From Desulfomonilaceae bacterium (GTDB lineage: Bacteria > Desulfobacterota > Desulfomonilia > Desulfomonilales > Desulfomonilaceae): DNA of 64,000 bases. The DNA lies in the NCBI GenBank assembly GCA_031082285.1, contig JAVHLK010000006.1:1-64000 (forward strand). The letters are read 5' to 3'. The notes beneath the pieces are model-generated. The model did not search any database and was not told where the DNA came from. It worked only from the letters and a program-made list of their open reading frames with translations. Positions 1 to 64,000 of the stretch are shown in pieces (positions within the stretch are counted from its first letter, which is position 1; every line of letters begins with the position of its first letter). Both the position numbers and the translations under genes were made by a program.

Positions 1-2
1 CG

Positions 3-128
3 GAGCTTGGCTGCTTCAGACCGGGCAACGCGGCTCGTCTCATCTACGTTGATTTGGTTGCTGATTCGTCGCATTCCGCTGCATCAAAGCTGGTAACCGG
101 CGACTTCGAGGAAGTGAGGCGCCTGTGA
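3..128 (+). CDS. C-terminal fragment of an unrecognised protein
   Basis: An open frame enters from the left edge and runs for 41 codons to TGA at 126-128. It ends in the residues GDFEEVRRL. The stop overlaps the GTG start of mqnA (GTGA), so the two are probably translationally coupled and this may be part of the menaquinone cluster. The visible tail is too short for me to assign a family. Confidence 0.5.
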   Translation, partial: ELGCFRPGNAARLIYVDLVADSSHSAASKLVTGDFEEVRRL

Positions 129-1060
129 TACTGGGTCGAATGGGGCGCATGGCCTACATTAATACGCTGCCCGTTGACTGGGGACTTGTCTCAAGTCCCC
201 TCGGCCGATTGGTTGAACTGCAAAGAGGGCCGCCGACGGCGCTGAACCGGCTCTTGGCCCAAGGTCGGCTTGATGTGAGCCCTGTCTCTTCCATTGCAGC
301 CGCAGCGCGCGCGGACGAATGGCTGGTACTTGACGGCTTATGCATCGGCTGCCGGGGCAAAGTGGGCAGCGTCATCCTTCGGTCGGACAGACCGGTGACC
401 GATCTCGACGGCCGGTCCATCGCGGTAAGCAGCGCATCCGCCACCGCGGTGAAGCTCCTGGAACTGTTGCTCAGAGACTACTGGAAAGTGCCCGCAATTC
501 TGATGCCGGAGCGTGAGAGAGCCGGTGCCGTATTGCTCATCGGCGACCGGGCCTTGAAAGCCGCACAATCAGCGCACAGGAGCTTCGTTTATGACCTCGG
601 AGAGGCGTGGAAAGACTTTTCCGGTCAAGGATTCGTCTTCGGTCTCTGGTGCGTCCGTCGGGCATTTGCCGGCGAGTACCCCGCCGAAACGCAGGCCATG
701 TACCACCTCCTTCAGGCGTCATATGCCATGGGGCGGTCGGACGCATCTCGCGTCTGCATCGAGGCGGCCCAATCCACAGGATTGCCGGTTGAAACGGTTT
801 CTGGCTATTTCGGACAACTCGTGTACGATCTGGATGACACGCTGTGGAACGGCCTCAACTCATTCTTGACATCGGTCGGGTACTCGGCCGACAGCCTGGA
901 GCGCTTTGGATACACGGCGCATCCGAGGGAAAGATCTCAGTACGCCATGAGCGGCAGGGTCGAACCGGGCATCAGACCGGCCTCTTCAGCTCTGGAAAGA
1001 AGAGTCGCCACAGCCTGCTCGCCCGCGGCCCCAAGATCGTCACTGAACGAGTTGACATAG
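125..1060 (+). CDS. mqnA: MqnA-like chorismate dehydratase (futalosine menaquinone pathway)
   Basis: MqnA dehydrates chorismate to 3-enolpyruvylbenzoate, the first step of the futalosine route to menaquinone, in the cytosol. The product has the family's type-II periplasmic-binding-like fold signature: an N-terminal segment with YINTLPVDWG, an early LDVSPVSS stretch (residues about 48-57) and a later LDGRSIAVSSASATAVKLLE block. GTG at 125 is chosen because it couples to the upstream stop. The family is usually about 270-290 residues; this frame is 311, and its last 40 or so residues are read through the opposite-strand 3' end of mqnD, so the C-terminal tail is probably non-conserved. mqnD and mqnB next door support the call. 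Confidence 0.85.
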   Translation: MILGRMGRMAYINTLPVDWGLVSSPLGRLVELQRGPPTALNRLLAQGRLDVSPVSSIAAAARADEWLVLDGLCIGCRGKVGSVILRSDRPVTDLDGRSIAVSSASATAVKLLELLLRDYWKVPAILMPERERAGAVLLIGDRALKAAQSAHRSFVYDLGEAWKDFSGQGFVFGLWCVRRAFAGEYPAETQAMYHLLQASYAMGRSDASRVCIEAAQSTGLPVETVSGYFGQLVYDLDDTLWNGLNSFLTSVGYSADSLERFGYTAHPRERSQYAMSGRVEPGIRPASSALERRVATACSPAAPRSSLNELT

Positions 1061-1767
1061 AGGTCAATGTGCCGCGCCGTCACCTCGGGATCCATCTCCT
1101 GCGAATGGGCAAGGACATACTTCATCGGCTCGTCGGGGTTCTCCCGCGCCCGCTTCAGAGAAGATGAGATAGCTTCATCAACCTGTCGTGCGGTCTGTTC
1201 ACCCACATCTCGGCGTACTGCAATACCTCCCAATGGAAGGGGCCGGCCCGTTGCCGCTTGCCACCATTCGCCTAGGTCCAGAAGAGCAATCAGGCCGTGT
1301 TGACGATACGTGAAGCGTCCCTCATGGATTATCAGGCCGAAATCCACTTCACCCCTGGCTACTGCAGGCATAATGTCGGAAAACACCATTTGACGGGATC
1401 CGGGCTCGCGCCCCAGATAGAGGCTCAAGAGCAGACGTGCTGATGTGAGGATTCCGGGCATTGCCACAAGACCGCGCTCCAGTTCCGAGAGATTCCGACC
1501 GGGCCGAGACACGATCAGCGGCCCACAACCCCAGCCCAAGGCACTGCCTGTCCGAAGGAGGCCATAGGATTCCCGCACCATTCCCAGAGCCATGAAGCTA
1601 AGTTTGGTCACTTCCAGCCGTGACTCCACGGCCCATTGATTCAGGGTTTCCACGTCAGCGAGAACCGGCCGGAACTTCCGAGGCGTATCCACCCTCCCCT
1701 CTGCCAGTGCGGCCATTATAAACGTGTCGTTGGGACACGGCGAGTATCCGATCGTCAAGGTTTTCAC
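937..1767 (-). CDS. mqnD: MqnD-like 1,4-dihydroxy-6-naphthoate synthase
   Basis: MqnD converts cyclic dehypoxanthinyl futalosine to 1,4-dihydroxy-6-naphthoate in menaquinone synthesis. The 276-residue protein has the family hallmarks: the N-terminal GYSPCPNDTFIMAAL motif, VTKLSFMALG near residue 55, a GWGCGPLIV segment and the VDFGLIIHEGRFTY block with its conserved His-Glu pair. Length is normal for the family. Its ATG overlaps the 3' end of mqnB by four bases, so the two form an operon read leftward. Its 3' end overlaps the convergent mqnA frame by 124 bases. Confidence 0.92.
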   Translation of the reverse strand: MKTLTIGYSPCPNDTFIMAALAEGRVDTPRKFRPVLADVETLNQWAVESRLEVTKLSFMALGMVRESYGLLRTGSALGWGCGPLIVSRPGRNLSELERGLVAMPGILTSARLLLSLYLGREPGSRQMVFSDIMPAVARGEVDFGLIIHEGRFTYRQHGLIALLDLGEWWQAATGRPLPLGGIAVRRDVGEQTARQVDEAISSSLKRARENPDEPMKYVLAHSQEMDPEVTARHIDLYVNSFSDDLGAAGEQAVATLLSRAEEAGLMPGSTLPLMAY

Positions 1768-2462
1768 TGCAAGTATTTCCTCAAATACGCCGGTACGACG
1801 GCCTGAGCACGTTCGTTGGCAGCATCGAGATTCCAGGCCCCCTTGTCTCTGTTACCTGCGTAATTGCTTATCCCGCGAACTTCGCCGACCTCGATTCCGA
1901 GCTTTTGCCCAGCCGAGGCTAATGCATATCCCTCCATATTTTCAACCAACGCTCCGAAATGCCGGTCTCTTGTAGCTGCACAGCCCAAGTCTTCCGAAAC
2001 GCCTGCCACCGTAAGGAACCTGCCCGACCCGGCATGTGCCGCTTCGTTTGCCGCGTGAGCCAAGTCGCGGGCAAGTCCTTTGTCCAACAAAATCGTCTGC
2101 TCGACATCCGAGACGCCCAGAGCCCCTCCGTTCCCTATACCGGGGCCTTCGCGAACTCCCAGTTCGGAGAACGTCTCCGACGAGGCTACCGCAACGTCAC
2201 CTATCTGAAGCCCGGACCCGGGGTACGCTCCCGCTGAACCGATCATGATTATTCTATCGGCTCCGATGGTGCACGCAAATGCCGTTACAGCGACAGCTGC
2301 CGACACGATTCCCACGCCGGTCACTCCAAGATAAACGCTGTGACGGCCCCAGGAGGCGCGGTAGTACCGGTGTCCGCCTGCCATCCCGCCGAATCCGGCA
2401 CTGAGTTCGGCCCTGACGATGTTCAGTTCGTTTTCCACTGCTGCAACGACCCAGAGATTCAT
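1764..2462 (-). CDS. mqnB: futalosine hydrolase MqnB
   Basis: MqnB is a nucleoside-phosphorylase-fold hydrolase that removes hypoxanthine from futalosine. The 232-residue protein starts MNLWVVAAVENEL, has the glycine-rich GVTGVGIVSAAVAVTAF segment and the late EVRGISNYAGNRD motif, with ENMEGYALA upstream of it, as in the MqnB/MTA-nucleosidase superfamily. It is the first gene of a leftward pair with mqnD (ATGA overlap). The combination with mqnA and mqnD on the other side makes futalosine a better substrate guess than methylthioadenosine. Confidence 0.9.
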   Translation of the reverse strand: MNLWVVAAVENELNIVRAELSAGFGGMAGGHRYYRASWGRHSVYLGVTGVGIVSAAVAVTAFACTIGADRIIMIGSAGAYPGSGLQIGDVAVASSETFSELGVREGPGIGNGGALGVSDVEQTILLDKGLARDLAHAANEAAHAGSGRFLTVAGVSEDLGCAATRDRHFGALVENMEGYALASAGQKLGIEVGEVRGISNYAGNRDKGAWNLDAANERAQAVVPAYLRKYLQ

Positions 2463-2564
2463 TCCATCTCCTTGACCTTGCTCTCGAGACTGACTGAGGA
2501 ACGACGGATTAGTCTAACAGTTTGCTTCACGATTGCAACTTCAGCACTTTTCCTGAAGAGGGTC

Positions 2565-2593
2565 TTGACAAGGATGTTCACTTGGTGTAACCG
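2565..2593 (+). promoter_or_regulatory. possible sigma-70 promoter of the thi operon
   Basis: A perfect -35 hexamer TTGACA (2565-2570) is followed after 17 bases by TAACCG, a weak -10. Transcription from here would start near 2600 and place the TPP riboswitch in the leader. An alternative -10 (TAAGAT near 2648) would also give a leader containing the riboswitch. Confidence 0.3.
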
Positions 2594-2673
2594 AATCTTC
2601 CAACATGGCAGATTAGGAGTCCATTAGACCGAAAGACGACCATATGTAAGATAATCTGCAGTATTGATGCTGC

Positions 2674-2757
2674 TAGGGGTGCAGTTAATCGCTGAGAGGG
2701 GCTTTTCCCCCAACCCTTGGAACCTGATCCGGGCAATACCGGCGTAGGGAAGTGGCG
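2674..2757 (+). ncRNA. TPP (THI-box) riboswitch
   Basis: The segment carries the conserved THI-box blocks in order: GGGGTGC, CTGAGAGGG, ACCCTTGGAACCTGATC and AATACCGGCGTAGGGA. This is the thiamin-pyrophosphate aptamer. It lies about 130 bases upstream of thiG and is followed by an intrinsic terminator, so control is most likely by premature termination when TPP is plentiful. Confidence 0.97.
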
Positions 2758-2794
2758 TACGAACCAGAGTTTGAGAGTTTTGTGAATGGTTTCA

Positions 2795-2831
2795 GGCCGC
2801 TTGCCCGTGGGTAAAGCGGCCTCTTTTGTTT
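2795..2831 (+). terminator. riboswitch-controlled intrinsic terminator
   Basis: GGCCGCTT (2795-2802) and AAGCGGCC (2814-2821) form a perfect eight-base-pair stem with an 11-base loop, followed by TCTTTTGTTT. It sits between the TPP aptamer and thiG, the right place for an off-state terminator of the riboswitch. Confidence 0.85.
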
Positions 2832-2885
2832 GTCCCGGCGGGTTGTCGCGCCACCCCGACAATGCACAACGCGAAGGAGTAGACC

Positions 2886-3668
2886 ATGTCGGACTTACCG
2901 CCGCTCGTCATTGCAGGCCGCGAGTTTCAATCCCGCCTCCTCCTGGGAACGGGGAAGTTTCCTTCGAATCAAGTGCTGCGGGATGCGTTGATCGCGTCAG
3001 GCGCGGAAATCGTCACCGTGGCTCTGCGCCGAGTGGATCTCTCCAATCCGCAGGACAACCTCCCGGCAGCGATCGATACGGATCGCCATCTCCTACTCCC
3101 CAACACCAGTGGTGCACGAGACGCGGAGGAAGCAGTGAGGTTAGCCCACATCTCTCGGGCTGCCGGGTGCGAGCCATGGGTCAAACTGGAGGTTACTCCC
3201 GATCCCCATTCCCTTCTCCCCGATCCTGTGGAAACTCTCAAAGCGACGGAAATTCTCGTCAAGGACGGTTTCACGGTCCTGCCGTACATCAACGCAGATT
3301 TGATCCTGGCCAAGAGGCTGGAAGAAGCCGGCGCCGCGACCGTGATGCCGCTGGCCGCCCCCATTGGGACCAACCAGGGGCTGAGGACACGGGATGCAAT
3401 CCAAATGATTATTGATCGGGCACAGGTTCCCGTCGTCGTGGACGCGGGCCTGGGGGCTCCCTCACATGCCGCGGAGGCCATGGAACTGGGTGCCGATGCC
3501 GTCTTGGTGAACACCGCCATTGCCGTGGCCGGCGACCCCGCGGCCATGGCAGCAGCGTTCAGGCTCGGCGTGGAGGCCGGATTCCGTGCACGCCTGGCCG
3601 GTCTGGGCAGGAGGCAATGGAAAGCCAGTGCCAGTTCACCGCTGACCGATTTTCTGAGGAGCGTTTGA
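2886..3668 (+). CDS. thiG: thiazole synthase ThiG
   Basis: ThiG builds the thiazole phosphate ring from 1-deoxyxylulose-5-phosphate, dehydroglycine and ThiS-thiocarboxylate. The 260-residue TIM-barrel protein shows [10 protein letters not shown] near the N-terminus, the [10 protein letters not shown] segment, the [10 protein letters not shown] motif, LPYINADL and the phosphate-binding [22 protein letters not shown] block. Start chosen at ATG 2886 after AAGGAG seven bases upstream. It is the first gene of thiG-thiH-thiS-thiE behind the TPP riboswitch. No thiF, thiC or thiD is seen in this window. Confidence 0.97.
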
Positions 3669-3669
3669 C

Positions 3670-4785
3670 ATGAGTTTTCTCGAGGAGATCCGGAATCTGT
3701 CCTGGGACTGGATGAAGGCGACAATTAGTGAGAAGACGACCTCGGACGTTGAACGAGCCCTTCAAGCCGAAAAGCGTAGTCACGACGATCTACTGGCTCT
3801 GCTCTCGCCCGCTGCGGAACCCATGCTCGAAGACCTTGCCCAGACGACCCATCGACTCACGGTGCAACGATTCGGCCGTGTCATCCAACTGTACGCCCCG
3901 ATCTATCTGTCGAATGAGTGCGTCAATGCATGTGTGTACTGTGGGTTCAATCGTCACAACCGGATCCGCCGAGCTACGCTCACCCCGGAAGAGGTGCTCG
4001 AAGAAGCCGCGGCATTGAACCAATCGGGCTTTCGGCATGTCCTCTTGCTCACGGGGGAGTCGCCCGGAAGCGTGAGCCCGGATGATTTGGGCCGTATCGC
4101 AGAGGCGCTGCGTCCGCTGTTCGCGTCGATTTCCATCGAGGTCTACCCAATGGACACGCCTTCTTACTCAGTGTTGATAGAGAAAGGCGTAGACGGTCTG
4201 ACCATCTATCAGGAGTCGTACCACCGGGGACGCTACGCGACGATTCATCCCAGCGGTCCCAAGCGCGATTACGACCGACGCCTCGACACACCCGATCGAG
4301 GCGGGAAAGCGGGATTCCGGCGACTCAACGTGGGTGCGCTGTTGGGCTTGTCCGATTGGCGGGTGGAGGGAGCGTTCGTCGGCATGCATGCCGCGTACCT
4401 CTTGCGACGGTACTGGCAAAGCCATATTGCCGTGTCGTTCCCTCGGCTGAGGCCCGCGGCGGGAGGGTACATCCCGGAGCATCCGGCGAGCGACAGGGCC
4501 ATGGTTCATCTCATGTGTGCGCTCCGGATCTACTTGCCCGACGCAGGACTGGTCTTATCTACCCGGGAACCCGCTCAATTGCGGGACAACCTGATCCCTT
4601 TGGGAGTAACGCACATGAGCGCGGGCTCCCGAACCTCGCCGGGCGGGTACGCCTCGCCGCGGGATGCGGAAGGCCAATTCGAAATCAACGACACCAGGAG
4701 TACCCGAGAGGTGGCTCGGAAGATAACGGCCCTCGGTTATGAACCGCTGTGGAAGGACTGGGATGCGGCATTCCTGCATGCGTGA
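3670..4785 (+). CDS. thiH: 2-iminoacetate synthase (tyrosine lyase) ThiH
   Basis: ThiH is a radical SAM enzyme that cleaves tyrosine to 2-iminoacetate (dehydroglycine) and p-cresol for thiazole formation. The CX3CX2C cluster motif is seen as CVNACVYCG near residues 81-89, followed by the LLTGESP segment and the YQESYHRGRY motif typical of ThiH. Length is 371 residues, normal. The ATG lies one base after the thiG stop, so translation is coupled. Use of ThiH instead of the oxygen-dependent ThiO fits an anaerobe. Confidence 0.96.
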   Translation: MSFLEEIRNLSWDWMKATISEKTTSDVERALQAEKRSHDDLLALLSPAAEPMLEDLAQTTHRLTVQRFGRVIQLYAPIYLSNECVNACVYCGFNRHNRIRRATLTPEEVLEEAAALNQSGFRHVLLLTGESPGSVSPDDLGRIAEALRPLFASISIEVYPMDTPSYSVLIEKGVDGLTIYQESYHRGRYATIHPSGPKRDYDRRLDTPDRGGKAGFRRLNVGALLGLSDWRVEGAFVGMHAAYLLRRYWQSHIAVSFPRLRPAAGGYIPEHPASDRAMVHLMCALRIYLPDAGLVLSTREPAQLRDNLIPLGVTHMSAGSRTSPGGYASPRDAEGQFEINDTRSTREVARKITALGYEPLWKDWDAAFLHA

Positions 4786-4864
4786 GTACACTCTGTGGCA
4801 CAAACACGGTGATGCATTCCGCAAACGCGCGGTAGCGTCCCGGCCGGGCGTGGTGATAATGACG

Positions 4865-4887
4865 GGCATCCCGCGCAGAACGCGGGA
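4865..4887 (+). repeat. 23-bp hairpin repeat, copy 1 (between thiH and thiS)
   Basis: The 23 bases from GGCATCCCGCG to CGCGGGA recur exactly at 5993-6015. Inside, TCCCGCG and CGCGGGA form a seven-base-pair stem around the loop CAGAA. No T-run follows, so it does not look like a simple intrinsic terminator. The two copies bracket thiS-thiE. Confidence 0.8.
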
Positions 4888-4993
4888 GTCCCACCAAGAA
4901 GAGTACCGGCACGGAGGCCGGCGCTACCGAAGCAAGGACGGTTGCAGTGAATTCGATACCGTACTCGTCCAATCGAGCACCTGGGAGATTAAT

Positions 4994-5200
4994 ATGTCTG
5001 TTACCTTGAAAGTAAACGGCAAGACGCAAACATGTGACGGAAGCATCAGTATTCGCAATTTACTCGCGGAATTGAACATTCCGGCCGCCACCGTGGTTGT
5101 GGAACGAAACCGGAAGATCTTACGGAAAGAGCAATTTCCGGCCGTGATCATTGAAGACGGGGACGAGGTCGAAATCATTCGTTTTGTAGGTGGAGGATGA
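4994..5200 (+). CDS. thiS: sulfur carrier protein ThiS
   Basis: ThiS is the ubiquitin-like sulfur donor for ThiG. The ATG at 4994 gives 68 residues, the normal size, beginning MSVTLKVNGK and ending in FVGGG, the Gly-Gly tail that is thiocarboxylated. A longer in-frame start at 4739 would add an unrelated extension covering the intergenic repeat and is rejected. A 208-base gap with a hairpin repeat separates it from thiH, while its stop overlaps the thiE start by four bases. Confidence 0.93.
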   Translation: MSVTLKVNGKTQTCDGSISIRNLLAELNIPAATVVVERNRKILRKEQFPAVIIEDGDEVEIIRFVGGG

Positions 5201-5856
5201 CTCCAGAAGAGCGCCTTGAGAGAATCGGTAAGATCGACATTTATCCGGTCACGTGTGAGGAACTGTCGGAGGGACGACTGAACGTCCAGGTGCTTGACGC
5301 GGTCCTGGCAGGAGGAGCCAAGATCGTCCAGCTGCGCGAAAAGCACTGGGCGAAGAGAGCCCTGTACGAGGTTGCCCTCGTGTTCCGTGAACGCACGCGG
5401 CGGGAGGATGCTCTCCTGATCATAAACGATCATGTGGATGTCGCCCTTGCCGCGGGGGCCGACGGCGTTCATTTGGGACAGGGCGATCTCCCGGTCAACG
5501 CGGCCCGCCGGATCGCACCGGGTTTGATCATTGGGGCATCGACGCACAACCTCGAAGAAGCCGTTCGGGCAGAGCAAGATGGGGCCGATTACGTGAATAT
5601 CGGACCGATCTTCCCGACCGCCACGAAAGAGAACGCGGAGCGGTTCCTGGGGTTGCAGGCAATACAAGAGATTGGTCCAAGGCTCAACATCCCCTTCACG
5701 GTCATGGGGGGAATCAATCCCGGGAATATTCGTCAGGTTCGAGACGCGGGAGCACATCGTGTGGCCATGATTACGGGGATCACTCGCGCACCCGATATTT
5801 GCAGCCGAGTTCGAGAGATGCGTTCCATCCTCTCCGAGAGAACAGATGCGACGTAA
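5197..5856 (+). CDS. thiE: thiamine-phosphate synthase ThiE
   Basis: ThiE couples the pyrimidine pyrophosphate to thiazole phosphate, giving thiamine phosphate. The 219-residue TIM barrel carries KIVQLREKHW (pyrophosphate/Mg binding region), LIINDHVDVALAAGADGVHLGQ, the ADYVNIGPIFPTATK loop and VMGGINPGNIRQV near the end. The ATG overlaps the thiS stop (ATGA). The secondary enzyme candidate YjbQ is encoded at 60.6 kb in the same window. Confidence 0.96.
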   Translation: MTPEERLERIGKIDIYPVTCEELSEGRLNVQVLDAVLAGGAKIVQLREKHWAKRALYEVALVFRERTRREDALLIINDHVDVALAAGADGVHLGQGDLPVNAARRIAPGLIIGASTHNLEEAVRAEQDGADYVNIGPIFPTATKENAERFLGLQAIQEIGPRLNIPFTVMGGINPGNIRQVRDAGAHRVAMITGITRAPDICSRVREMRSILSERTDAT

Positions 5857-5992
5857 GGGTATTTCTTCACGTAACGGTTGCCGTCCCCGGCGGTTATTCC
5901 ATGTACTCACGGCGTATATAAGGTGCCGAATTCACGGCAATCATTCCGGCTTTGGCAGCGCCTGCCTCCGTGTCGATATTCCTCACGTGCGC

Positions 5993-6015
5993 GGCATCCC
6001 GCGCAGAACGCGGGA
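5993..6015 (+). repeat. 23-bp hairpin repeat, copy 2 (after thiE)
   Basis: Exact second copy of the 23-base element at 4865-4887, with the same TCCCGCG-CAGAA-CGCGGGA hairpin. It lies 137 bases beyond the thiE stop. The rest of the thiE-to-next-gene gap (5857-6121) shows no gene. Confidence 0.8.
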
Positions 6016-6121
6016 CGGGACGTTGCAGGCTTCGCTCGGACGTAGCGACCCTGCCGAAGGCCCTCAAGAACACATGACCATATTCATGAAATCCTGTACT
6101 GACGGGATCGCTCCTCCCGGT

Positions 6122-7672
6122 TCAGTCTCGTGTGCCCGCGGGCCGCTCGAAAGAATCATTACCGGGGGAGATCCGATAAAGGCGCCACCGGCCGTCGGAA
6201 GTGACGGGCGTCAGCCTGGGCTGTGTGGCCCAGAATCGGTGTTCCTTCTCAACGGCATTGATCAATGCAAAATCGAAATAGTCCAAATCCGTTGACCGGA
6301 CGCGGCGGGGGTACCATTCCAGGCTTCCGGTCCAGGGCGGGATGAACTGAGTCTTGTAAACGACCAGGCACGGGGAGAACTCCGCGAACGAAAAGTTCAA
6401 CGTTCCGCCTTTCAACAACTGGGAATAAGCGAACATCTGAATAAACGGATATCCGGTCACGAACTCGCTGTGCTGGATAAAGGAAAGCCCCAACACGCTC
6501 GGCTTCTCAGGGAGTGCGTTCAGTGCGTCCTGCAATCCGCTGAGGTCCTTTTTTTGGAAGCTGAGCCACGTCAACGCGATCACGGTGCAAAGGCCCGCCA
6601 CCGCGACGGCTGCCACAGCACGCCGGAGGACCGGCCTGAACATGGGCGCGGGCGCGGCCAGCACGAGCAGGATCATAGCCGCAGGCATCCAACGCTCGCC
6701 GAAGCGTATGGTATTCATGAACTTGTCCGGAAGGATGAGTGCCATCCCAAAGAACATGCACGCGGCCGCGAACAGGTTCCAATCCATGGAGGATTCGTGA
6801 TTCTCGGCAGAGTCTGCGCGTCCCCGCCGGACCCGGACGGCCGACACATGCTGCGCGATCCCCACGGCAATCCATACCCACGCGGCACAGAAGACCACGG
6901 GTACCGCAGGCCCGCGGATACCGCCCAGAGCTGCGTCGCTGAGCCATGAGAGTGTCAAACGCGAAAACGGCGTCGATACCCACAACGCGGGAGTGGACAT
7001 CGTTGATTCGGAAAACATGGGATACCACATTGCCACGGCCGCAATAAGGGGGACCAGATACCCGATCCTGACCGCAGCGGCCCTAAGGTCGCGGTGCAGC
7101 AACAGACCGCTTACCAGGAGCCACCCGATGCCTGCAATGAACCAGAGCACATGACTCACGTAGAGCAGCAGGCCGGTGCTCAACAACAGTGCCGCGTCGC
7201 GTATGGAGGCCTTCCGGCCGTATGAGGTTTCGGCCGCGTGAAACCACAGGAGAAACGCCGGCCACCCAATGGCAAAACTATAGAAACCCCAGTACATAAT
7301 GTGGTTGAGCACGAACAGACCGGCTAGGGTCGCAGCCGCGGCCGATCGCCCGCGGTGACGTGCCGTAAGGTGAATCGCGACGATCCAGAGCAGTGCAATG
7401 CCAAGCATGGCCATTCTGCCGGCGCGCTCCGGTCCGAACAGCGCCCACGAGGCCCCCAACGCAAGATACGACAGGCTGTACGGCGTGAACCACTGAATCC
7501 GGTACGGCGCGTCCTCGGGATTCCGAAGCGTCTCCAGAAAAAGTCTTATCTGGGCGGCCTGCTGCGGTAAATCCGTAATGGGAGGAAACTCGGCAACCAG
7601 AAACGGAACCGCGATGAACAGGCAACAGAGCACCGCCGGCATGGGACGATGAAGGAAACGCTGCAGAGTCAT
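6122..7672 (-). CDS. polytopic membrane protein, possible GT-C-type transferase
   Basis: The 516-residue protein is strongly hydrophobic, with roughly 10-12 predicted membrane segments, starting with LCCLFIAVPFLVA near residue 16. A conserved-looking acidic loop (FPPITDLPQQAAQ) follows the first membrane helix, as in GT-C glycosyltransferases and related mannosyltransferase-like proteins, and a soluble C-terminal part of about 130 residues follows the last helix. That fold assignment is inference; I do not recognise a named family. It stands alone, with unrelated neighbours on both sides. Confidence 0.7.
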   Translation of the reverse strand: MTLQRFLHRPMPAVLCCLFIAVPFLVAEFPPITDLPQQAAQIRLFLETLRNPEDAPYRIQWFTPYSLSYLALGASWALFGPERAGRMAMLGIALLWIVAIHLTARHRGRSAAAATLAGLFVLNHIMYWGFYSFAIGWPAFLLWFHAAETSYGRKASIRDAALLLSTGLLLYVSHVLWFIAGIGWLLVSGLLLHRDLRAAAVRIGYLVPLIAAVAMWYPMFSESTMSTPALWVSTPFSRLTLSWLSDAALGGIRGPAVPVVFCAAWVWIAVGIAQHVSAVRVRRGRADSAENHESSMDWNLFAAACMFFGMALILPDKFMNTIRFGERWMPAAMILLVLAAPAPMFRPVLRRAVAAVAVAGLCTVIALTWLSFQKKDLSGLQDALNALPEKPSVLGLSFIQHSEFVTGYPFIQMFAYSQLLKGGTLNFSFAEFSPCLVVYKTQFIPPWTGSLEWYPRRVRSTDLDYFDFALINAVEKEHRFWATQPRLTPVTSDGRWRLYRISPGNDSFERPAGTRD

Positions 7673-7960
7673 GACACGATGAAACGGATACCCCCTGGAT
7701 GGATCGCCGCGCGCGGTACATTCGGCGCGGACATGCCCCGGTCCCGCCGATCGAGGCCGAGGAAGAGCAGGCCGGAGTCATGGTATACCAATGGATGCCC
7801 GGGGAAAAGCACACAACGGCGAATAACACGGATCGTTCCAAGGACGACGTATGGGGAAATCAACCACGATGAACCGGTTCTCGGGACAATGAGCCGAAAG
7901 ACTCTCCGGACACCACGGCTCAAGGTCCTCGGTGCCAATTCACTGCACGCCGGCGGCTCT

Positions 7961-8584
7961 TCATTTCAAGAGCCCCAATGCGGTCAGGCTCTCGATCAGG
8001 CTTTCCTTGTCCCGGTAATGAATGCCCCGAAAGCCCGCGGCGGCGGCTCTCTCGATGTGCCCCCGGTTATCGTCGATAAAGACGATCCGCTCGGGGGAGG
8101 CCCCCAGTTCTCGGGAGACGTCCTCAAAGACGGTAGGGTCTCGTTTCCCTTTTCCCATGTAATATGAGTTGAAGACGCGGTGAAACTCACGGAAGAACCC
8201 GTCGCGCTCGTCGAGCTCGTCCAGCCAGTTCGTCTGGTCGCTCAGAATTCCTACCTCCACCCCGGAATTCCGCACGCTTCGAACGACGTCCAAGACCCAC
8301 GGCCGCAGTATGAAGCGATCGAGGATTTCCTTGCGGAGTTCTTCGTCGGTCCCTTGAATTCCCGTACGGTTCCTCAGGTCCGCCCAGTATGACGCCTCCG
8401 AGGCACGGCCCGTGACGTATCCCGTACGGTAAACCGCCTCCGTCGCGGTCTCGAAGAATGCGTCCGGAGACAGACCGTTGATTCTTCCTATTTCCATGAG
8501 GCCTTCGCGAAAACCCTCTTCCGCAATGACTCCGCCGTAGTCAAACAGAACTATCTGAATCTCCCCGGCAACCGGATTCATCAT
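7961..8584 (-). CDS. HAD-superfamily hydrolase (epoxide hydrolase N-terminal/YihX-like)
   Basis: The protein has the HAD motifs: motif I FDYGGV near the N-terminus (Asp followed by Gly, as in the YihX/dehalogenase-like branch), motif II GILSDQT, the motif III lysine around MGKGKRDP and motif IV IVFIDDN. It is likely a cytosolic small-molecule phosphatase or dehalogenase-like enzyme; the substrate is unknown. The longer frame to 8626 is possible, but the ATG pair at 8584/8581 lies just before the first conserved strand, and the extra 14 residues are basic and unlike the family. Confidence 0.85.
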   Translation of the reverse strand: MMNPVAGEIQIVLFDYGGVIAEEGFREGLMEIGRINGLSPDAFFETATEAVYRTGYVTGRASEASYWADLRNRTGIQGTDEELRKEILDRFILRPWVLDVVRSVRNSGVEVGILSDQTNWLDELDERDGFFREFHRVFNSYYMGKGKRDPTVFEDVSRELGASPERIVFIDDNRGHIERAAAAGFRGIHYRDKESLIESLTALGLLK

Positions 8585-8811
8585 TGTGCCGATTCCCTTT
8601 CGTCGCGGTGAGTTGGGACACCGCATGATACTCTCATGTCCTCCCTGAACGTTCTCACATTTTGACGCAAATGATCAAACGAATCGTACGCATGCACTCG
8701 GATAGGGGGTGAATCTTCTTTGGCCCCGTACCTGCCGGGTCCTCGCACCGACACGATTGATTCGACCGGTCGGTCGTAACGGAATACATGCCCCGAATCT
8801 CCACATACTCG

Positions 8812-8839
8812 TTGATTTCCCTTCCTGAATGAGTATAAT
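8812..8839 (+). promoter_or_regulatory. sigma-70 promoter of the TPR gene
   Basis: TTGATT (8812-8817), 16 bases, then the perfect -10 TATAAT (8834-8839). A transcript would begin near 8846 and carry a leader of about 190 bases before the TPR protein start at 9035. Confidence 0.6.
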
Positions 8840-9034
8840 TGGGAATTGGTCCACCGCAGTCACTGCTCCGGTTAGTGCGGTCCGAGTCGACAGGATGGTA
8901 AAGACGTAAGCCGGGCAGACGTGTACGACACGGACAGATCGGTCACATACTAGTTGGGAGATATTCCAAGGCGTTTCCGCCGTTACTGAGACAATTGCGC
9001 CAGTAACTCAACCATGATTCAAGGAGAGAACGAG

Positions 9035-10036
9035 ATGAAGTGGACTATAGGTGAGTCCCATACGGGCCGCAAACTGAACGATGAAAGAGGATCGGCCGCC
9101 TACAGCTTCGTTGGATTCATGATTGTCGTTGTAGTCATCATTGCTGCAATCTTCGTGATACCCGACCTGGGGAGAAAGACGCCCGATTCCGCGCTGGCCT
9201 CGGCAAGGGCCGCCATGGCGAAGCAGGATTGGGAAAAAGCGGTCTCTCTGTTCGATCAGGCCATTAAGGCCCAGCCGGGGAATATTGATGCCTATATCGG
9301 TCGATCGGCGGCGTATCTCAACACGGGAAAACTTGCCGATGCCCTGGCGGATGCCGACAACGCCGTTAAATTGGATCCGGACAGCGCGCCGGCCTACGGG
9401 CAGAAGGCAATCGTCGAGAAGGTGCTCGGCCAGGACGAGGCGGCCATCGGCACGTTCACCAAAGCATTGGAACTCGACGGCAACTACGCGTGGGCATATG
9501 CACAGAGGGCTCACATTCTTTCCAAGCTCGGCGACCAGGAGAAGGCTCTTGTCGACGTGAACAAGGCTCTCGAGGCATCCCCCAATTTTGCGGACGGTTT
9601 CCGCGTGAGAGCATGGGTCCTCACCCGCATGGGGAAGTGCAAAGAGGCTTCCGAAGATTTTTCCAAGGTCGCGCAGTTGAAGCCCAATGATGCATGGTCC
9701 ATTCAGGACAGAGCCTGGTTCCTCATGACCTGCCCCGACGAGAAGCTCCGAGACGGCACCAAGGCCTTGGAACTCGCACGCAAGGCCCATGAGATGACCG
9801 AGGGACAAGATGCGGTCGTGCAGGAAACCCTGGCGGAAGCGTACTTCCAGGCGGGCGATGCTGCAAAGGCGGCGGAATTGCAGGAAAAGGCGATCGCTCT
9901 CAAGTCCAAGAGTTGCCCGCAGGGCTCGTGCGCGGATGAGATGAAGATAAGACTCAAGAAATACACGCTGGCGGCGAGAAACGAAGAGAGAAAGTCCTAC
10001 GAGATTTTGCCGTTGGACAGCACCTATAGACCGTAA
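9035..10036 (+). CDS. membrane-anchored TPR protein
   Basis: After a short N-terminal stretch the protein has one hydrophobic helix (FVGFMIVVVVIIAAIFVIP) preceded by ERGSAAYS, then about six tetratricopeptide repeats (for example DWEKAVSLFDQAIKAQPGNI). It probably sits in the inner membrane with the TPR array outside, acting as a scaffold; no partner is indicated. ATG 9035 is preferred over ATG 9014 because AAGGAG lies eight bases upstream of it. The leader and promoter upstream are listed separately. Confidence 0.85.
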   Translation: MKWTIGESHTGRKLNDERGSAAYSFVGFMIVVVVIIAAIFVIPDLGRKTPDSALASARAAMAKQDWEKAVSLFDQAIKAQPGNIDAYIGRSAAYLNTGKLADALADADNAVKLDPDSAPAYGQKAIVEKVLGQDEAAIGTFTKALELDGNYAWAYAQRAHILSKLGDQEKALVDVNKALEASPNFADGFRVRAWVLTRMGKCKEASEDFSKVAQLKPNDAWSIQDRAWFLMTCPDEKLRDGTKALELARKAHEMTEGQDAVVQETLAEAYFQAGDAAKAAELQEKAIALKSKSCPQGSCADEMKIRLKKYTLAARNEERKSYEILPLDSTYRP

Positions 10037-10070
10037 CGCAAAGAGCCGCGCTCATTCGTACGGCGCAAAT

Positions 10071-10096
10071 CGATCCCGGGGAAATGCCCGGGGTCG
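10071..10096 (+). terminator. GC-rich hairpin after the TPR gene
   Basis: CGATCCCGGG and a matching GCCCGGGGTCG arm form a strong hairpin with loop GAAAT, 35 bases beyond the TPR stop. No T-run follows (CCCCCTCC instead), so it may only be an RNA-end stabiliser or Rho-linked site. Confidence 0.4.
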
Positions 10097-10257
10097 ATAC
10101 CCCCTCCCCCTCATAGACACTCGCATGGAGATTTCGGCACCGGCTTTCCAAATGGTCATTCCGGCGTAGGCCGCAACCCAAGGGGCAGGTATACATGTGG
10201 AAACTCGACTCGTGGTGTGGTCGGTTCCTTCTTGTTCGATTCATCCCAGATGGTGCC

Positions 10258-10533
10258 TCACCTTCGTTGTTGCGGAGATCGAAACCCGATCGCCCTGCAC
10301 TGTCCTCTTTCGTTCCGGAAATCAACCGTGACGGACTTTCCGATATAGGGCGCAGCCTGTCGCCTCTGCCCACTTTCCACTTGCATGACAACCGTCCGGT
10401 TGTCCGAGCCGACGACCGTCACCGTGTCGATTCCGACACGCTGAAGCTTTCCGGCAAACTGATCCGCACAGCATTCAAGCGCTGCCCCGAAGACCACAAC
10501 GCCCAGCAGGAGACCAAACCAACCATCCCTCAT
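10258..10533 (-). CDS. small exported protein, unknown function
   Basis: The 91-residue product starts MRDGWFG, followed by the hydrophobic LLLGVVVFGAAL and an ECCADQ stretch that resembles a signal peptide end. The mature part (about 65 residues) is rich in Val, Gln and Arg and looks beta-rich. ATG 10533 is chosen over the upstream in-frame start at 10611 because GGAGG lies six bases before it. No family is recognised. Confidence 0.65.
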   Translation of the reverse strand: MRDGWFGLLLGVVVFGAALECCADQFAGKLQRVGIDTVTVVGSDNRTVVMQVESGQRRQAAPYIGKSVTVDFRNERGQCRAIGFRSPQQRR

Positions 10534-10611
10534 CTGTTCCTCCAGTAACACCACGTCCCACCCTCGAAGTGAGCGACCACAACGAGCACGGCGTCGGGAA
10601 AATACCGACAC

Positions 10612-10906
10612 GGACGAAATCCCCCCTTCTCACGGCCATGATAACCGATGGATCTTCTTCTTTCAAGCGTGTGGGCTCATAGATCTCTTGTACACACCTC
10701 GTGGTGCCCTAACGACGCTGCATGCGACCCTCAATGTTCTTTGGCGTAAATACGGTCACGCATTCTTAACCCCTTGAGACTGCTTTTCCTACGAAGCCCG
10801 GGAAAATGCGTCACCGTATTTGTGAAATACAGCAGTAGGTGTGTCGACTGGGCAGTGGTCTCGTCGGTTACCAGCCAAGCGTGCGATACGCTCCCAAGTG
10901 CATGCC
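10612..10906. other. intergenic stretch with a RAYT-associated repeat
   Basis: No gene is supported here. The notable content is the repeat at 10788-10835, described separately. Confidence 0.6.
10788..10835 (-). repeat. 48-bp dispersed repeat, copy A
   Basis: The plus-strand text CCTACGAAGCC, GAAAATGCG, CACCGTATTT, TGAAA and CAGCA matches 19675-19722 with only a handful of differences. Read on the minus strand it ends in AAATACGGTGACGCATTTTC, reminiscent of the sequence at the 3' side of the RAYT relics at 13.2 and 31.0 kb. It may be a solo end left by such an element (inference). Confidence 0.7.
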
Positions 10907-11230
10907 TTACCATAGCGCATCAAAGCCCAGAGCGAACTCTATAGCTTCCCTGACCTTGCGCATCGGCTGTTGCGAAAGATGGGTGATGAATTCTCCCATT
11001 CTTGATTTCTGAACTGTTTGGATGTTGTCCAGATTAACCGCGCACTCAGTGAACATGCCGTCGGCCCGGGACAGTGGGACTTCCGTGGGAATAGCCCGGA
11101 TCGTCGTTGTGATGGGAGCCACGGTTATGGATGTGAGAAACGAAATAGCGGAATTTCGTGTGAGAACAAGGACCGGCCGCCGTTTGTCCGGTTCTTTGAA
11201 TTTGTACCAGTATACATCTCCGTGCTTCAC
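10907..11230 (-). CDS. MazF/PemK-type toxin
   Basis: A growth-inhibiting endoribonuclease family member. The protein shows the PemK/MazF layout: GDVYWYKF near the N-terminus, RRPVLVLTRN, the TSITVAPITTTIR strand and a late VNLDNIQTVQKSRM segment. GTG 11230 forms a four-base GTGA overlap with the antitoxin stop, the usual arrangement; an alternative GTG at 11242 would add four residues. Length of about 107 residues is normal. It should cleave mRNA when unopposed by the antitoxin encoded just upstream. Confidence 0.88.
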   Translation of the reverse strand: MKHGDVYWYKFKEPDKRRPVLVLTRNSAISFLTSITVAPITTTIRAIPTEVPLSRADGMFTECAVNLDNIQTVQKSRMGEFITHLSQQPMRKVREAIEFALGFDALW

Positions 11231-11460
11231 GGAAGCCCCCACGCCTGCTCGTCATCCCAGCCGTCGAACTCATCCGGCCTGATCGGTAGGCGCGCATAAC
11301 CCTGAGCGTGCTGGTCCTCGAGCTTGGCGATAAGGTGCCGCCGAAGGGCAAGTTGCAGAGCAGACCGAATAAATGCAGATCGAGTAGTGTTCAGTTCCTG
11401 CGTCGCTCGATCGACCTCGGCCAATAAAGATTCGTCGATGGTCATCTGAATGGTCTTCAC
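11227..11460 (-). CDS. ribbon-helix-helix antitoxin of the MazF pair
   Basis: The 77-residue protein starts VKTIQMTIDESLLAEVD from GTG 11460, with GGAGG seven bases upstream, which decides the start over the in-frame codon at 11490. The N-terminal half fits an RHH/CopG DNA-binding fold (TIQMTIDESLLAEVDRATQE), and the acidic tail EFDGWDDEQAWGLP is typical of a toxin-neutralising peptide. It overlaps the toxin gene by four bases and probably autorepresses the operon. Confidence 0.87.
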   Translation of the reverse strand: MKTIQMTIDESLLAEVDRATQELNTTRSAFIRSALQLALRRHLIAKLEDQHAQGYARLPIRPDEFDGWDDEQAWGLP

Positions 11461-11545
11461 GTGGCGACCTCCATATGGATTCTCATCCATATTCTAGTCC
11501 ACATTCAAATGTTGGTCAATTCCTCCATCCCCGGCTGTTCAACCT

Positions 11546-13075
11546 TCAGTCGACTCTTCGATCGAGTGTCCGATACTGAATCGCCTCCGCCACATGGGGA
11601 GACCGGATGCCGGCACTGTGGTCCAGGTCGGCAATGGTCCGGGCAATCTTGAGGACCCGGTGATACGCGCGTGCCGACAGTCCGAGCCTGTCCACGGCTC
11701 GCTCAAGGACCCCTACGGAGTCCGGACCGAGTTTGCAGTGCTCTTTGATCAGTACGGAACCCATTTGCGCATTACAGTAGAGACGGCTGTTTCCGAGGCG
11801 TTCCAGTTGGACCGTTCGTGCTCGGTTGACACGTTCCCGAATGACTTGCGACGGCTCCCCGTCGGGCGATGCGGTAAGGTCCCGCCAGGCGACCGAGGGG
11901 ACGTCGACGTGAATATCGATTCGGTCAAGAAGGGGGCCTGATATTTTCCCCCAATATCGCTGGATCGCGAGGGACGGACAACCGCACCTGTGTTTAGGGT
12001 CGCCTCGGTACCCGCAGGGGCACGGATTCATGGCCGCCACGAGCATGAAGCGTGCCGGAAACGTCAATGCCATCTGGGCTCGTGATATGGTTACGTGACC
12101 GTCCTCGAGCGGTTGGCGTAAGACTTCCAACACATTCTTGCGGAACTCGGGGAGTTCGTCGAGAAAGAGCACGCCGTTATGCGCGAGGGACACTTCCCCC
12201 GGTCTGGGTATCGCGCCTCCTCCGATAAGGCCCGCGTCGGATACGGTATGATGGGGTGAGCGAAACGGTCTTGTAGTCACGAGGGAGCCGTTCCTTCCGA
12301 GGAGGCCGGCCGCGGAATAGATCTTTGTGGTCTCTACCGCCTCCTGAAAGACCGTTTCCGGAAGGATGGAAGGAATCCTTTGTGAAATCATGGTCTTTCC
12401 GGATCCCGGAGGCCCGATCATAAGGACATTGTGACCGCCGGCCGCGGCCACTTCCACGGCTCTCTTGGCGTATTCCTGTCCCTTTATCTCCTTGAAATCA
12501 ATTGGGTAATATGGGCCGTCCGTCGTTTGACTCCGTGTCGGCGCCCTGGCGGGTTCAATCTGTACGCGTCCCATGAGAAAACCGGTGGTCGTGAGAAGGG
12601 TCGAGACGCCGAGCACTTCCACCCCTTCCACTACCGCGGCTTCAGCTGCATTCACGTCAGGGAGTATCAGCCCCTTGAATCCCATCTCTTTGGCCATGAG
12701 TGCAATCGACAAGGCTCCGCGCACCGCCTTGACTCGTCCGTCCAAGGACAGCTCACCTACGACGACGTAGTCTTTGAGTCGATCCGACGGCAGGAATTCA
12801 AGAGCCGAGAGCATGCCGAGGGCGATCGGAAGGTCGAACCCCGAGCCCTCCTTCTTGAGGGCCGCAGGAGCGAGATTCACGGTCCAACGCCGCGAAGGGA
12901 AGGGATAACCGCTGTTGACAATGGCAGACTTGACGCGGGCGGCACTCTCCTTGACCGCGCTGTCGGGGAGACCTACCACCACTACGGACGGAAGACCCGG
13001 AAAGACGTCGATTTCAACTTCGACCGGGTGCCCGTCGATACCGATGAGAGAGCCGGAATGGACCTTTGCCGGCAC
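11546..13075 (-). CDS. comM: ComM/YifB-family Mg-chelatase-like AAA+ protein
   Basis: ComM is a hexameric helicase that promotes branch migration during natural transformation; its role outside competent bacteria is uncertain. The 509-residue protein has the N-terminal LonC-like domain (IDVFPGLPSVVVVGLPD), Walker A IGPPGSGKT near residue 222, Walker B GVLFLDELPEF, a four-cysteine zinc loop (CPCGYRGDPKHRCGC) and the C-terminal SARAYHRVLKIARTIADL segment. GTG 13075 is used, with GGAGG seven bases upstream. It stands alone. Confidence 0.95.
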   Translation of the reverse strand: MPAKVHSGSLIGIDGHPVEVEIDVFPGLPSVVVVGLPDSAVKESAARVKSAIVNSGYPFPSRRWTVNLAPAALKKEGSGFDLPIALGMLSALEFLPSDRLKDYVVVGELSLDGRVKAVRGALSIALMAKEMGFKGLILPDVNAAEAAVVEGVEVLGVSTLLTTTGFLMGRVQIEPARAPTRSQTTDGPYYPIDFKEIKGQEYAKRAVEVAAAGGHNVLMIGPPGSGKTMISQRIPSILPETVFQEAVETTKIYSAAGLLGRNGSLVTTRPFRSPHHTVSDAGLIGGGAIPRPGEVSLAHNGVLFLDELPEFRKNVLEVLRQPLEDGHVTISRAQMALTFPARFMLVAAMNPCPCGYRGDPKHRCGCPSLAIQRYWGKISGPLLDRIDIHVDVPSVAWRDLTASPDGEPSQVIRERVNRARTVQLERLGNSRLYCNAQMGSVLIKEHCKLGPDSVGVLERAVDRLGLSARAYHRVLKIARTIADLDHSAGIRSPHVAEAIQYRTLDRRVD

Positions 13076-13224
13076 AATAATACCTCCCCGGAGAAAATGA
13101 GACTAGTGCGCGTGGATGCTCTTGAACTTTAGCACGGAAGGCATATGCTTGGCAATGCGGTTGGTCAACCTCCCGACGATCATCAGTCTCCCAAGTTCCC
13201 CAAGCAGTCGTCACATTCTCCGAA

Positions 13225-13602
13225 TTCCGGGGACACAGCACTACTTTTCAGAGTCATCGCCATGAGGTGACTCTCGTCCGGAAAGCAGGAAACGAATCTC
13301 CCTTGAAACCGGTAAGCGAATACCCCAGCGGCTAAGTTCTTCATCCTCGTGTAACGGCGATGAGTCGCACCGAACGCGCCGGCAGGTGATGCCGCTGTCT
13401 GAGGTATGGCAACGAAATGCACATGATTAGTCATCAGACACCACACGAGACTGCTGACTCCGGGCCGCCCGATTTCTTCCCCGAGCATGCCCAGACACAT
13501 ACGGGAATCTTCCTCCGAATGAAACACGTCCATCGAGCGAATACCACGCTGCGTGACATGGTGCGGATAGCCGGGAACTACGATATGTGACAGACGAGCC
13601 AT
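13225..13602 (-). pseudogene. truncated RAYT transposase (REP-associated tyrosine transposase)
   Basis: The frame begins MARLSHIVVPGYPHHVTQRG, the hallmark of the Y1/RAYT transposase family, and continues through the HUH motif WCLMTNHVHFVAIP and QGRFVSCFPDESHLMA. Immediately after that the family sequence stops: the following AARYVELNPVRA block with the catalytic tyrosine is missing, and the DNA passes directly into AAAAGTAGTGCTGTGTCCCCGGAATTC, which looks like the 3' end sequence of such elements. I read this as an internal deletion, so the copy is inactive. Confidence 0.85.
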
Positions 13603-13817
13603 AGAGCCATGCTATGAGAAATTGGTATTGTGTCCCGGGAATTCCTGTCCCGGACTTTGATCCGGGGATCTCTGCGCTGAATGGCCTTCTTCCCCACCCA
13701 GTCAAGCGCCCCTCTTAACTGAATAGGTACTGTGGCGTCCGAATTTCAGTTGCCAGGGAGACCAATTCATGACAAGAATGGTCCTAGGTACTGTAATGAG
13801 GAAAGGAGGATGTGGGT

Positions 13818-14084
13818 ATGGTCAAGAAATCCACCGTAATTTTCACAATCCTTGCGTTGCTGGCATTTGGAGCTTGCGCCTGCTGGGGCTATACGGTCAG
13901 CCAGTGGCCGGTACCCGGTATATCGAACACGGTTTACGGTCCTGGTGGTCCCCTCATGCCTGGCCATTATCAAACGAATCCTTACCACGCTCCCTCGTAC
14001 AATCCCTGGTACAACTACGGGCCGCAACCAAATGTCAAACCTTATCCTGGGGCCTTTGGTTATCGTTCGCCCCGACCGTATTGA
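13818..14084 (+). CDS. small Tyr/Pro-rich exported protein
   Basis: From ATG 13818 (AAGGAGG eight bases upstream) the 88-residue product has a signal peptide (VIFTILALLAFGACACWGY) and a mature part of about 65 residues dominated by Pro, Tyr, Gly and Asn, including PWYNYGPQP. No folded domain is apparent; it could be a cell-surface or periplasmic low-complexity protein. The GTG at 13812 is too close to the Shine-Dalgarno sequence. No family is recognised. Confidence 0.7.
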   Translation: MVKKSTVIFTILALLAFGACACWGYTVSQWPVPGISNTVYGPGGPLMPGHYQTNPYHAPSYNPWYNYGPQPNVKPYPGAFGYRSPRPY

Positions 14085-14236
14085 TCCTGAAAGAACCAGC
14101 TACTATTGTGGCGGCACTTGAATACTGCGGACACCTTCACGTTTGTCATTGCGAGGGCGAAGCCCACGGCAATCTCGAGGGGTTAAGAATACGAATCCGC
14201 ATTTAGGAAATCGATTACCGAGCCCCACGGCCGGCA

Positions 14237-15340
14237 TCACGCGTTCATTTCCCACTTGCCCTCGGACGTGCCGCTGATGCCTCTGACAAAGAGAGCAAAA
14301 TCGTCGGGATTGGTGGCCGCGGCCAGAGCGGTTTCGTAGGTGATGAACTTGTTCTTGAACAACTGCATGAGCGACTGATCGAACGTTTGCATGCCGTAGT
14401 TGATGTGTCCTTCCGCTATGGCGTCCCGTATCTCCCGCTGCCTCTTCTCGTCGCCTATGCATTCCCGCACGCGTGACGTGGAGACCAGGACTTCCACTGC
14501 AGGCACGCGTCCTTTGCCGTCCTGCCTTGAGAGCAACCTCTGGGAAATGACGCCCTTGAGGATACCCGCGAGCTGCAGCCTCACCGAGTTCTGATGCTCC
14601 ATGGGGAACGCGGCGATAATACGACTAATCGTCTCGGTGGCATCCAAAGTGTGCAGGGTGCTGAACACCAAGTGCCCTGTTTCCGCGGCCAGCATGGCGA
14701 TCTCGATGGTTTCCAGATCCCGCATCTCTCCCACGAGAATGACGTCCGGGTCCTCCCGCAAGGCGGCTCTCAGGGCATTCTGGAAGGAAAGCGTGTCCTG
14801 GCCGACCTCTCTCTGGTTGATCACGCTCTTTCGATCACGATGGAGAAACTCGATCGGGTCCTCGATCGTAAGAAGGTGACAATTCCGAAAGGAATTTATG
14901 TGGTTGATCATGGACGCGAGGGTCGTGGATTTCCCGGACCCGGTGGTACCCGTGACGAGAACCAAGCCGCGATTTTCCATCGCGATCTTCTCGATGATGG
15001 GCGGCAGATTAAGGTCCTTGATCATGGGCGGTTCCGAAGGAATCGCTCTGAACACCATGGCAATGGAGTCCCGCTGGGAGAAGACGTTCACGCGGAAACG
15101 GCCCAGCTTGGAAACTCCGTATGCCATGTCGAGTTCCTTCGTCTTGGTGTAAATCTCACGCTGCCGCTCGTTCATGATCGAGAGCGCCACGCGCCTGACC
15201 TCGTCGGGGGTCAAACGTTCCTCGCCCCGCATGGGAGCAAGCACACCACCGATTCTGGTCACCGGAGGCAATGGGACCTTCAAATGGATGTCCGATGCAC
15301 CCATTTCAATGGCTTTTCTCAGAACTTGATCAAGATCCAT
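14237..15340 (-). CDS. pilT: PilT twitching-motility ATPase
   Basis: PilT powers type IV pilus retraction at the inner membrane. The 367-residue protein has the Walker A GTTGSGKST near residue 137, the Asp box TIEDPIEFLH, Walker B DPDVILVGEMRD, the His box STLHTLDATETISRI and the AIRNLIRE-like late region. Length is slightly above the PilT norm. It lies 17 bases after recA on the same strand; no other pilus gene is in the window. Confidence 0.95.
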   Translation of the reverse strand: MDLDQVLRKAIEMGASDIHLKVPLPPVTRIGGVLAPMRGEERLTPDEVRRVALSIMNERQREIYTKTKELDMAYGVSKLGRFRVNVFSQRDSIAMVFRAIPSEPPMIKDLNLPPIIEKIAMENRGLVLVTGTTGSGKSTTLASMINHINSFRNCHLLTIEDPIEFLHRDRKSVINQREVGQDTLSFQNALRAALREDPDVILVGEMRDLETIEIAMLAAETGHLVFSTLHTLDATETISRIIAAFPMEHQNSVRLQLAGILKGVISQRLLSRQDGKGRVPAVEVLVSTSRVRECIGDEKRQREIRDAIAEGHINYGMQTFDQSLMQLFKNKFITYETALAAATNPDDFALFVRGISGTSEGKWEMNA

Positions 15341-15357
15341 GCTTCAGGCTCTCGTAA

Positions 15358-16437
15358 TTACTCATTTTCTTCCGGTACCGGCTCTTCTTCGGGTTGTTCC
15401 ACGACTATGCCCGTCCGTGTCAGGAGTCGCTCACGTAACTCATTCATCACGTCGCGGTTCTCCCTCAAGAACGTCTTGGCGTTTTCCCTTCCCTGGCCGA
15501 TACGCTCTTCGCCGTACGAGTACCAAGACCCCGACTTATCGATGAGTCCGTGATCGACCCCCATGTCAAGGAGTTCACCCGAGGAGGAAATGCCTTCATT
15601 ATACATGATGTCGAACTCCACCTGTTGAAAGGGCGGAGCCAGCTTGTTCTTGACGACCTTGACTCTGGTGCGGGAGCCCATAATGGTCTCTCCCTCCTTG
15701 ATCTGCCCGATGCGACGAATGTCCAGGCGAACCGATGAGTAGAACTTCAGCGCGTTTCCTCCCGTGGTCGTTTCCGGATTTCCAAACATGATGCCGATCT
15801 TCTGCCTGATCTGGTTGGTGAAGATCACCGAGGTATTCGACCGTGCAATGGCCGCGGTCAGCTTCCTGAGAGCTTGGGACATGAGTCTCGCCTGGAGTCC
15901 CATGTGCGCGTCGCCCATTTCTCCTTCAATTTCGGCTCTGGGAACCAGCGCGGCCACCGAATCGACCACCACCACGTCCATGGCATTGGATCTCACAAGA
16001 ATCTCGGTGATTTCAAGAGCTTGTTCACCAGTGTCCGGTTGGGAAACAAGAAGCTCGTCGGTATTGACCAGCAATTTCTTGGCATAATGCACGTCAAGGG
16101 CATGCTCCGCGTCCACAAAGGCGGCAAAGCCCCCCCTCTTCTGGGCCTCGGCAATTACATGCAGGCAAAGAGTGGTCTTTCCGGAGCTTTCCGGGCCAAA
16201 AATCTCAGTGATCCTCCCCTGAGGAACTCCGCCCACACCGATGGCGATATCCAGGCCCAAGGAACCGGTCGATATGCTCTTCACGTTGGGAATCACCCCG
16301 CCGGCACCGAGCTTCATGATGGCACCGCGGCCAAACTGCCTCTCGATCTGGCTTACCGCCATGTCCACGGCCCTCGACTTCTCGGAGTCGGGCAAGGGAC
16401 CCTCAAGTGAATTCCTTGTCTTCTTGGGTTTGGCCAT
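15358..16437 (-). CDS. recA: recombinase RecA
   Basis: RecA forms the filament for homologous recombination and triggers the SOS response. The 359-residue protein shows Walker [11 protein letters not shown], the [20 protein letters not shown] Walker B region, the L2 loop around [20 protein letters not shown] and an acidic C-terminus ([10 protein letters not shown]). ATG 16437 is chosen because AAGGA lies seven bases upstream and the protein then begins MAKPKK as usual. The upstream region (16438-16948) holds no gene I can support. Confidence 0.98.
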
Positions 16438-16948
16438 CAAAGATCCTTTCTCGCCGTGTAGACACATTCCCGCCATATGAGGTCGTGATACCGATTCACG
16501 AGCTCGTTCTCACGAGACCGAGCTTCCCGAGGACGTTGATATCTTATCCGCACGCGTTCAACAATGCTATCTTTTTTGATCTCACGCGGTGATCTCGTCG
16601 AGACTTGGCGGGACCCGGCGACCGGAGTCATGCGGCTCAGCGAGAACCTCGCGTATTCGCAACGAACCAATGTGTTGACATGTCTCATCCGGTGCGGGAT
16701 AGTCTCTGTGGTAAGGCGATTCGTTCGTGCAATCCCGCTGCCGATGAATGAACTCTTTGGCACTGTATCCCGCATCGTGATTCCGCGTCCTTGGCCTCCT
16801 CCGGGTGTGCGATGGGACCCGTTGCATCAAAGAGGCACACTTCCCGATTCGAGGACTGACAACGATACTGCTCCAAAAATGCGACAAATTCAAGACTTTT
16901 GATACATCGGGAGGCCGGTTGGCCTCCGCGCGCACTCACGGAGGTTTG
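16438..16948. other. intergenic region between divergent recA and the DUF1848 gene
   Basis: No coding region is supported. A small dyad CTCGT-TCTC-ACGAG sits at 16503-16516, close upstream of recA. It is a possible operator, but I cannot match it to a known LexA box. Confidence 0.4.
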
Positions 16949-17854
16949 ATGAACGTCATTTCAGCCAGCAGAAGGACCGATATCCCGGCCTTCCATCACC
17001 AATGGTTCATGAACCGCGTACGGGAAGGGTACGTACGAGTAGTTTCACCCTTCGGCAGAGGCGAACACATCGTCTCGCTCACGCCGGAAGAGGTTATCGC
17101 CATCGTCTTCTGGACGAAGAACGCGGGACCTCTGCTTCCGAGTCTCGACGAACTGGTCGACCGGGGGCACTGTTTCACCTTTCTCTACACGGTGAACGCT
17201 TACCCCCGTTTCATCGAACCGGAGGTCCCGGAACAATGTCACACGTTGAGTGTCTTGGAATCTATGGCGAAACGGTTCCCCGAATCGGTTGTCAGGTGGC
17301 GATACGATACGATCGTACTGACCGAGGACTTGGACCGACAATGGCATGTGACCAATTTCAGGAGTCTTTGTGAGCGGCTGTCACCTTTCACCAGTGAGTG
17401 CATTATCAGCTTTTGCGACTATTACAGGAAGACAATCGCACACATGAAACGCCGGGTACCGGATCACCGGAGACCGGATGAAGCTCAGTGCCGAGACATG
17501 GCCGAAGAGATGGCCGAGGTTGCTGCGGAGAGCTCTATCAGGGTACTGTCATGTGCACACGAATTCCTCGTTTCGGAGCGGATCGACAGAGCGAGGTGCA
17601 TCGACCCGGAGGTGCTTGCCAAAGTAGTGGATTCCCGATCCCGAGCGGAAGCCGCGGCCGGTTTGAAGAGAGCGCCGTCGAGACCCGAGTGCAATTGTGT
17701 GGCGTCAAGGGACATTGGAGCGTATGATACCTGCGGCCATGGATGCGTGTACTGCTATGCCAACTCGGACCCGGAGCGAGCACGGGACAATGTACGGCTC
17801 CTTTCGGTCGACAGCGATTGTCTCGATCCTCGCGCAAACCAGGGACAGGGTTGA
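16949..17854 (+). CDS. DUF1848 family Fe-S protein
   Basis: The family is uncharacterised but carries radical-SAM-like cysteines. The protein begins MNVISASRRTDIPAF, the conserved DUF1848 opening, has the IVFWTKNAGPLL segment and a C-terminal cysteine cluster: CNC, then YDTCGHGCVYCYAN, fitting a 4Fe-4S site. ATG 16949 is supported by GGAGG four bases upstream; the in-frame extension to 16805 is not family-like. Length of about 301 residues is normal. Function is unknown. Confidence 0.9.
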   Translation: MNVISASRRTDIPAFHHQWFMNRVREGYVRVVSPFGRGEHIVSLTPEEVIAIVFWTKNAGPLLPSLDELVDRGHCFTFLYTVNAYPRFIEPEVPEQCHTLSVLESMAKRFPESVVRWRYDTIVLTEDLDRQWHVTNFRSLCERLSPFTSECIISFCDYYRKTIAHMKRRVPDHRRPDEAQCRDMAEEMAEVAAESSIRVLSCAHEFLVSERIDRARCIDPEVLAKVVDSRSRAEAAAGLKRAPSRPECNCVASRDIGAYDTCGHGCVYCYANSDPERARDNVRLLSVDSDCLDPRANQGQG

Positions 17855-17859
17855 TTAGA

Positions 17860-18261
17860 ATGCAGAGAATTACGCTCACGGCTTGGGCGCTCGCGGCATC
17901 GGCAATAATCCTCTATATGGCCGCCCCGTGTTCGGCTCAGAAGATAAGCACGCTGAACGGCCTGTGGCTTCTCGCCGGTGTCATGCCGGCTGGAGTCCCG
18001 ATGGACGAGGTTCCCCAAGGACTGAACGAAAAGCAGTTCTACTGGTTCCACGAGGACGGCTCTCTATCGATGACAATGGAATCCCAGCTCGGCAGCGCAA
18101 AGCATAAGGGCGTGTGGAAGTTGGACGAGAACCGACTTGTAATTACTTGGGAAAACGGAGTAAGGAACCTGGTACGGGTGGTCACGCTCGGAGAGCGCTC
18201 CATGATACTCACGGGGCTGGATGTCCGCCCGCTCTGGTTCCGATTCGTACGGTATTTCTGA
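17860..18261 (+). CDS. small exported beta-rich protein, unknown
   Basis: The 133-residue protein starts at ATG 17860, five bases after the DUF1848 stop, and has a signal peptide (LTAWALAASAIILYMAAPCSAQ). The mature part has alternating hydrophobic/polar strands and repeated aromatic residues (NGLWLLAGV, FYWFHEDGSL, GVWKLDENRLVITWE), resembling small lipocalin-like domains. That fold is inference; no family is recognised. Confidence 0.7.
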   Translation: MQRITLTAWALAASAIILYMAAPCSAQKISTLNGLWLLAGVMPAGVPMDEVPQGLNEKQFYWFHEDGSLSMTMESQLGSAKHKGVWKLDENRLVITWENGVRNLVRVVTLGERSMILTGLDVRPLWFRFVRYF

Positions 18262-18377
18262 CGCGCTCGTGGAGCGTGAGAGAACGGCTGCACAAAGAAC
18301 GTACCGTGAGCATGGACACGAGTTGCGCGACGTTGTTGCAAGGGCCTGTGAGAGCGCACGGGAAACGGTAAGGCGTA

Positions 18378-19436
18378 ATGACGGACGTCGATATTTCACA
18401 AGAATTCAACATGTCGGATGATATTGACGAACGCGTCCTCCACGGATACAGCGAGGACGAAGAGGATTACGTTCCCGAGGGATTGATGCGTCGGTCGGAA
18501 ATCCTGACGAGTCCTGAAAACGACAACGCGCTCAAATACTGCATAGTCGCATCGTTCATTCTTCACATCCTCTTTTTCGCGGCGATTACGAAAGATGTCC
18601 TTCCGGGTTCGGTCAAGAGTCTTGCCAAACCAAAGGAAAACGTCACTTCAGTACGCCTGGTGACTCCCAAAGAACCTCCTAAGGAAAAAGAACCGCCTCC
18701 GAAACACGCGTCCGCGATTTCCGACAGAGACCATACGGCCAAGAAAGAGCGCCTCGCCAAAATGCCTCCCGGACAAAGTGCGCCTCTGGGCCGAATGGTC
18801 CCGTCTCAACAGAAGTTGTCGGCTCTAAAACCTCCTCCGGCCCCGGAAGACCTCCTCAGGCCCAAAGAAAAGGAGATCGAAGAGCCGAAAAGGGCGAAAC
18901 CCGACAAGACGGAGGAGATCCGGCAGAAAAAGCGCAGGGAGCCTCAACCGATGACGAGGACGGCCAGGCCTCCCCCGCGACCGCGGGACCTCCGCAATCT
19001 TGACGTCGATTTGAGGCCGACTCCGCAGGAGATAGCCCGCGGGCTCACGCCGCACGCCGGCTCCGACGACTATCATCCTGACGGCGACCCCGAAGAAGTC
19101 GTGGTCGACATCAACACTCGCGACAACAAGTTCTTTTCTTATCTGAACCACCTGAAGACCAAGATTCAGGGCGTTTGGGTCTATCCGTCTTCGGCTGCCC
19201 GCGCCGGCATCGGAGGCACCCTCACCATCGAGTTCGTGGTGGAAAGAAGCGGCAACCTGGTCTTGGTGAATCTGCTGGATTCTTCCGGCCATGCAATCCT
19301 GGACGAATCGGCTATGCGTGCGATCAAGGCCGCCGCGCCGTATTTCCCGTTCCCGTCTCGCTTGACTGCGAAAAGGATCAGAATACGGGCGAATTTCCAT
19401 TACATAACCGGGGACTTCTTCAGACGAGTTCTCTAG
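18378..19436 (+). CDS. TonB-family energy-transducer-like protein
   Basis: The 352-residue protein has a cytoplasmic N-terminus of about 55 residues, one membrane helix (CIVASFILHILFFAAI), a long Pro/Lys/Glu-rich linker (for example PPKEKEPPPKHA) and a C-terminal TonB domain with WVYPSSAARAGIGGTLTIEF and the late AAPYFPFP motif. It would span the periplasm to outer-membrane receptors. No exbB or exbD accompanies it. An alternative start at ATG 18411 is possible. Confidence 0.85.
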   Translation: MTDVDISQEFNMSDDIDERVLHGYSEDEEDYVPEGLMRRSEILTSPENDNALKYCIVASFILHILFFAAITKDVLPGSVKSLAKPKENVTSVRLVTPKEPPKEKEPPPKHASAISDRDHTAKKERLAKMPPGQSAPLGRMVPSQQKLSALKPPPAPEDLLRPKEKEIEEPKRAKPDKTEEIRQKKRREPQPMTRTARPPPRPRDLRNLDVDLRPTPQEIARGLTPHAGSDDYHPDGDPEEVVVDINTRDNKFFSYLNHLKTKIQGVWVYPSSAARAGIGGTLTIEFVVERSGNLVLVNLLDSSGHAILDESAMRAIKAAAPYFPFPSRLTAKRIRIRANFHYITGDFFRRVL

Positions 19437-19796
19437 AAGCCGAACGACGCGCGCGAAGCGGCGAAGCAAACTCAACCGCGAAAAAAGTGCGACCGCTCTC
19501 ACGAGATCCCGTACTAAGAAATTCAATGGCGTAAGTACTGTTACGTATTCGCGGGCGGTTGCCGATGCGGTTCGAGGCACGTACGCACTGATCGTCAGCG
19601 GTCTTCCTTCTCGGAACTCCGTCATCTGAAGACGCGACAGATGCGGTTCATCCCGCTCCGCGGCATTCACCACATCCTACGAAGCCAAGGAAAATGCGAC
19701 ACCGTATTTCTGAAACGCAGCACTAAGCCATCCGAGGAACAGGCGAACGTACCGTTTGTACCGCGTGCTATGGAACTTTCCCTGCCCCCCTGCGGC
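19437..19796. other. intergenic stretch with a dispersed repeat
   Basis: No gene is supported. It contains the second copy of the 48-bp repeat at 19675-19722, listed separately. Confidence 0.6.
19675..19722 (-). repeat. 48-bp dispersed repeat, copy B
   Basis: Matches 10788-10835 over the blocks CCTACGAAGCC, GGAAAATGCG, CACCGTATTT, TGAAA and CAGCA. On the minus strand it reads TTTCAGAAATACGGTGTCGC. A weaker relative (TTTTGTGAAATGCGGCACTCA) lies at 30879-30900, next to RAYT debris. Confidence 0.7.
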
Positions 19797-20189
19797 CTAT
19801 TCCTCAATCAATTGGTTCACCAGTTTTTCATAGTCCAACGGTTTGATCAGATCATCCAGTTCCGCGGGCTCGGACATCTTGACTCGGACAAGCCAACCGG
19901 CTCCATACGGATCCTCCGTGACCGTGTTCGGCGACTCCCCAAGGGATAAGTTGGTCGCGGTCACCGTTCCGGACACCGGTGCGATCAGATCGGTAACGGC
20001 CTTGCTGGTCTCGACGATCCCGAAGGGTTCGTTGAAGATCAGATCTTCATCTTCCCCGGGCAATTCCACGTAATCCACGTCCCCCAGTTCCGCCTTGGCA
20101 TAGTCGGTGATCCCGATCACGACCTGCCCCTCTTCGGGTTTCACCCATAGATGATATTCGGAATAGAGACGATCTTTCGGAAACTCCAT
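19797..20189 (-). CDS. gcvH: glycine cleavage system H protein
   Basis: The H protein carries the lipoyl arm that shuttles the aminomethyl group between P and T proteins. The 130-residue protein has the lipoylation motif ETSKAV with the modified lysine, preceded by GITDYAKAELGDVDYVELP. ATG 20189 is supported by AAGGAGG six bases upstream. No gcvP, gcvT or lipoate ligase is nearby, so it is an orphan copy and could instead act as a lipoate carrier. Confidence 0.95.
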   Translation of the reverse strand: MEFPKDRLYSEYHLWVKPEEGQVVIGITDYAKAELGDVDYVELPGEDEDLIFNEPFGIVETSKAVTDLIAPVSGTVTATNLSLGESPNTVTEDPYGAGWLVRVKMSEPAELDDLIKPLDYEKLVNQLIEE

Positions 20190-20195
20190 GCACAC

Positions 20196-20697
20196 CCTCC
20201 TTCAACAGTTGCCGCGCGAGCGACAACGATGCAACATCAGCGCATACCGGGCCGGCCTCATTGCAGGAGAACACGACGAGGCGCTGAAACCCGATGAACC
20301 GCCTCAGCTTAACACAGTGAATACGCCAAAAGAAACCATCGCCAAAGCACAATTGCAGCGAAACACTGCGAAAACGGCAACCTTCGCTCTCGCGCGTCAT
20401 CGACTCTGCAAACGCTTTCCAGAGACGCGTACGTGCGAAACGAGGTGACCGGCGGCCGATACCGTAACCCCCAATGGTCGGGGCGATCACAACCGATCAT
20501 GAAAGTCCATGCGGGCTCCAAGCCGAACACCGGGCAGAGCCCGGGAACGAGAACGATATTGCATCCTTCGCACTCGGGTAAACCGTTCGGCAATCTGCGT
20601 GTCTTACAGGTACAGGGCAATCCCCGGCAAGGACCTTCGCGACGATGCGATTCCGCAACAGGTCACGGGGAGAGTCGCCGCAGACCGGAGTTCCATC
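20196..20697. other. gap without a supported gene
   Basis: Open frames occur on both strands but lack family-like sequence or a good ribosome binding site. I see no repeat or clear promoter here. Confidence 0.5.
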
Positions 20698-21387
20698 ATG
20701 TCTGAAATGCACATCTTCAAACGAATCTCTCGACCGACCGCGTTTTTCCTCCATCGCGGCCATGCCGGGGCCGAACTGCGCGATTTCATGAACATCGTGG
20801 ACCACGAGGCTGGGATAGTCTTTGCCCTCCCCCGCGGCGGGGTTCCGGTGGCCGACCCAATCGCGGAAGCCTTACACGCTCCGCTAGAACTTGCCATGGT
20901 GAGAAAACTGCCGGTTCCGGCTTCGCCGGAAGTGGGCTTCGGAGCAGTGGCATTGGACGGCAGCAGCCTCCTTAACACTCATCTCGTGGATTACTTCGGC
21001 ATACAAGAGGCCCAGGTTGCGGAGATAACCGACGAAGTGCTTCAGGAGCTTCGTCGCCGGCGGACCGAGTACCCGGGAGGAGAGGCTTTCCCGGATCTTA
21101 GTGGAAAGACGGCGTATCTCGTCGATGACGGCCTCGCAACAGGATATACCATGGTCGTCGCTGCACAGATGGTCCGCAAGCTCAAGCCCAAGGCGCTTGT
21201 ACTCTGTGTTCCGGTGTCGCCGTGGGATTCTCTCATGTCGGTCGAGAAATACTTTCAGGAAGCCTACGTCCTGTACGTTCAGGAACGCCCCCCTTTTGCA
21301 GTGGCTTCATTCTATCAGCATTTCAAAGACTTATCAGATCGCGAGGTTCGTACTATCCTCGCGAAACACAGCAAGTCTCCGATATGA
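20698..21387 (+). CDS. phosphoribosyltransferase-domain protein
   Basis: The 229-residue protein has the type-I PRTase signature YLVDDGLATGYTM near residues 139-151 and a HEAGIVFALPRGGVPVA segment near residue 40, as in the family of predicted PRTases often annotated with erythromycin-esterase or hydrolase partners. ATG 20698 is chosen, with GGAG seven bases upstream; the in-frame extension to 20509 is not family-like. The substrate is unknown. Confidence 0.85.
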   Translation: MSEMHIFKRISRPTAFFLHRGHAGAELRDFMNIVDHEAGIVFALPRGGVPVADPIAEALHAPLELAMVRKLPVPASPEVGFGAVALDGSSLLNTHLVDYFGIQEAQVAEITDEVLQELRRRRTEYPGGEAFPDLSGKTAYLVDDGLATGYTMVVAAQMVRKLKPKALVLCVPVSPWDSLMSVEKYFQEAYVLYVQERPPFAVASFYQHFKDLSDREVRTILAKHSKSPI

Positions 21388-21489
21388 TCTCACCTCGATT
21401 ACCGTGTCTACGGTCCGGCGCTGATCACGAGGTTTCGGGGATTGCTTGAGCGCTCGTGGCGGAAGAGTCCGCGCCGAACACCTGTCGAT

Positions 21490-22095
21490 TTACTTGCCCC
21501 AGTGATATTTCTTGGTCTGGGGCGGTTCGGGGGCCATGCCGTCATCAGTGGGTTCTTCTTTGGAAGACATCGCGGGGATGCCCCAGACATAACGCTTGGG
21601 AGCCTGAGGAGCCGCCGGATCCGAGACTTCGGGAGGAACCCCCCTGTCTACTCTGTGCTGTGCCGTCGTAACCGGGACCGTGGGCAAATCCGCTACGATA
21701 AAGTTAGCCCTTATGAGCATGCTTGCGGCATTGATATTCTCGGGAAACGGCGGAAAGGGCGATGCCTCGCGTATGGCCGTCAGCAGCGACCGATCCAGCT
21801 CGGTGTTCCCCGATCCGTTGACCAGCTGCACCGAGTTCAGTGCCCCGCTTCTCCGGAGGTCGAGGTTGATCTTGATTCTGGCCTTCAGCGCGCCGGGCAC
21901 GGCCAGATCCACAGGAGTAGTCCAGGCTCTCTGGATCAAATTGCGAGTGAGGATGACGTAATCGTTCAAATCCTTGCTTCGCGTGGTACGATCGATCACG
22001 ATCCTATCGGTAGCCTCGCTCGACGGTTCCACTGCCGGCACGGACAATGACGTGACCAGCACGAGAATCAGCGATATCAGTATCGGTTTCTTCAT
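21490..22095 (-). CDS. exported protein with a TonB-type C-terminal domain
   Basis: The 201-residue product has a signal peptide (ILISLILVLVTSLSVPAV) and then a TonB-like domain (NLIQRAWTTPVDL, LNSVQLVNGSGNTELDRSLL, ASPFPPFP). It lacks the membrane anchor and proline linker of a true TonB. The tail contains two similar short motifs, KRYVWGIPA and KKYHWGK. It could be a periplasmic TonB/TolA-domain adaptor. A direct repeat lies about 105 bases upstream of its start. Confidence 0.78.
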   Translation of the reverse strand: MKKPILISLILVLVTSLSVPAVEPSSEATDRIVIDRTTRSKDLNDYVILTRNLIQRAWTTPVDLAVPGALKARIKINLDLRRSGALNSVQLVNGSGNTELDRSLLTAIREASPFPPFPENINAASMLIRANFIVADLPTVPVTTAQHRVDRGVPPEVSDPAAPQAPKRYVWGIPAMSSKEEPTDDGMAPEPPQTKKYHWGK

Positions 22096-22199
22096 GCCCT
22101 TTCTCTCCTGTTCTTTGGGTTCGCCGTCTCGGACCTAACCCCGGACCGTGTCATACTTCCAACGGCCGGTTGCCTACTGACTTTCATATTTTGGGTCCT

Positions 22200-22215
22200 A
22201 GTTAAGCTTAGTTAA
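22200..22215 (-). promoter_or_regulatory. AGTTAA direct repeat, possible operator
   Basis: AGTTAA occurs at 22200-22205 and again at 22210-22215, ten bases apart (one helical turn), in an AT-rich patch about 105 bases upstream of the TonB-domain gene. Spacing fits a tandem-binding response regulator; no regulator is identified. Confidence 0.3.
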
Positions 22216-22512
22216 TGCAATAACCGAATGTTTCGGTTGAGGATTCCCTAGCAATACGGAGGGCTCACGTCAAGAAAAAAAACGCTCCATACGCATTCAG
22301 TGCGGGTACCTGCTCTTTGCTCGGTCATCCATTCAGGGGCCGAACCATGCGATTAGGAGCCCCCCGAGTGAAGACACGGGCATCGCGCCGCATGGGAGCG
22401 TACGTGAGGCGGCGGATTGCTTTTCCCCCGTATTCGCATGAGACCCGCTGCGGGATGTCCTGAGAAGATTGCCTCCGCACGGGTCCGGTTGCTCTGCGAG
22501 CGACGAACCGGT

Positions 22513-22541
22513 TTGACTTGTTGCCGTTCTTGGTTTAATAA
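22513..22541 (+). promoter_or_regulatory. sigma-70 promoter of the ABC importer operon
   Basis: TTGACT (22513-22518), a 17-base spacer, then TAATAA (22536-22541). The nearest downstream gene on this strand is the permease at 22847. Confidence 0.55.
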
Positions 22542-22846
22542 TGGATACTTCCGATGTTTAGACCATGTGCGGTAACCGGTGCCCCAATCAAGTCGACGAT
22601 CACGGTGGTGGACCGGATCGTTCGTTTTGGTTTTTGCGACACCTTATAGCTGCTCTCACAACGCTGCGGTATCGATGGTCCGGTGAAGCCGGCCTCCGTG
22701 CGGTTCCGGACGAAATCGCGGCAATCGGCTCACTGCCGGCGAGACAATGCGCCCCCCGGTTTCTTGCCGGACTCACATTGAATGAACGGTCCCCTGTACC
22801 GGATCTCCCGGTCGTGACGGCCGTGCCGATTACTTGAGGGTCGACC

Positions 22847-23611
22847 ATGGCCGACTTTCGTTACATGCAGATCGTCCTCCCCCTCGCAGTTTTTCTGGCT
22901 CTGGGCATCGTCTGGCAATGCGCCGCGTCTTTCAGTGGATGGAGCAGCGCGGTGTTTCCGGGCCCGGTGGCCACTGCGGTAGGCATGTGGGAACTTATTG
23001 CCAATGGTACGTTGCTCCAGCATTCGGTGGCAAGCCTGTTCCGCGTGACCTTGGGATTCTACCTGGCGGTGATCGTGGGCGTCCCGCTCGGGATGTTGAT
23101 CGGATGGTGGAAGACCGGGCAGGTCATGTTCAACGCGTTGATCCAGTTTCTCCGCCCCATATCCCCTCTGGCATGGATCCCGTTGGCATTGCTCTGGTTC
23201 GGAATTGGGGACAAGCCCGCCGTCTTTCTGATATTCCTTGCGAGCTTTTTTCCACTGCTCGTGTCCACCATCACCGCGGTCAACCACATCAATTCCCTCT
23301 ATTTCCAGGTCGCGGCGAACTTCAATTTCTCGCCTCTGGAGACCGTTTCGAAAGTCATCTTTCCCGCGATTCTTCCCGAGCTCCTTCCGGCACTTCGGAT
23401 AAGCCTCGGCGTTGCGTGGCTCGTGGTGGTTGCTGCGGAAATGATCGCGGTGAAGTCCGGACTGGGGTACTTGATCCTGGACTCCCGGAATGCACTGCGC
23501 ATGGATTATGTGATGGACGCCATGATTGCCATAGGCTTGATCGGAATCTGTCTTGACCGGATAATCGTGCAACTCAACAGAATCGAATCAGTCTCGTGGG
23601 GATCGGTCTGA
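22847..23611 (+). CDS. ABC transporter permease (SsuC/TauC type)
   Basis: The 254-residue protein has about six membrane helices and the EAA loop characteristic of the nitrate/sulfonate/taurine permease family (a segment around AANFNFSPLETVSKVIFPAILPE is the family's cytoplasmic coupling helix region). It forms the membrane channel of the importer with the two genes that follow. Its stop overlaps the ATPase start. The transported compound cannot be read from sequence. Confidence 0.92.
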   Translation: MADFRYMQIVLPLAVFLALGIVWQCAASFSGWSSAVFPGPVATAVGMWELIANGTLLQHSVASLFRVTLGFYLAVIVGVPLGMLIGWWKTGQVMFNALIQFLRPISPLAWIPLALLWFGIGDKPAVFLIFLASFFPLLVSTITAVNHINSLYFQVAANFNFSPLETVSKVIFPAILPELLPALRISLGVAWLVVVAAEMIAVKSGLGYLILDSRNALRMDYVMDAMIAIGLIGICLDRIIVQLNRIESVSWGSV

Positions 23612-24411
23612 TGGGTCACGTCATCATCAAGGACTTGTGCAAGGATTACGTTGAGCGCCGCGCGGCTCCGAGAACCGCCAACAACCACAGTGCGGTCGAC
23701 CGGGGACAGCAGCTGCGGGTTCTGGACCAGGTGGATCTTGAGTTTCATGATGGAGAGCTCGTGTGCATCCTTGGACCGTCAGGATGTGGAAAGACCACCT
23801 TGATACGGATCATTGCGGGGTTTGAGGAGAAAACATCCGGAACCCTTCTCATTGACGGCAAACAGGTCAAAGGTCCCAGCTCCGAGAACATCTTCGTCTT
23901 TCAGCACAACGGCCTTCTCCCATGGATGACCGTGTGGGAAAACGCCGGCCTCGGCGTTCGCAAGATGGGGAACGAAGCGGAGAAAGCCGAGCGGATACAG
24001 GAGTACATCGACATCGTCAATCTCAGCGGTTTCGAGCACCACTATCCGCATCAGTTGTCCGGAGGCATGCAACGAAGAGCGGAACTGGCCAGGGCACTTG
24101 TCGTCAACCCGGAGGTCCTGTTCATGGACGAGCCGTTCGCGGGCCTCGACTATCTTACCAGGGTGAAGATGCGTGAAGAAATCATCAACATGCACGAGTA
24201 TTTTCGCAAGACCATCATCTTCATTACTCATGACATAGAGGAAGCGCTCACCATGGGCGACCGGGTCGTGGTATTCACCGAACGTCCAGCGAAGGTGAAA
24301 CTCAATGTTTCCCTTGAGTACCCGCATCCTCGGGATTTCAGCTGCAGCGTCGACCTGGAACAGTTGAGAAGAACCGTATACGAAGAATTGGGAGTGCACC
24401 ATGCACTCTAG
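23611..24411 (+). CDS. ABC transporter ATP-binding protein (SsuB/TauB type)
   Basis: Drives the importer. It has Walker A GPSGCGKTT, Q-loop VFQHNGLLPWMTVWEN, signature LSGGMQRRAELARAL, Walker B VLFMDEPFAGLD and the H-loop IFITHDIEEAL. The LPW-TVWEN stretch is typical of the SsuB/TauB family. ATG 23611 overlaps the permease stop (TGATG); an alternative in-frame start at 23596 would add five residues. The 3' end overlaps the binding-protein gene by 11 bases. Confidence 0.95.
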   Translation: MGHVIIKDLCKDYVERRAAPRTANNHSAVDRGQQLRVLDQVDLEFHDGELVCILGPSGCGKTTLIRIIAGFEEKTSGTLLIDGKQVKGPSSENIFVFQHNGLLPWMTVWENAGLGVRKMGNEAEKAERIQEYIDIVNLSGFEHHYPHQLSGGMQRRAELARALVVNPEVLFMDEPFAGLDYLTRVKMREEIINMHEYFRKTIIFITHDIEEALTMGDRVVVFTERPAKVKLNVSLEYPHPRDFSCSVDLEQLRRTVYEELGVHHAL

Positions 24412-25441
24412 GATTCGGAAAATTCTGCAGATGTCCACCGGCGGGCGTATTGCGATCGTTGCCCTGGTCTGGCTCGCGGTCATATCCCTATTGCATTTCT
24501 GCCTCAACTTTGAGCACAGTACACGAGCCGTGCTTCGTATGGGCTACATGCCGGTCATTACCAATCTTGCCGGCCCCGTACTGGACTACGTTTCGCGGAA
24601 CGACGCGGGACTCCGTTTCGAAGCGCTTAAGTTCGGTTCTTTTGCCGAAATGGGGGAGGCGCTACGAAACGGGAGCATACAGGCGGCCTTCATCATTGCT
24701 CCCCTGGCGATCGTCTTGCATCAGCAAGGTGCCGACGTGAAGATCGTCTACATTGGCAATCGTCACGAGAGCACTCTGGTGTACCGCAAGGATCTGATGG
24801 TGAAAAGCTTCGCGGACCTGGCCGGCAAGACCGTCGCGGTGCCCGTGCGGTATTCGGGTCACAACCTCGCTGCACGCCGACTGGCGGAGAAGCACGGAGT
24901 CCGCGGCTCGGATCTGAGAATTGTGGAAATGAATCCTCCGGACATGGCGTCCGCGCTCGTGGTGGGCTCCCTGGACGCGTACTTTGTCGGCGAGCCGTTC
25001 GCCGCGCAGACGGTGAAGAGCGGAGATTCCAAAGTGCTCCACTACGTCGAGGAGGTATGGCCGGGTTTCATCTGCAACCTCGTCCTCGTCACCCGAGAGT
25101 ACATCGACAAACACCCCGACAGAGTGAAGCAGCTGGTGCAGGGCGCGGCAAGGTCGGGCTTCTGGGCACGGGAGCATCCCCAAAAAGCTGCCGAGATCGC
25201 CTCCACGTACTGGAATCAGCCGCTCGATCTGGTCGAGTACACCATGACCCACCCTCCCGACCGATTCGTCTTTGACGCATTCGTTCCCAAACAGGAGGAG
25301 ATTCAATACCTCGCCGATCAGATGGTTCGCTTCGATCTCTTGGAGTCCGCGGACACGGACGGCCTTATAGACGACCGGTTCGCCAGGGAAGCGAATCTGG
25401 AGGGAATCACGGATCTCAACAGTATACTGCGCGCGCCTTGA
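24401..25441 (+). CDS. ABC transporter substrate-binding protein (NMT1/SsuA-like)
   Basis: The 346-residue protein has an N-terminal membrane anchor or signal (IAIVALVWLAVISLLHFCL) and then the SsuA/NMT1 fold: RMGYMPVITNLAGPVL, FGSFAEMGEAL, an AAFIIAPLAIVL segment and VGEPFAAQ. It delivers an unknown anionic or aromatic compound to the permease. No lipobox is obvious, so it may stay anchored by the uncleaved helix. Confidence 0.9.
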   Translation: MHSRIRKILQMSTGGRIAIVALVWLAVISLLHFCLNFEHSTRAVLRMGYMPVITNLAGPVLDYVSRNDAGLRFEALKFGSFAEMGEALRNGSIQAAFIIAPLAIVLHQQGADVKIVYIGNRHESTLVYRKDLMVKSFADLAGKTVAVPVRYSGHNLAARRLAEKHGVRGSDLRIVEMNPPDMASALVVGSLDAYFVGEPFAAQTVKSGDSKVLHYVEEVWPGFICNLVLVTREYIDKHPDRVKQLVQGAARSGFWAREHPQKAAEIASTYWNQPLDLVEYTMTHPPDRFVFDAFVPKQEEIQYLADQMVRFDLLESADTDGLIDDRFAREANLEGITDLNSILRAP

Positions 25442-25481
25442 CATTCCGGTCCGGCCGGGACAGAGCGGGTGCGGAGGGGTG

Positions 25482-25661
25482 ATGAGAATGAACATTACCA
25501 ATATCTCATAAGCTGAGACTCATCTGTCCGCACTCATAGAGCTCGAACTTACCGAAGCGCAGAGGCGGGAATTGGATAGACGACTCGAGGCTTATCATGC
25601 CGCTCCCGGTGCCGGATCGTCCTGGGAGGAAGTCAAGCGAAGAATCACGGACGGCAAATGA
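25482..25661 (+). pseudogene. decayed antitoxin upstream of the RelE/ParE toxin
   Basis: A good start (GGAGGGGTG then ATG 25482) reads MRMNITNIS and hits TAA at 25509-25511. In the same frame the next 49 codons up to TGA at 25659-25661 encode ELTEAQRRELDRRLEAY and GSSWEEVKRRI, which match the C-terminal half of the addiction-module antitoxin family (CHP02574 type). The usual N-terminal LPP.ER segment is missing. The stop overlaps the toxin start, as in intact pairs. Confidence 0.7.
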
Positions 25662-25954
25662 AGACGGCCATTATTGTCCGCCCGGAAGCAGAACGTGACA
25701 TTGACGACGCCTACATCTGGTATGAAGAACAGCGATCGGGGCTTCGCGCCGAATTTCTCCTTTGCATCGAAGAGGGCCTCGCAAAGATTCGGCGACATCC
25801 GGAAATATATCCGGTGGTTCACAAGAATGTACGGAGAATCCTAATCCGTCGTTTTCCCTATGGGATGTTCTATCTCGGGGATCAAGCTTCGGTCGTCGTA
25901 CCGGCAGTGTCCCACGCACATCCCGATCCTCAAACGTGGCAATCTCGCGGATAG
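25658..25954 (+). CDS. RelE/ParE-family toxin
   Basis: The 98-residue protein has the ParE layout: IVRPEAERDIDDAYIWYEEQ, LCIEEGLAKIRRHPEIYPVV, RRILIRRFPYGMFY and a late VVVPAVSHAHPDPQTWQSR in place of the usual HxxRxPxxW ending. It is full length for the family. ATG 25658 overlaps the antitoxin frame stop (ATGA). Because the antitoxin frame is broken, the toxin is probably silent, attenuated or neutralised from elsewhere. Confidence 0.85.
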   Translation: MKTAIIVRPEAERDIDDAYIWYEEQRSGLRAEFLLCIEEGLAKIRRHPEIYPVVHKNVRRILIRRFPYGMFYLGDQASVVVPAVSHAHPDPQTWQSRG

Positions 25955-26014
25955 AGGCGAGTCTGCCTTTGGGACTCTGATCCGGCTCCGACTGCTTGAA
26001 ATATCACAAGAAGA

Positions 26015-26158
26015 AAGAGGAAACGTTTTTTCTTCTCCCAACATTCCAAGGTACTCACGACGGTCCGATTCTCCATGAAACACGTTCATAGACCGAACAC
26101 CACGCTGCGTGACGTGATGCGGATATGCCGGAACCACTATGCGCGGCAGACGAGCCAT
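26015..26158 (-). pseudogene. RAYT transposase N-terminal stub
   Basis: The first 45 or so codons (MARLPRIVVPAYPHHVTQRG, then MNVFHGESDRREYLGMLGEE) are an N-terminal RAYT fragment, with the usual HVTQRG motif. After that the frame becomes unrelated and the HUH motif is absent. It is a remnant, convergent with the toxin gene. Confidence 0.8.
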
Positions 26159-26303
26159 GGAACACTACTATTGCAGAGCAGCCGTCTCGTCTAAGAAATT
26201 AGTTTTATGTCCACAGATTTCCGGCCGGAAATGAGTTCCCCGTAAGTGATGAATTCACCGCTGCTGTTTGGAGGCACCCAGCGGAACGCGGGGCCAGCGA
26301 TCA

Positions 26304-26325
26304 GGGCAGGCTTGGAGGCCTGCCC
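26304..26325 (+). repeat. intergenic hairpin
   Basis: GGGCAGGC and GCCTGCCC form a perfect eight-base-pair stem around TTGGAG, about 30 bases past the amiE stop. No T-run follows on the amiE strand. It resembles the other GC-rich intergenic hairpins at 34.5 and 57.05 kb. Confidence 0.55.
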
Positions 26326-26357
26326 CCACAGACGGTCGCCGGAAGGACAAGATCGGC

Positions 26358-27380
26358 TCAGCAGGGGATGCCCATGATCGTGCACTCCGAGGTTCCGACG
26401 GTGGACCGAGTTACCCGCTCCACATTCTCCCGGGCCTTTTCGGGATCCTTAATCCACGTCTGATAGAACTCATATGGGCACTCGGCAACACCCCGGGGGT
26501 CGGCTCCTTTTGACCCGATGCAACCCGTGTACCCCCGATGCAAAAGCTTGAACAAGTGATTCTGAGACTGCCAGTTCTTCCTCGCATCTCTGATGGCGCT
26601 GACGGACAATTCAGCATATTGATTCTCCATGGGGGACTCCCCGGTCTCGCCCAGAGTCCTGCCGTCAAACCCCACAAGGGCCGAATGCCCGAAATAGTAG
26701 TAGACGCCGTCCCAACCGGCGGCATTTGCGACCGCCACATAGCTCGTATTCGACCATGCCATACACTTGGCCATTATGATCTGCTGGTCCTTCGCGGGAT
26801 ACATGTATCCTTGGCACCGGACGATCAACTCCGCACCCTTCATAGCACAGTCCCGCCATATTTCAGGATAATTGCCGTCATCGCAGATGATGAGGCTCAC
26901 CTTCAGTCCCTTCGGCCCTTCAGATACATAGGTACGGTTTCCCGGATACCACCCCTCGATCGGGCACCACGGCATGATCTTTCGGTATTTCTGAACGATT
27001 TCCCCTTTGTTGTCGATCAGAATGAGCGTATTGTACGGAGCCGCATCGGGATGATTCTCGTGTTTCTCACCCGTCAAGGAAAAGACACCCCAAACACTGC
27101 TCTTCTTGCACGCTTCCGCAAAGATGTCCGTTTCCTCTCCGGGGATAACAGCGGAGAATTCCATGCACTCTTTGGGATCGTACAGAATGCCCTCGGTGCT
27201 GTACTCAGGAAAAATGATCAAGTCAAGCCCGGGATGACCGACCTTAACACCTTCGATGTACTGAGCTATCGCGTTACAATTATCAATGATTGCTTTCTTT
27301 GTGTGAAGACGGGGCATTGCATAGTTTACAACCATGACCCCGACGCAATCCTTGCTGGACGAGATGTCTCCGTGCCTCAT
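26358..27380 (-). CDS. amiE: aliphatic amidase AmiE
   Basis: AmiE hydrolyses short aliphatic amides (acetamide, propionamide) to acid and ammonia in the cytosol. The 340-residue protein opens [20 protein letters not shown], as in Pseudomonas amidase, and has the nitrilase-superfamily triad in context: Glu in FPEYSTEG, Lys in [10 protein letters not shown] and Cys in [16 protein letters not shown]. Length is normal (Pseudomonas AmiE is 346). GGAGGTGA lies a few bases upstream of ATG 27380. It follows amiS by 92 bases on the same strand and is presumably cotranscribed from the -24/-12 promoter. Confidence 0.97.
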
Positions 27381-27472
27381 TTCGTCACCTCCATAAAGAC
27401 TAAAGGTTCTCGTTTATACGTACGTCACCGTCCGCCCGACGAAGCCTCCCGTACACCACCTCCCTCCCGTTT

Positions 27473-27988
27473 CTACGATGTTTTCGGCAACCAGGGCCAA
27501 ATTTGAACAAGGATGAAATAGCCAGCCACCCCTGTGGCTACTGCGTTTACAATAGTCCAAGCCGCGGTGGCCTTGGCAATCTGCATTCCCAACCCAAGGA
27601 GAAGGAAGAACATGAACCACAAGCTTGCCCACATGATCCACAAGATGAACAGGCCGGTATCGGGCAATGCGGTGAATGCGGTGGGCACGGCCACGACGGC
27701 AACCAATAAGCAGTACCAACCGAGGCCTTGGCCCTCAAGATCCCAGATCGTGTTTGCAGCGACCCATAGGTACGTGAAAGCAAACAGCAGCGATTGCATA
27801 GCGTAGAAATACGTGACGATTTCCTGTCCTTGGAGGAAAACAGTCCTCATTACGCCGGCAAATATCAGGATTCCCGTAAATATGTTCATAGGCGCCACTT
27901 GCTTCCCGTCCAGCTTTCCCAGAAGCATCAAGGCGTTCATGAACAATACGAATCCCACGTAAACGAGCGCGCAGCCTAACATGCCCAT
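27473..27988 (-). CDS. amiS: AmiS/UreI-family amide channel
   Basis: The 171-residue protein has six predicted membrane helices, beginning CALVYVGFVLFMNALMLLG, and the family residues AFTYLWVAANTIW and DTGLFILWIMWASLWF. AmiS/UreI proteins form proton-gated urea or amide channels in the inner membrane. ATG 27988 is chosen (AGGAGG seven bases upstream) over the track-length frame from 28153, whose first 55 codons cover the promoter. With amiE it forms an amide uptake-and-hydrolysis pair. Confidence 0.93.
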   Translation of the reverse strand: MGMLGCALVYVGFVLFMNALMLLGKLDGKQVAPMNIFTGILIFAGVMRTVFLQGQEIVTYFYAMQSLLFAFTYLWVAANTIWDLEGQGLGWYCLLVAVVAVPTAFTALPDTGLFILWIMWASLWFMFFLLLGLGMQIAKATAAWTIVNAVATGVAGYFILVQIWPWLPKTS

Positions 27989-28098
27989 TTTGTTGCCTCC
28001 TGTGCCAACCGGTAGTTTCTCCAGAGGCCAGTACAGCCTCGATGGGTCTCGTGTTTCTTGGGGGGGCGCCGGCTTCCGACAATACCGCGGTCTTATAG

Positions 28099-28113
28099 GC
28101 AACTTCCGTGCCA
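28099..28113 (-). promoter_or_regulatory. sigma-54 (-24/-12) promoter of amiS-amiE
   Basis: On the minus strand the sequence is TGGCAC-GGAAG-TTGC, a complete match to the RpoN consensus TGGCAC-N5-TTGC with the extended G after TGGCAC. It predicts a start near 28088, about 100 bases before amiS. The divergent gene encodes a sigma-54 activator with an amide receptor domain. Confidence 0.88.
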
Positions 28114-28348
28114 CGAACACGAGAGACCGGACGCATGGGTTATTGAACCGCATATAGAAGTACGCTTATCCGCCCGTCGGCAGCCATTCGGAGGGTAATA
28201 TGGCTTCTCCTACACCCCGATGTAAGTGAGACGACTTTCCGGCAGTTGATGAAATGGGCGGGGATATCTTCGCGAAGCTGCTGCATCGGATTGAGACAAT
28301 TGCCGGATGTTCGCGTCGTATTGAATCAAAGTGTGTCAATCTGATACG

Positions 28349-28363
28349 TTTTGCACTGCAAAA
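28349..28363. promoter_or_regulatory. 15-bp palindrome, candidate activator site
   Basis: TTTTGCA-C-TGCAAAA is a perfect palindrome, about 236 bases upstream of the -24 element of amiS and about 285 bases upstream of the regulator start. Distance fits an enhancer for a sigma-54 activator. Binding is inference. Confidence 0.45.
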
Positions 28364-28406
28364 ATATCGCTCTTTTCCCTTGACAGGGGGGGGCTCAGAC
28401 GCGATA

Positions 28407-28418
28407 ATTGCAGGCAAT
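28407..28418. promoter_or_regulatory. 12-bp dyad, second candidate activator site
   Basis: ATTGC-AG-GCAAT is a perfect dyad 43 bases from the first palindrome and shares its TTGC...GCAA arms, with one base less between them. Confidence 0.35.
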
Positions 28419-28647
28419 AGTGAACCATATCCGTGGTGCTCGTGAGTCTCTTGGCATGGGTACCCGTGGGCCTCATGGACGAGAATCGAGACATCTCCTC
28501 TGTCGGTCTCACCTGTTCATCGGTTGCGGGCTCATAGTCTTCACCTTCTCTCGATTCTCCCCAACATGTCGGCAAAGGTTCCCGATGCGGCATCAGTAAT
28601 ACGCATCCCGCACGCCCCCAGCGTCCGAGCAACCGAGGACATAAGAG

Positions 28648-30861
28648 ATGATGAAGAGGATTGGCTTACTCTTTTCTCTCAGCGGTACCATTTCCATCGT
28701 TGGCGAGGGACAGCTACAGGCAGCCCTCCTTGCCATAGAGGAGATTAACAGAAGCAGTCCCCTGACCTTTGATCCACTCGTCGGAGATGACCGATCCGAT
28801 CCCCGGGAGGCAGCCAAGCAGGCATATTCCCTCTTCACGGAAGGAAAAGTAGATGTACTGGTAGGTTGCTACATGTCCTCGGTCCGTAACTCGGTGATTT
28901 CAGCTTTAGACGAGACAGGCGGTCTATTGCTTTATCCCACCCTCTATGAAGGCGAGCAGGTTCATCCCAATGTCTTCTACCTGGGAGCCGTCCCGAATCA
29001 GCAGGTGGAGCCCTTGCTTTGCTGGACCTTCCACAACATGTCCAGCAACTTCGTACTGGTGGGATCCGACTATGTCTATCCCCGATCCTCCAACCGACAG
29101 GTGAGGCGCTGGGTGGAAAATGGTGGCGGCAAAGTGCTCCTGGAGAGCTATTTTCCGCTGGGCTGCACGGACTTTGACAAATTTTTCGGCGATCTCAGAA
29201 AATTGACAAAACCGCATGCGTCCGCAGTGATTTTCTCAACCTTGGTAGGCACCAGCGTTCCGGCTTTTTACACTGAAGTCAGGAGGAACGGGTTCTCTCT
29301 GCCGGTAGTAAGTCCTCTTACATCAGAGCGTGAGATGAGCCTGATAGGCAGCGAGGCTTCCAGCGGGCACATAGTAGCCTCTCCCTATTTCCAGACCCTC
29401 GATACCGTGGCCAATAGGAAGTTTGTCGAGGCCTTCAGGCTAAGGTTCGGCAATCAACCGATCAACAGAGAGATGATGACCACTTACGGCGCCATGCACC
29501 TATTGGCTGCGGCATACGAACGGGCAAGCGCCGTACCTTATGGGAGTACTGAAGCAATCAAGATGCGCACCGTGTTGAAAGACCTTTGCTTCCATGGCCC
29601 ACAAGGAAAAGTGATCATGGACCCGGCCACTCAGCATCTCTGGCAATGGTGCCACATCGGCCGCATTAATCAGGAAGGATTGGTGGATATTGTCTGGTCG
29701 TCACCTGGGCCAATCCCCCCCAGACACGACGATCCCCATCCTGGAATTACCGTCCTCCGTGAAGACAAGGAATCGGGCTGGCATAAACCCAGCGCACCCA
29801 TAGGTGTCAATCCGAGATTTCTCGAATGCGTAAGAATGGCCCAAATAGCCGGCAAGACCTCCTGCAATGTCCTCATCACCGGTGAGACAGGTACTGGTAA
29901 GGGACTGCTGGCCAGGTACATTCACCTCATAAGTACTCGCGCAGTCAAGCCGTTCGAGGAAATTAGTTGCCCAAGCATTCCGCGCGATTTGATGGAGAGC
30001 GAATTGCACGGATATGAGGGGGGTGCCTTCACAGGAGCCAGGAAGACAGGTAAGCCCGGCAAGTTCGAACTCGGCAACGGCGGAACCGTGTTCCTTGACG
30101 AGATTGGAGAGATGCCGCCAGACCTCCAGGCCCATCTGCTGCGGGTGATAGAGGACAAGCAGATATACCGCATTGGAGGAACTAAAGCCGCATCGGTGGA
30201 CATAAGATTCATTGCAGCCACCAATAGGAATTTGAGCCGGGAAATGGGTAAGGGGGGCTCCTTCCGTCGCGACCTTTTCTACCGTCTCAGCGTCTTTCAC
30301 ATTCATCTGCCCCGTCTCTGTGAGCGCATTGAGGACATCGCAGCATTGGCCGATCATTTCCTGCGGATTTGCAACAGCCGGGCTGGCATGAGAAAATCTT
30401 TCGCTCCCGAAACCCTCAAGCTGCTCGAGGAATATGACTGGCCCGGCAACGTGCGGGAATTGGCCAACGTCGTCGAGAGGTCGTTTCATCTTTCCTTGGA
30501 TTCGAGCCGGATTCGTCCGGATCACCTGCCCGAACAGATCTGCCTCCACAACACCGACGGTGGCGTTGGGGCAAGAGAGTCGGCCAGCAGGCGGGGAGAG
30601 AGACAAGACATCGCCGGCAAACCGCCCGACGGCGTGGAACGTCCAAATGAAATTGACCGGCGCCGGCCTCCGGGCCCGCTAGATTTTTCCGAGGGACGGC
30701 TTCCCAAACTCGAAGAGGTCGAGGAGGAAATCATAAGACAAGCCTTGGAGAAGAGTTGGTTTAACTTGAGCGAGGCAGCTCGCCTACTTGGGATTGGCCG
30801 AAGCACCCTCTACAGAAAGCTGAAAAGATACTCTGCGGAGCGAAGGCCGTGGCCGGAATGA
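28648..30861 (+). CDS. AmiC-like amide receptor fused to a sigma-54-dependent activator
   Basis: The 737-residue protein has three parts. Residues 1-375 resemble the amide receptor AmiC (type-I periplasmic-binding fold): RIGLLFSLSGT, VLVGCYMSSVR, LLYPTLYEGE and VGSDYVYPRSSN, with no signal peptide, so it is cytosolic. Residues about 395-625 are an NtrC-type AAA+ domain: Walker A GETGTGKG (about 411), GAFTGA (about 458) for sigma-54 contact, Walker B GTVFLDEIGEM, and the DWPGNVREL sensor II region. Residues about 700-730 are a Fis-type HTH (NLSEAARLLGIGRSTLYRKL). It is divergent from amiS-amiE, whose promoter is of the -24/-12 type. Inference: amide binding relieves or triggers ATPase activity, replacing AmiC/AmiR antitermination. 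ATG 28651 is an equally possible start. Confidence 0.95.
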   Translation: MMKRIGLLFSLSGTISIVGEGQLQAALLAIEEINRSSPLTFDPLVGDDRSDPREAAKQAYSLFTEGKVDVLVGCYMSSVRNSVISALDETGGLLLYPTLYEGEQVHPNVFYLGAVPNQQVEPLLCWTFHNMSSNFVLVGSDYVYPRSSNRQVRRWVENGGGKVLLESYFPLGCTDFDKFFGDLRKLTKPHASAVIFSTLVGTSVPAFYTEVRRNGFSLPVVSPLTSEREMSLIGSEASSGHIVASPYFQTLDTVANRKFVEAFRLRFGNQPINREMMTTYGAMHLLAAAYERASAVPYGSTEAIKMRTVLKDLCFHGPQGKVIMDPATQHLWQWCHIGRINQEGLVDIVWSSPGPIPPRHDDPHPGITVLREDKESGWHKPSAPIGVNPRFLECVRMAQIAGKTSCNVLITGETGTGKGLLARYIHLISTRAVKPFEEISCPSIPRDLMESELHGYEGGAFTGARKTGKPGKFELGNGGTVFLDEIGEMPPDLQAHLLRVIEDKQIYRIGGTKAASVDIRFIAATNRNLSREMGKGGSFRRDLFYRLSVFHIHLPRLCERIEDIAALADHFLRICNSRAGMRKSFAPETLKLLEEYDWPGNVRELANVVERSFHLSLDSSRIRPDHLPEQICLHNTDGGVGARESASRRGERQDIAGKPPDGVERPNEIDRRRPPGPLDFSEGRLPKLEEVEEEIIRQALEKSWFNLSEAARLLGIGRSTLYRKLKRYSAERRPWPE

Positions 30862-30978
30862 TGGCGGACCGCAATGGGTTTTGTGAAATGCGGCACTCAG
30901 AGCATGGGGTACGCAATCGGCTTCACGTAAGGAAACCCGGTCACTCCGGCCCATAGGCGATATCTGGGGACATACACC
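30862..30978. other. repeat-like sequence after the regulator
   Basis: Contains TTTTGTGAAATGCGGCACTCA at 30879-30900, a partial relative of the 48-bp repeats at 10.8 and 19.7 kb, and the motif GGGGACATACACCTTATTTTTG at 30968-30989, which on the minus strand looks like the 3' end of a RAYT element. Confidence 0.5.
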
Positions 30979-30984
30979 TTATTT

Positions 30985-31805
30985 TTGTCTCAGATGGACG
31001 CTTGCGAGGTCTTCCGGGTTTTCCCGTGCTGAGGTCCCGACCTGTGTCACAAACGCTGCATGTCCGGCCGGGCGACCGGTCCGTGTCCTTTTTCGGAGCG
31101 AGCTCGACCGACCTTCGTCAGAGCAGAGCGGCAATCGCTCCCAATCCTTAGCAAGTCCCCGCAGGGTTCGATGTATGACAAGCGGGTCGCGGACGGTAAT
31201 CCCCAGGTGACATCGCGCACTCGACCACGGATACCCCCATGGTACATTCGTCATACTCGCCCGTACCGGATTCTGTTCCACATAGCGGTTAGAACCGCAA
31301 CCAAATGGCGATTGCCGGCATCGGCGTCACGCACGAGTGTGGGTTTCGCAAGTACCATCGTACTACGCCGGGGATCCGGACGTCGTTCCTGGTTCCCAGG
31401 CGCCCGGCGCGTACAAACCTAATTTCAGGAGCCAAGTTCCGAAAAAATCTTCGCGGGGGTGCAGCGCGTTTGCGTGGGAAATCTAACCAGCCTGGGAAAC
31501 CGGCTACAGAAAATCAGTCGGTTATGCCGCTGGTCGTCCCTTTACCATGAAAAAGCGCGGCACCCTCTTCGCTGTACTACAGGAAAACTACGTTTAGTAG
31601 TACATAGCGCGCTGCCGCCAAGAGGTGATCATCGTCCGGAACACGCGAGCTGAATCGTCCTTGGAACAGCTCACCACGGACCCCTGCAGCGAAGTTCTTC
31701 ATGCGTGTGTATCGCCGGTGAGCCCGGCCAAAGCCCTTTGCCGGAGAGTCCTCTCGGTGAGGTACCGCGACAAGGTGAACATGGTTGGTCATCAGACACC
31801 ACACA
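30985..31805 (-). pseudogene. interrupted RAYT transposase
   Basis: Read leftward, 31805-31585 encodes the middle of a RAYT transposase (VWCLMTNHVHLVAVPHRED, THRRYTRMKN-like AHRRYTRMKN, QGRFSS, LLAAARYV), ending right at the catalytic tyrosine region. About 300 bases of unrelated sequence follow (31281-31580), and then 31281-30985 resumes with MEQNPVRASMTNVPWGYPWSS and a C-terminal TGRPAG segment. The N-terminal HVTQRG part is not found upstream. I read this as one copy split by an insertion or rearrangement and missing its start. Confidence 0.8.
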
Positions 31806-31863
31806 AATACCGAAGCCCCCTGAACAGATACAACATCTACTATGCCGGCACCAAAGCCGAAGT

Positions 31864-33054
31864 CTACAATGTCTCCCGACGTTCAAGTTCCTTCGCGCTG
31901 CTCTTGAATTCGGGATCGCCAGATACCAGACCCCACAACTTGTTTGCATAAGCGTCGTTATCCAAGAAGCGGGTTCTGGCCAAACTGCTGGACAAGCTTG
32001 CTAGTAAGGTGTCTCTGCCGGGAATTGCCGCAAACTCTTCATGGGCCTCGAGTAGTCCACTGACACGATCGATAATGATTTCGTTTGTGAATACACCCGC
32101 CTCGGAAAGATGCTGCTCGACGCTCTGACAGAATGCCTGTGGGTCCGGCAGGTCCAATACGCTCTGATTCGCTAACAATGTATTCAATACCATTTGGATA
32201 ACAGATGCGTCGTTGAATGCTGGAACGCGTCTGATGGCCTCGCGAATGCTTCCAAGAATTTTGTCTCTTGGGGTTTTTCCCGGCATCTCACCAACCAGGT
32301 GACGCATCTCGTCCGGTGATTTAGGTAAACCGCACTCACTACATGGCCAGTCAGATATCACCTCGGTTGCCTCTCTAATCTTGGCATCAGGTATCCATTC
32401 GTAGGCTCTCAGTATCAAGTCTTTTATCATCCGGTCGAATTCGGCTCGCTTGACATGATCGGGTACCCAATCCTCCGTGCCGACTCGCGCATACAACCAA
32501 CCCACGTGCCATCCAAGCTTATTTGCGAATGGATCCGTGAGGCCAACAGTTCTATTTGCAGTCAAATGGTTGTAGTATTCGCCTGAATCAAGTCCAAAAC
32601 AGAAACGAAGGTACGCACACGAGTGTTCAATGATTCCGGCATCCGCATCAGAATGAAGATAGAAGTACTCTTCAACATTATTGTTCAGCAGACGCTCCAA
32701 GAACAACTTGAGGTCTCCCTTGGCACTCTGTCGACAGATCTCCGCATAGGTCTCCAGCTCGGACTGGTAGGTCGCAATCTGGCCGCTTATGACCGACCAT
32801 ATAGGAAGCACGGGGGCAACCAGGATGACGGGGGACTTACATGATTTCGACTTCCGACGTACAAGATCGCAAGACTGAGTGAGCACAATTATATGGGTGG
32901 TCTCTTGGGCGAGATCCTGTGAATATCTTTCACTCAGCAGCGTCTCTAAGGCTTTCGATTTATTTACAATATGGCCTTGACCGAGATCTACATCTCGACC
33001 ATGCTCTTGATACGTCCAATGAAGTCTAGGCGTTCCTCGACTATGCTCTGTCAT
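31864..33054 (-). CDS. unrecognised protein with TQSCDL motif (gene C of a three-gene cluster)
   Basis: The product of about 396 residues begins MTEHSRGTPRLHW; a TTG at 33075, two bases after the preceding gene, would add seven residues. Visible features are an early HIIVLTQSCDLVRRK segment, a Cys pair in DWPCSECGLPKSPDEM (possible metal site) and a helical C-terminal third with AIRRVPAFNDASVIQM and LLASLSSSLARTRFL. There is no signal peptide or membrane helix. It is the last gene of a leftward cluster with two small upstream genes. I do not recognise a family. An antiphage or stress role is only a guess from genomic setting. Confidence 0.75.
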   Translation of the reverse strand: MTEHSRGTPRLHWTYQEHGRDVDLGQGHIVNKSKALETLLSERYSQDLAQETTHIIVLTQSCDLVRRKSKSCKSPVILVAPVLPIWSVISGQIATYQSELETYAEICRQSAKGDLKLFLERLLNNNVEEYFYLHSDADAGIIEHSCAYLRFCFGLDSGEYYNHLTANRTVGLTDPFANKLGWHVGWLYARVGTEDWVPDHVKRAEFDRMIKDLILRAYEWIPDAKIREATEVISDWPCSECGLPKSPDEMRHLVGEMPGKTPRDKILGSIREAIRRVPAFNDASVIQMVLNTLLANQSVLDLPDPQAFCQSVEQHLSEAGVFTNEIIIDRVSGLLEAHEEFAAIPGRDTLLASLSSSLARTRFLDNDAYANKLWGLVSGDPEFKSSAKELERRETL

Positions 33055-33077
33055 GACAAAGTCTATGCGAAGCAAGA

Positions 33078-33410
33078 TTACTCAAATATGAACGCACAAG
33101 TGGCTTCCATTGCCCTGGTTTCTTTATGCGTCGTTTCAAGAGTCGCACGCACTTTGTTTGCGGCCAGGTTTCTTGCCTTTTGATTCTCCAAGTTCGCATT
33201 ATAAGGAATGGTAATTTGATTCTTCCTGGTAACCACTGAGAACTCAACGGCTCTGTCGTTAGTGCCGATCTTGCGCGATGTTACTGAGGCCCACGGTTTG
33301 GATTCCTCTAACTCACTAAACACTATGGTCTTAGTGCAACGCCCACTCTGGGGTTCATTTTCTTGAAGATCTGCTGTCGTGTTTTCCCTCTTCTTGGGTG
33401 TGGTAGTCAT
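33078..33410 (-). CDS. unrecognised small protein (gene B of the cluster)
   Basis: The 110-residue protein starts at ATG 33410, overlapping the gene A stop by four bases (ATGA), with GGGAG just upstream. The first 30 residues are polar and probably disordered; the rest is Lys/Asn/Thr-rich with a VVTRKNQITIPYNANLENQ stretch and an alanine-rich helix (ARNLAANKVRATLE). It could be a small adaptor, or an antitoxin-like partner of gene C. No family is recognised. Confidence 0.7.
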   Translation of the reverse strand: MTTTPKKRENTTADLQENEPQSGRCTKTIVFSELEESKPWASVTSRKIGTNDRAVEFSVVTRKNQITIPYNANLENQKARNLAANKVRATLETTHKETRAMEATCAFIFE

Positions 33411-34042
33411 AGTGTCTCCCTCATTCTTAGACCGTAGACGTTCTTCAGAAAAGCCAAACCTTCATCTCTGTACTTCAACGTTCGACCATTCAGGCGAGTC
33501 GATGCTTCCTTGGCATCGTTGACCTCATGATGGAAATTGAGATCAACATACAGTGATTCTTCCTCACTGGCGGTCAGTGTCACATTCAGTACAGCATCTT
33601 CCCATTTGATGGACCGCTTGATGGACAGACTCAATGGAATATGGCCATGCTCTGCCAGCCCCTCGGCATCGCTGAGTCGAAATAGCGAGGCTAATCCTTG
33701 GTCGAGTTCTCTGTCTCTAAAGGCAAAGTTGATTCCGAAAGCGCTCACCGGCGTGTGAGGTAATGTCTCTAGGATCCTTTCCGCCAGTGCCTCCGCGAGA
33801 CGTAGGCTCTCATCCTCAGTGGTTTTCGTAGTAATAATAAGGGAAGACGCCTCTGGCGTCACAACCAGCCGATCCGTCGAAAACTTCAACTGCACTCCTC
33901 GTGGGCTTGCCGCAAATTCTACACTCATGGATGAACCATCATGAAGCTCTTTCAGTTCTTTCGCCATCCACTGTGGGGAGAATATGGCTGTGTTCCATAG
34001 CCCTGCAAGGAAAATATTCCAATTCTCTATTACCGGAACCAC
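33407..34042 (-). CDS. unrecognised protein (gene A of the cluster)
   Basis: The 211-residue protein starts at GTG 34042 (VPVIENWNIFLAGLWNTAIF). It looks alpha/beta: the strand-like block GVQLKFSTDRLVVTPE, a helix with LAEALAERILETLPHTPVSAFGINF, and a C-terminal LYVDLNFHHEVNDAKEA. The phrase LPHTPVSAFGINF appears conserved in hypothetical proteins that I recall in other bacteria, but I cannot name the family. It opens the cluster and has the tightest coupling to gene B. Confidence 0.72.
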   Translation of the reverse strand: MVPVIENWNIFLAGLWNTAIFSPQWMAKELKELHDGSSMSVEFAASPRGVQLKFSTDRLVVTPEASSLIITTKTTEDESLRLAEALAERILETLPHTPVSAFGINFAFRDRELDQGLASLFRLSDAEGLAEHGHIPLSLSIKRSIKWEDAVLNVTLTASEEESLYVDLNFHHEVNDAKEASTRLNGRTLKYRDEGLAFLKNVYGLRMRETL

Positions 34043-34718
34043 GATGTAGCTCTTTTCTTACATTCTAGATATGTATTGATCGGCAGTCGGTTTCAAGTCC
34101 TTCGTATTTTTCTACACACGAATCAGTCGTCCGTCAAGTACGATCTCGGCTCCTCCGTTCGTATTCTCCGATCTGGGTCGAGGTCCAGACGAAGGAGAAA
34201 ACTGCGTGGAACAGAATTGTCATGATTTCTGGGCAGCGAATCATGGTCCTCATGATGTCTTCTCCGGCTCACCTGGCGGTTCGTGAGGAAAGGGGTCACC
34301 CATTACAAGGCAGGAGTCAAAGGAAGATATTACCCTGTGGCAACGAAACCACTGTTTCCTTGCCGAACTGCGGTTCAATCGGTTACTGTGCCGGCCGATT
34401 CCCACGGTGTTCCGCAACAAAAATATGGGACATGCCCACGGCAGAGCCTGTGAACGAGCGCATCAGGTATTCACCGTTCCACCTTAAATACGGCCGAGTA
34501 CGGACCCGAGCAAGCAGCATGTCCCTTTTCCCCAAGAAGATGACGGGCAGGGACGCCCGTCCCACGAAGAACACGGGCTTGGTCTCTGTCTTTCGTAGCC
34601 CGGGCCTCCGTGCCCGGATACTATTCTTGCCGGCACCCAACATGGCAACAAGACGAAAATATGTGACCGAATTCATGAGATGCCGCTCTTAGCCCGCAAA
34701 AGGGAGCAGGACCATACC
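34043..34718. other. intergenic region with GC-rich hairpins
   Basis: No gene is supported. The frames that cross it are translations of the hairpin-bearing stretch at 34540-34618. The first 150 bases upstream of gene A are AT-rich and should hold its promoter. Confidence 0.55.
34540..34618. repeat. pair of GC-rich intergenic hairpins
   Basis: GACGGGC-AGGGAC-GCCCGTC is followed about 50 bases later by CCGGGC-CTCCGT-GCCCGG. Such paired hairpins in gaps, with translations like GRASLP, are typical dispersed intergenic repeats. Other hairpins of this kind are at 26304, 42229 and 57048. Confidence 0.5.
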
Positions 34719-35474
34719 TCACGCCACCAGCTTCTCTTTTCTCAGGATCTCGCCTCTCGTGCTCACGATGACCTGCTCCATAGGCACTGATCTTCCGGCC
34801 GTTTCCATGCCCCGCTTCACGATGTAAGGAAGTCCGCCGCAGCACGGCACCTCCATGACCACCACAGTGACGCTCCTGATTGAGGCGTGTGCGAAGATTC
34901 CCGCAAACTTTTCGACATAGGCCTGGGTGTCGTCGAACTTGGGACACCCGATCATGACGACCTTGCCCTCCAGGAAATCCCGGTGAAAATTGGGATAGGC
35001 GATGGGCGTGCAATCCGAAGCTACGACGAGATCCGCGTTCTTGAGAAACGGGGCGGTGGGGGGAACCAGCATGATCTGCACCGGCCAATGGGTAAGCGCC
35101 GAGGCCTGAGACGCATGAGACACGGGTTCATTTGCCGTTTGACAAGCCGTTTGCGGTGCAAAGGACTGCACCATCGCGGAGGGGCAACCGCAGGGCATCG
35201 TCTGTTCCGTGGCAACGTCGGTGTGCTTCAGTTCATCCAAACGTTCGTGGACCGCTTCCTCGTCGAAGTCCTCGGCTTCTCTCTCCTCAATGGTCAGAGC
35301 GCCTTCCGGGCACTCTCCCAGGCATGCGCCCAGTCCGTCACAATACTTATCGCCAACGAGTCTCGCCTTACCGTCCACGATCTCGAGCGCACCTTCGGCA
35401 CAGGATATGATGCACTCACCGCAGCCGGTGCACAGATCTTCATCTATCTTGATCATCTTTCGATTTACTTTCAT
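34719..35474 (-). CDS. 2[4Fe-4S] ferredoxin-domain protein of the hcp operon
   Basis: The 251-residue protein opens with two clusters: DLCTGCGECIISCAEGALEI and CDGLGACLGECPEGAL. A linker with MPCGCPSAM follows, then a C-terminal domain with ADLVVASDCTPIAYPNFH, VVMIGCPKF and EVPCCGGLPYIV. It is a likely electron carrier or maturation partner for Hcp. Its ATG overlaps the end of the HD-domain gene by four bases; together with hcp they form a leftward operon. Confidence 0.85.
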   Translation of the reverse strand: MKVNRKMIKIDEDLCTGCGECIISCAEGALEIVDGKARLVGDKYCDGLGACLGECPEGALTIEEREAEDFDEEAVHERLDELKHTDVATEQTMPCGCPSAMVQSFAPQTACQTANEPVSHASQASALTHWPVQIMLVPPTAPFLKNADLVVASDCTPIAYPNFHRDFLEGKVVMIGCPKFDDTQAYVEKFAGIFAHASIRSVTVVVMEVPCCGGLPYIVKRGMETAGRSVPMEQVIVSTRGEILRKEKLVA

Positions 35475-36262
35475 TTCCCTGTCTCCTCGTCGGACGGTTC
35501 GCTTTTCGCAACGTTGCCGTCACTCCCGTTTCCACTGTTCAGTAGCACGCGTCGGGCCAATTCTCTCCCGCTCTCGGTCAGGAAACCGGATTCGATCATC
35601 TTCGTCAGTCTCTCCGGGGTGATTGGAGCCTTTCTCAATCGCTCTTCGATGTTGACGATGCGGTCGGCATCGTACACGATCTTGAAATTGTTGGTCTCCT
35701 CGTCCCGCGGATGATGATGCCGGCCGACGATGTCGCATACTTCGTCGATGAGTTCCTCTTTCGCGTCGAGCTTCTCCAGGATTTGCCTCGCGACCGGCGG
35801 TCCTTCTTGCTCCTGGTAGATTGCGGCGCTGCTCTTATGTTTCCTCTCCGCTTCCTTTATTCCAATGTCGTGCAGATACGCAGCGCTCAGCACAACGGCC
35901 GGGTTGCCCTTCTCCGCATCCATGATTCTTTCCGCATACCGGGCCACTCTGGCCGCATGACCGATGCGCTTGAAATCCTGTTTAAAATAGAGCTTCATTT
36001 CCACGGCCACGCGATCCTTGAACAGGTCTTCTTTTTGTTTGATCAATTCGGGCGGAAGGTCCCCGAAGCAATCTTCGGCAAACTTGCAATACGTCGCACA
36101 ACCGAAATCCATCTTTGGATTCAGCACTCTGTGACCGCAATTCTTGCACTTGCGCCTGGTTTCGTCCTTGAAAAATTCGATCACGCTTCCACAGTTGGGA
36201 CATTCGGCATCAAAAATCGCGTCAAATTTCCAAAATCTGGGGTCTTGTCCCGGGCATTTCAT
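35471..36262 (-). CDS. HD-domain protein with N-terminal zinc ribbon
   Basis: The 263-residue protein has a zinc ribbon (CPNCGSVIEFF and CKNCGHRVLNP, residues about 18-48), a CATYCKFAEDCFG cysteine stretch, and an HD phosphohydrolase domain (AYLHDIGIKEAERKH, VGRHHHPRDEE, IVYDADRIVNIEE). HD domains hydrolyse nucleotides or phosphoesters. ATG 36262 is chosen because the upstream extension is arginine/proline-rich and lacks conservation. It lies 82 bases after hcp and overlaps the ferredoxin gene. Confidence 0.85.
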   Translation of the reverse strand: MKCPGQDPRFWKFDAIFDAECPNCGSVIEFFKDETRRKCKNCGHRVLNPKMDFGCATYCKFAEDCFGDLPPELIKQKEDLFKDRVAVEMKLYFKQDFKRIGHAARVARYAERIMDAEKGNPAVVLSAAYLHDIGIKEAERKHKSSAAIYQEQEGPPVARQILEKLDAKEELIDEVCDIVGRHHHPRDEETNNFKIVYDADRIVNIEERLRKAPITPERLTKMIESGFLTESGRELARRVLLNSGNGSDGNVAKSEPSDEETGK

Positions 36263-36344
36263 TGCTCCGCCGCCTTCCTTCCGCCCTGAACGCTTGAGCC
36301 GCGCAGGTGCGGGCGGCGAAACTCCCGCACCTGCGTGAGTAAGG

Positions 36345-37985
36345 TTATCCGAGAATGGCCTTAAGATCTTCATCGGGAGTGCTGATGGGCATGATGTTGA
36401 AATTCTCGACCAGCACGTTCAGCACGTTGGGAGTAATGAACGCGGGCAGACTGGGGCCGAGCCTGATGTTCTTTATTCCCAGGTGCAACAGGGTGAGTAG
36501 AATTGCCACCGCCTTCTGCTCGTACCACGACAGGACAAGGGACAACGGCAGTTCGTTGACGCCCACGTTGAAGGCATTGGCAAGTGCGACCGCGATCTGT
36601 ATCGCGGAGTACGCGTCGTTGCACTGTCCGACATCCAACAGCCGTGGAATGCCGCCAATGTCGCCCAGATCCTTGTCAAAGAATCGGAACTTACCGCACG
36701 CCAAGGTCAGGACCACACAATCCTTGGGGACCTTCTCCACGAATTCGGTGTAGTAGTTTCTGCCCGGCTTGGCTCCATCGCAACCCGCCACGAGGAAGAA
36801 GTGACGTATGGCGCCGGACTTGACCGCGTCGATGACCGTGCCGGCAACCGACATGACCGCATTTCTTCCAAAACCGCACATAACGGCCTTGCCGTTGGTG
36901 TCCTCAGTGAAACCCGGCATCTCCAGCGCTTTTTGAACCACCGGGGCGAAATCCTCGCCCTCGATGTGGACTGCGCCGGGCCATCCTACCAGGCCGGTCG
37001 TGAAGATCGACTCAAGATACGAGTCCTTGGGCCGTTGTATACAATTGGTGGTCATCAGAATAGGTCCGGGGAATTCAGCGAACTCCTTCCGTTGATTCTG
37101 CCACGCGGTACCGTAGTGGCCTGCAAAATGCGGATATTTCTTCAGTCCCGGATATGCGTGAGTCGGGAGCATCTCCCCATGGGTGTACACGTAGATCCCC
37201 TTCCCTTGGGTCTGCTTGAGAAGTTCTTCGAGATCCTTCAGATCATGCCCGGATACAAGAATTGCCTTGCCCTTCTTGGCTCCCAACGAAACCTTGGTCG
37301 GCTCCGGATGTCCATAGGTTCCCGTGTTCGCGGCGTCCAACAGTTCCATTGCACGAAGGTTGGTCGCGCCGCACTTGAGGACCAAACCCACCCAATCGTC
37401 CAGCCCCAACGCGGGATTCAACGTCGCGGCGAGTCCCTCATGCATGAAGGAGTAAACCGTATCGTCCTCCTGCCCGAGGATCTGTGCGTGATCCGCGTAG
37501 GCCGCAACGCCTCGCAGTCCAAGGATCAGCGTATGCTGAAGCGAACGAATGTCGGCGTTGGTCGTGTCGTCGGGAGCAAACCCCACTCCCGAAGCCTGTT
37601 GGATCATCCCCGAAATGTCGGCCGCAGGCTTGAAATTCGCCGCATCTTCCGTGAAATCCGACGTGCCTCCCGCCGCCTTCACCTTCTCTTTAAGTTTTTC
37701 TCTCAGTTCCACACATTTGTCGATCAACGGAGGGAACCGATCCGGATCGAAGTCCACGTTCGTCAACGTAGAAAACAAGGCCTTTGCCGTGAAGACGTTC
37801 ACATCGGGGTCAACGACCCCCACCTTACGCCCTTCATTGGCATACAGCGCCAAACCCTTCAGCGCGTGAGTCAGCGTGTCCTGAAGTGCGGCCGCTTCAG
37901 GGGATTTTCCGCATACTCCCACTTTGGTGCATCCGGTTCCGAAAGCCGTTTGTTCACATTGATAGCAAAACATCTTTTCGTCCAT
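36345..37985 (-). CDS. hcp: hybrid cluster protein (hydroxylamine reductase / NO-stress protein)
   Basis: Hcp reduces hydroxylamine in vitro and acts in nitric-oxide stress and S-nitrosylation. The 546-residue protein has the N-terminal CX2CX8CX5C set (FCYQCEQTAFGTGC to VGVCGK), the class-I spacing of strict anaerobes, and later hybrid-cluster ligands in GHDLKDLEELL, VYTHGEMLPTH, LMTTNCIQRP, VAGCDGAKPGRNYYTEF and LACGKFRF. ATG 37985 is supported by GGGAGGG upstream and the family's MFCYQCEQ opening. An FNR-type dyad lies about 165 bases upstream. Confidence 0.97.
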   Translation of the reverse strand: MDEKMFCYQCEQTAFGTGCTKVGVCGKSPEAAALQDTLTHALKGLALYANEGRKVGVVDPDVNVFTAKALFSTLTNVDFDPDRFPPLIDKCVELREKLKEKVKAAGGTSDFTEDAANFKPAADISGMIQQASGVGFAPDDTTNADIRSLQHTLILGLRGVAAYADHAQILGQEDDTVYSFMHEGLAATLNPALGLDDWVGLVLKCGATNLRAMELLDAANTGTYGHPEPTKVSLGAKKGKAILVSGHDLKDLEELLKQTQGKGIYVYTHGEMLPTHAYPGLKKYPHFAGHYGTAWQNQRKEFAEFPGPILMTTNCIQRPKDSYLESIFTTGLVGWPGAVHIEGEDFAPVVQKALEMPGFTEDTNGKAVMCGFGRNAVMSVAGTVIDAVKSGAIRHFFLVAGCDGAKPGRNYYTEFVEKVPKDCVVLTLACGKFRFFDKDLGDIGGIPRLLDVGQCNDAYSAIQIAVALANAFNVGVNELPLSLVLSWYEQKAVAILLTLLHLGIKNIRLGPSLPAFITPNVLNVLVENFNIMPISTPDEDLKAILG

Positions 37986-38149
37986 TTTCTCCCTCCCGGT
38001 GTGTGCCCGTTGTTGTTCAGGCGTGTGCGAAAAGCCCTTGTTCAAGAAATTGTCATGCGCTCTCTTCATGCGAGCTCTTCATTCGTTCTCGGTCACCACT
38101 ATCGTCAACCTCTATACGCAAGTATTAATCATTCGATGAGGTCCGCGCC

Positions 38150-38163
38150 TTGACTTATGTCAA
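38150..38163. promoter_or_regulatory. FNR/HcpR-type operator upstream of hcp
   Basis: TTGAC-TTAT-GTCAA is a perfect dyad with the geometry of Crp/Fnr-family sites (TTGAT-N4-ATCAA for Fnr). In related bacteria hcp is controlled by HcpR, a Crp/Fnr-family regulator. No regulator gene is in this window. The hcp and TPR genes are both read leftward, so the site, beyond the end of the TPR gene, belongs to hcp. Confidence 0.6.
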
Positions 38164-38250
38164 CAACTCTTTTTTTGTTCGGGATTTTCTTCTGACGCCG
38201 ATGATGGTTTCAAGCGCGCGAAGGAGTCCGGGGACTTGGTTCGACGGTTT

Positions 38251-39279
38251 CTACCAAAGTTCCTTCAACATCTTGCGTATTTCGAGCTTTTGTTGCATGG
38301 CGGATTTCACCGGGCCGCGTAAACGGTCCATCCGCTGCTGAAGCCGGCCTCGCAATTCCGGCTTGGGTTTCAATTTGATCGCCTGTTGATACGATTCCCA
38401 TGCCTCCACATAGAGCCCCTGCTTCTCCGACAGTCTCCCGTAATGGTAATGGGTAAACGGGTCTCGGGAATCGAATTCCGATGCGCGCCTGAAGTCCTCC
38501 AACGCCCGTTCCTCATTGCCCATGAGCTCGTGGATGCCCCCCCTTTGTATCAACGCCCCCCGCAGTTCGGGTGAGAGACCGACGGTTGCGTCCATATCCT
38601 TAAGCGCGGCGTTCAGATCTCCTTGTTCCATACGAAGCAGCCCGCGGCGGAAGTAGGCTTGATAGAAGAGAGGATTGAGGGCAATGGCCTTCGTATAGGA
38701 CTCGATGGCTTCGGAAACCTTTCCGCGCAGCGCGTGTTCGTTCCCCCGCTTCCACAAGGCCACGAGAGACGATTCAGTCGGCCGCAGTCGGCTTTCGAGC
38801 ATCTTAATCCATACGGCAAGGTTCTCCTTCCACTCATCCCGAGGATCGCGTTCCAGCGCCTGCCGATAAAGAGCAATAGCCCTCTCGATTTCCCTCCCTT
38901 CCCGTTCCAATATTCCGGCAAGGCCCTCCATGGCCATATAATTGTCCGGATCGAGAGCCAAAGCCCTCTCATAATCCTCGACGGCCTTCTTGGGTCGTTT
39001 GAGCATTTCAAGGGCCATGGCTCTGCCCAGGTAGAGAGAACTCCGGTCGGGAGCCTTGGATGCCGCACTGGAGTAGATGAGCACGGAGTCTTGAAAACGC
39101 CTCTCCAGAAACGCTTGCTCCGCCTGTTTTTCCAGGCTGAGCACTCCGGGGTCGGAGCGGGCCAAGACCGCTTCCAGGCCGGACGAGGGATCAGGTCCCT
39201 GAGCCGACGCCGTTCCCGCCGGTGCGGCCATGACGATCGCTATGGTAGGGGCAAGAAAGTGTCTGAGAAAGGTCTTCAC
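38251..39279 (-). CDS. exported TPR protein
   Basis: The 342-residue protein starts at GTG 39279 (GGAGG five bases upstream), with a signal peptide ending around GTASAQ, then about seven TPR units (AVEDYERALALDPDNYMAM, AIESYTKAIALNPLFYQAY, EDFRRASEFDSRDPF). The C-terminus is basic and helical. It probably scaffolds an envelope complex. The reading frame extends further upstream, but those 70 residues are not TPR-like. Confidence 0.85.
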   Translation of the reverse strand: MKTFLRHFLAPTIAIVMAAPAGTASAQGPDPSSGLEAVLARSDPGVLSLEKQAEQAFLERRFQDSVLIYSSAASKAPDRSSLYLGRAMALEMLKRPKKAVEDYERALALDPDNYMAMEGLAGILEREGREIERAIALYRQALERDPRDEWKENLAVWIKMLESRLRPTESSLVALWKRGNEHALRGKVSEAIESYTKAIALNPLFYQAYFRRGLLRMEQGDLNAALKDMDATVGLSPELRGALIQRGGIHELMGNEERALEDFRRASEFDSRDPFTHYHYGRLSEKQGLYVEAWESYQQAIKLKPKPELRGRLQQRMDRLRGPVKSAMQQKLEIRKMLKELW

Positions 39280-39473
39280 GGTCCCTCCCTCTCGAAGCCC
39301 GTGTTCATGATCGCGGCGCCCCCCGATCTCACGAGCATGACACCCGATCTCACTATATACTATCAGATTCCCGATAATACGGAAAATGCAAAACATGTGG
39401 AATGCGCGTGCGAAATCGTCTACACTTCCCCCGTCGCGCCCTATTGCCGGCAAAGCGACATGCGAGACGCACC

Positions 39474-40091
39474 ATGCACCGAGTACCATCCATTGGAACG
39501 CCTTTCGTGTTCATCACGGCCGGCCTCATCGTGGGCTTCTTCGCCCAAGCCACGCCGGCCCAACTCCCGAGGCTGCCGCCGCTCAAGCACGCCGAGTACC
39601 GCATTGCCATTCATTGTTCGCTCGGCATCCTCCAAGTCTGGAAGCATACGGAACTCATACGGGAATACCCTATTGAAGGGGGTAAGGGCGGACTGGGAAA
39701 GACGAGGAGCGGAGACCATAGGACCCCGATCGGCGACTATGAGGTCAGTTGGATGGCGTCCCGCAACCTGAATAAAGGCCGTCGGATTATCGACGAGAAG
39801 AGCTGGTGCAAGGGGAACCGCTTTGTCTACGCACACACCGGCCCGAAGCTGGAGAAACTCTGGAGCGATCCGTACGGCGGTCAGCAGGCCGCGGTCATCA
39901 GCATCAACTATCCCAACGTCAAGGACGGCTTGATGGGATTTACCGGCGACTGCATTCACATACATGCGGACAAGCGGCACGACCGGGGGATTCTCAAGGA
40001 GTCCTACGGGTGCATCCACATGTATCCCACGGATGCAAAGGAACTTTACGAGCTGGTAGATGTGGGTACGCCGGTGAAGATCCTTCCGTAA
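39474..40091 (+). CDS. L,D-transpeptidase (YkuD domain)
   Basis: Cross-links peptidoglycan or anchors lipoprotein in the periplasm. The 205-residue protein has an N-terminal hydrophobic export signal (FVFITAGLIVGFFAQATPAQ) and a YkuD domain with IREYPIEGGKGG, RTPIGDYEVSW and the catalytic stretch IHIHADKRHD followed by SYGCIHMYPTDAKELYE, where the Cys is the nucleophile. ATG 39474 is chosen as the start of a clean signal peptide; it is divergent from the TPR gene. Confidence 0.9.
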   Translation: MHRVPSIGTPFVFITAGLIVGFFAQATPAQLPRLPPLKHAEYRIAIHCSLGILQVWKHTELIREYPIEGGKGGLGKTRSGDHRTPIGDYEVSWMASRNLNKGRRIIDEKSWCKGNRFVYAHTGPKLEKLWSDPYGGQQAAVISINYPNVKDGLMGFTGDCIHIHADKRHDRGILKESYGCIHMYPTDAKELYELVDVGTPVKILP

Positions 40092-40151
40092 GACGAGACG
40101 CCCCCCGACTTGACGGCATGATGCCGTAGGCGTATTGACTACTCATAGACA

Positions 40152-40472
40152 ATGAAGACTGAACGAAAGAAAATGATGGTCTCCTTGAGAATGCCGGAGG
40201 ATGTCGTCGACGACCTCAAACGGATAGCTCCTTTGAAAGGCATGTCCGGTTACCAGGCTTTGATCAAGTACTATGTAGGCATGGGACTGAGGCGAGATAT
40301 CGAGGCCCTTTGGCTCCGGGAAGTCCCTGAACGAATTCAGGGTATCCTTGCGAAGCATGGACTTACCGGTGATGCACAGGATGAACTCCTCGAAGAACTA
40401 CTTGGAGTCTTGCCTCATCAGCGTGTCAAAGAGACGAAGGAGAATGAGGATCTTCAAGCTGCTACTTCCTGA
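40152..40472 (+). CDS. CopG-like DNA-binding protein, possible antitoxin
   Basis: The 106-residue protein begins MKTERKKMMVSLRMPEDVVDDLKRIA, the ribbon-helix-helix opening of CopG/BrnA antitoxins, followed by GMSGYQALIKYYVGMGLRRDIE. The C-terminal half is helical and acidic. It has no recognisable toxin partner beside it; the next gene, 27 bases on, is a Uma2 endonuclease. It may regulate that gene or be an orphan antitoxin. Confidence 0.7.
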   Translation: MKTERKKMMVSLRMPEDVVDDLKRIAPLKGMSGYQALIKYYVGMGLRRDIEALWLREVPERIQGILAKHGLTGDAQDELLEELLGVLPHQRVKETKENEDLQAATS

Positions 40473-40499
40473 TGTGTTCGAAGTATTGAGGAGGAAGCC

Positions 40500-41120
40500 A
40501 TGTCACTGATTTCACCACAGCCCCACTACACCGCAGAGGAGTATCTCGCTCTTGAGCGAAAAGCGGAGTACAAGAGCGAATTCGTGAACGGCATGATCGT
40601 TGCCCTAGCAGGGGCGAGCCGCTCACATAGCACGATCGTATTTAACCTCGCCTGCGTGTTGGGCCCACAGCTTGTCGGGCGACAGTGCGAAGCATACGTA
40701 AGCGACATGCGTGTCAGAGTCACATCTACGGGGCTCTATACGTACCCCGATCTCGTCGCGGTATGTGGTGAAGCCCTTTTTGACGACGAGCATGCCGATA
40801 CGCTGCTCAATCCCACCGTGATTGTCGAGGTTCTTTCTCCCTCGACCGAAGCCTACGATCGCGGCGAGAAATTTGCCCATTACAGGCGGCTGGAGTCACT
40901 TCAGGAATATGTCCTCGTGTCACAGGACAAAGTCCGGATCGAGTCGTTCGTGCGGAAAGGCGCACAGTGGCTGCTCTCGGAAGCAAGCGATCTAGATGAC
41001 ACGGTCCGGCTCGAGTCCATCGGCTGCGATCTCGTTCTTCGAGATGTCTACGATAAAGTCCGATTTGCCGAGAGCGGCGAGGATGCGTTTTCTGAACCGG
41101 GAGTGGTGCAGCCGAGCTGA
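40500..41120 (+). CDS. Uma2-family endonuclease (DUF820)
   Basis: The 206-residue protein has the family signature: YTAEEYLALERKAEYKSEFVNGMIVALAGAS, then DMRVRVTSTGLYTYPDLVAVC with the PD acidic residue, and PTVIVEVLSPSTEAYDRGEKFAHYR, the PD-(D/E)XK core. GAGGA lies a few bases upstream. Uma2 proteins are abundant in cyanobacteria and deltaproteobacteria; the biological role is unknown. Confidence 0.9.
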   Translation: MSLISPQPHYTAEEYLALERKAEYKSEFVNGMIVALAGASRSHSTIVFNLACVLGPQLVGRQCEAYVSDMRVRVTSTGLYTYPDLVAVCGEALFDDEHADTLLNPTVIVEVLSPSTEAYDRGEKFAHYRRLESLQEYVLVSQDKVRIESFVRKGAQWLLSEASDLDDTVRLESIGCDLVLRDVYDKVRFAESGEDAFSEPGVVQPS

Positions 41121-41288
41121 AGAGTCTCATGCAAACGCACTTTCGAGGAGGCAATTTGCTGCCGGGTGGTTTGCTGTAATGACTCCGCAATACACGGTCA
41201 CTTATTGCGGCGTCTCGTTTCTTGACTTCCGCACTTCGACGAGGACAATGATACCGCTTTACCGACGGGTTGACAGACGGCTTCTGAG

Positions 41289-41588
41289 ATGGAAACATCG
41301 GAATTGAAGCTGATTCCGGGGAGGCGAATCGTGCCTGTTGTGGCCCAGTTGGGAGGTATCAAGATCAATCTCTACTACAATGAGGATCACGGACCTCCTC
41401 ATGTGCATGTTTGGTGCGATGACGACCACTGGACCTGGATCGCCATCGAGACTCTTGAACTCTTGGGTGACGCGATTCCGGCGAAGTGCTACAGAGCCGT
41501 AAGAGAATGGATGGAGCCAAGAAGAGATCAATTGATGGAGTCGTGGCACCAAGCCAGACAGGGACAAAGAGTCAGACGAATACCGTAG
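41289..41588 (+). CDS. DUF4160 protein
   Basis: The 99-residue protein has the DUF4160 core: INLYYNEDHGPPHVHVW with His-Xaa-His, then LPAKCYRAVREW-like IPAKCYRAVREWMEPRRDQLMESWHQA. DUF4160 is commonly followed by DUF2442, as here, in a pair regarded as toxin-antitoxin-like; the activity is unproven. Eleven bases separate the two genes. Confidence 0.85.
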   Translation: METSELKLIPGRRIVPVVAQLGGIKINLYYNEDHGPPHVHVWCDDDHWTWIAIETLELLGDAIPAKCYRAVREWMEPRRDQLMESWHQARQGQRVRRIP

Positions 41589-41599
41589 GAGACGATCGA

Positions 41600-41923
41600 A
41601 TGATGAACCGTATCGTAAAGGCAACTCCATTACCGGATCATAATGTTCTTCTCTTCTTTGAGTCTGGTCACGTCAAGCTTCTTGATATGAAGCCCTACAT
41701 TGAAAAGGGAGGCGTTTGGGCCGAGATCGACGACTGGCAGGTATTCTCTCAAGTCGCGGTTCAGCAGGATCTAGGAGGACTTGAGTGGCCCGGAGAGATA
41801 GATTTCTGTCCTGAAACCGCGTTCGAAGTCTCCAATCCTGTGCCTTCAGCCCTCCTGCGAGACCTCACCGTCACATACTCGCCAAGAATGAAGGAAGAGA
41901 CCGGTCTTGATCAAACGGTATGA
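41600..41923 (+). CDS. DUF2442 protein
   Basis: The 107-residue protein (MMNRIVKATPLPDHNVLLFFESG) has the short beta-rich DUF2442 fold: HVKLLDMKPYIEKGGVW, then LGGLEWPGEIDFCPETAFE. It follows DUF4160 and is the partner gene. Two adjacent ATGs (41600, 41603) are equally good starts. Confidence 0.85.
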   Translation: MMNRIVKATPLPDHNVLLFFESGHVKLLDMKPYIEKGGVWAEIDDWQVFSQVAVQQDLGGLEWPGEIDFCPETAFEVSNPVPSALLRDLTVTYSPRMKEETGLDQTV

Positions 41924-42261
41924 AAGAAGTCCCGGACATCCAGTCAATGGAACGCGAAGAAACGGATCCTTCACCGCACGTGTGGCATCATCCAAGTCAC
42001 CACTGTAATCTACTTCTCAGTCGCCTCGAGGATCTCCCAGCCCCCCATCACCGCACGTGCCTCATCCATGAAGGCCCTCAGTCGGCGACAGCCGTTTGTC
42101 CTTGTGTCACATCATGTGGATCGCGCTCTCAACGCGACCGTCGGCCCACTGCAAAGAGTTCCGAGCCGCAAGGTTGGCTTCGTCCCAGTGGGGCGCGCGT
42201 CCCGCCCTACGTAATTCACGATCGGTCCCGTACCAGGGCCGAAGCCCTGTACGAGAAGCTA
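41924..42261. other. gap without a supported gene, holding a hairpin
   Basis: No coding sequence is supported. The hairpin at 42229-42253 is just beyond the clpB stop and is listed separately. Confidence 0.5.
42229..42253 (-). terminator. TTCG-loop hairpin after clpB
   Basis: On the minus strand CGTACAGGGC-TTCG-GCCCTGGTACG forms a near-perfect stem (one bulged base) with a stable TTCG tetraloop, directly beyond the clpB stop. No T-run follows, so termination may need Rho, or the hairpin may protect the mRNA end. Confidence 0.45.
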
Positions 42262-44853
42262 TCAAGTAGGCGCGGCCACAAACCTTAGCTTATCGCCGTC
42301 AGCTTCCGCCTCAATGGTCTGGCCCGGTTGGAACTTCCCGCTGAGTATCTCCATTGCCAGCGGGTTTTCAATGAGCCGCTGGATGGCCCGCTTCAACGGC
42401 CGTGCTCCGTACGCGGGGTCGAACCCCTCGGCGGCCAGTACGTCACGAGCTTTGGGTTCCAGCACCAACGTGAGCTTGTTGTCGGCCAATCGCTTGTTGA
42501 GACGGCCTATCTGGATATCCACGATGTCCTTGATCTGGTCCCGGTCAAGGGCATGGAACATGATCACGTCGTCCAGGCGGTTCAGAAATTCCGGCCTGAA
42601 GTGGTGCCTCAACGCATCCATCACCGCGGTCCTCATGGCCTCTTCGTCTCTCCCCGCAAAGTCCCGTATCTGTGCGGAACCTATATTGGACGTCATGATG
42701 ATGATCGTGTTCTTGAAGTCCACCGTGCGTCCCTTCCCATCGGTAAGCCTTCCGTCGTCCAGGATCTGCAGCATCGCGTTGAACACCTCCGGGTGAGCCT
42801 TTTCGACCTCGTCGAAGAGCAGCACGGAATAGGGGCGACGGCGTACGGCTTCGGTGAGGTACCCGCCTTCCTCATATCCCACATACCCTGGAGGCGCTCC
42901 GATGAGTCTGGCCACGGAATGCCGTTCCATGTATTCGGACATGTCCACCCGCACCATGGCCTGCTCGTCGTCGAAGAGGAACTCCGCCAGAGCACGGGCC
43001 AACTCGGTCTTCCCAACGCCGGTAGGCCCCATGAAGATGAACGATCCTATGGGACGATTCGGATCCTGCAATCCTGACCGTGCTCTTCTCACCGCGTCCG
43101 CGACTGCGCGGATCGCTTCTTCCTGGCCCACGACCCGTTTGGCGATCCGCTGTTCCATGGAGAGCAGCTTGTCCACTTCGCCTTCCAGCATCTTGGACAC
43201 CGGTATGCCGGTCCACTTGGCGACCACCTCGGCCACGTCTTCCGGACCGACCTCCTCCTTGAGCAAGCCGCCGTCCCTTTGAATTTCCGCAAGCTGCTCG
43301 TTTCTTTCCTTGATGTCGTTCTCGAGCGCGATGATCATGCCGTACTTGAGTTCCGCGGCCCTTGCCAGATTGCCCTCCCTCTCCGCCTGGGAGCCCTCGA
43401 CCTTGGCGCGCTCGTAGCGTTCCTTGAGGGTCTGGATCTCGTGGATGATTTTCTTCTCTTTCTGCCACTTCTCTTTGAGTACATCGGCCTCCGCGGTCAA
43501 CTTCCGTATCTGTTCGCCTACTTTCTCCAGGCGCTCTCTGCTCGCATCGTCCGATTCCTTGTTGAGCGCTTGTTGCTCGATCTGAAGCTGGATGATTCTC
43601 CGCTCGATTTCATCAATTTCCGTGGGCATGGAGTCGATTTCTATCCGCAATCTCGATGACGCCTCGTCAATGAGATCGATGGCTTTGTCGGGGAGAAACC
43701 GGTCCGTGATGTACCGGTTCGACAGGGTTACCGCGGCAATGATTGCTCCGTCCTGAATGCGCACCCCATGGTGCAATTCATAGCGCTCCTTGAGTCCTCT
43801 CAGGATGGAGATGGAGTCTTCCACCGACGGCTCGGCCACATAGATCGGCTGAAATCTCCGCTCCAGAGCAGCGTCCTTTTCAATGTGCTTGCGATACTCA
43901 TTGACGGTCGTCGCGCCTACCGCACGCAGCTCTCCCCTCGCCAAAGCCGGCTTGAGCATGTTGGACGCATCGACCGCGCCTTCCGCAGCTCCCGCGCCCA
44001 CCAGAGTGTGCATCTCATCGATGAACAGAACGATCTCCCCCGCGGCCGTGGTAATCTCCTTGAGAACGGCCTTGAGCCGGTCCTCGAACTCACCGCGATA
44101 CTTGGCCCCTGCAATCAGCTGCCCGATGTCCAGCGCCAGGACCCGTTTACCCTTAAGGGTTTCCGGAATGTCACCGGCAACGATGCGGCCTGCAAGCCCT
44201 TCCACAATGGCCGTCTTACCCACGCCGGGGTCGCCGATCAGTACCGGATTGTTTTTGGTTCTTCTTGAGAGGACCTGAATGATCCTCCTGATCTCGTCGT
44301 CTCGGCCGATCACCGGATCGAGCTTGCCTTTGCGTGCCAGTTCCGTGAGGTCCTTGGTAAATCGCTTGAGTGCCTGATACTTCTCTTCGGGTGATTGATC
44401 AGTTACCCGTTGGGTTCCTCGAATGTCGGTCAGGACCGTGTAGATCTTTTCCTTTGAAACGCCGTACCGGCCCAGTATGCGAGCCGAATTGCTTCCCGAG
44501 GCCTCCGTCAGGGCTATGAGGAGGTGCTCAACGGAGACGTACTCGTCCTTGAGTTGCTCCATCTCCTTGAACGATGACTCAAGCACGGCTCTGAGTTGGT
44601 TCGAGAAATATCGATCCGCGGAAGCTCCCGACTGCCGGGGCATCTTTTCCACCGCAGCAACGACCTCGCTTCGTATCCTGTCCGGATCCGCGCCCAGCTT
44701 CTTCAGTATCTCCACACAGATGCCCTCGGGATCCGACAACAACGCGAGGAGGAGGTGATCCGTGTCAACCTGCGGGTTTCCCCTCTTGGCCGCCACATCC
44801 TGCGCCATCTCGAGCGCTTCCTGAGATTTCAGAGTGAATTTGTCCGCGCGCAT
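42262..44853 (-). CDS. clpB: ATP-dependent disaggregase ClpB
   Basis: ClpB unfolds aggregated proteins together with DnaK. The 863-residue protein has the N-domain ([18 protein letters not shown]), first Walker [10 protein letters not shown], a coiled-coil M domain (about residues 405-525, rich in Glu/Arg/Lys), second Walker [12 protein letters not shown], and [17 protein letters not shown] in the second ring. ATG 44853 is supported by AAGGAG six bases upstream; the in-frame start at 45051 is not family-like. A palindrome sits 65-85 bases upstream. Confidence 0.97.
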
Positions 44854-44918
44854 GCTCTGCTCCTTGTGCGGGTAACGTTGGTGAGCCCGCCGGCCTGTGT
44901 TTCGTTCACCGAGACGTA

Positions 44919-44937
44919 ATTTACCTAACAGGTAAAT
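44919..44937. promoter_or_regulatory. 19-bp palindrome upstream of clpB
   Basis: ATTTACCT-AAC-AGGTAAAT is a perfect inverted repeat. On the clpB strand a TTGACA at 44957-44952 lies 14 bases upstream, so the palindrome overlaps the expected -10 region and could be an operator. It does not match CIRCE. Confidence 0.45.
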
Positions 44938-45172
44938 CACTAAGCGATCTCTGTCAACCGCCGGAGCCTCGACAACGCGCCCTGTCCCACAAATTCGTAA
45001 TCGCGCGCTCCGTGTCGCGCACCCCATCGGGCAATTCGCCGTGACAACCATGGACGCGAAGTTCGCTCACACGACGAAGTGATCTACCCGCTTCTTTACA
45101 CGCGATAAGCTTTAGGGTAGGATGCCGGCGCAAGGAGAGGATTTTACGGACAATGACCGACAAGGAACCACC

Positions 45173-46522
45173 ATGACATTCCGAACAGAAGTGACCCGAA
45201 ATCAGGCCGAACGGCACCGGCGGGACTTGCGCTCCACTGTGCGCTCCTCGTGCGATGCAGGGAACGACCGGTTCCCCGAACGCCCTCTCCTCACCCGTCG
45301 TGCGTTCTTGATCGCCGCGGGCGCGGTCGCAGGGAGTTTCTTGTTGAGACGTCCCGAAGCGCACGCACAGTTCAAGATCCTTGTGGGCTTCATCGTACCG
45401 GAGGACACCGCCTTTGCGGCCGAGGCCGAGTCTCTGATTGCCGGGTTTGAGTTGTTCCTGATGGAAAACAAAGTTTCCTCCGTGGAGATATTGAAGAAGA
45501 GCGCAGGAAGCAACGGCAAAGAGACGCTCACGGGGCTGGCCGAGCTTGTCATGAAGCATGAGGTTCGTTTCTTGGTAAGCCCTCCTACACTTTCCGGATC
45601 CGAGAAGTGTATTCACGGCATCCCACCCGGGAAGGTCGTGCTCTTCGTCACCAACCCCGCGGTGCGACTGGTGAGTGGAGAGATGTGTATTCCGGGAGCC
45701 TTCAGACTTGGCGCCAACACCTATCAGTCCGCGAGACCTCTGGCGCCCTGGTCGTTGACCAACCTGGGTCGGAAGGTCTTCATCACCGGGGTTGACGACT
45801 CACAAGGCAATGAGCAGGCCGACTTCTTTGCCTACGGATTCGAGCGGGCCGGGGGACAGTTCGCAGACAGAGAAATGGTACGCACCGACGGAAAGGACAC
45901 GGAACCCCTCTTGAACTCCATAAGAAAGTCGAATGCGGATTTCGTGTTTGCCTCGTTTCGCGGCGGGACTGCCGAAGCGTTTCTCAAAGCGGTTCAAAGT
46001 GCCTCACCGGGACTCGGCAAGCCGGTTGTCGGACCCGAATCTCTCACATGCTACCCCGAGCCTCTCACGAGCATGGGCGACGCGGGTTTTGGAGTGAAGA
46101 CCCTGGGAACGCTCAGAGATGCCGCGGCGTTTGCGCGGAAAGTGGAGAAGCATACCGGCACACGCGTCACCAATGCGGTCCGGGCGGCCGAGGGATACGA
46201 CACGGCCTCCATCGTCTTCAAGGCCGCGGAATCGGGCAATGCTGCAAACGGAGAGACCGAAAACCTTATCAAGTTCATTGAACAAACGGAGATCGACGGT
46301 CCCCGAGGCAAGATTCGGTTCGACAAGAACCACGAGCCGATTCTCGACATGTTCGTACAGCAATGGGAGTCCGGAAAGCGTGGTCCGCGACAGAGAATCG
46401 TGCAGGAGCTCGGCACCGTTCCTTCACTGGACTTTGGGTGCGGCCGGGTGGGCTTCCCCAAGAAAACCGATCTGGAACTGCAGGACGAAAAACGGCGGGA
46501 GGAGCAGAGCGACGAGAAGTAA
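45173..46522 (+). CDS. Tat-exported ligand-binding protein (LivJ/Peripla_BP_6 family)
   Basis: The protein of about 449 residues has an N-terminal Tat-like signal (LLTRRAFLIAAGAVAGSFLL, residues about 40-59) and an extracellular ligand-binding domain of the branched-chain amino acid type: FIVPEDTAFAAEAESLIAGFELF, AELVMKHEVRFLVSPP, FVFASFRGGTAEAFL, AVRAAEGYDTASIVFKAAE. No permease or ATPase gene follows. The start is uncertain: ATG 45173 (AAGGA upstream) gives a shorter leader than ATG 45122. Confidence 0.85.
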   Translation: MTFRTEVTRNQAERHRRDLRSTVRSSCDAGNDRFPERPLLTRRAFLIAAGAVAGSFLLRRPEAHAQFKILVGFIVPEDTAFAAEAESLIAGFELFLMENKVSSVEILKKSAGSNGKETLTGLAELVMKHEVRFLVSPPTLSGSEKCIHGIPPGKVVLFVTNPAVRLVSGEMCIPGAFRLGANTYQSARPLAPWSLTNLGRKVFITGVDDSQGNEQADFFAYGFERAGGQFADREMVRTDGKDTEPLLNSIRKSNADFVFASFRGGTAEAFLKAVQSASPGLGKPVVGPESLTCYPEPLTSMGDAGFGVKTLGTLRDAAAFARKVEKHTGTRVTNAVRAAEGYDTASIVFKAAESGNAANGETENLIKFIEQTEIDGPRGKIRFDKNHEPILDMFVQQWESGKRGPRQRIVQELGTVPSLDFGCGRVGFPKKTDLELQDEKRREEQSDEK

Positions 46523-46749
46523 GGTCCCGCCGTATCCAATGGATGAAGAACGGGGACACCATTGCGGTGCCGTCACGACATTTTCTTCATTGACAGTTGC
46601 ACGGAGGATTTGCTAACGTGACGAACATCGATACGGCTTGCCGAAGATGGGGATCAGCGTCACGGTCTGAGCGGAGAGTCCGCACGCCGTGGTACGGTGA
46701 ATCTTCGCGGTACGTGTAATCGGTTGTCTTTTCGTTGCGGAGGCTTCAC
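46523..46749. other. intergenic stretch before the Pro/Cys-rich gene
   Basis: No gene supported; it ends in a sigma-54-like element listed next. Confidence 0.5.
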
Positions 46750-46763
46750 GGCACGTTGGATGC
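46750..46763 (+). promoter_or_regulatory. sigma-54-like element upstream of the Pro/Cys-rich gene
   Basis: GGCAC-GTTGG-ATGC matches the -24/-12 spacing (GG to GC) but deviates at two flanking positions (C before GG, A instead of T before TGC). It would start transcription near 46774, just before AAGGAG at 46780. Confidence 0.3.
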
Positions 46764-46791
46764 CGCGGCCTTCGGACATAAGGAGTGTGGA

Positions 46792-47364
46792 ATGAGTCAG
46801 AAACTTCTCACGTGCGCCCTCGCCATAACGGTCCTGTTGATCGGGGCCGCCGCGGGCCAAGTAAATGCGGGAGGTCCTTGCGCCCCCCCGATGTGCGGAC
46901 CGAACTATTGTCTGCCACAGATGTGTCCGCCTCCGATGATGATGGCTGCACCGCCGCCCTGCGGGCCTCCCATGTGTCCGCCGCCCCCTTGTCCACCCCC
47001 CCGGTGCAAGCCTAATCCCTTGGCTCAGATCTGCAACGGCGCGGTCTCTCTGGTAACCGGCGTGATTGCGCTTCCGTTCAAGGTTGCGGACTGCTTGATC
47101 GACAGCCTGGCCTGCCGACCGAAGTGCGGCCCGCGGCCGGTGTGTGGTCCGCCGCGTATTGCGTGCGCTCCGCCCATCTCCGTGCCGCCGTACATCATGG
47201 GACCGCCTCCGGGGATGCCCGCATACGGCATGGGGCACCATCGCCCGATGGGATTCGGCCACGGTTCCCCGCGCAGGTACTCGCCCATGGCCCAGAAAGA
47301 GAAGACCGCTCGCATGGACTTCATGGCGGAAGCCGGGAACGGCTTTTTTGGAACCTATTGGTAA
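46792..47364 (+). CDS. Pro/Cys-rich exported protein, unknown
   Basis: The 190-residue protein has a signal peptide (LLTCALAITVLLIGAAAGQVNA) and a mature part packed with PP and CGP/CPP units (CGPNYC, CPPPCPPPRC), a hydrophobic middle helix (AVSLVTGVIALPFKVADCLID) and a second Cys/Pro part. AAGGAG lies six bases before ATG 46792. A terminator follows about 40 bases after the stop, so it is monocistronic. It may be a disulfide-rich envelope protein. No family is recognised. Confidence 0.75.
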   Translation: MSQKLLTCALAITVLLIGAAAGQVNAGGPCAPPMCGPNYCLPQMCPPPMMMAAPPPCGPPMCPPPPCPPPRCKPNPLAQICNGAVSLVTGVIALPFKVADCLIDSLACRPKCGPRPVCGPPRIACAPPISVPPYIMGPPPGMPAYGMGHHRPMGFGHGSPRRYSPMAQKEKTARMDFMAEAGNGFFGTYW

Positions 47365-47400
47365 GACGGCCGCGCACCTGATTGTTATAGATGTAAGAGA

Positions 47401-47434
47401 GGGGACACCAAGGCAATTGGTGTCCCCTTTTCTT
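47401..47434 (+). terminator. intrinsic terminator after the Pro/Cys-rich gene
   Basis: GGGGACACCA and TGGTGTCCCC form a perfect ten-base-pair stem around AGGCAAT, followed by TTTTCTT. Excellent intrinsic terminator. Confidence 0.92.
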
Positions 47435-47525
47435 GTCTCGGCCCTTGAAGTCTGCGCGCCACCGGGATCATGGGCTCCGATTCCCACTCGGACGCGTTCT
47501 CCGTCAACGGCTCGAACCGAGAACG

Positions 47526-48314
47526 TCAATCCCAACGACGTATCCGAAAGATCCACTCCTTTGCGGAATTGATCTGCTTCATCTTGTCCTCGTCCCCCCC
47601 TTCCATGTCAGGATGAAAACGGAGGCACAGTTTCTTCCAGGCCTTCAGGACCTCATGCTTTGCCGAGTCCGTGGGCACCTGGAGCAGTTCGAAGTGCTTC
47701 TTCAAGCTGTACTCGAAGGGGTTTACCGAGGACCGGGCATGCCGATCTCTGAATTCGGGCGGTATCCAGTTCTCCGAGCGATCTCGTCGCTGCTGAAGCT
47801 TCCACTTCAGCATGGCAAGGCCCGCCCCGAGAAGCCGAGTGTATTTTGCCTTGTTGCGTGCATCTTTCAAAGTCATGGGACTGATGTTCTTCAGTCCGTC
47901 AACAAGCCGTTCGACCTCTGAAAGGTTCAGCCCGGACACGCTGTGAGCCGTTGGTTCCGCGGGGCCTACCAGGTACGCAAGTGTCCTCAAGAAGGCCGTC
48001 ATGGAGGGGCTTTCGCATTGAGAGTGCTCATAGCAACAACCGTCGGCAAAGTCGCGAGTGTTGAGACACTGGTGATAACCGCCGGCTTCAATCCCATGCC
48101 AGATCATTCCGGAACACCGCTCTGGGTCCACATCGACAATCCACACACCGTGTTCTCGAGAGTGGACGATGGTCTTACCGGAAAAATCCCTCACCAGCTG
48201 CCTCAACACCCGGTTCAATCGGTAATCGGTCAAGTCGAACAGATCGCACAGCCGATCTCTCGATATTCCCGGCTGGTCGATCACTGTGGTGAGCACTTGA
48301 TCCTTCAAGGACAT
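47526..48314 (-). CDS. protein with N-terminal winged-helix-like part and C-terminal J-domain
   Basis: The protein of about 262 residues carries a J-domain at its very C-terminus: HFELLQVPTDSAKHEVLKAWK, then LRFHPDMEGGDEDKMKQINSA with the HPD motif that stimulates DnaK. The N-terminal 60 residues (TVIDQPGISRDRLCDLFDLTDYRLNRVLRQL) look like a winged helix. The middle has His/Cys residues (GYHQCLNTRDFADGCCYEHSQC). Starts at 48314, 48326 and 48353 are all possible. A co-chaperone with a DNA- or partner-binding module is inference. Confidence 0.8.
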   Translation of the reverse strand: MSLKDQVLTTVIDQPGISRDRLCDLFDLTDYRLNRVLRQLVRDFSGKTIVHSREHGVWIVDVDPERCSGMIWHGIEAGGYHQCLNTRDFADGCCYEHSQCESPSMTAFLRTLAYLVGPAEPTAHSVSGLNLSEVERLVDGLKNISPMTLKDARNKAKYTRLLGAGLAMLKWKLQQRRDRSENWIPPEFRDRHARSSVNPFEYSLKKHFELLQVPTDSAKHEVLKAWKKLCLRFHPDMEGGDEDKMKQINSAKEWIFRIRRWD

Positions 48315-48771
48315 GGATCCGACCATCCTTCCGTGAGAGTCGCATTGCGACATACGCGATCAAACCAACATGCGGAGAACCGTCCGCGCCGCAGTCACGG
48401 ACTCTCGGTACGCCTTGAGACCGGGCGCCAAACCCGGCATTCGCGTGGAAGTTCACGCGTCCGGCCGGCATACGGTCCGGACCCCTCTGAAACGTGTCTC
48501 GCCGGTTGTTGCAGTACCGAACGCGGTCCCCCGACACGCAAACCGTTCGTCTCGCAATGTCCGCCGCGCATCGGCCCGGTATTCCCTACATAGTGTTGAT
48601 CTTCTCCGCGCAAAAATCAAGTGTCGCCCGAATTCCACTCCCTCTGCCGGGGCGGTCCTACCCTGAGAATACGCATGAAAAGAGACCACGACACATCTCC
48701 GTGGGGAAGGAACGCTGCGCAATGTTACCGCCGGTGACATGAGAGGCGTCGGAACGGGAATCCGGTAGTAC
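48315..48771. other. gap without a supported gene
   Basis: Frames exist, but none has recognisable sequence or a convincing ribosome binding site. The right end passes into the terminator of the porin gene. Confidence 0.5.
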
Positions 48772-48831
48772 AAAAAAAAAGCCCGACCGGTCGAGTCGAG
48801 CTGGGAGGGAACGGCCTGAATCCGGTCGGGC
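48772..48831 (-). terminator. intrinsic terminator of the porin-like gene
   Basis: On the minus strand GCCCGACCGG (48831-48822) pairs with CCGGTCGGGC (48790-48781) across a 31-base loop, and a run of nine T residues follows (A-run at 48772-48780 on the plus strand). It lies about 190 bases downstream of the porin-like gene. Confidence 0.85.
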
Positions 48832-49017
48832 TTCGAGAAACTTGCATATGCACTGACGACCAATGAAACTGTCTATTCAGAGAGGGCGCACTCGATTTGA
48901 AGTCGGAACGTGCTCGCTTATCGGGACAGTGGTCTTGGCCGTCCGTGACAGGCCGCAGGAAAAATCGGGGGAAAGCGCCGGATCCCTCCACCGGTCCGGC
49001 ACCCCGCGTGTTCGGTA

Positions 49018-50070
49018 TTAGAAGACGAATCCCATTTGGATGCTTGCGCCTTCCATGGCCACATCCAGGGACTTGACGTCACTATAGCCCTTCTTGTAGG
49101 TGGCAAACCGGTAAGCGCCCGTAATGTACCCCCGGCGACCGTTGTTCAGAGGAATGCTGTACTTGAGGCCGGTCATGACCTCCGATGCGAATGCCTCGTC
49201 CAGGAACCCTACGCCGGCCTTACATACCATTGACAGCGTGTTGTTGATCCTTCCCGTTCTCAGGCATCTTTCGAATTCCAGGCCCGCCATTGCCATGTTC
49301 ATGGACTCATCCCACGTGTCGCCGCAGCACCCCAAGTTGATGAAGGAGATCTTATCGTCCACCCGCACATAGTCGGTGAATATGCTGATTCGCGAACGGT
49401 AGGTCTTCACCGGATCGTAGACTATTCCCGCGTGCTGGACGAGTCGTTCCCATTTCACTTTGCTGTTCTGAAACGTGTTGAATTGGTTGCTGCCGAACAC
49501 GAAGGACCGGCTGGGATTGTGCGTGTTCTCCATACTCATGGGCATGATGGAGTACCTCAGGGACCAGTTGGGCTTGAACCGGTACGTTGCCGAGAATTCG
49601 GGAACGACGCCGTGGTCGGGCACGCCGAGATCGCTGTTCAGATCCACATCCTGCCCGTATATGCCGTATTGGTAGCCATAACCGATATTTCCCCGCACAT
49701 AGCGCACCGTGCCCTTCATTCTGGCAAAAAATGCCGCGGCATTCATTTCCCAGCCCTTTGGCCGCGCCATGGGCAGGAGGCACTGACTGCCGAGACGGTA
49801 CGGGTCCTGAAGCGCCGGATCATATTCCGCTTCAGGACGGCATTTGACGATCCTTTTCGGTTTCACCTTGTAGATGTACCGCGGATAGGGCGTCCCGGTT
49901 ACGCGGACCTTTGCGATCTGCTTCGGAATGGCGGTTTTTGGTGCGAAGAGGTCTTCTTGATTTTGATCGAACGAGGCGTGTTTAAAGGTGAGCGCCCACG
50001 CGTCCGCCGTGCAGATTGCTGTAGCAAACACTAGGCATACCAATACCATAAGAAGGTTTCTTGATTTCAT
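49018..50070 (-). CDS. outer membrane beta-barrel protein
   Basis: The 350-residue protein has a signal peptide (LLMVLVCLVFATAICTADAWA), a basic linker (YIYKVKPKRIVKC) and then alternating strands rich in aromatics (NIGYGYQYGIYGQDVDL, FSATYRFKPNWSLRYSIM), ending in a phenylalanine (MGFVF), the usual outer-membrane insertion signal. GGGAGGG precedes ATG 50070. Promoter and terminator are both visible, so it is a single-gene unit. The ligand is unknown. Confidence 0.82.
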   Translation of the reverse strand: MKSRNLLMVLVCLVFATAICTADAWALTFKHASFDQNQEDLFAPKTAIPKQIAKVRVTGTPYPRYIYKVKPKRIVKCRPEAEYDPALQDPYRLGSQCLLPMARPKGWEMNAAAFFARMKGTVRYVRGNIGYGYQYGIYGQDVDLNSDLGVPDHGVVPEFSATYRFKPNWSLRYSIMPMSMENTHNPSRSFVFGSNQFNTFQNSKVKWERLVQHAGIVYDPVKTYRSRISIFTDYVRVDDKISFINLGCCGDTWDESMNMAMAGLEFERCLRTGRINNTLSMVCKAGVGFLDEAFASEVMTGLKYSIPLNNGRRGYITGAYRFATYKKGYSDVKSLDVAMEGASIQMGFVF

Positions 50071-50107
50071 TCCGTCCCTCCCAGAGACAACTTTCTGTTA
50101 CCACTGA

Positions 50108-50135
50108 GGATTACCTGTCATCTTTTTGTTGTCAA
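50108..50135 (-). promoter_or_regulatory. sigma-70 promoter of the porin-like gene
   Basis: Read leftward: TTGACA (50135-50130), a 16-base spacer, then TAATCC (50113-50108). It predicts a start near 50101, about 30 bases upstream of the ATG, within an AT-rich patch. Confidence 0.6.
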
Positions 50136-50593
50136 GACAAATCTTGTTGAGTATCCAAGATTTATCATAATAACCTAGAATCAGTATGAATTAAGGACAC
50201 TTTTTTCAATAATTCACTTGAGATAATATTGCTAACATGTTGTTTTAATTAGACCTGGTTTGTCACGATAAAGCACCGTTGCTTCAGCGCTCCGACTATC
50301 TGCCCGCACTCCCCCAACCTCTCACAAACGCCCTCTCCGATTCCACAGCGGCCGCTCCCAGTGCCGAGAATCCCCTCAAGAATCACCCGCGGGATCACCC
50401 CCGTACGCGTGTCGCCCCGCCGCAAAGACCACCGCGTACGCGCGTACTCATCGCCCTTCTCGCCCCCCCGGACCCCGACCTTCTGGTCTAGGGTTAAATG
50501 CACTAATGTCGATGAGTTATGGGATTATGTTCAAGTCGGTCCGTGTTTCAATTCGATCGCTCCCTCACGCCTCCGCGACGAACCGCATGCCGT
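50136..50593. other. AT-rich then GC-rich gap
   Basis: The first 120 bases are conspicuously AT-rich; the rest is C-rich, with repeated CCGCG tracts. No gene is supported. Confidence 0.5.
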
Positions 50594-51499
50594 TCAGCGA
50601 GTTCCATTGATCCACGATACCAACGCGTCGGCAACAGCTCGAAGGACCTCTGCAGTAAGTTCACGCGTTCGAAGGTCGATGGTTTTGATCTGCTGGTCGG
50701 GCACCCAGGGAGCCCACTGGACCGGATCGGTGGATACGAAGAGAACAGCGGAGGGAACTCCCAGATTTGCAGCCAAATGACCGATCCCCGAGTCGTTGCC
50801 GAGGAAGAGTCCTGCGCGTCCGAGAGTCCCACAGAGTTCCTCCAAGGGCCGGTTTTCCAGTAGTTGAGTTCGGGCTGCGGCGATGAGACGCGGCCATGCG
50901 GCATGGTCCTTGAGGAATTCGTCCTCTTCACCCGCGGTCACCGCCGCGTCCCACCCAAAACCGTTTCTCAGCTTCTCTGCCAACGCACGCATCTCGTGCA
51001 GGGGAACACACTTTCCCGGCCCGCCGCTGCCGGGATGGATCCAGAGCAGGGGTTTTCTTTCGCCTTGGGCCAGATGCGTCAAGACCGATTTTCGTGCAGG
51101 AACCGCGGCCCCCAGACCGTGATGCAAGTGCTCGACGACATGGATGCCCGCGGACGGTCTGGAAGCAACATGAACGATGGAGCGGGTCCCCGCCCTCTTC
51201 AGATTTTCGGCCACAATATCGGGGCGTGTGAGAACAAGGTAGGCTTTTCCGAATCGCCGTGCAGGGGGACTCCACTTTGCCTCTCCCGAACCGAACAACC
51301 AAAGTTGGTCCGGGTGATCGACGGACTGGAACTCCATGTCTCGGGGCATCAGGAAGCGGTACCGGCCGTTCCCCACGACCGTGAAGGACGCACCGGGATG
51401 TATATTCCTTATGGATTCCAGGAGAGGAATTCCCAGGATGGTATCGCCGAGCGCGCCCGGGCGAACCACAAGTATGCGGGATTCAGTATCGTGATTCAT
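50594..51499 (-). CDS. glycosyltransferase family 9 (heptosyltransferase-like)
   Basis: GT9 enzymes add heptose to lipopolysaccharide core. The protein from ATG 51499 (301 residues) opens ILVVRPGALGDTILGIPLL, the GT9 N-terminus, and has LLWIHPGSGGPGKCVPLHEM and the C-terminal AGLFLGNDSGIGHLAANLGVPSAVLFVSTDPVQWAPW, the donor-binding block. No good Shine-Dalgarno sequence is seen. No other LPS gene lies nearby. Confidence 0.92.
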   Translation of the reverse strand: MNHDTESRILVVRPGALGDTILGIPLLESIRNIHPGASFTVVGNGRYRFLMPRDMEFQSVDHPDQLWLFGSGEAKWSPPARRFGKAYLVLTRPDIVAENLKRAGTRSIVHVASRPSAGIHVVEHLHHGLGAAVPARKSVLTHLAQGERKPLLWIHPGSGGPGKCVPLHEMRALAEKLRNGFGWDAAVTAGEEDEFLKDHAAWPRLIAAARTQLLENRPLEELCGTLGRAGLFLGNDSGIGHLAANLGVPSAVLFVSTDPVQWAPWVPDQQIKTIDLRTRELTAEVLRAVADALVSWINGTR

Positions 51500-51722
51500 G
51501 TGTTCGGGTACGTAATCCCGGCAGGCATTCCCCTGGGGGCGTGAATTCGGGCGGGCAGCGTCACTTCTCAAAACGTGACGGACCGAGGCGCGCCCCGCGA
51601 AGCCGATCGCGCCTCGGTATATTCCTCCGGAAGCCGGCCCTCCGGGCCCGGAGACTTCTCGTTCGCCGTTTCCGCCACGGCAAGAAGTCATGATACGTGA
51701 CTCGGCTTGCGCCGCGCAGTAC

Positions 51723-52118
51723 TCAGTTGGGGACGCCGAACCAGGCTCTGACGCTCAGCCCCACCGCACAATAATAGGCCGGGATTTGAATGATGACCAC
51801 CAAGATGACCGCGGAGACGGGGATCCAGGCGTGTCTTTGCGCAGCGTACTCGGGGTCCGACTTCAGTTTTCGCAAATCTTCCTTGGCGGATATGGTGTAG
51901 AACGCGACGGCCGCCAACAGCATGGGCAACACGTGTTTTCCCAGGGCTTCGGCCAGGGGGGCATGCCACCATGCAACCACGAAAATGAGCGTGAAGAGGG
52001 CCGATGCGACACCCAGTGCGATGTACCAGGGGGGTTCCTCTTGCCTGAGATCGTCAATGACTCCTATGACGCCGACTCCGGCCAACACGATGACGTATGC
52101 AAAGGCCCACCAAGGCAT
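51723..52118 (-). CDS. small four-helix membrane protein
   Basis: The 131-residue product (MPWWAFAYVIVLAGVGVIGV) has about four hydrophobic helices: residues about 5-20, 32-50, 58-78 and 100-125, with a charged loop KEDLRKLKSDPEYAAQRHA. It follows the MFS gene by 32 bases with GAGGAG before the ATG, so it belongs to the same transcript. Function is unknown. Confidence 0.75.
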   Translation of the reverse strand: MPWWAFAYVIVLAGVGVIGVIDDLRQEEPPWYIALGVASALFTLIFVVAWWHAPLAEALGKHVLPMLLAAVAFYTISAKEDLRKLKSDPEYAAQRHAWIPVSAVILVVIIQIPAYYCAVGLSVRAWFGVPN

Positions 52119-52150
52119 GATCTCCTCACGAATGTCCACACGCGTCCGGT

Positions 52151-53467
52151 CTATGAAGCGGTCCTTATTCTCCTGGGCAGCGGAAAGGTCTCTTTCATGA
52201 AGAACGTGCAGACAAGAGCCGTCGCAGCTGCTCCCAGCAGCACGAGCAGCATCGCCTGGTAACCTTCCGGAGAATATCCTCCGGCCGCGGTCTTGGGATA
52301 CGCGTCGAGTATGCGACCCAGTAACGGTTGGGACACCGCGCCGCCCAGAAACGGAAATAGATTGACGGCTCCCACGGAAGTGCCTGCGATCTCGACCGGA
52401 AACAACTCTTTTGTCGTCGTAAATCCGATCACCACTATGGCCGATCCCGACACTGCAAGCAAGAACATGAAGCCATAGAGTGCCGAGATCGGGAGCCCTT
52501 GAGGGAAGAGGTTGAGCAGCAGCATCAGGGCGGTGAGGACCCCGGAGAACAGCATGAGGACCACCTTGCGGCTGAAGAAGACCCTGTCGGAAAGGTAGCT
52601 CATAAACGGGCTGCCGAAGATCATCCCCACTGCGGTCATGTTCAGCACAGCGCCGGCGTCCGCTCTGGTCATCCCATAGGTATGCATGAAATAGGGCCCG
52701 GCCCACATGCCGGCAAATCCGAAAAACACACACATCATGAAAAAGAACCACACCGCGACGGGCCAGAAAAATTTCTCGCCCACAACACGTCTTGCGCCCT
52801 CCCAAAGGGGAATCTCTTGCGGCTTCGCAGCTTTTCCCGGCCCCGTATGATCGATCTCGGCCAGGGAGGGCCACCCCATGTCGCGCGGCCTGTTACGTAC
52901 AAACATCCATACTGCGACGGCGATCAAGAGGGTGCCGGCTCCAATGATTTCGAACGATGCCCGCCATCCCACCGATCCGGTCATCCATGCCAAGGGAGTG
53001 GCCGCGATCAACGCGCCCGCTCCGCCCATGGCATTCAAGAGGGCCGCCATGAACGCGAACTCGCTGACTCGGAACCATTGAGAAAATATCTTCATGGCCG
53101 GGATGAAGACCATGGACACTCCCAACCCGACCAGAACCCTTGCCGCAACCGCGGACGATATCCCTGGGGCGAGACCGAGGAGGATGCTGCCGATCCCGGC
53201 CACGATAAGGAACAGAGTAACGGTCTTACGGGGTCCCAGAGAGTCGGACAGCAGTCCTGCGGGAAACTGCATCAGCGCGTAGGGATAGAAATAGGCCGAC
53301 GCCAGGAGCCCGACGGCTCCTCCCGAAACGTTGAGCGACTTCTGGAGATCCAGAGCCACCACCGCGGGGCACAGTCGGTGAAAGTAGACAAAGACGTACG
53401 CCACGGCCATGATCCAGAAGATGCCCCATCTGTACCTCAGCACTTTTTGCGCAAGATCTCCGTCCAT
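52151..53467 (-). CDS. MFS transporter
   Basis: The 438-residue protein has twelve predicted helices. Helix 1 is IFWIMAVAYVFVYFHRLCP, and the MFS loop 2-3 signature appears as FPAGLLSDSLGPRKTV. ATG 53467 is supported by AAGGAAGG upstream and starts MDGDLAQKVLRYRWG. The sequence resembles organic-anion or sugar-phosphate MFS members (a PAVVALDLQKSLNVSGG loop). The substrate is unknown. Confidence 0.9.
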   Translation of the reverse strand: MDGDLAQKVLRYRWGIFWIMAVAYVFVYFHRLCPAVVALDLQKSLNVSGGAVGLLASAYFYPYALMQFPAGLLSDSLGPRKTVTLFLIVAGIGSILLGLAPGISSAVAARVLVGLGVSMVFIPAMKIFSQWFRVSEFAFMAALLNAMGGAGALIAATPLAWMTGSVGWRASFEIIGAGTLLIAVAVWMFVRNRPRDMGWPSLAEIDHTGPGKAAKPQEIPLWEGARRVVGEKFFWPVAVWFFFMMCVFFGFAGMWAGPYFMHTYGMTRADAGAVLNMTAVGMIFGSPFMSYLSDRVFFSRKVVLMLFSGVLTALMLLLNLFPQGLPISALYGFMFLLAVSGSAIVVIGFTTTKELFPVEIAGTSVGAVNLFPFLGGAVSQPLLGRILDAYPKTAAGGYSPEGYQAMLLVLLGAAATALVCTFFMKETFPLPRRIRTAS

Positions 53468-53747
53468 TTTCACCTTCCTTCCGTGGGCCCGGGATACGGG
53501 ATAGGGCAAGGGGAGTAAGAAGCATACCAGATCGCGGAGCAAAAACGCTCGTGAAAATTGTTCCTGTCATGACCGTGCGTCTTTTCGGGAAGTTACCCGC
53601 CGGCAACGACGACTCCGGCCGCCCCCCTACCCCGCGTAAGGAAAGAGACGGCACCCTGGAGTTCCCTGGGAGGTGCCGTTGTCGTGCAAATTGGGTCACC
53701 GGACCCTGACAAATTTTCAATGAGGGGGCGATTTCATTCAGACAATT
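53468..53747. other. divergent intergenic region between the MFS gene and moeA
   Basis: No gene. A strong hairpin (ACGGCACC ... GGTGCCGT, 53649-53682) lies in the MFS leader side; no known riboswitch pattern is recognised in it. Confidence 0.4.
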
Positions 53748-53776
53748 TTGACATAATCCTTGTTCGTTGGTATAGT
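53748..53776 (+). promoter_or_regulatory. near-consensus sigma-70 promoter of moeA
   Basis: TTGACA (53748-53753), 17 bases, TATAGT (53771-53776). Start expected near 53783, about 38 bases before the moeA ATG. Confidence 0.85.
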
Positions 53777-53820
53777 ATTTCTGATCGTACAAGTCGTACC
53801 CCCGAACCAAGAGAACGAAC

Positions 53821-55170
53821 ATGATTAAGCCTTTTCTACGGGTGGCCTCCCCCCAAGACGCTCGACGTGTGCTCAGGGGATTCAGCCGCTTGGACTCGGA
53901 AGATGTCGCGATCGACGGAGCGCTGTTCAGGGTTCTTTCAGAGCCTATTAGGGCTTCCGAAGACACTCCTGCGTTCAACCGCTCCACCATGGACGGCTTC
54001 GCGGTTCGAGCCTCGGACACGTTCGGTGCGGGCGAGTCCTCGCCTGCTCTGTGCCGGGTGGTCGGCGAAGTCCTCATGGGCGAACTGGTCGACATTACGC
54101 TTCGCCGCGGGGAAGCGGTTCGCATATGGACTGGTGGGGGCCTGCCCTCCGACGCGGACGCGGTGGTGATGGTCGAGCACACCGAAGAAGTCGACCGGGA
54201 CACTATCGAAATCCTCAAGGCAGTCGCGCCCTTCGACAACGTGGTGCGCAGGGGAGAGGATTTCAAGGCCGGCGATACGCTTGTGGGAGTCGGCCACCGG
54301 CTGAGGCCTCAGGATCTCGGTTTGCTCGCGGCAATGGGACGATCTTCGGTGAAGGTCTTTCGCAGGCCCGCGGTGGCCGTCATCAGTTCCGGCGACGAGA
54401 TCGTACCCATCGATCAGGTGCCGCCGTCGGGCTGCATGAGAGACGTGAACCGCCACACCATACATGCGTCCGTAATCGAAGCCCATGCCGTACCCGTGTG
54501 GGTGGGCATCGCGCCGGACAGACTCGACGTGCTCGCTGCGACGATCGACCACGGCCTTGGGTCGGCCGATATGGTCATCGTATCCGGCGGGAGTTCGATG
54601 GGCAGTCGCGACTACGTCATTGAGGCAATCCAGGCTTACGACGATTCGGAGATCCTCATACACGGGGTTTCCGTGTCGCCGGGAAAGCCTCTCATCCTGG
54701 CCCGAGTCGGCTCCAAACCGGTAGTGGGTCTTCCGGGCCATCCGGCGAGCGCCCTGGTCTGCTTTGAACAGTTCGTGGTGCCGCTCATCCGACGGCTGGG
54801 GGGAGAGGACGTGGTCAATCCGTTTCTTCGCCCCACGGTCACGGCACGCCTTACGCGCAACCATCCCTCAAGGGAAGGGCGAATGGATTTTGTGCGCGTA
54901 CGCCTCCAGGGCGAGGGGCACGCGATTACCGCGACCCCGGTACTGGGAAAATCAGGGATGATCTCGGCCATGGTCCGGGCACACGGCTACATCTGTATTC
55001 AAGAGGATTGCGAAGGACTGTACCGAGGGGATCACGTGACCGTGAATCTCTTCTCCAACTGGATCGAGGAACACCTTGAGAAGGAATATCTATCTGGACA
55101 TGAAGTCGCCCGAGGAAGCTCTGGCGATCTTTTTGAATCGTCTCGACAAGAGAAACTTTCCCGCGTCTGA
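53821..55170 (+). CDS. moeA: molybdopterin molybdenumtransferase MoeA (first copy)
   Basis: MoeA inserts molybdate or tungstate into adenylylated molybdopterin. The 449-residue protein has the family blocks TPAFNRSTMDGFAVRASDTFGAGE, WTGGGLPSDADAVVMVEHT, AVISSGDEIVPI, DMVIVSGGSSMGSRDYV and KPVVGLPGHPASALVCFEQFV. The MoeA fold ends near residue 420; the remaining 30 residues (after VTVNLFSNWIEEHLEK) are read through the start of the next gene and are probably not conserved. First gene of a tandem pair with its own promoter. Confidence 0.95.
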   Translation: MIKPFLRVASPQDARRVLRGFSRLDSEDVAIDGALFRVLSEPIRASEDTPAFNRSTMDGFAVRASDTFGAGESSPALCRVVGEVLMGELVDITLRRGEAVRIWTGGGLPSDADAVVMVEHTEEVDRDTIEILKAVAPFDNVVRRGEDFKAGDTLVGVGHRLRPQDLGLLAAMGRSSVKVFRRPAVAVISSGDEIVPIDQVPPSGCMRDVNRHTIHASVIEAHAVPVWVGIAPDRLDVLAATIDHGLGSADMVIVSGGSSMGSRDYVIEAIQAYDDSEILIHGVSVSPGKPLILARVGSKPVVGLPGHPASALVCFEQFVVPLIRRLGGEDVVNPFLRPTVTARLTRNHPSREGRMDFVRVRLQGEGHAITATPVLGKSGMISAMVRAHGYICIQEDCEGLYRGDHVTVNLFSNWIEEHLEKEYLSGHEVARGSSGDLFESSRQEKLSRV

Positions 55171-56998
55171 AACCGTCAGTACAGCCCAATCCCGAGGCCG
55201 GGTAACGGCAGAACCCGTCTTTGCACGGGTCTCATCGCCCGGTTTCCACACCGCCGCGATGGACGGGTTTGCCGTCAGCGCGCGGGACACGTTCGGGGCG
55301 GGGCCGGACAACCTCGTCCGCCTGCATGTGGGCACGCAGGCTCGGCCGGTGAATACCGGGCGTCCGTTGCCTCCGGAGACCGACGCGGTGGTCATGATCG
55401 AGAATGTGAACTTCGTCGACGAGGATACCTTCGAGATCGATCAGGCGTTGGTTCCGTGGCAAAACGTCCGCAAGGTCGGCGAAGATTTCGTAGCTTCGGA
55501 AATGATCCTTCCGGGCCGCCATCAGATCACTCCGTACGACATGGGCGCGCTTCTTGCCGGAGGAGTCGTTTCCGTCAATGTCACGGCCAGGCCGAGAGTA
55601 ATCATTGTGCCGACCGGGTCCGAGCTGGTTCCCATCGACAAGATGGGAGAGACGGGACCTCCTCACGGCCTCACGCCGGAGTTCAACTCGGTCGTGTTGG
55701 CGGGCCTCGTCGAACAGGCCGGCGGCGTTGCGGTCAGGCATGAGATTGTGGCCGATGACTTTGAATCCATCAAAGCGGTTCTGGAAGAGAGCGTCCGATC
55801 CGACGCGAACCTTATCGTGATAAACGCCGGCTCTTCCGCGGGGAGCGAAGATTACACCGCCGCGGCCATCCGCGATCTCGGCGAGGTGCTCGTGCACGGC
55901 GTCGCCATGATGCCCGGCAAGCCCACGATCCTCGGCGTGGTGCAAGACAAGCCCGTGATGGGCAATCCCGGCTATCCCGTGTCCGCGATCCTCTCCTTTG
56001 AATCGTTCGGGCTGCCCGTTCTCGAAGCCATGCAGGGCCTTCCCCGGCATCACCGCCCGGTGACGACGGCCGTCACGGCCCGGAAGATCCCTTCGAAGTT
56101 GGGCAGAGAAGAGTTCTTCCGTGTAAAGCTGGGAAAAGTGGGCGAAAAACAGGTTGCAGCCTCCCTTCCGAGAGGCGCGGGTTCCATCACCACGCTCACC
56201 AGGGCGGACGGAATCTTGCGGATCCCTTCGCGGAGTGAGGGAGTCGAACAGGGGGCCGAAGTCACGGTGGAATTGCTTCGCACGCCGGCACGAATCGACC
56301 GAACCGTGGTGGTCATCGGGAGTCACGATCTGACCCTGGACGTGTTGGCCGACGAACTTATTCCCAGAGACGTCTTCCTCTCGTCGAGCCATGTAGGCAG
56401 CCTGGGCGGTTTGCTCGCGTTGAAGAAGGACAATGCACATGTCGCCACTTCGCATCTTCTCGATGAGGAGACCGGAACGTACAATTGGTCTTACATCAAG
56501 AAATACCTTCCCGAAATCGCGGTGAAGGTCTTCCACGGAGTAATGCGCGAGCAAGGGTTCATCGTGCCCAAGGGAAATCCCAAGTCGATCCGTACCTTTA
56601 TGGACCTCACCCGCGAAGACGTGACCTTTGTGAACCGTCAGGCCGGCGCGGGCACGCGGGTTTTACTGGACCACCATCTCGATAAGGCCGGTATCGATCC
56701 GTCCTCCATAAGAGGCTACGAGTTGGAGGAGTACACTCATACGACCGTGGCCGTGGCCGTGCTTTCGGGAGTGGCCGATGTCGGCATGGGTGTGTTGGCT
56801 GCGGCTCGAGCGCTTGGTCTCGATTTCGTCCCCGTGGCTGTGGAGCAGTACGATCTGGTGATTCCCGAAAAGTACCTGAATGACGAAAAGATCGTGACTC
56901 TCCTCGAGACGATACGAGGCGCATCGTTCAAGGAGAGGGTTCTCGCGCTGGGGGGGTACGGGGTGGACCGGACCGGAGAAGAGATCCCCGAACCTTAA
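55100..56998 (+). CDS. MoeA fused to a periplasmic-binding-like domain
   Basis: Residues about 1-405 repeat the MoeA architecture (FHTAAMDGFAVSARDTFGAG, VIIVPTGSELVPI, GSSAGSEDYTAAAI, KPVMGNPGYPVSAILSFE). The C-terminal part of about 220 residues is a PBP-like substrate-sensing domain (TVVVIGSHDLTLDVLADEL, VNRQAGAGTRVLLDHHLDKAG, HTTVAVAVLSGVADVGMGV), as in LysR/ModE-like binding proteins. Such fusions are known in anaerobes and archaea and may be tungstate- or molybdate-selective; that is inference. ATG 55100 is preferred to TTG 55076. It overlaps the first moeA by 71 bases in another frame. Confidence 0.93.
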   Translation: MKSPEEALAIFLNRLDKRNFPASETVSTAQSRGRVTAEPVFARVSSPGFHTAAMDGFAVSARDTFGAGPDNLVRLHVGTQARPVNTGRPLPPETDAVVMIENVNFVDEDTFEIDQALVPWQNVRKVGEDFVASEMILPGRHQITPYDMGALLAGGVVSVNVTARPRVIIVPTGSELVPIDKMGETGPPHGLTPEFNSVVLAGLVEQAGGVAVRHEIVADDFESIKAVLEESVRSDANLIVINAGSSAGSEDYTAAAIRDLGEVLVHGVAMMPGKPTILGVVQDKPVMGNPGYPVSAILSFESFGLPVLEAMQGLPRHHRPVTTAVTARKIPSKLGREEFFRVKLGKVGEKQVAASLPRGAGSITTLTRADGILRIPSRSEGVEQGAEVTVELLRTPARIDRTVVVIGSHDLTLDVLADELIPRDVFLSSSHVGSLGGLLALKKDNAHVATSHLLDEETGTYNWSYIKKYLPEIAVKVFHGVMREQGFIVPKGNPKSIRTFMDLTREDVTFVNRQAGAGTRVLLDHHLDKAGIDPSSIRGYELEEYTHTTVAVAVLSGVADVGMGVLAAARALGLDFVPVAVEQYDLVIPEKYLNDEKIVTLLETIRGASFKERVLALGGYGVDRTGEEIPEP

Positions 56999-57047
56999 GC
57001 AGCAGTTTTTCCTCCCGTTCCCAGGCTCTGCCCGGTCTTGCTGAGGC

Positions 57048-57064
57048 GGCGGGCACAGCCCGCC
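57048..57064. repeat. GC-rich hairpin after the moeA pair
   Basis: GGCGGGC-ACA-GCCCGCC is a perfect seven-base-pair stem followed by CTACGACTGC. Like the hairpins at 26304 and 34540 it lies in a gap just past a stop codon. Confidence 0.5.
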
Positions 57065-57160
57065 CTACGACTGCATTGGTTATCCCTCTCGTGAGTACGG
57101 CGCGGATTTGTACACACACGCACTTAGCTTTTTCGGCAAACCGGTGTATTATACGCATCC

Positions 57161-57592
57161 ATGGACTCGACATTCTTTTACACCATGCCGTGGTTTAATC
57201 TCGCATCGGCCGCGGCCGTCATCTTCGTCATCGTGGGCGTGTGGGTGCTTATCCTGCAGAAATGGAACCCGGATTTCGGAACCATGGACGCTCCCGACGC
57301 GATCGCGTGCCTGCGAGGGAGTTGTGGCGATGCGATGCAGATCTCTCTCAGGTTCAAGGATGGACGTGTGGTGGATGCCAAGTTCTGGACCGACGGATGC
57401 CGGTTCAGCAACGACTGCGGGGCCGCGGCTGCCCGGTTGGCACTGAACAAGACGCCGGAAGAGATTGCGGACATCGACTATGTCGCGATTGCCGAAGAAG
57501 TCGGGGGGCTCCCCGAGGAAGACCTTCATTGCGCCACTTTGGCCGCGGGAACGCTCCACGAGTCGTTGAGGAAATACTTCTCCCAGGGCTGA
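57161..57592 (+). CDS. membrane-anchored NifU/IscU-like Fe-S scaffold domain
   Basis: The 143-residue protein starts with a membrane helix (FNLASAAAVIFVIVGVWVLIL, residues about 12-32) and continues with an IscU/NifU N-terminal-type domain. The three cluster-ligand cysteine contexts are recognisable: RGSCGDAMQISLRFKDG, FWTDGCRFSNDCG and LPEEDLHCATLAAGTLHESL. IscU-type scaffolds are normally soluble, so the anchor is unusual. No IscS, HscA or HscB is next to it. Start MDSTFFYTMPWF at ATG 57161 lacks a strong Shine-Dalgarno sequence; ATG 57185 is possible but keeps the helix. Confidence 0.82.
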   Translation: MDSTFFYTMPWFNLASAAAVIFVIVGVWVLILQKWNPDFGTMDAPDAIACLRGSCGDAMQISLRFKDGRVVDAKFWTDGCRFSNDCGAAAARLALNKTPEEIADIDYVAIAEEVGGLPEEDLHCATLAAGTLHESLRKYFSQG

Positions 57593-57820
57593 GCATCACG
57601 GGCGGTTCCGCGATGGGCTTGACCTGTGCACGGTGCTCTGATACAAGAGAATAGTAGATCGAAAGGCGGTGGGATCCGCTGTCAGGAGGCGCAGTGCCCG
57701 AGAGTGCTGTTGCCGTTTTTTTGTTGGGGCAACGACTTATTTCGCTGGACGGAGCATCGCCTTGTCGTTCTTGACGTCACGTACGTCATCAGTAGGCCGG
57801 GAGAGAATCAAGAGGAAACA

Positions 57821-58297
57821 ATGACCGTTCAAAGGCGTCCTATTACGTATGAAGGACACAAGAAACTGACGGAAGATCTGGACAGGATGATCCGCGTTGA
57901 AAGGCCGTCCGTCATTAAGGAGATCGAAACGGCCCTTGGCCACGGCGATCTCTCGGAAAACGCGGAATACACCTATGCGAAGGAGAAACAGTCACTTATC
58001 GAGACTCGCATACGGGACCTTCAGGAACGGATCTCGGCTTGCGAGATCATAGACCTGTCGAATCGCCCCGCGCCGGATCGCATCGTGTTCGGGTGCTCGG
58101 TGAAAATTGAGGATGTCGACACCGGAGAGCAAAAGGTGTACAAGCTTCTCGGTCAGGACGAGACGGACGTGGACCGAGGCATCATCTCCGTCACTTCGCC
58201 GCTCGGCAAGGCTCTCATCGGCAAGGAAGTCGATGACGTCGTGGAAGTGAAAACCCCCAACGGTGTGCGTGAGTACGAGGTAATAGAGATCTCGTGA
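57821..58297 (+). CDS. greA: transcription elongation factor GreA
   Basis: GreA rescues backtracked RNA polymerase by inducing transcript cleavage. The 158-residue protein has the coiled-coil finger with the acidic tip LGHGDLSENAEYTYAKEKQ and the C-terminal FKBP-like domain ending VVEVKTPNGVREYEVIEI. ATG 57821 is chosen (GAGGA seven bases upstream); the frame extends upstream to 57626 but without family sequence. Confidence 0.95.
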   Translation: MTVQRRPITYEGHKKLTEDLDRMIRVERPSVIKEIETALGHGDLSENAEYTYAKEKQSLIETRIRDLQERISACEIIDLSNRPAPDRIVFGCSVKIEDVDTGEQKVYKLLGQDETDVDRGIISVTSPLGKALIGKEVDDVVEVKTPNGVREYEVIEIS

Positions 58298-58535
58298 AAC
58301 CGGCACGAATGATTGACTCCGTTCGGATATGCATCCGCATTGATGTGTCTGTCGAAACCGGGACGTTATCGTAGTCAATCGAAGGTCGATTCGTACGTCC
58401 CACGGTTCGGACCGCGGTCTGATGCCGCGTCGCGAGCGTGAGGACACGGGACCGCGTTCGTGCTTCGCCGTTCCCTTTGGAGGCCGCGTGTGCAGCCGCA
58501 CGACGCGGTCTTGCACCTATGAGATTGTGCCCGTC

Positions 58536-59843
58536 ATGAACACAAGAAATGCGACCGGTACCAACTTCCTGATTCTGTGTGATTTTGACGGCACCGTGTC
58601 GACAAAGGACACCGTCAACAGGCTGGTACGAGAACATATTCTCGGCTCGGAGTGGCGCTTCCACGTCAAGCGGTACATGCGGGGTGAGATCGGCTCCAAG
58701 GAAGTCTACGAGGAAGTAGGTCCCACCATGCGCATGGACCCGGCACAATTGCGGGAGTTCGTGCAACGTCATGCCGAATTGGATCCGGGATTTCCTGCCT
58801 TCCTTGAATGGGCACGGGAACTGGGGATCGACGTCAAGATCGTCTCGGACGGCTTTGACGCGACCATACACGCATTGCTGGACATGCACGGAATCGGGGA
58901 CGTTGAGATCTTTGCCAATCGGCTCGAGTTTCGCGGCAATGGCCGCGTAACACTGGGCAGCCCTCATTCGGACTCGGAATGCGGACGGTGCGGAACCTGT
59001 AAACGCGGCATTGTCGAGCGATTCCGGAATCTGTACGACAAGATCGTCTTGATCGGAGACGGTGAATCCGACAGACACGCGGCCGCGGAAGCCGATGTTG
59101 TCGTGGCGCTCAATGAACTGTTCGTCTACTGTGCCCGCCGGGGGATTCCGGCGATCCGCGCGGACGGCTTCGGCGAGATACCGCACCTGCTCACCCGGCG
59201 CATTGACGCTATCGCGTTTGACATGGACGGGACGCTCATTGATTCCCTTGAAACCATTACCGATTCGTTCAATCACATGTTCACCGTCCTGGGTTACCCG
59301 TTGATGACCGTGGAAGAAGTCGCGCGCAAGACTTCAATCTCATTGAAGGATTTCGTGCATTCATATCTCAAGCCGGAAGAGGCGGAGCGCGGCATCTCCA
59401 TCTTCCGGGATTACTACGATGCCGTCTACCTCGAGAAGACGAGTCTGATGCCCGGAGTGACCGAGACACTCGAATCTCTGGACGGCAAAATCGTCAAAGG
59501 TGTTGTGACGAACAAACGCGGACACTATGCGAGGAGACTGGCCGATGAGTTCTCCTTGACGGACGGCATGGCACGCATCATCGGGGCTCAGGACGGGTTC
59601 AGGGCCAAGCCGGCCGGCGACATGTTCGTGGAGTTCATGCGTTCCGCGGGAACGACCTGCGAGAACACGGTTTACGTGGGGGACTCGCCCATAGATGTTC
59701 ACGCGGCCCGCAACGCATGTATCGATGCCTTTGCCGTAGCGGGGCCCATCTTTTCCGCGGAGGAGTTGGCTCTCAATGGGGCGCGACGAGTCCTCAGAAG
59801 CATCGAGGAATTGCCGGAGGCGATTCTTCCGGTGATTCCCTGA
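58536..59843 (+). CDS. double HAD-domain protein (MtnX-like plus phosphoglycolate-phosphatase-like)
   Basis: The 435-residue protein has two complete HAD domains. The first (residues about 10-215) has LCDFDGTVSTKDTVN, VKIVSDGFDA and LIGDGESDRHAAAEAD, with a Cys patch SECGRCGTCKRG as in MtnX-like phosphatases. The second (about 225-430) has IAFDMDGTLIDSLETI, GVVTNKRG, RAKPAGDMF and VYVGDSPIDVHAARNA, like phosphoglycolate phosphatase or pyrophosphatase PpaX. Fusion of two catalytic HAD domains is uncommon. It is followed 12 bases later by recO. Confidence 0.88.
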   Translation: MNTRNATGTNFLILCDFDGTVSTKDTVNRLVREHILGSEWRFHVKRYMRGEIGSKEVYEEVGPTMRMDPAQLREFVQRHAELDPGFPAFLEWARELGIDVKIVSDGFDATIHALLDMHGIGDVEIFANRLEFRGNGRVTLGSPHSDSECGRCGTCKRGIVERFRNLYDKIVLIGDGESDRHAAAEADVVVALNELFVYCARRGIPAIRADGFGEIPHLLTRRIDAIAFDMDGTLIDSLETITDSFNHMFTVLGYPLMTVEEVARKTSISLKDFVHSYLKPEEAERGISIFRDYYDAVYLEKTSLMPGVTETLESLDGKIVKGVVTNKRGHYARRLADEFSLTDGMARIIGAQDGFRAKPAGDMFVEFMRSAGTTCENTVYVGDSPIDVHAARNACIDAFAVAGPIFSAEELALNGARRVLRSIEELPEAILPVIP

Positions 59844-59855
59844 GAGGGCATCGTA

Positions 59856-60602
59856 GTGGAATCCATCATCCTGAGGAAACAGGACTGGGGAGAGGCGGAC
59901 GAATTGGTTGTCTTCCTGACCCGGGACCTTGGGCGTCTGACCGGCGTGGCAAAGAACGCGAAGAAGAGCCGCGTCCGGTTTGGAGGTCACCTGGAGCCGT
60001 TGGCATTGGTCGATCTCTCGCTGCGCTCTCGAAAGAGAGACGACCTGGTCTGGATTGACGAAGCGCAGGCGATGAACGGCTTTCTGGGTATCAGAGCCGA
60101 TCTGTCGAGAGTGGCTAAAGCATCGTATTTCTCCGAATTGGGGTTGATATTTCTTCCCGAAGGCCATCCCGAGCCTGCCGTCTTCGATTTCTTAATCGGG
60201 TTCCTCGAGAGTCTCCAGAAGGCCGATCCCGGTTCGCTCCTCTTCATGCTCGATGAAATCCAATTCCTGGCATTGCTCGGATACGCTCCTCGGTTCGACG
60301 TGTGCCCCGCATGCGGCAAGCCCGTTGATCGCGGGGAGGACGCGTTGTTCTCCGGTATTCACGGCGGAGCCTGTCATCGGGGCTGCCTGAACGACTCGGA
60401 GGACCGGAGCCTTCCGCTGTCACCGGACACGCTGGCAATCATCCGAAAGGGTTTGACCGTGGAGCGTGGGGTTGTCGCTCGCCTGAGGTTGAACAGCAAA
60501 GGATTGCAGGAAATGCGGCAGGCCCTGTCCGCGTTCGTGCGCAGCCTTCGGGGAGCGGAGATCAAGTCATTGTTCTTTCTGGAAGAGATGCGACTCTGGT
60601 AA
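59856..60602 (+). CDS. recO: DNA repair protein RecO
   Basis: RecO loads RecA onto single-stranded DNA with RecR. The 248-residue protein has the N-terminal OB fold (VESIILRKQDWGEADELVVFLTRDLGRLTGVAKNAKKS), a helical middle and the zinc-finger cysteines FDVCPACGKPVDRGE and GGACHRGC, which are present in many but not all RecO. GTG 59856 is used. Likely co-transcribed with the HAD gene upstream. Confidence 0.93.
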   Translation: MESIILRKQDWGEADELVVFLTRDLGRLTGVAKNAKKSRVRFGGHLEPLALVDLSLRSRKRDDLVWIDEAQAMNGFLGIRADLSRVAKASYFSELGLIFLPEGHPEPAVFDFLIGFLESLQKADPGSLLFMLDEIQFLALLGYAPRFDVCPACGKPVDRGEDALFSGIHGGACHRGCLNDSEDRSLPLSPDTLAIIRKGLTVERGVVARLRLNSKGLQEMRQALSAFVRSLRGAEIKSLFFLEEMRLW

Positions 60603-60632
60603 GATTCGGTTCACAGCATGGGAGAAGATCAT

Positions 60633-61052
60633 ATGAAAAGCTATCGCAAGGAGTTATGGTTCAGCATCCGCGGCCGGCGAGAATTCGTAAACATCACCCC
60701 GGACGTGCAGCAGGCCGTGGCCGAGAGCGGAGTGACCGAGGGCCTCGTCCTGGTCAATGCCATGCACATCACCGCGTCGGTGTTCATCAACGATGACGAG
60801 TCGGGCCTCCATCAAGATTACGAGAAGTGGCTCGAAAAACTTGCTCCTCATGCCCCGATCAGTCAGTACCTGCACAACCGCACCGGCGAAGACAACGGCG
60901 ACGCTCACCTCAAACGCCAGATCATGGGCCGGGAAGTAGTGGTTGCCATCACCAACGGCCGGCTCGACTTCGGCCCGTGGGAACAGATCTTTTACGGAGA
61001 GTTCGATGGCGGCCGGAGAAAACGAGTGCTGGTGAAGGTTATTGGGGAGTGA
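60633..61052 (+). CDS. yjbQ: YjbQ/UPF0047 protein (secondary thiamine-phosphate synthase)
   Basis: The 139-residue protein has the UPF0047 motifs [38 protein letters not shown] and the His-rich [19 protein letters not shown]. Members complement ThiE loss in E. coli, which matters here because thiE itself is present at 5.2 kb. ATG 60633 is preferred (GGGAG upstream) to ATG 60618. Confidence 0.93.
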
Positions 61053-61288
61053 AAAACCGGCGGAAGAAGTGAGTGCGGGTACTCGCATTCCGTCCGTTCT
61101 TTCAGCGAGCGTCCCAATGCTCGCCGCCAAGGCCGGGGGCTCGCGAGGCACGGAAGACAATGCATGAGTCATGAACGGTTGCGGCTGTCGAACTTCCTGC
61201 AATGCTGTCGGCACGTCATGTCGCTCCCTCCGTCGTCTTGTGACTATCGTGACGACCGCATTACCCATTTCGAGCGGCGGCTAAGCGG

Positions 61289-61999
61289 TCACGGTTTAAC
61301 GGCATTCACGAGCAACGTGTCCTGCTCGTCCTCCGAAAAACTCTCTTCTACTCGCCATTCAAGAATTCGGAAATCCGCATCTCGTATCTCCTGCAATATG
61401 TCGTCACTCTTACCGTAAAACCTGAAGGCCACGTCATCCAAAAAGCAGACACGAGTAGACGGGTCAAAGTGACGCCCCGGAGTTAAGGCGACGTTGGGGT
61501 CCCCGCACATGGTTGCGATATATAAGAGACCGCCTCTGACGAGCACCCTGCGAGCGCCCTTGAGAAAACGCGATCGATCTTCACCGATTATACAATGAAA
61601 ACAATGACTATCAATTACTACGTCGAATGAATCATCATCCAATTCTTTCATATGGCACACATCGCTCACAACGAATTTCACTCGCATTCCCGTCTCGCCC
61701 GCTTTTTCCTTTGCCCAGTGTATTGCCGCGGTCGAGATGTCCACGCCGATCACATCATGGCCCTGCGAAGCCAGCCACAAGGAGATATCTCCGGTACCGC
61801 ACCCGAGTTCCAAGATCCTGCTCCCGGGCTTGAACAACGGTGACGAGAACGCGAATTCGAGCTCTTTCTTGTGCTCATCCAAACAGCCGAAAAGGTCATT
61901 TCCGTTCTTTCCGGACTCCTTGAGCTTCTGATAGTGACGATCGTGGAGATAGTAATCGGTTTTCATTGTCATCTTCATTCTCGCGAGCGATTGGACCAT
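61289..61999 (-). CDS. class-I SAM-dependent methyltransferase
   Basis: The 236-residue protein has motif I RILELGCGTGDISLWLA, motif II-like VIGVDISTAAIHWAKEKA, the post II acidic SFDVVIDSHCFHC and motif III region RVLVRGGLLYIATMCGDP. Substrate is unknown. The start is uncertain between 61999 and internal ATGs at 61978, 61972 and 61966, which would remove up to 11 residues. Confidence 0.88.
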   Translation of the reverse strand: MVQSLARMKMTMKTDYYLHDRHYQKLKESGKNGNDLFGCLDEHKKELEFAFSSPLFKPGSRILELGCGTGDISLWLASQGHDVIGVDISTAAIHWAKEKAGETGMRVKFVVSDVCHMKELDDDSFDVVIDSHCFHCIIGEDRSRFLKGARRVLVRGGLLYIATMCGDPNVALTPGRHFDPSTRVCFLDDVAFRFYGKSDDILQEIRDADFRILEWRVEESFSEDEQDTLLVNAVKP

Positions 62000-62677
62000 T
62001 TGGATGAGATTCCCGACATCAGACTCTGATCAATCCGATGGCCTCGAGTTCTTTCAAGAATTGCAGTTTTATCAAGGTCCAATGCGATGGACAGCCGATC
62101 TCATGCACGGTGGAAGTCCCGGCCATGTTCAGCTTATCGCCGGAAATGCAATGAGAAAGTATTACATCTTGCAGCCGTCCCGGCAAAAGCACTTTCATAC
62201 TTCTTGAAGACGAAACAATTCCCTCACTTCTATATGAGGAAGGCGGTTGGACCGTATGTGTGACTCCGTGCCTTTCCAGACCGACAACGGTTTCTCAACG
62301 GCCGCTTCTCCGTCTTGCGCGTATTACGCCACGGTCACATTTGTACAGCTTATTGCCACACCAAATCAATAGGTCTTCGTACAGTCTGCCGATCGTTTCG
62401 TACCACGCCAAGGTACTGAAACTGAGATAGTATTTTGCGTTTGGGGAATGCGAAAGCCTTGGCCTTACGGAGAAGATTCCAGCGGGCTGAAAGGGCTCGA
62501 TTGTTTTTATCCCCAGGCGGCGTTTTCGAAGAAAGGACTTCATCGGCACGAAGGAGTAGACACGGTCTCTGCGAACGCGGCTCTTCTTTGGAGCCGTCAA
62601 ATCCATTTCTTGACGTCTCTTGACACGGTCCTCCATCTCGTACCATACTGAGCCATCATATGCAGGGGGTGAAGAAC
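62000..62677. other. gap without a supported gene
   Basis: Several frames cross it, including a basic leftward one (62295-62705) without a ribosome binding site or recognised family. I cannot support a gene. Confidence 0.45.
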
Positions 62678-62833
62678 ATGAGCGACCAGACAAAGGACCC
62701 TTCAAAGGGCGGTAGCGAATTTTCGCTGGATCAGCTCCTGGCGATTTTTGGAGTTGTGGATCCCAAGATCCTTTGCTACGTGGACCATTGTAATGACCTG
62801 AAAAGGCACCACGAAGACGGAAAGGTCGGGTAG
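62678..62833 (+). CDS. small protein, 51 residues
   Basis: ATG 62678 follows AGGGGGTGA by a suitable distance. The product (MSDQTKDPSKGGSEFSLDQL) is amphipathic: a polar opening, a hydrophobic stretch LLAIFGVVDPKILCYV and a charged His/Lys-rich tail. It is too short to assign, but the Shine-Dalgarno sequence and composition suggest it is translated. Confidence 0.5.
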   Translation: MSDQTKDPSKGGSEFSLDQLLAIFGVVDPKILCYVDHCNDLKRHHEDGKVG

Positions 62834-63442
62834 CGTAGCAGCAACCTTCGCTTAGCGGAGCAACTATGGGGAGCGCTCCGTTGCGACCAAGATCCTTTTG
62901 GTTCCTGGTCCGTGAACTTCTTGGTCGACGCCGCGCTCTCCCGCAAATCTGCAGATGCGGAAGGTGGACCCCCTAATTCGCTGACCGGTTGAAGCAACCA
63001 GTGAACGGACGATCAGGGCATGGCAGTCGCCGGTCCTTCCTCCGGAGCGATGAGGGGGTTTTCTTTGGAAACTTGGTACCTCGTGGTGCCGGGCCCATGA
63101 GTATCCGTAGAGGGGCCAAGCAATATTGGAAAGGCCGTGAGAACATCCCAAAGGTATACGGTTTCCACGTTGGCGAACACCTTTTGGAAGTTGCGCTGAC
63201 CGACGGAGCCCGGGACGTTTGTAGGTTGCCGCGCACATCAGAACCGACTCGATTTGGCTTATAATTCAGTCGGTTGTGTCGCGCGCTGACAAGTCGTTTG
63301 ATTCTCTTGAAATCTTTGTTCACCCGACGCGACGCCGTCGATCCATTTCCTTTTTGTCGGGGCAAGAGCAAACGGCCCCTTTGACGTCGTCCTGAGAGAA
63401 CGCCCTTTGGGCCGATTACGCATCTTTGGAAGGGAAGCGATC
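62834..63442. other. gap upstream of the radical SAM gene
   Basis: No supported gene; a frame at 62989-63264 has no recognisable sequence. Confidence 0.45.
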
Positions 63443-64000
63443 ATGACTTCACATGCGGCGGTGCAGGCGAGGGGCGGATACGTTTCGGTTCTTCCCGACC
63501 TTTGTTGTAACAACGATTGCATCTTCTGCTACGAAAGCTACCATGAGAAGAATCCTCGCGGCCACGCCACGCCTGCGGAAATAGTCGAGAAAACACTTAA
63601 ACTGGTAAACGAGACGGGATGGGACAGGGTAGTCATCAGCGGAGGCGAACCTACCTTATATTCGGGGTTGCGGGAGGTTGTGCGTCAACTAAAGGACCAT
63701 GGGCTCTTTGTCACACTCTTTACCAACGGCCGGGTGCTCCATGAAAAAGCGAAGACTGAACAGCTGGTCGTCGCCGGTGTTGACGCGTTCCACATACCTG
63801 TTCATTCCGACTCTGAGAGAATCCATGACGCGATCACCCGATCCGAAGGGAGCTTCCGGGAAACGATAACGGGTATTTCCAACCTGAAAGAGGCCCGATC
63901 ATATGCATCCTTTACACTTTCTTTCGTGCACGTACTGAATCGGCTCAATTATCTCGGACTAAGCCAATTTGCCCGTTTCATATCGGAATTCCGCCCTGAT
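63443..64000 (+). CDS. radical SAM protein, N-terminal part (cut by window edge)
   Basis: From ATG 63443 the first 186 codons are open to the right edge. The CX3CX2C cluster motif is CNNDCIFC, followed by the SAM-binding GGEP motif in VVISGGEPTLYSGL and the LFTNGRVL strand. It resembles the general SPASM/MoaA-like radical SAM families; the C-terminal part needed to decide is missing. Confidence 0.88.
   Translation, partial: MTSHAAVQARGGYVSVLPDLCCNNDCIFCYESYHEKNPRGHATPAEIVEKTLKLVNETGWDRVVISGGEPTLYSGLREVVRQLKDHGLFVTLFTNGRVLHEKAKTEQLVVAGVDAFHIPVHSDSERIHDAITRSEGSFRETITGISNLKEARSYASFTLSFVHVLNRLNYLGLSQFARFISEFRPD

What the first reader, a model, noticed from the sequence alone, without database searches (positions are those of the whole stretch)
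31864..34042. Compact three-gene cluster of unrecognised proteins in mobile-element debris
Genes A (211 aa), B (110 aa) and C (about 396 aa) are coupled by an ATGA overlap and a two-base gap. The stretch appears lower in G+C than its neighbours, lies beside a broken RAYT copy, and none of the three proteins has a family I know. C has a TQSCDL motif and a C-x2-C pair. Such overlapping sets in defence-rich junk regions are often antiphage or addiction systems.
Basis: partly seen in the sequence, partly recalled or inferred. Interest (0 to 1): 0.72.

Follow-up and report, generated by a model that had tools for sequence, protein, structure and literature searches.

The report
Modular three-gene toxin–antitoxin-like operon
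Three overlapping genes form a small mobile cassette that looks like a three-part "poison and antidote" switch, part of a large and apparently undescribed family of bacterial operons in which the poison gene is swapped freely while the first gene and the linker are kept.

Summary
The three genes are real and lie on the minus strand: A 33407-34042, B 33078-33410, C 31864-33054 (or 33075). They are GC-poor (0.49 against 0.566 for the window; GC3 0.51 against 0.68). None matches Pfam, NCBIfam, PADLOC or PHROGs. Homologous A-B-C trios, about 30% identical, occur sporadically across many phyla: A sits upstream of C in 29 of 32 distinct loci, and the three exceptions carry truncated C. C is predicted to have the MazF/PemK toxin fold with an (S/T)xxCD motif. 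A is a TBP-like duplicated fold. B is short, Ser/Thr-rich and variable. Distant A homologues, and TIGR04255 proteins in the same first slot, are followed by a variable linker and then an interchangeable third gene: PemK, HEPN, PIN, HicA-like, metallo-beta-lactamase or other SxxCD proteins. Natural swaps show that the N-terminus of B follows the first gene while its C-terminus follows the third gene. Best reading: a tripartite toxin–antitoxin–stabiliser operon that works like TAC/CmdTAC but has no SecB, with C as toxin, B as bipartite antitoxin and A as its partner or sensor. Anti-phage use is plausible but untested. Toxicity of C is inferred, not shown.

The parts
33407..34042 (-). Gene A: first component, 211 aa, predicted TBP-like duplicated beta-alpha-beta(4)-alpha fold; same operon slot as TIGR04255
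   Evidence: (pLDDT 94.9)
33078..33410 (-). Gene B: middle component, 110 aa, Ser/Thr-rich variable N-terminal part plus short beta-strand and helix C-terminal part; proposed bipartite antitoxin/adaptor
31864..33054 (-). Gene C: third component, 396 aa from ATG (403 from TTG 33075); proposed toxin/effector of MazF fold
32485..33012 (-). C residues ~15-190: MazF-like barrel, the conserved core of C homologues
   Evidence: approximate limits from the alignments (31, 32) and the model (46); fold match
32866..32880 (-). TQSCD motif of C (residues 59-63); T, Q, C and D invariant in 29 homologues
31867..32457 (-). C-terminal helical region of C, longer in this copy than in most homologues
33407..33410 (-). 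ATGA overlap of A stop and B start (translational coupling)
31577..31804 (-). RAYT-like transposase fragment next to C (not part of the system)
   Evidence: motifs by eye; Pfam negative

Best explanation
A-B-C is a mobile three-gene toxin-antitoxin-like operon. C is the toxin/effector: a MazF-fold protein with an (S/T)xxCD site, probably an RNase or translation poison. B is a bipartite, largely disordered antitoxin/adaptor whose C-terminal segment holds C and whose N-terminal segment binds A. A (TBP-like fold) stabilises or licenses B, as SecB-like chaperones do in TAC systems, and is the likely sensor. When A is titrated or displaced, for example by a phage product, B fails and C is released to arrest the cell. 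Shown by computation: the operon, its conservation, the fold match, the exchange of third genes, and the co-variation of the two halves of B in homologous operons. Inferred: toxicity of C, binding of B to A and C, and the phage trigger.
For: Conserved order A-B-C in unrelated genomes with different neighbours. C model: the top 23 PDB fold matches are 22 MazF-family toxins and the type III toxin CptN (TMt 0.50-0.67; best E 0.013). C is homologous to the third genes of TIGR04255 operons. The third gene is swappable: PemK, HEPN, PIN and metallo-beta-lactamase reach Pfam cut-offs, HicA is weak. HEPN and another third-gene family occur behind both A-type and TIGR04255 first genes. Natural swaps: L053 against L055/L056 has the first gene 82-85% and the B N-terminus 48-57% identical, while the B C-terminus is unrelated and TQDCD is replaced by PemK; L086 against L060/L062/L063 shares the B C-half but not the B N-half or first gene. 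TAC precedent for transferable antitoxin extensions (PMC5105189) and for phage triggering (PMC11618068).
Against: C has no detectable sequence similarity to MazF. The fold match has a modest E-value and the full model only pTM 0.68. By eye the MazF catalytic Arg/Thr pair is not kept in C. A matches no known chaperone fold; the best PDB hits have TM below 0.36. Homology of A to TIGR04255 is not significant by profile. Metallo-beta-lactamase third genes are not classical toxins. The swap evidence comes from relatives of the operon, not from the window copy. No experiment exists.
Confidence: 0.65

Rival explanations
1. A sensor-adaptor-effector defence system that is not an addiction module: A (or A-B) detects a phage product directly and activates C, and C is inactive without activation, so no antitoxin is involved.
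For: Effectors include a metallo-beta-lactamase, not a classical TA toxin. BREX (BrxHI) adjoins L005 and type I RM genes adjoin L006, L031 and L034. A phage contig carries C next to head genes (L048).
Against: PemK, HEPN, PIN and HicA-like third genes normally need an antitoxin, and the middle gene of L037 has a weak antitoxin-like match (PHD_like, E 0.0033). Many copies lie outside defence islands.
Confidence: 0.22
2. A transcriptional or lysogeny-type regulatory cassette: B (an HTH protein in the plasmid relatives) and A control C or nearby genes, and C is a non-toxic nucleic-acid-binding barrel.
For: Middle proteins of the TIGR04255-SHDCD cassettes carry an HTH. A has a TBP-like fold with distant viral TBP matches.
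Against: The ABC-type B has no detectable HTH. The third slot is filled by RNase toxins in homologous operons. No conserved target genes adjoin.
Confidence: 0.08
3. Chance adjacency of hypothetical ORFs in transposon debris, with no joint function.
For: Degenerate mobile-element surroundings.
Against: The same A-B-C order recurs in unrelated genomes.
Confidence: 0.01

Closest known systems
TAC systems (SecB-like toxin-antitoxin-chaperone; CmdTAC, Mtb HigB1-HigA1-SecBTA)
   Same: Three genes; a toxin, an antitoxin with a partner-specific extension, and a third protein that pairs with diverse toxin/antitoxin families; mobile; CmdTAC is triggered by phage capsid protein.
   Different: The third protein is a TBP-like fold, not SecB. 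It is encoded first, the partner-specific part of B is N-terminal rather than C-terminal, and the effectors differ.
TIGR04255 ('sporadically distributed') operons: TIGR04255 - linker/HTH - SxxCD, PemK, HEPN, PIN or HicA-like gene
   Same: Same gene order, same kind of bipartite linker, homologous third genes; found on plasmids of Klebsiella, Pseudomonas, Acinetobacter, Vibrio, Meiothermus, Robbsia and Gloeocapsa.
   Different: Window A is not a detectable TIGR04255 member by profile, and the ABC-type B is shorter and lacks a detectable HTH.
MazEF / PemIK type II toxin-antitoxin
   Same: Predicted fold of C; PemK replaces an SxxCD gene in near-identical operons.
   Different: No sequence match to PF02452, different conserved residues, extra helical domain, and an additional gene A.
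RnlA (RNase LS)-RnlB and CptN (type III) toxins
   Same: A TBP-like domain is reported in some RNase LS proteins (PMC3710099); CptN is among the fold matches of C.
   Different: No sequence relation, and a different operon layout.

Membership tests
TAC (SecB-type toxin-antitoxin-chaperone) | SecB-like chaperone gene | tested here: not met
   A matches no SecB family and no SecB is among the listed fold matches
TAC (SecB-type toxin-antitoxin-chaperone) | Toxin + antitoxin + third protein in one operon | tested here: inconclusive
   Operon met; toxin and antitoxin activities inferred only
TAC (SecB-type toxin-antitoxin-chaperone) | Antitoxin carries a transferable, partner-specific extension | tested here: inconclusive
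   Natural swaps in homologous operons; not testable in the window copy itself
MazF/PemK toxins (PF02452) | Profile match | tested here: not met
MazF/PemK toxins (PF02452) | MazF/CcdB-type barrel fold | tested here: met
   top 23 PDB matches all MazF family or CptN, best E 0.013, probability 1.00 (predicted model, not a solved structure)
MazF/PemK toxins (PF02452) | Catalytic Arg/Thr pair and mRNA cleavage | not tested
   Not conserved by eye; no assay, no structure-based residue alignment
SxxCD third genes of TIGR04255 operons | Homologous N-terminal QG...(S/T)xxCD core | tested here: met
   hhalign E 6.7e-6, probability 85; the A6 profile ranks C proteins as nearly all its next hits; the C profile finds L074 and L053 first among non-C ORFs
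TIGR04255 | Profile match or profile-profile homology | tested here: not met
   (E 0.005-0.06, probability at most 7%)
TIGR04255 | First gene of a linker + toxin-type operon | tested here: met
Known anti-phage systems (PADLOC 2.0) | Model match | tested here: not met

The most novel reading that the evidence does not exclude
A and TIGR04255 proteins define an undescribed superclass of tripartite toxin-antitoxin/abortive-infection operons. A TBP-fold licensing protein, unrelated to SecB, controls a bipartite disordered antitoxin that evolution rewires to at least seven effector families, and C is a new MazF-fold toxin clade with a Cys-Asp motif at its active site.
Probability: 0.45. Interest if true: 0.85.

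Novelty: new variant of a known kind. Interest (0 to 1): 0.74.

Why it matters
TIGR04255 has been a named family without a function, and no paper in the searched library mentions it. The gene-swap logic gives it a testable role and links dozens of 'hypothetical' genes into one modular system. If the linker really binds the first protein at one end and the toxin at the other, it is a natural plug-and-play switch like chaperone addiction, built on a different fold. It would also bring a new set of RNase-type effectors to screens for phage defence.

Tried and rejected
Pfam, NCBIfam, PADLOC and PHROGs gave no significant hits for A, B or C. PDB sequence searches were empty or chance-level. tblastn of C against plasmids and phages found nothing. 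Homology of A to TIGR04255 by profile was tried with several alignments and never became significant. C against MazF by profile was negative, including after removing a contaminating long ORF from the MazF set. A shared family profile for B was not possible: only three B proteins match each other by HMM. AdoMetDC, CYTH-type and SecB folds for A were considered and rejected: the PDB matches have TM-scores below 0.4 and SecB is not among them. The C-x2-C pair as a zinc site was rejected because it is not conserved. A RAYT profile match was not found.

Full report
WHAT IS THERE. The finding covers three minus-strand genes: A 33407-34042 (211 aa), B 33078-33410 (110 aa, ATGA overlap with A) and C 31864-33054 (396 aa from ATG; 403 aa from TTG 33075). 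Their G+C is 0.49 against 0.566 for the window, and GC3 is 0.51-0.52 against 0.68-0.69 for the neighbouring Fe-S and hcp genes, so they are probably imported. The adjoining Fe-S gene (34719-35474) has a clear homologue (59-72% identity) in most genomes of the same family. A close A or C homologue was found only in G000 among the five same-family genomes of the phylum sample; G102 has a distant A homologue of another type. A RAYT-like fragment lies 60 bases past C by eye, but no Pfam model matches it.

CONSERVATION. No library knows the proteins. A genome-wide scan with C gave 29 loci in Planctomycetota, Nitrospira, Gammaproteobacteria, Omnitrophota, Deltaproteobacteria, Alphaproteobacteria and others, at about 30% identity. 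After removing duplicates there are 32 distinct loci including the window. A lies directly upstream of C in 29, and the other three hold a truncated C. A short ORF between A and C is readable in 27 of these 29. No other gene recurs as part of the unit. Neighbours differ: a BREX helicase (BrxHI) in L005, type I restriction-modification genes in L006, L031 and L034, a TIR-like gene in L007 (by eye), and housekeeping genes elsewhere. A viral contig (L048) carries C just upstream of genes that look like a prohead protease and a capsid protein (by eye).

STRUCTURES. A is predicted with high confidence (pLDDT 94.9) as two beta-alpha-beta(3-4)-alpha units, the topology of TBP-like folds. PDB matches are poor. 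One unnamed viral protein matches at E 3e-9, TM 0.61-0.64, and viral TBPs match weakly. C (pLDDT 84, pTM 0.68) has its best 23 PDB matches among MazF-family toxins and the type III toxin CptN (probability 1.00 for the best ones, TMt mostly 0.56-0.67, best E 0.013). C has no sequence similarity to MazF, so the link is at fold level only. B is Ser/Thr-rich (0.23 on average against 0.12 in A and 0.11 in C), with a C-terminal segment that looks like a beta-strand followed by a helix with a loosely recurring Asn.

THE WIDER SYSTEM. TIGR04255 loci were examined because that family looked similar to A in size and position. They show the same three-gene layout: first gene, variable linker, swappable third gene. 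Third genes include SxxCD proteins (L035, L053, L070, L074, L076 and eight of eight plasmid cassettes inspected), PemK (L055, L056), HEPN (L050, L061, L067), PIN (L052, L059, L068, L072), HicA-like (L037, L038, L071, L073) and two further unknown families. Pfam confirms representatives: PemK E 2e-13 and PIN E 3e-6; HicA is weak. Most other assignments in this list rest on reading the sequences. Distant A homologues, found with the A profile, show the same: metallo-beta-lactamase (L081-L085, L087), HEPN (L090, Pfam E 1e-7), an MTQSCDL protein (L089), and in L086 a linker and third gene homologous to those of TIGR04255 loci (linker E 7e-22, third gene E 1e-12). The HEPN of L090 matches HEPNs of TIGR04255 loci (E 6e-8), and the L089 effector matches the L074 effector (E 8e-8). 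C itself is homologous to the SxxCD third genes (hhalign E 6.7e-6; hmmsearch ranking).

NATURAL DOMAIN SWAPS. L053 and L055/L056 have first genes 82-85% identical and linker N-termini 48-57% identical (z above 20), but linker C-termini with no similarity (z about 0), and their third genes are a TQDCD protein and PemK respectively. L055 and L056, both with PemK, share the linker C-terminus (83%). Conversely, L086 (A-type first gene) and L060/L062/L063 (TIGR04255 first genes) share the linker C-half (z 13-20) and, for L062 and L063, the third gene, but neither the linker N-half nor, detectably, the first gene. So the N-terminus of the linker goes with the first gene and its C-terminus with the effector.

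MECHANISM. The simplest reading is a tripartite toxin-antitoxin operon: C toxin, B bipartite antitoxin, A partner that stabilises B or senses a trigger. In TAC systems, chaperone-dependent antitoxin extensions are transferable between unrelated antitoxins (PMC5105189). In CmdTAC a phage capsid protein pulls the chaperone away, the antitoxin is degraded and the toxin freed (PMC11618068). The present system works in the same way in outline, if the inference is right, but it is not a TAC: A is not SecB-like. It is also not a PemK family member by sequence, and A is not a TIGR04255 member by profile, although it occupies the same slot.

LIMITS. No toxicity, binding or phage data exist. The swap evidence comes from relatives. 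The A-TIGR04255 relation rests on operon position and shared partners. The catalytic residues of C are unknown. Novelty was judged against the listed libraries and an open-access paper library only.

Noticed in passing
window 10937-11227 (-): A canonical PemK/MazF toxin gene (PF02452, E 1.3e-18) elsewhere in the same window.
   Followed up: no
L038 (own genome, contig C249), 1273-2944: The same genome carries a TIGR04255 - linker - HicA-like operon, a second member of the wider system.
   Followed up: partly
L048, 1-4528: Viral contig with a C gene directly upstream of a prohead-protease-like and a capsid-like gene: a phage-borne copy in the head module (gene identities by eye).
   Followed up: partly
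L005, 1847-14147: A-B-C sits next to a BREX helicase (BrxHI, PADLOC E 4e-272) and a SIR2-like gene (by eye).
   Followed up: partly
L081-L085 and L087: Distant A homologues followed by a linker with a conserved ~110-aa domain and a metallo-beta-lactamase-fold protein: another uncharacterised trio.
   Followed up: partly
L054, L057, L058, L069: TIGR04255 operons whose third gene is an unknown ~140-aa family with a YNCI.WAA motif; possible new effector.
   Followed up: no
L040 (Klebsiella plasmid pVA126-339), 2573-4837: TIGR04255 - HTH - SHDCD cassette, also on plasmids of Pseudomonas, Acinetobacter and Vibrio.
   Followed up: partly
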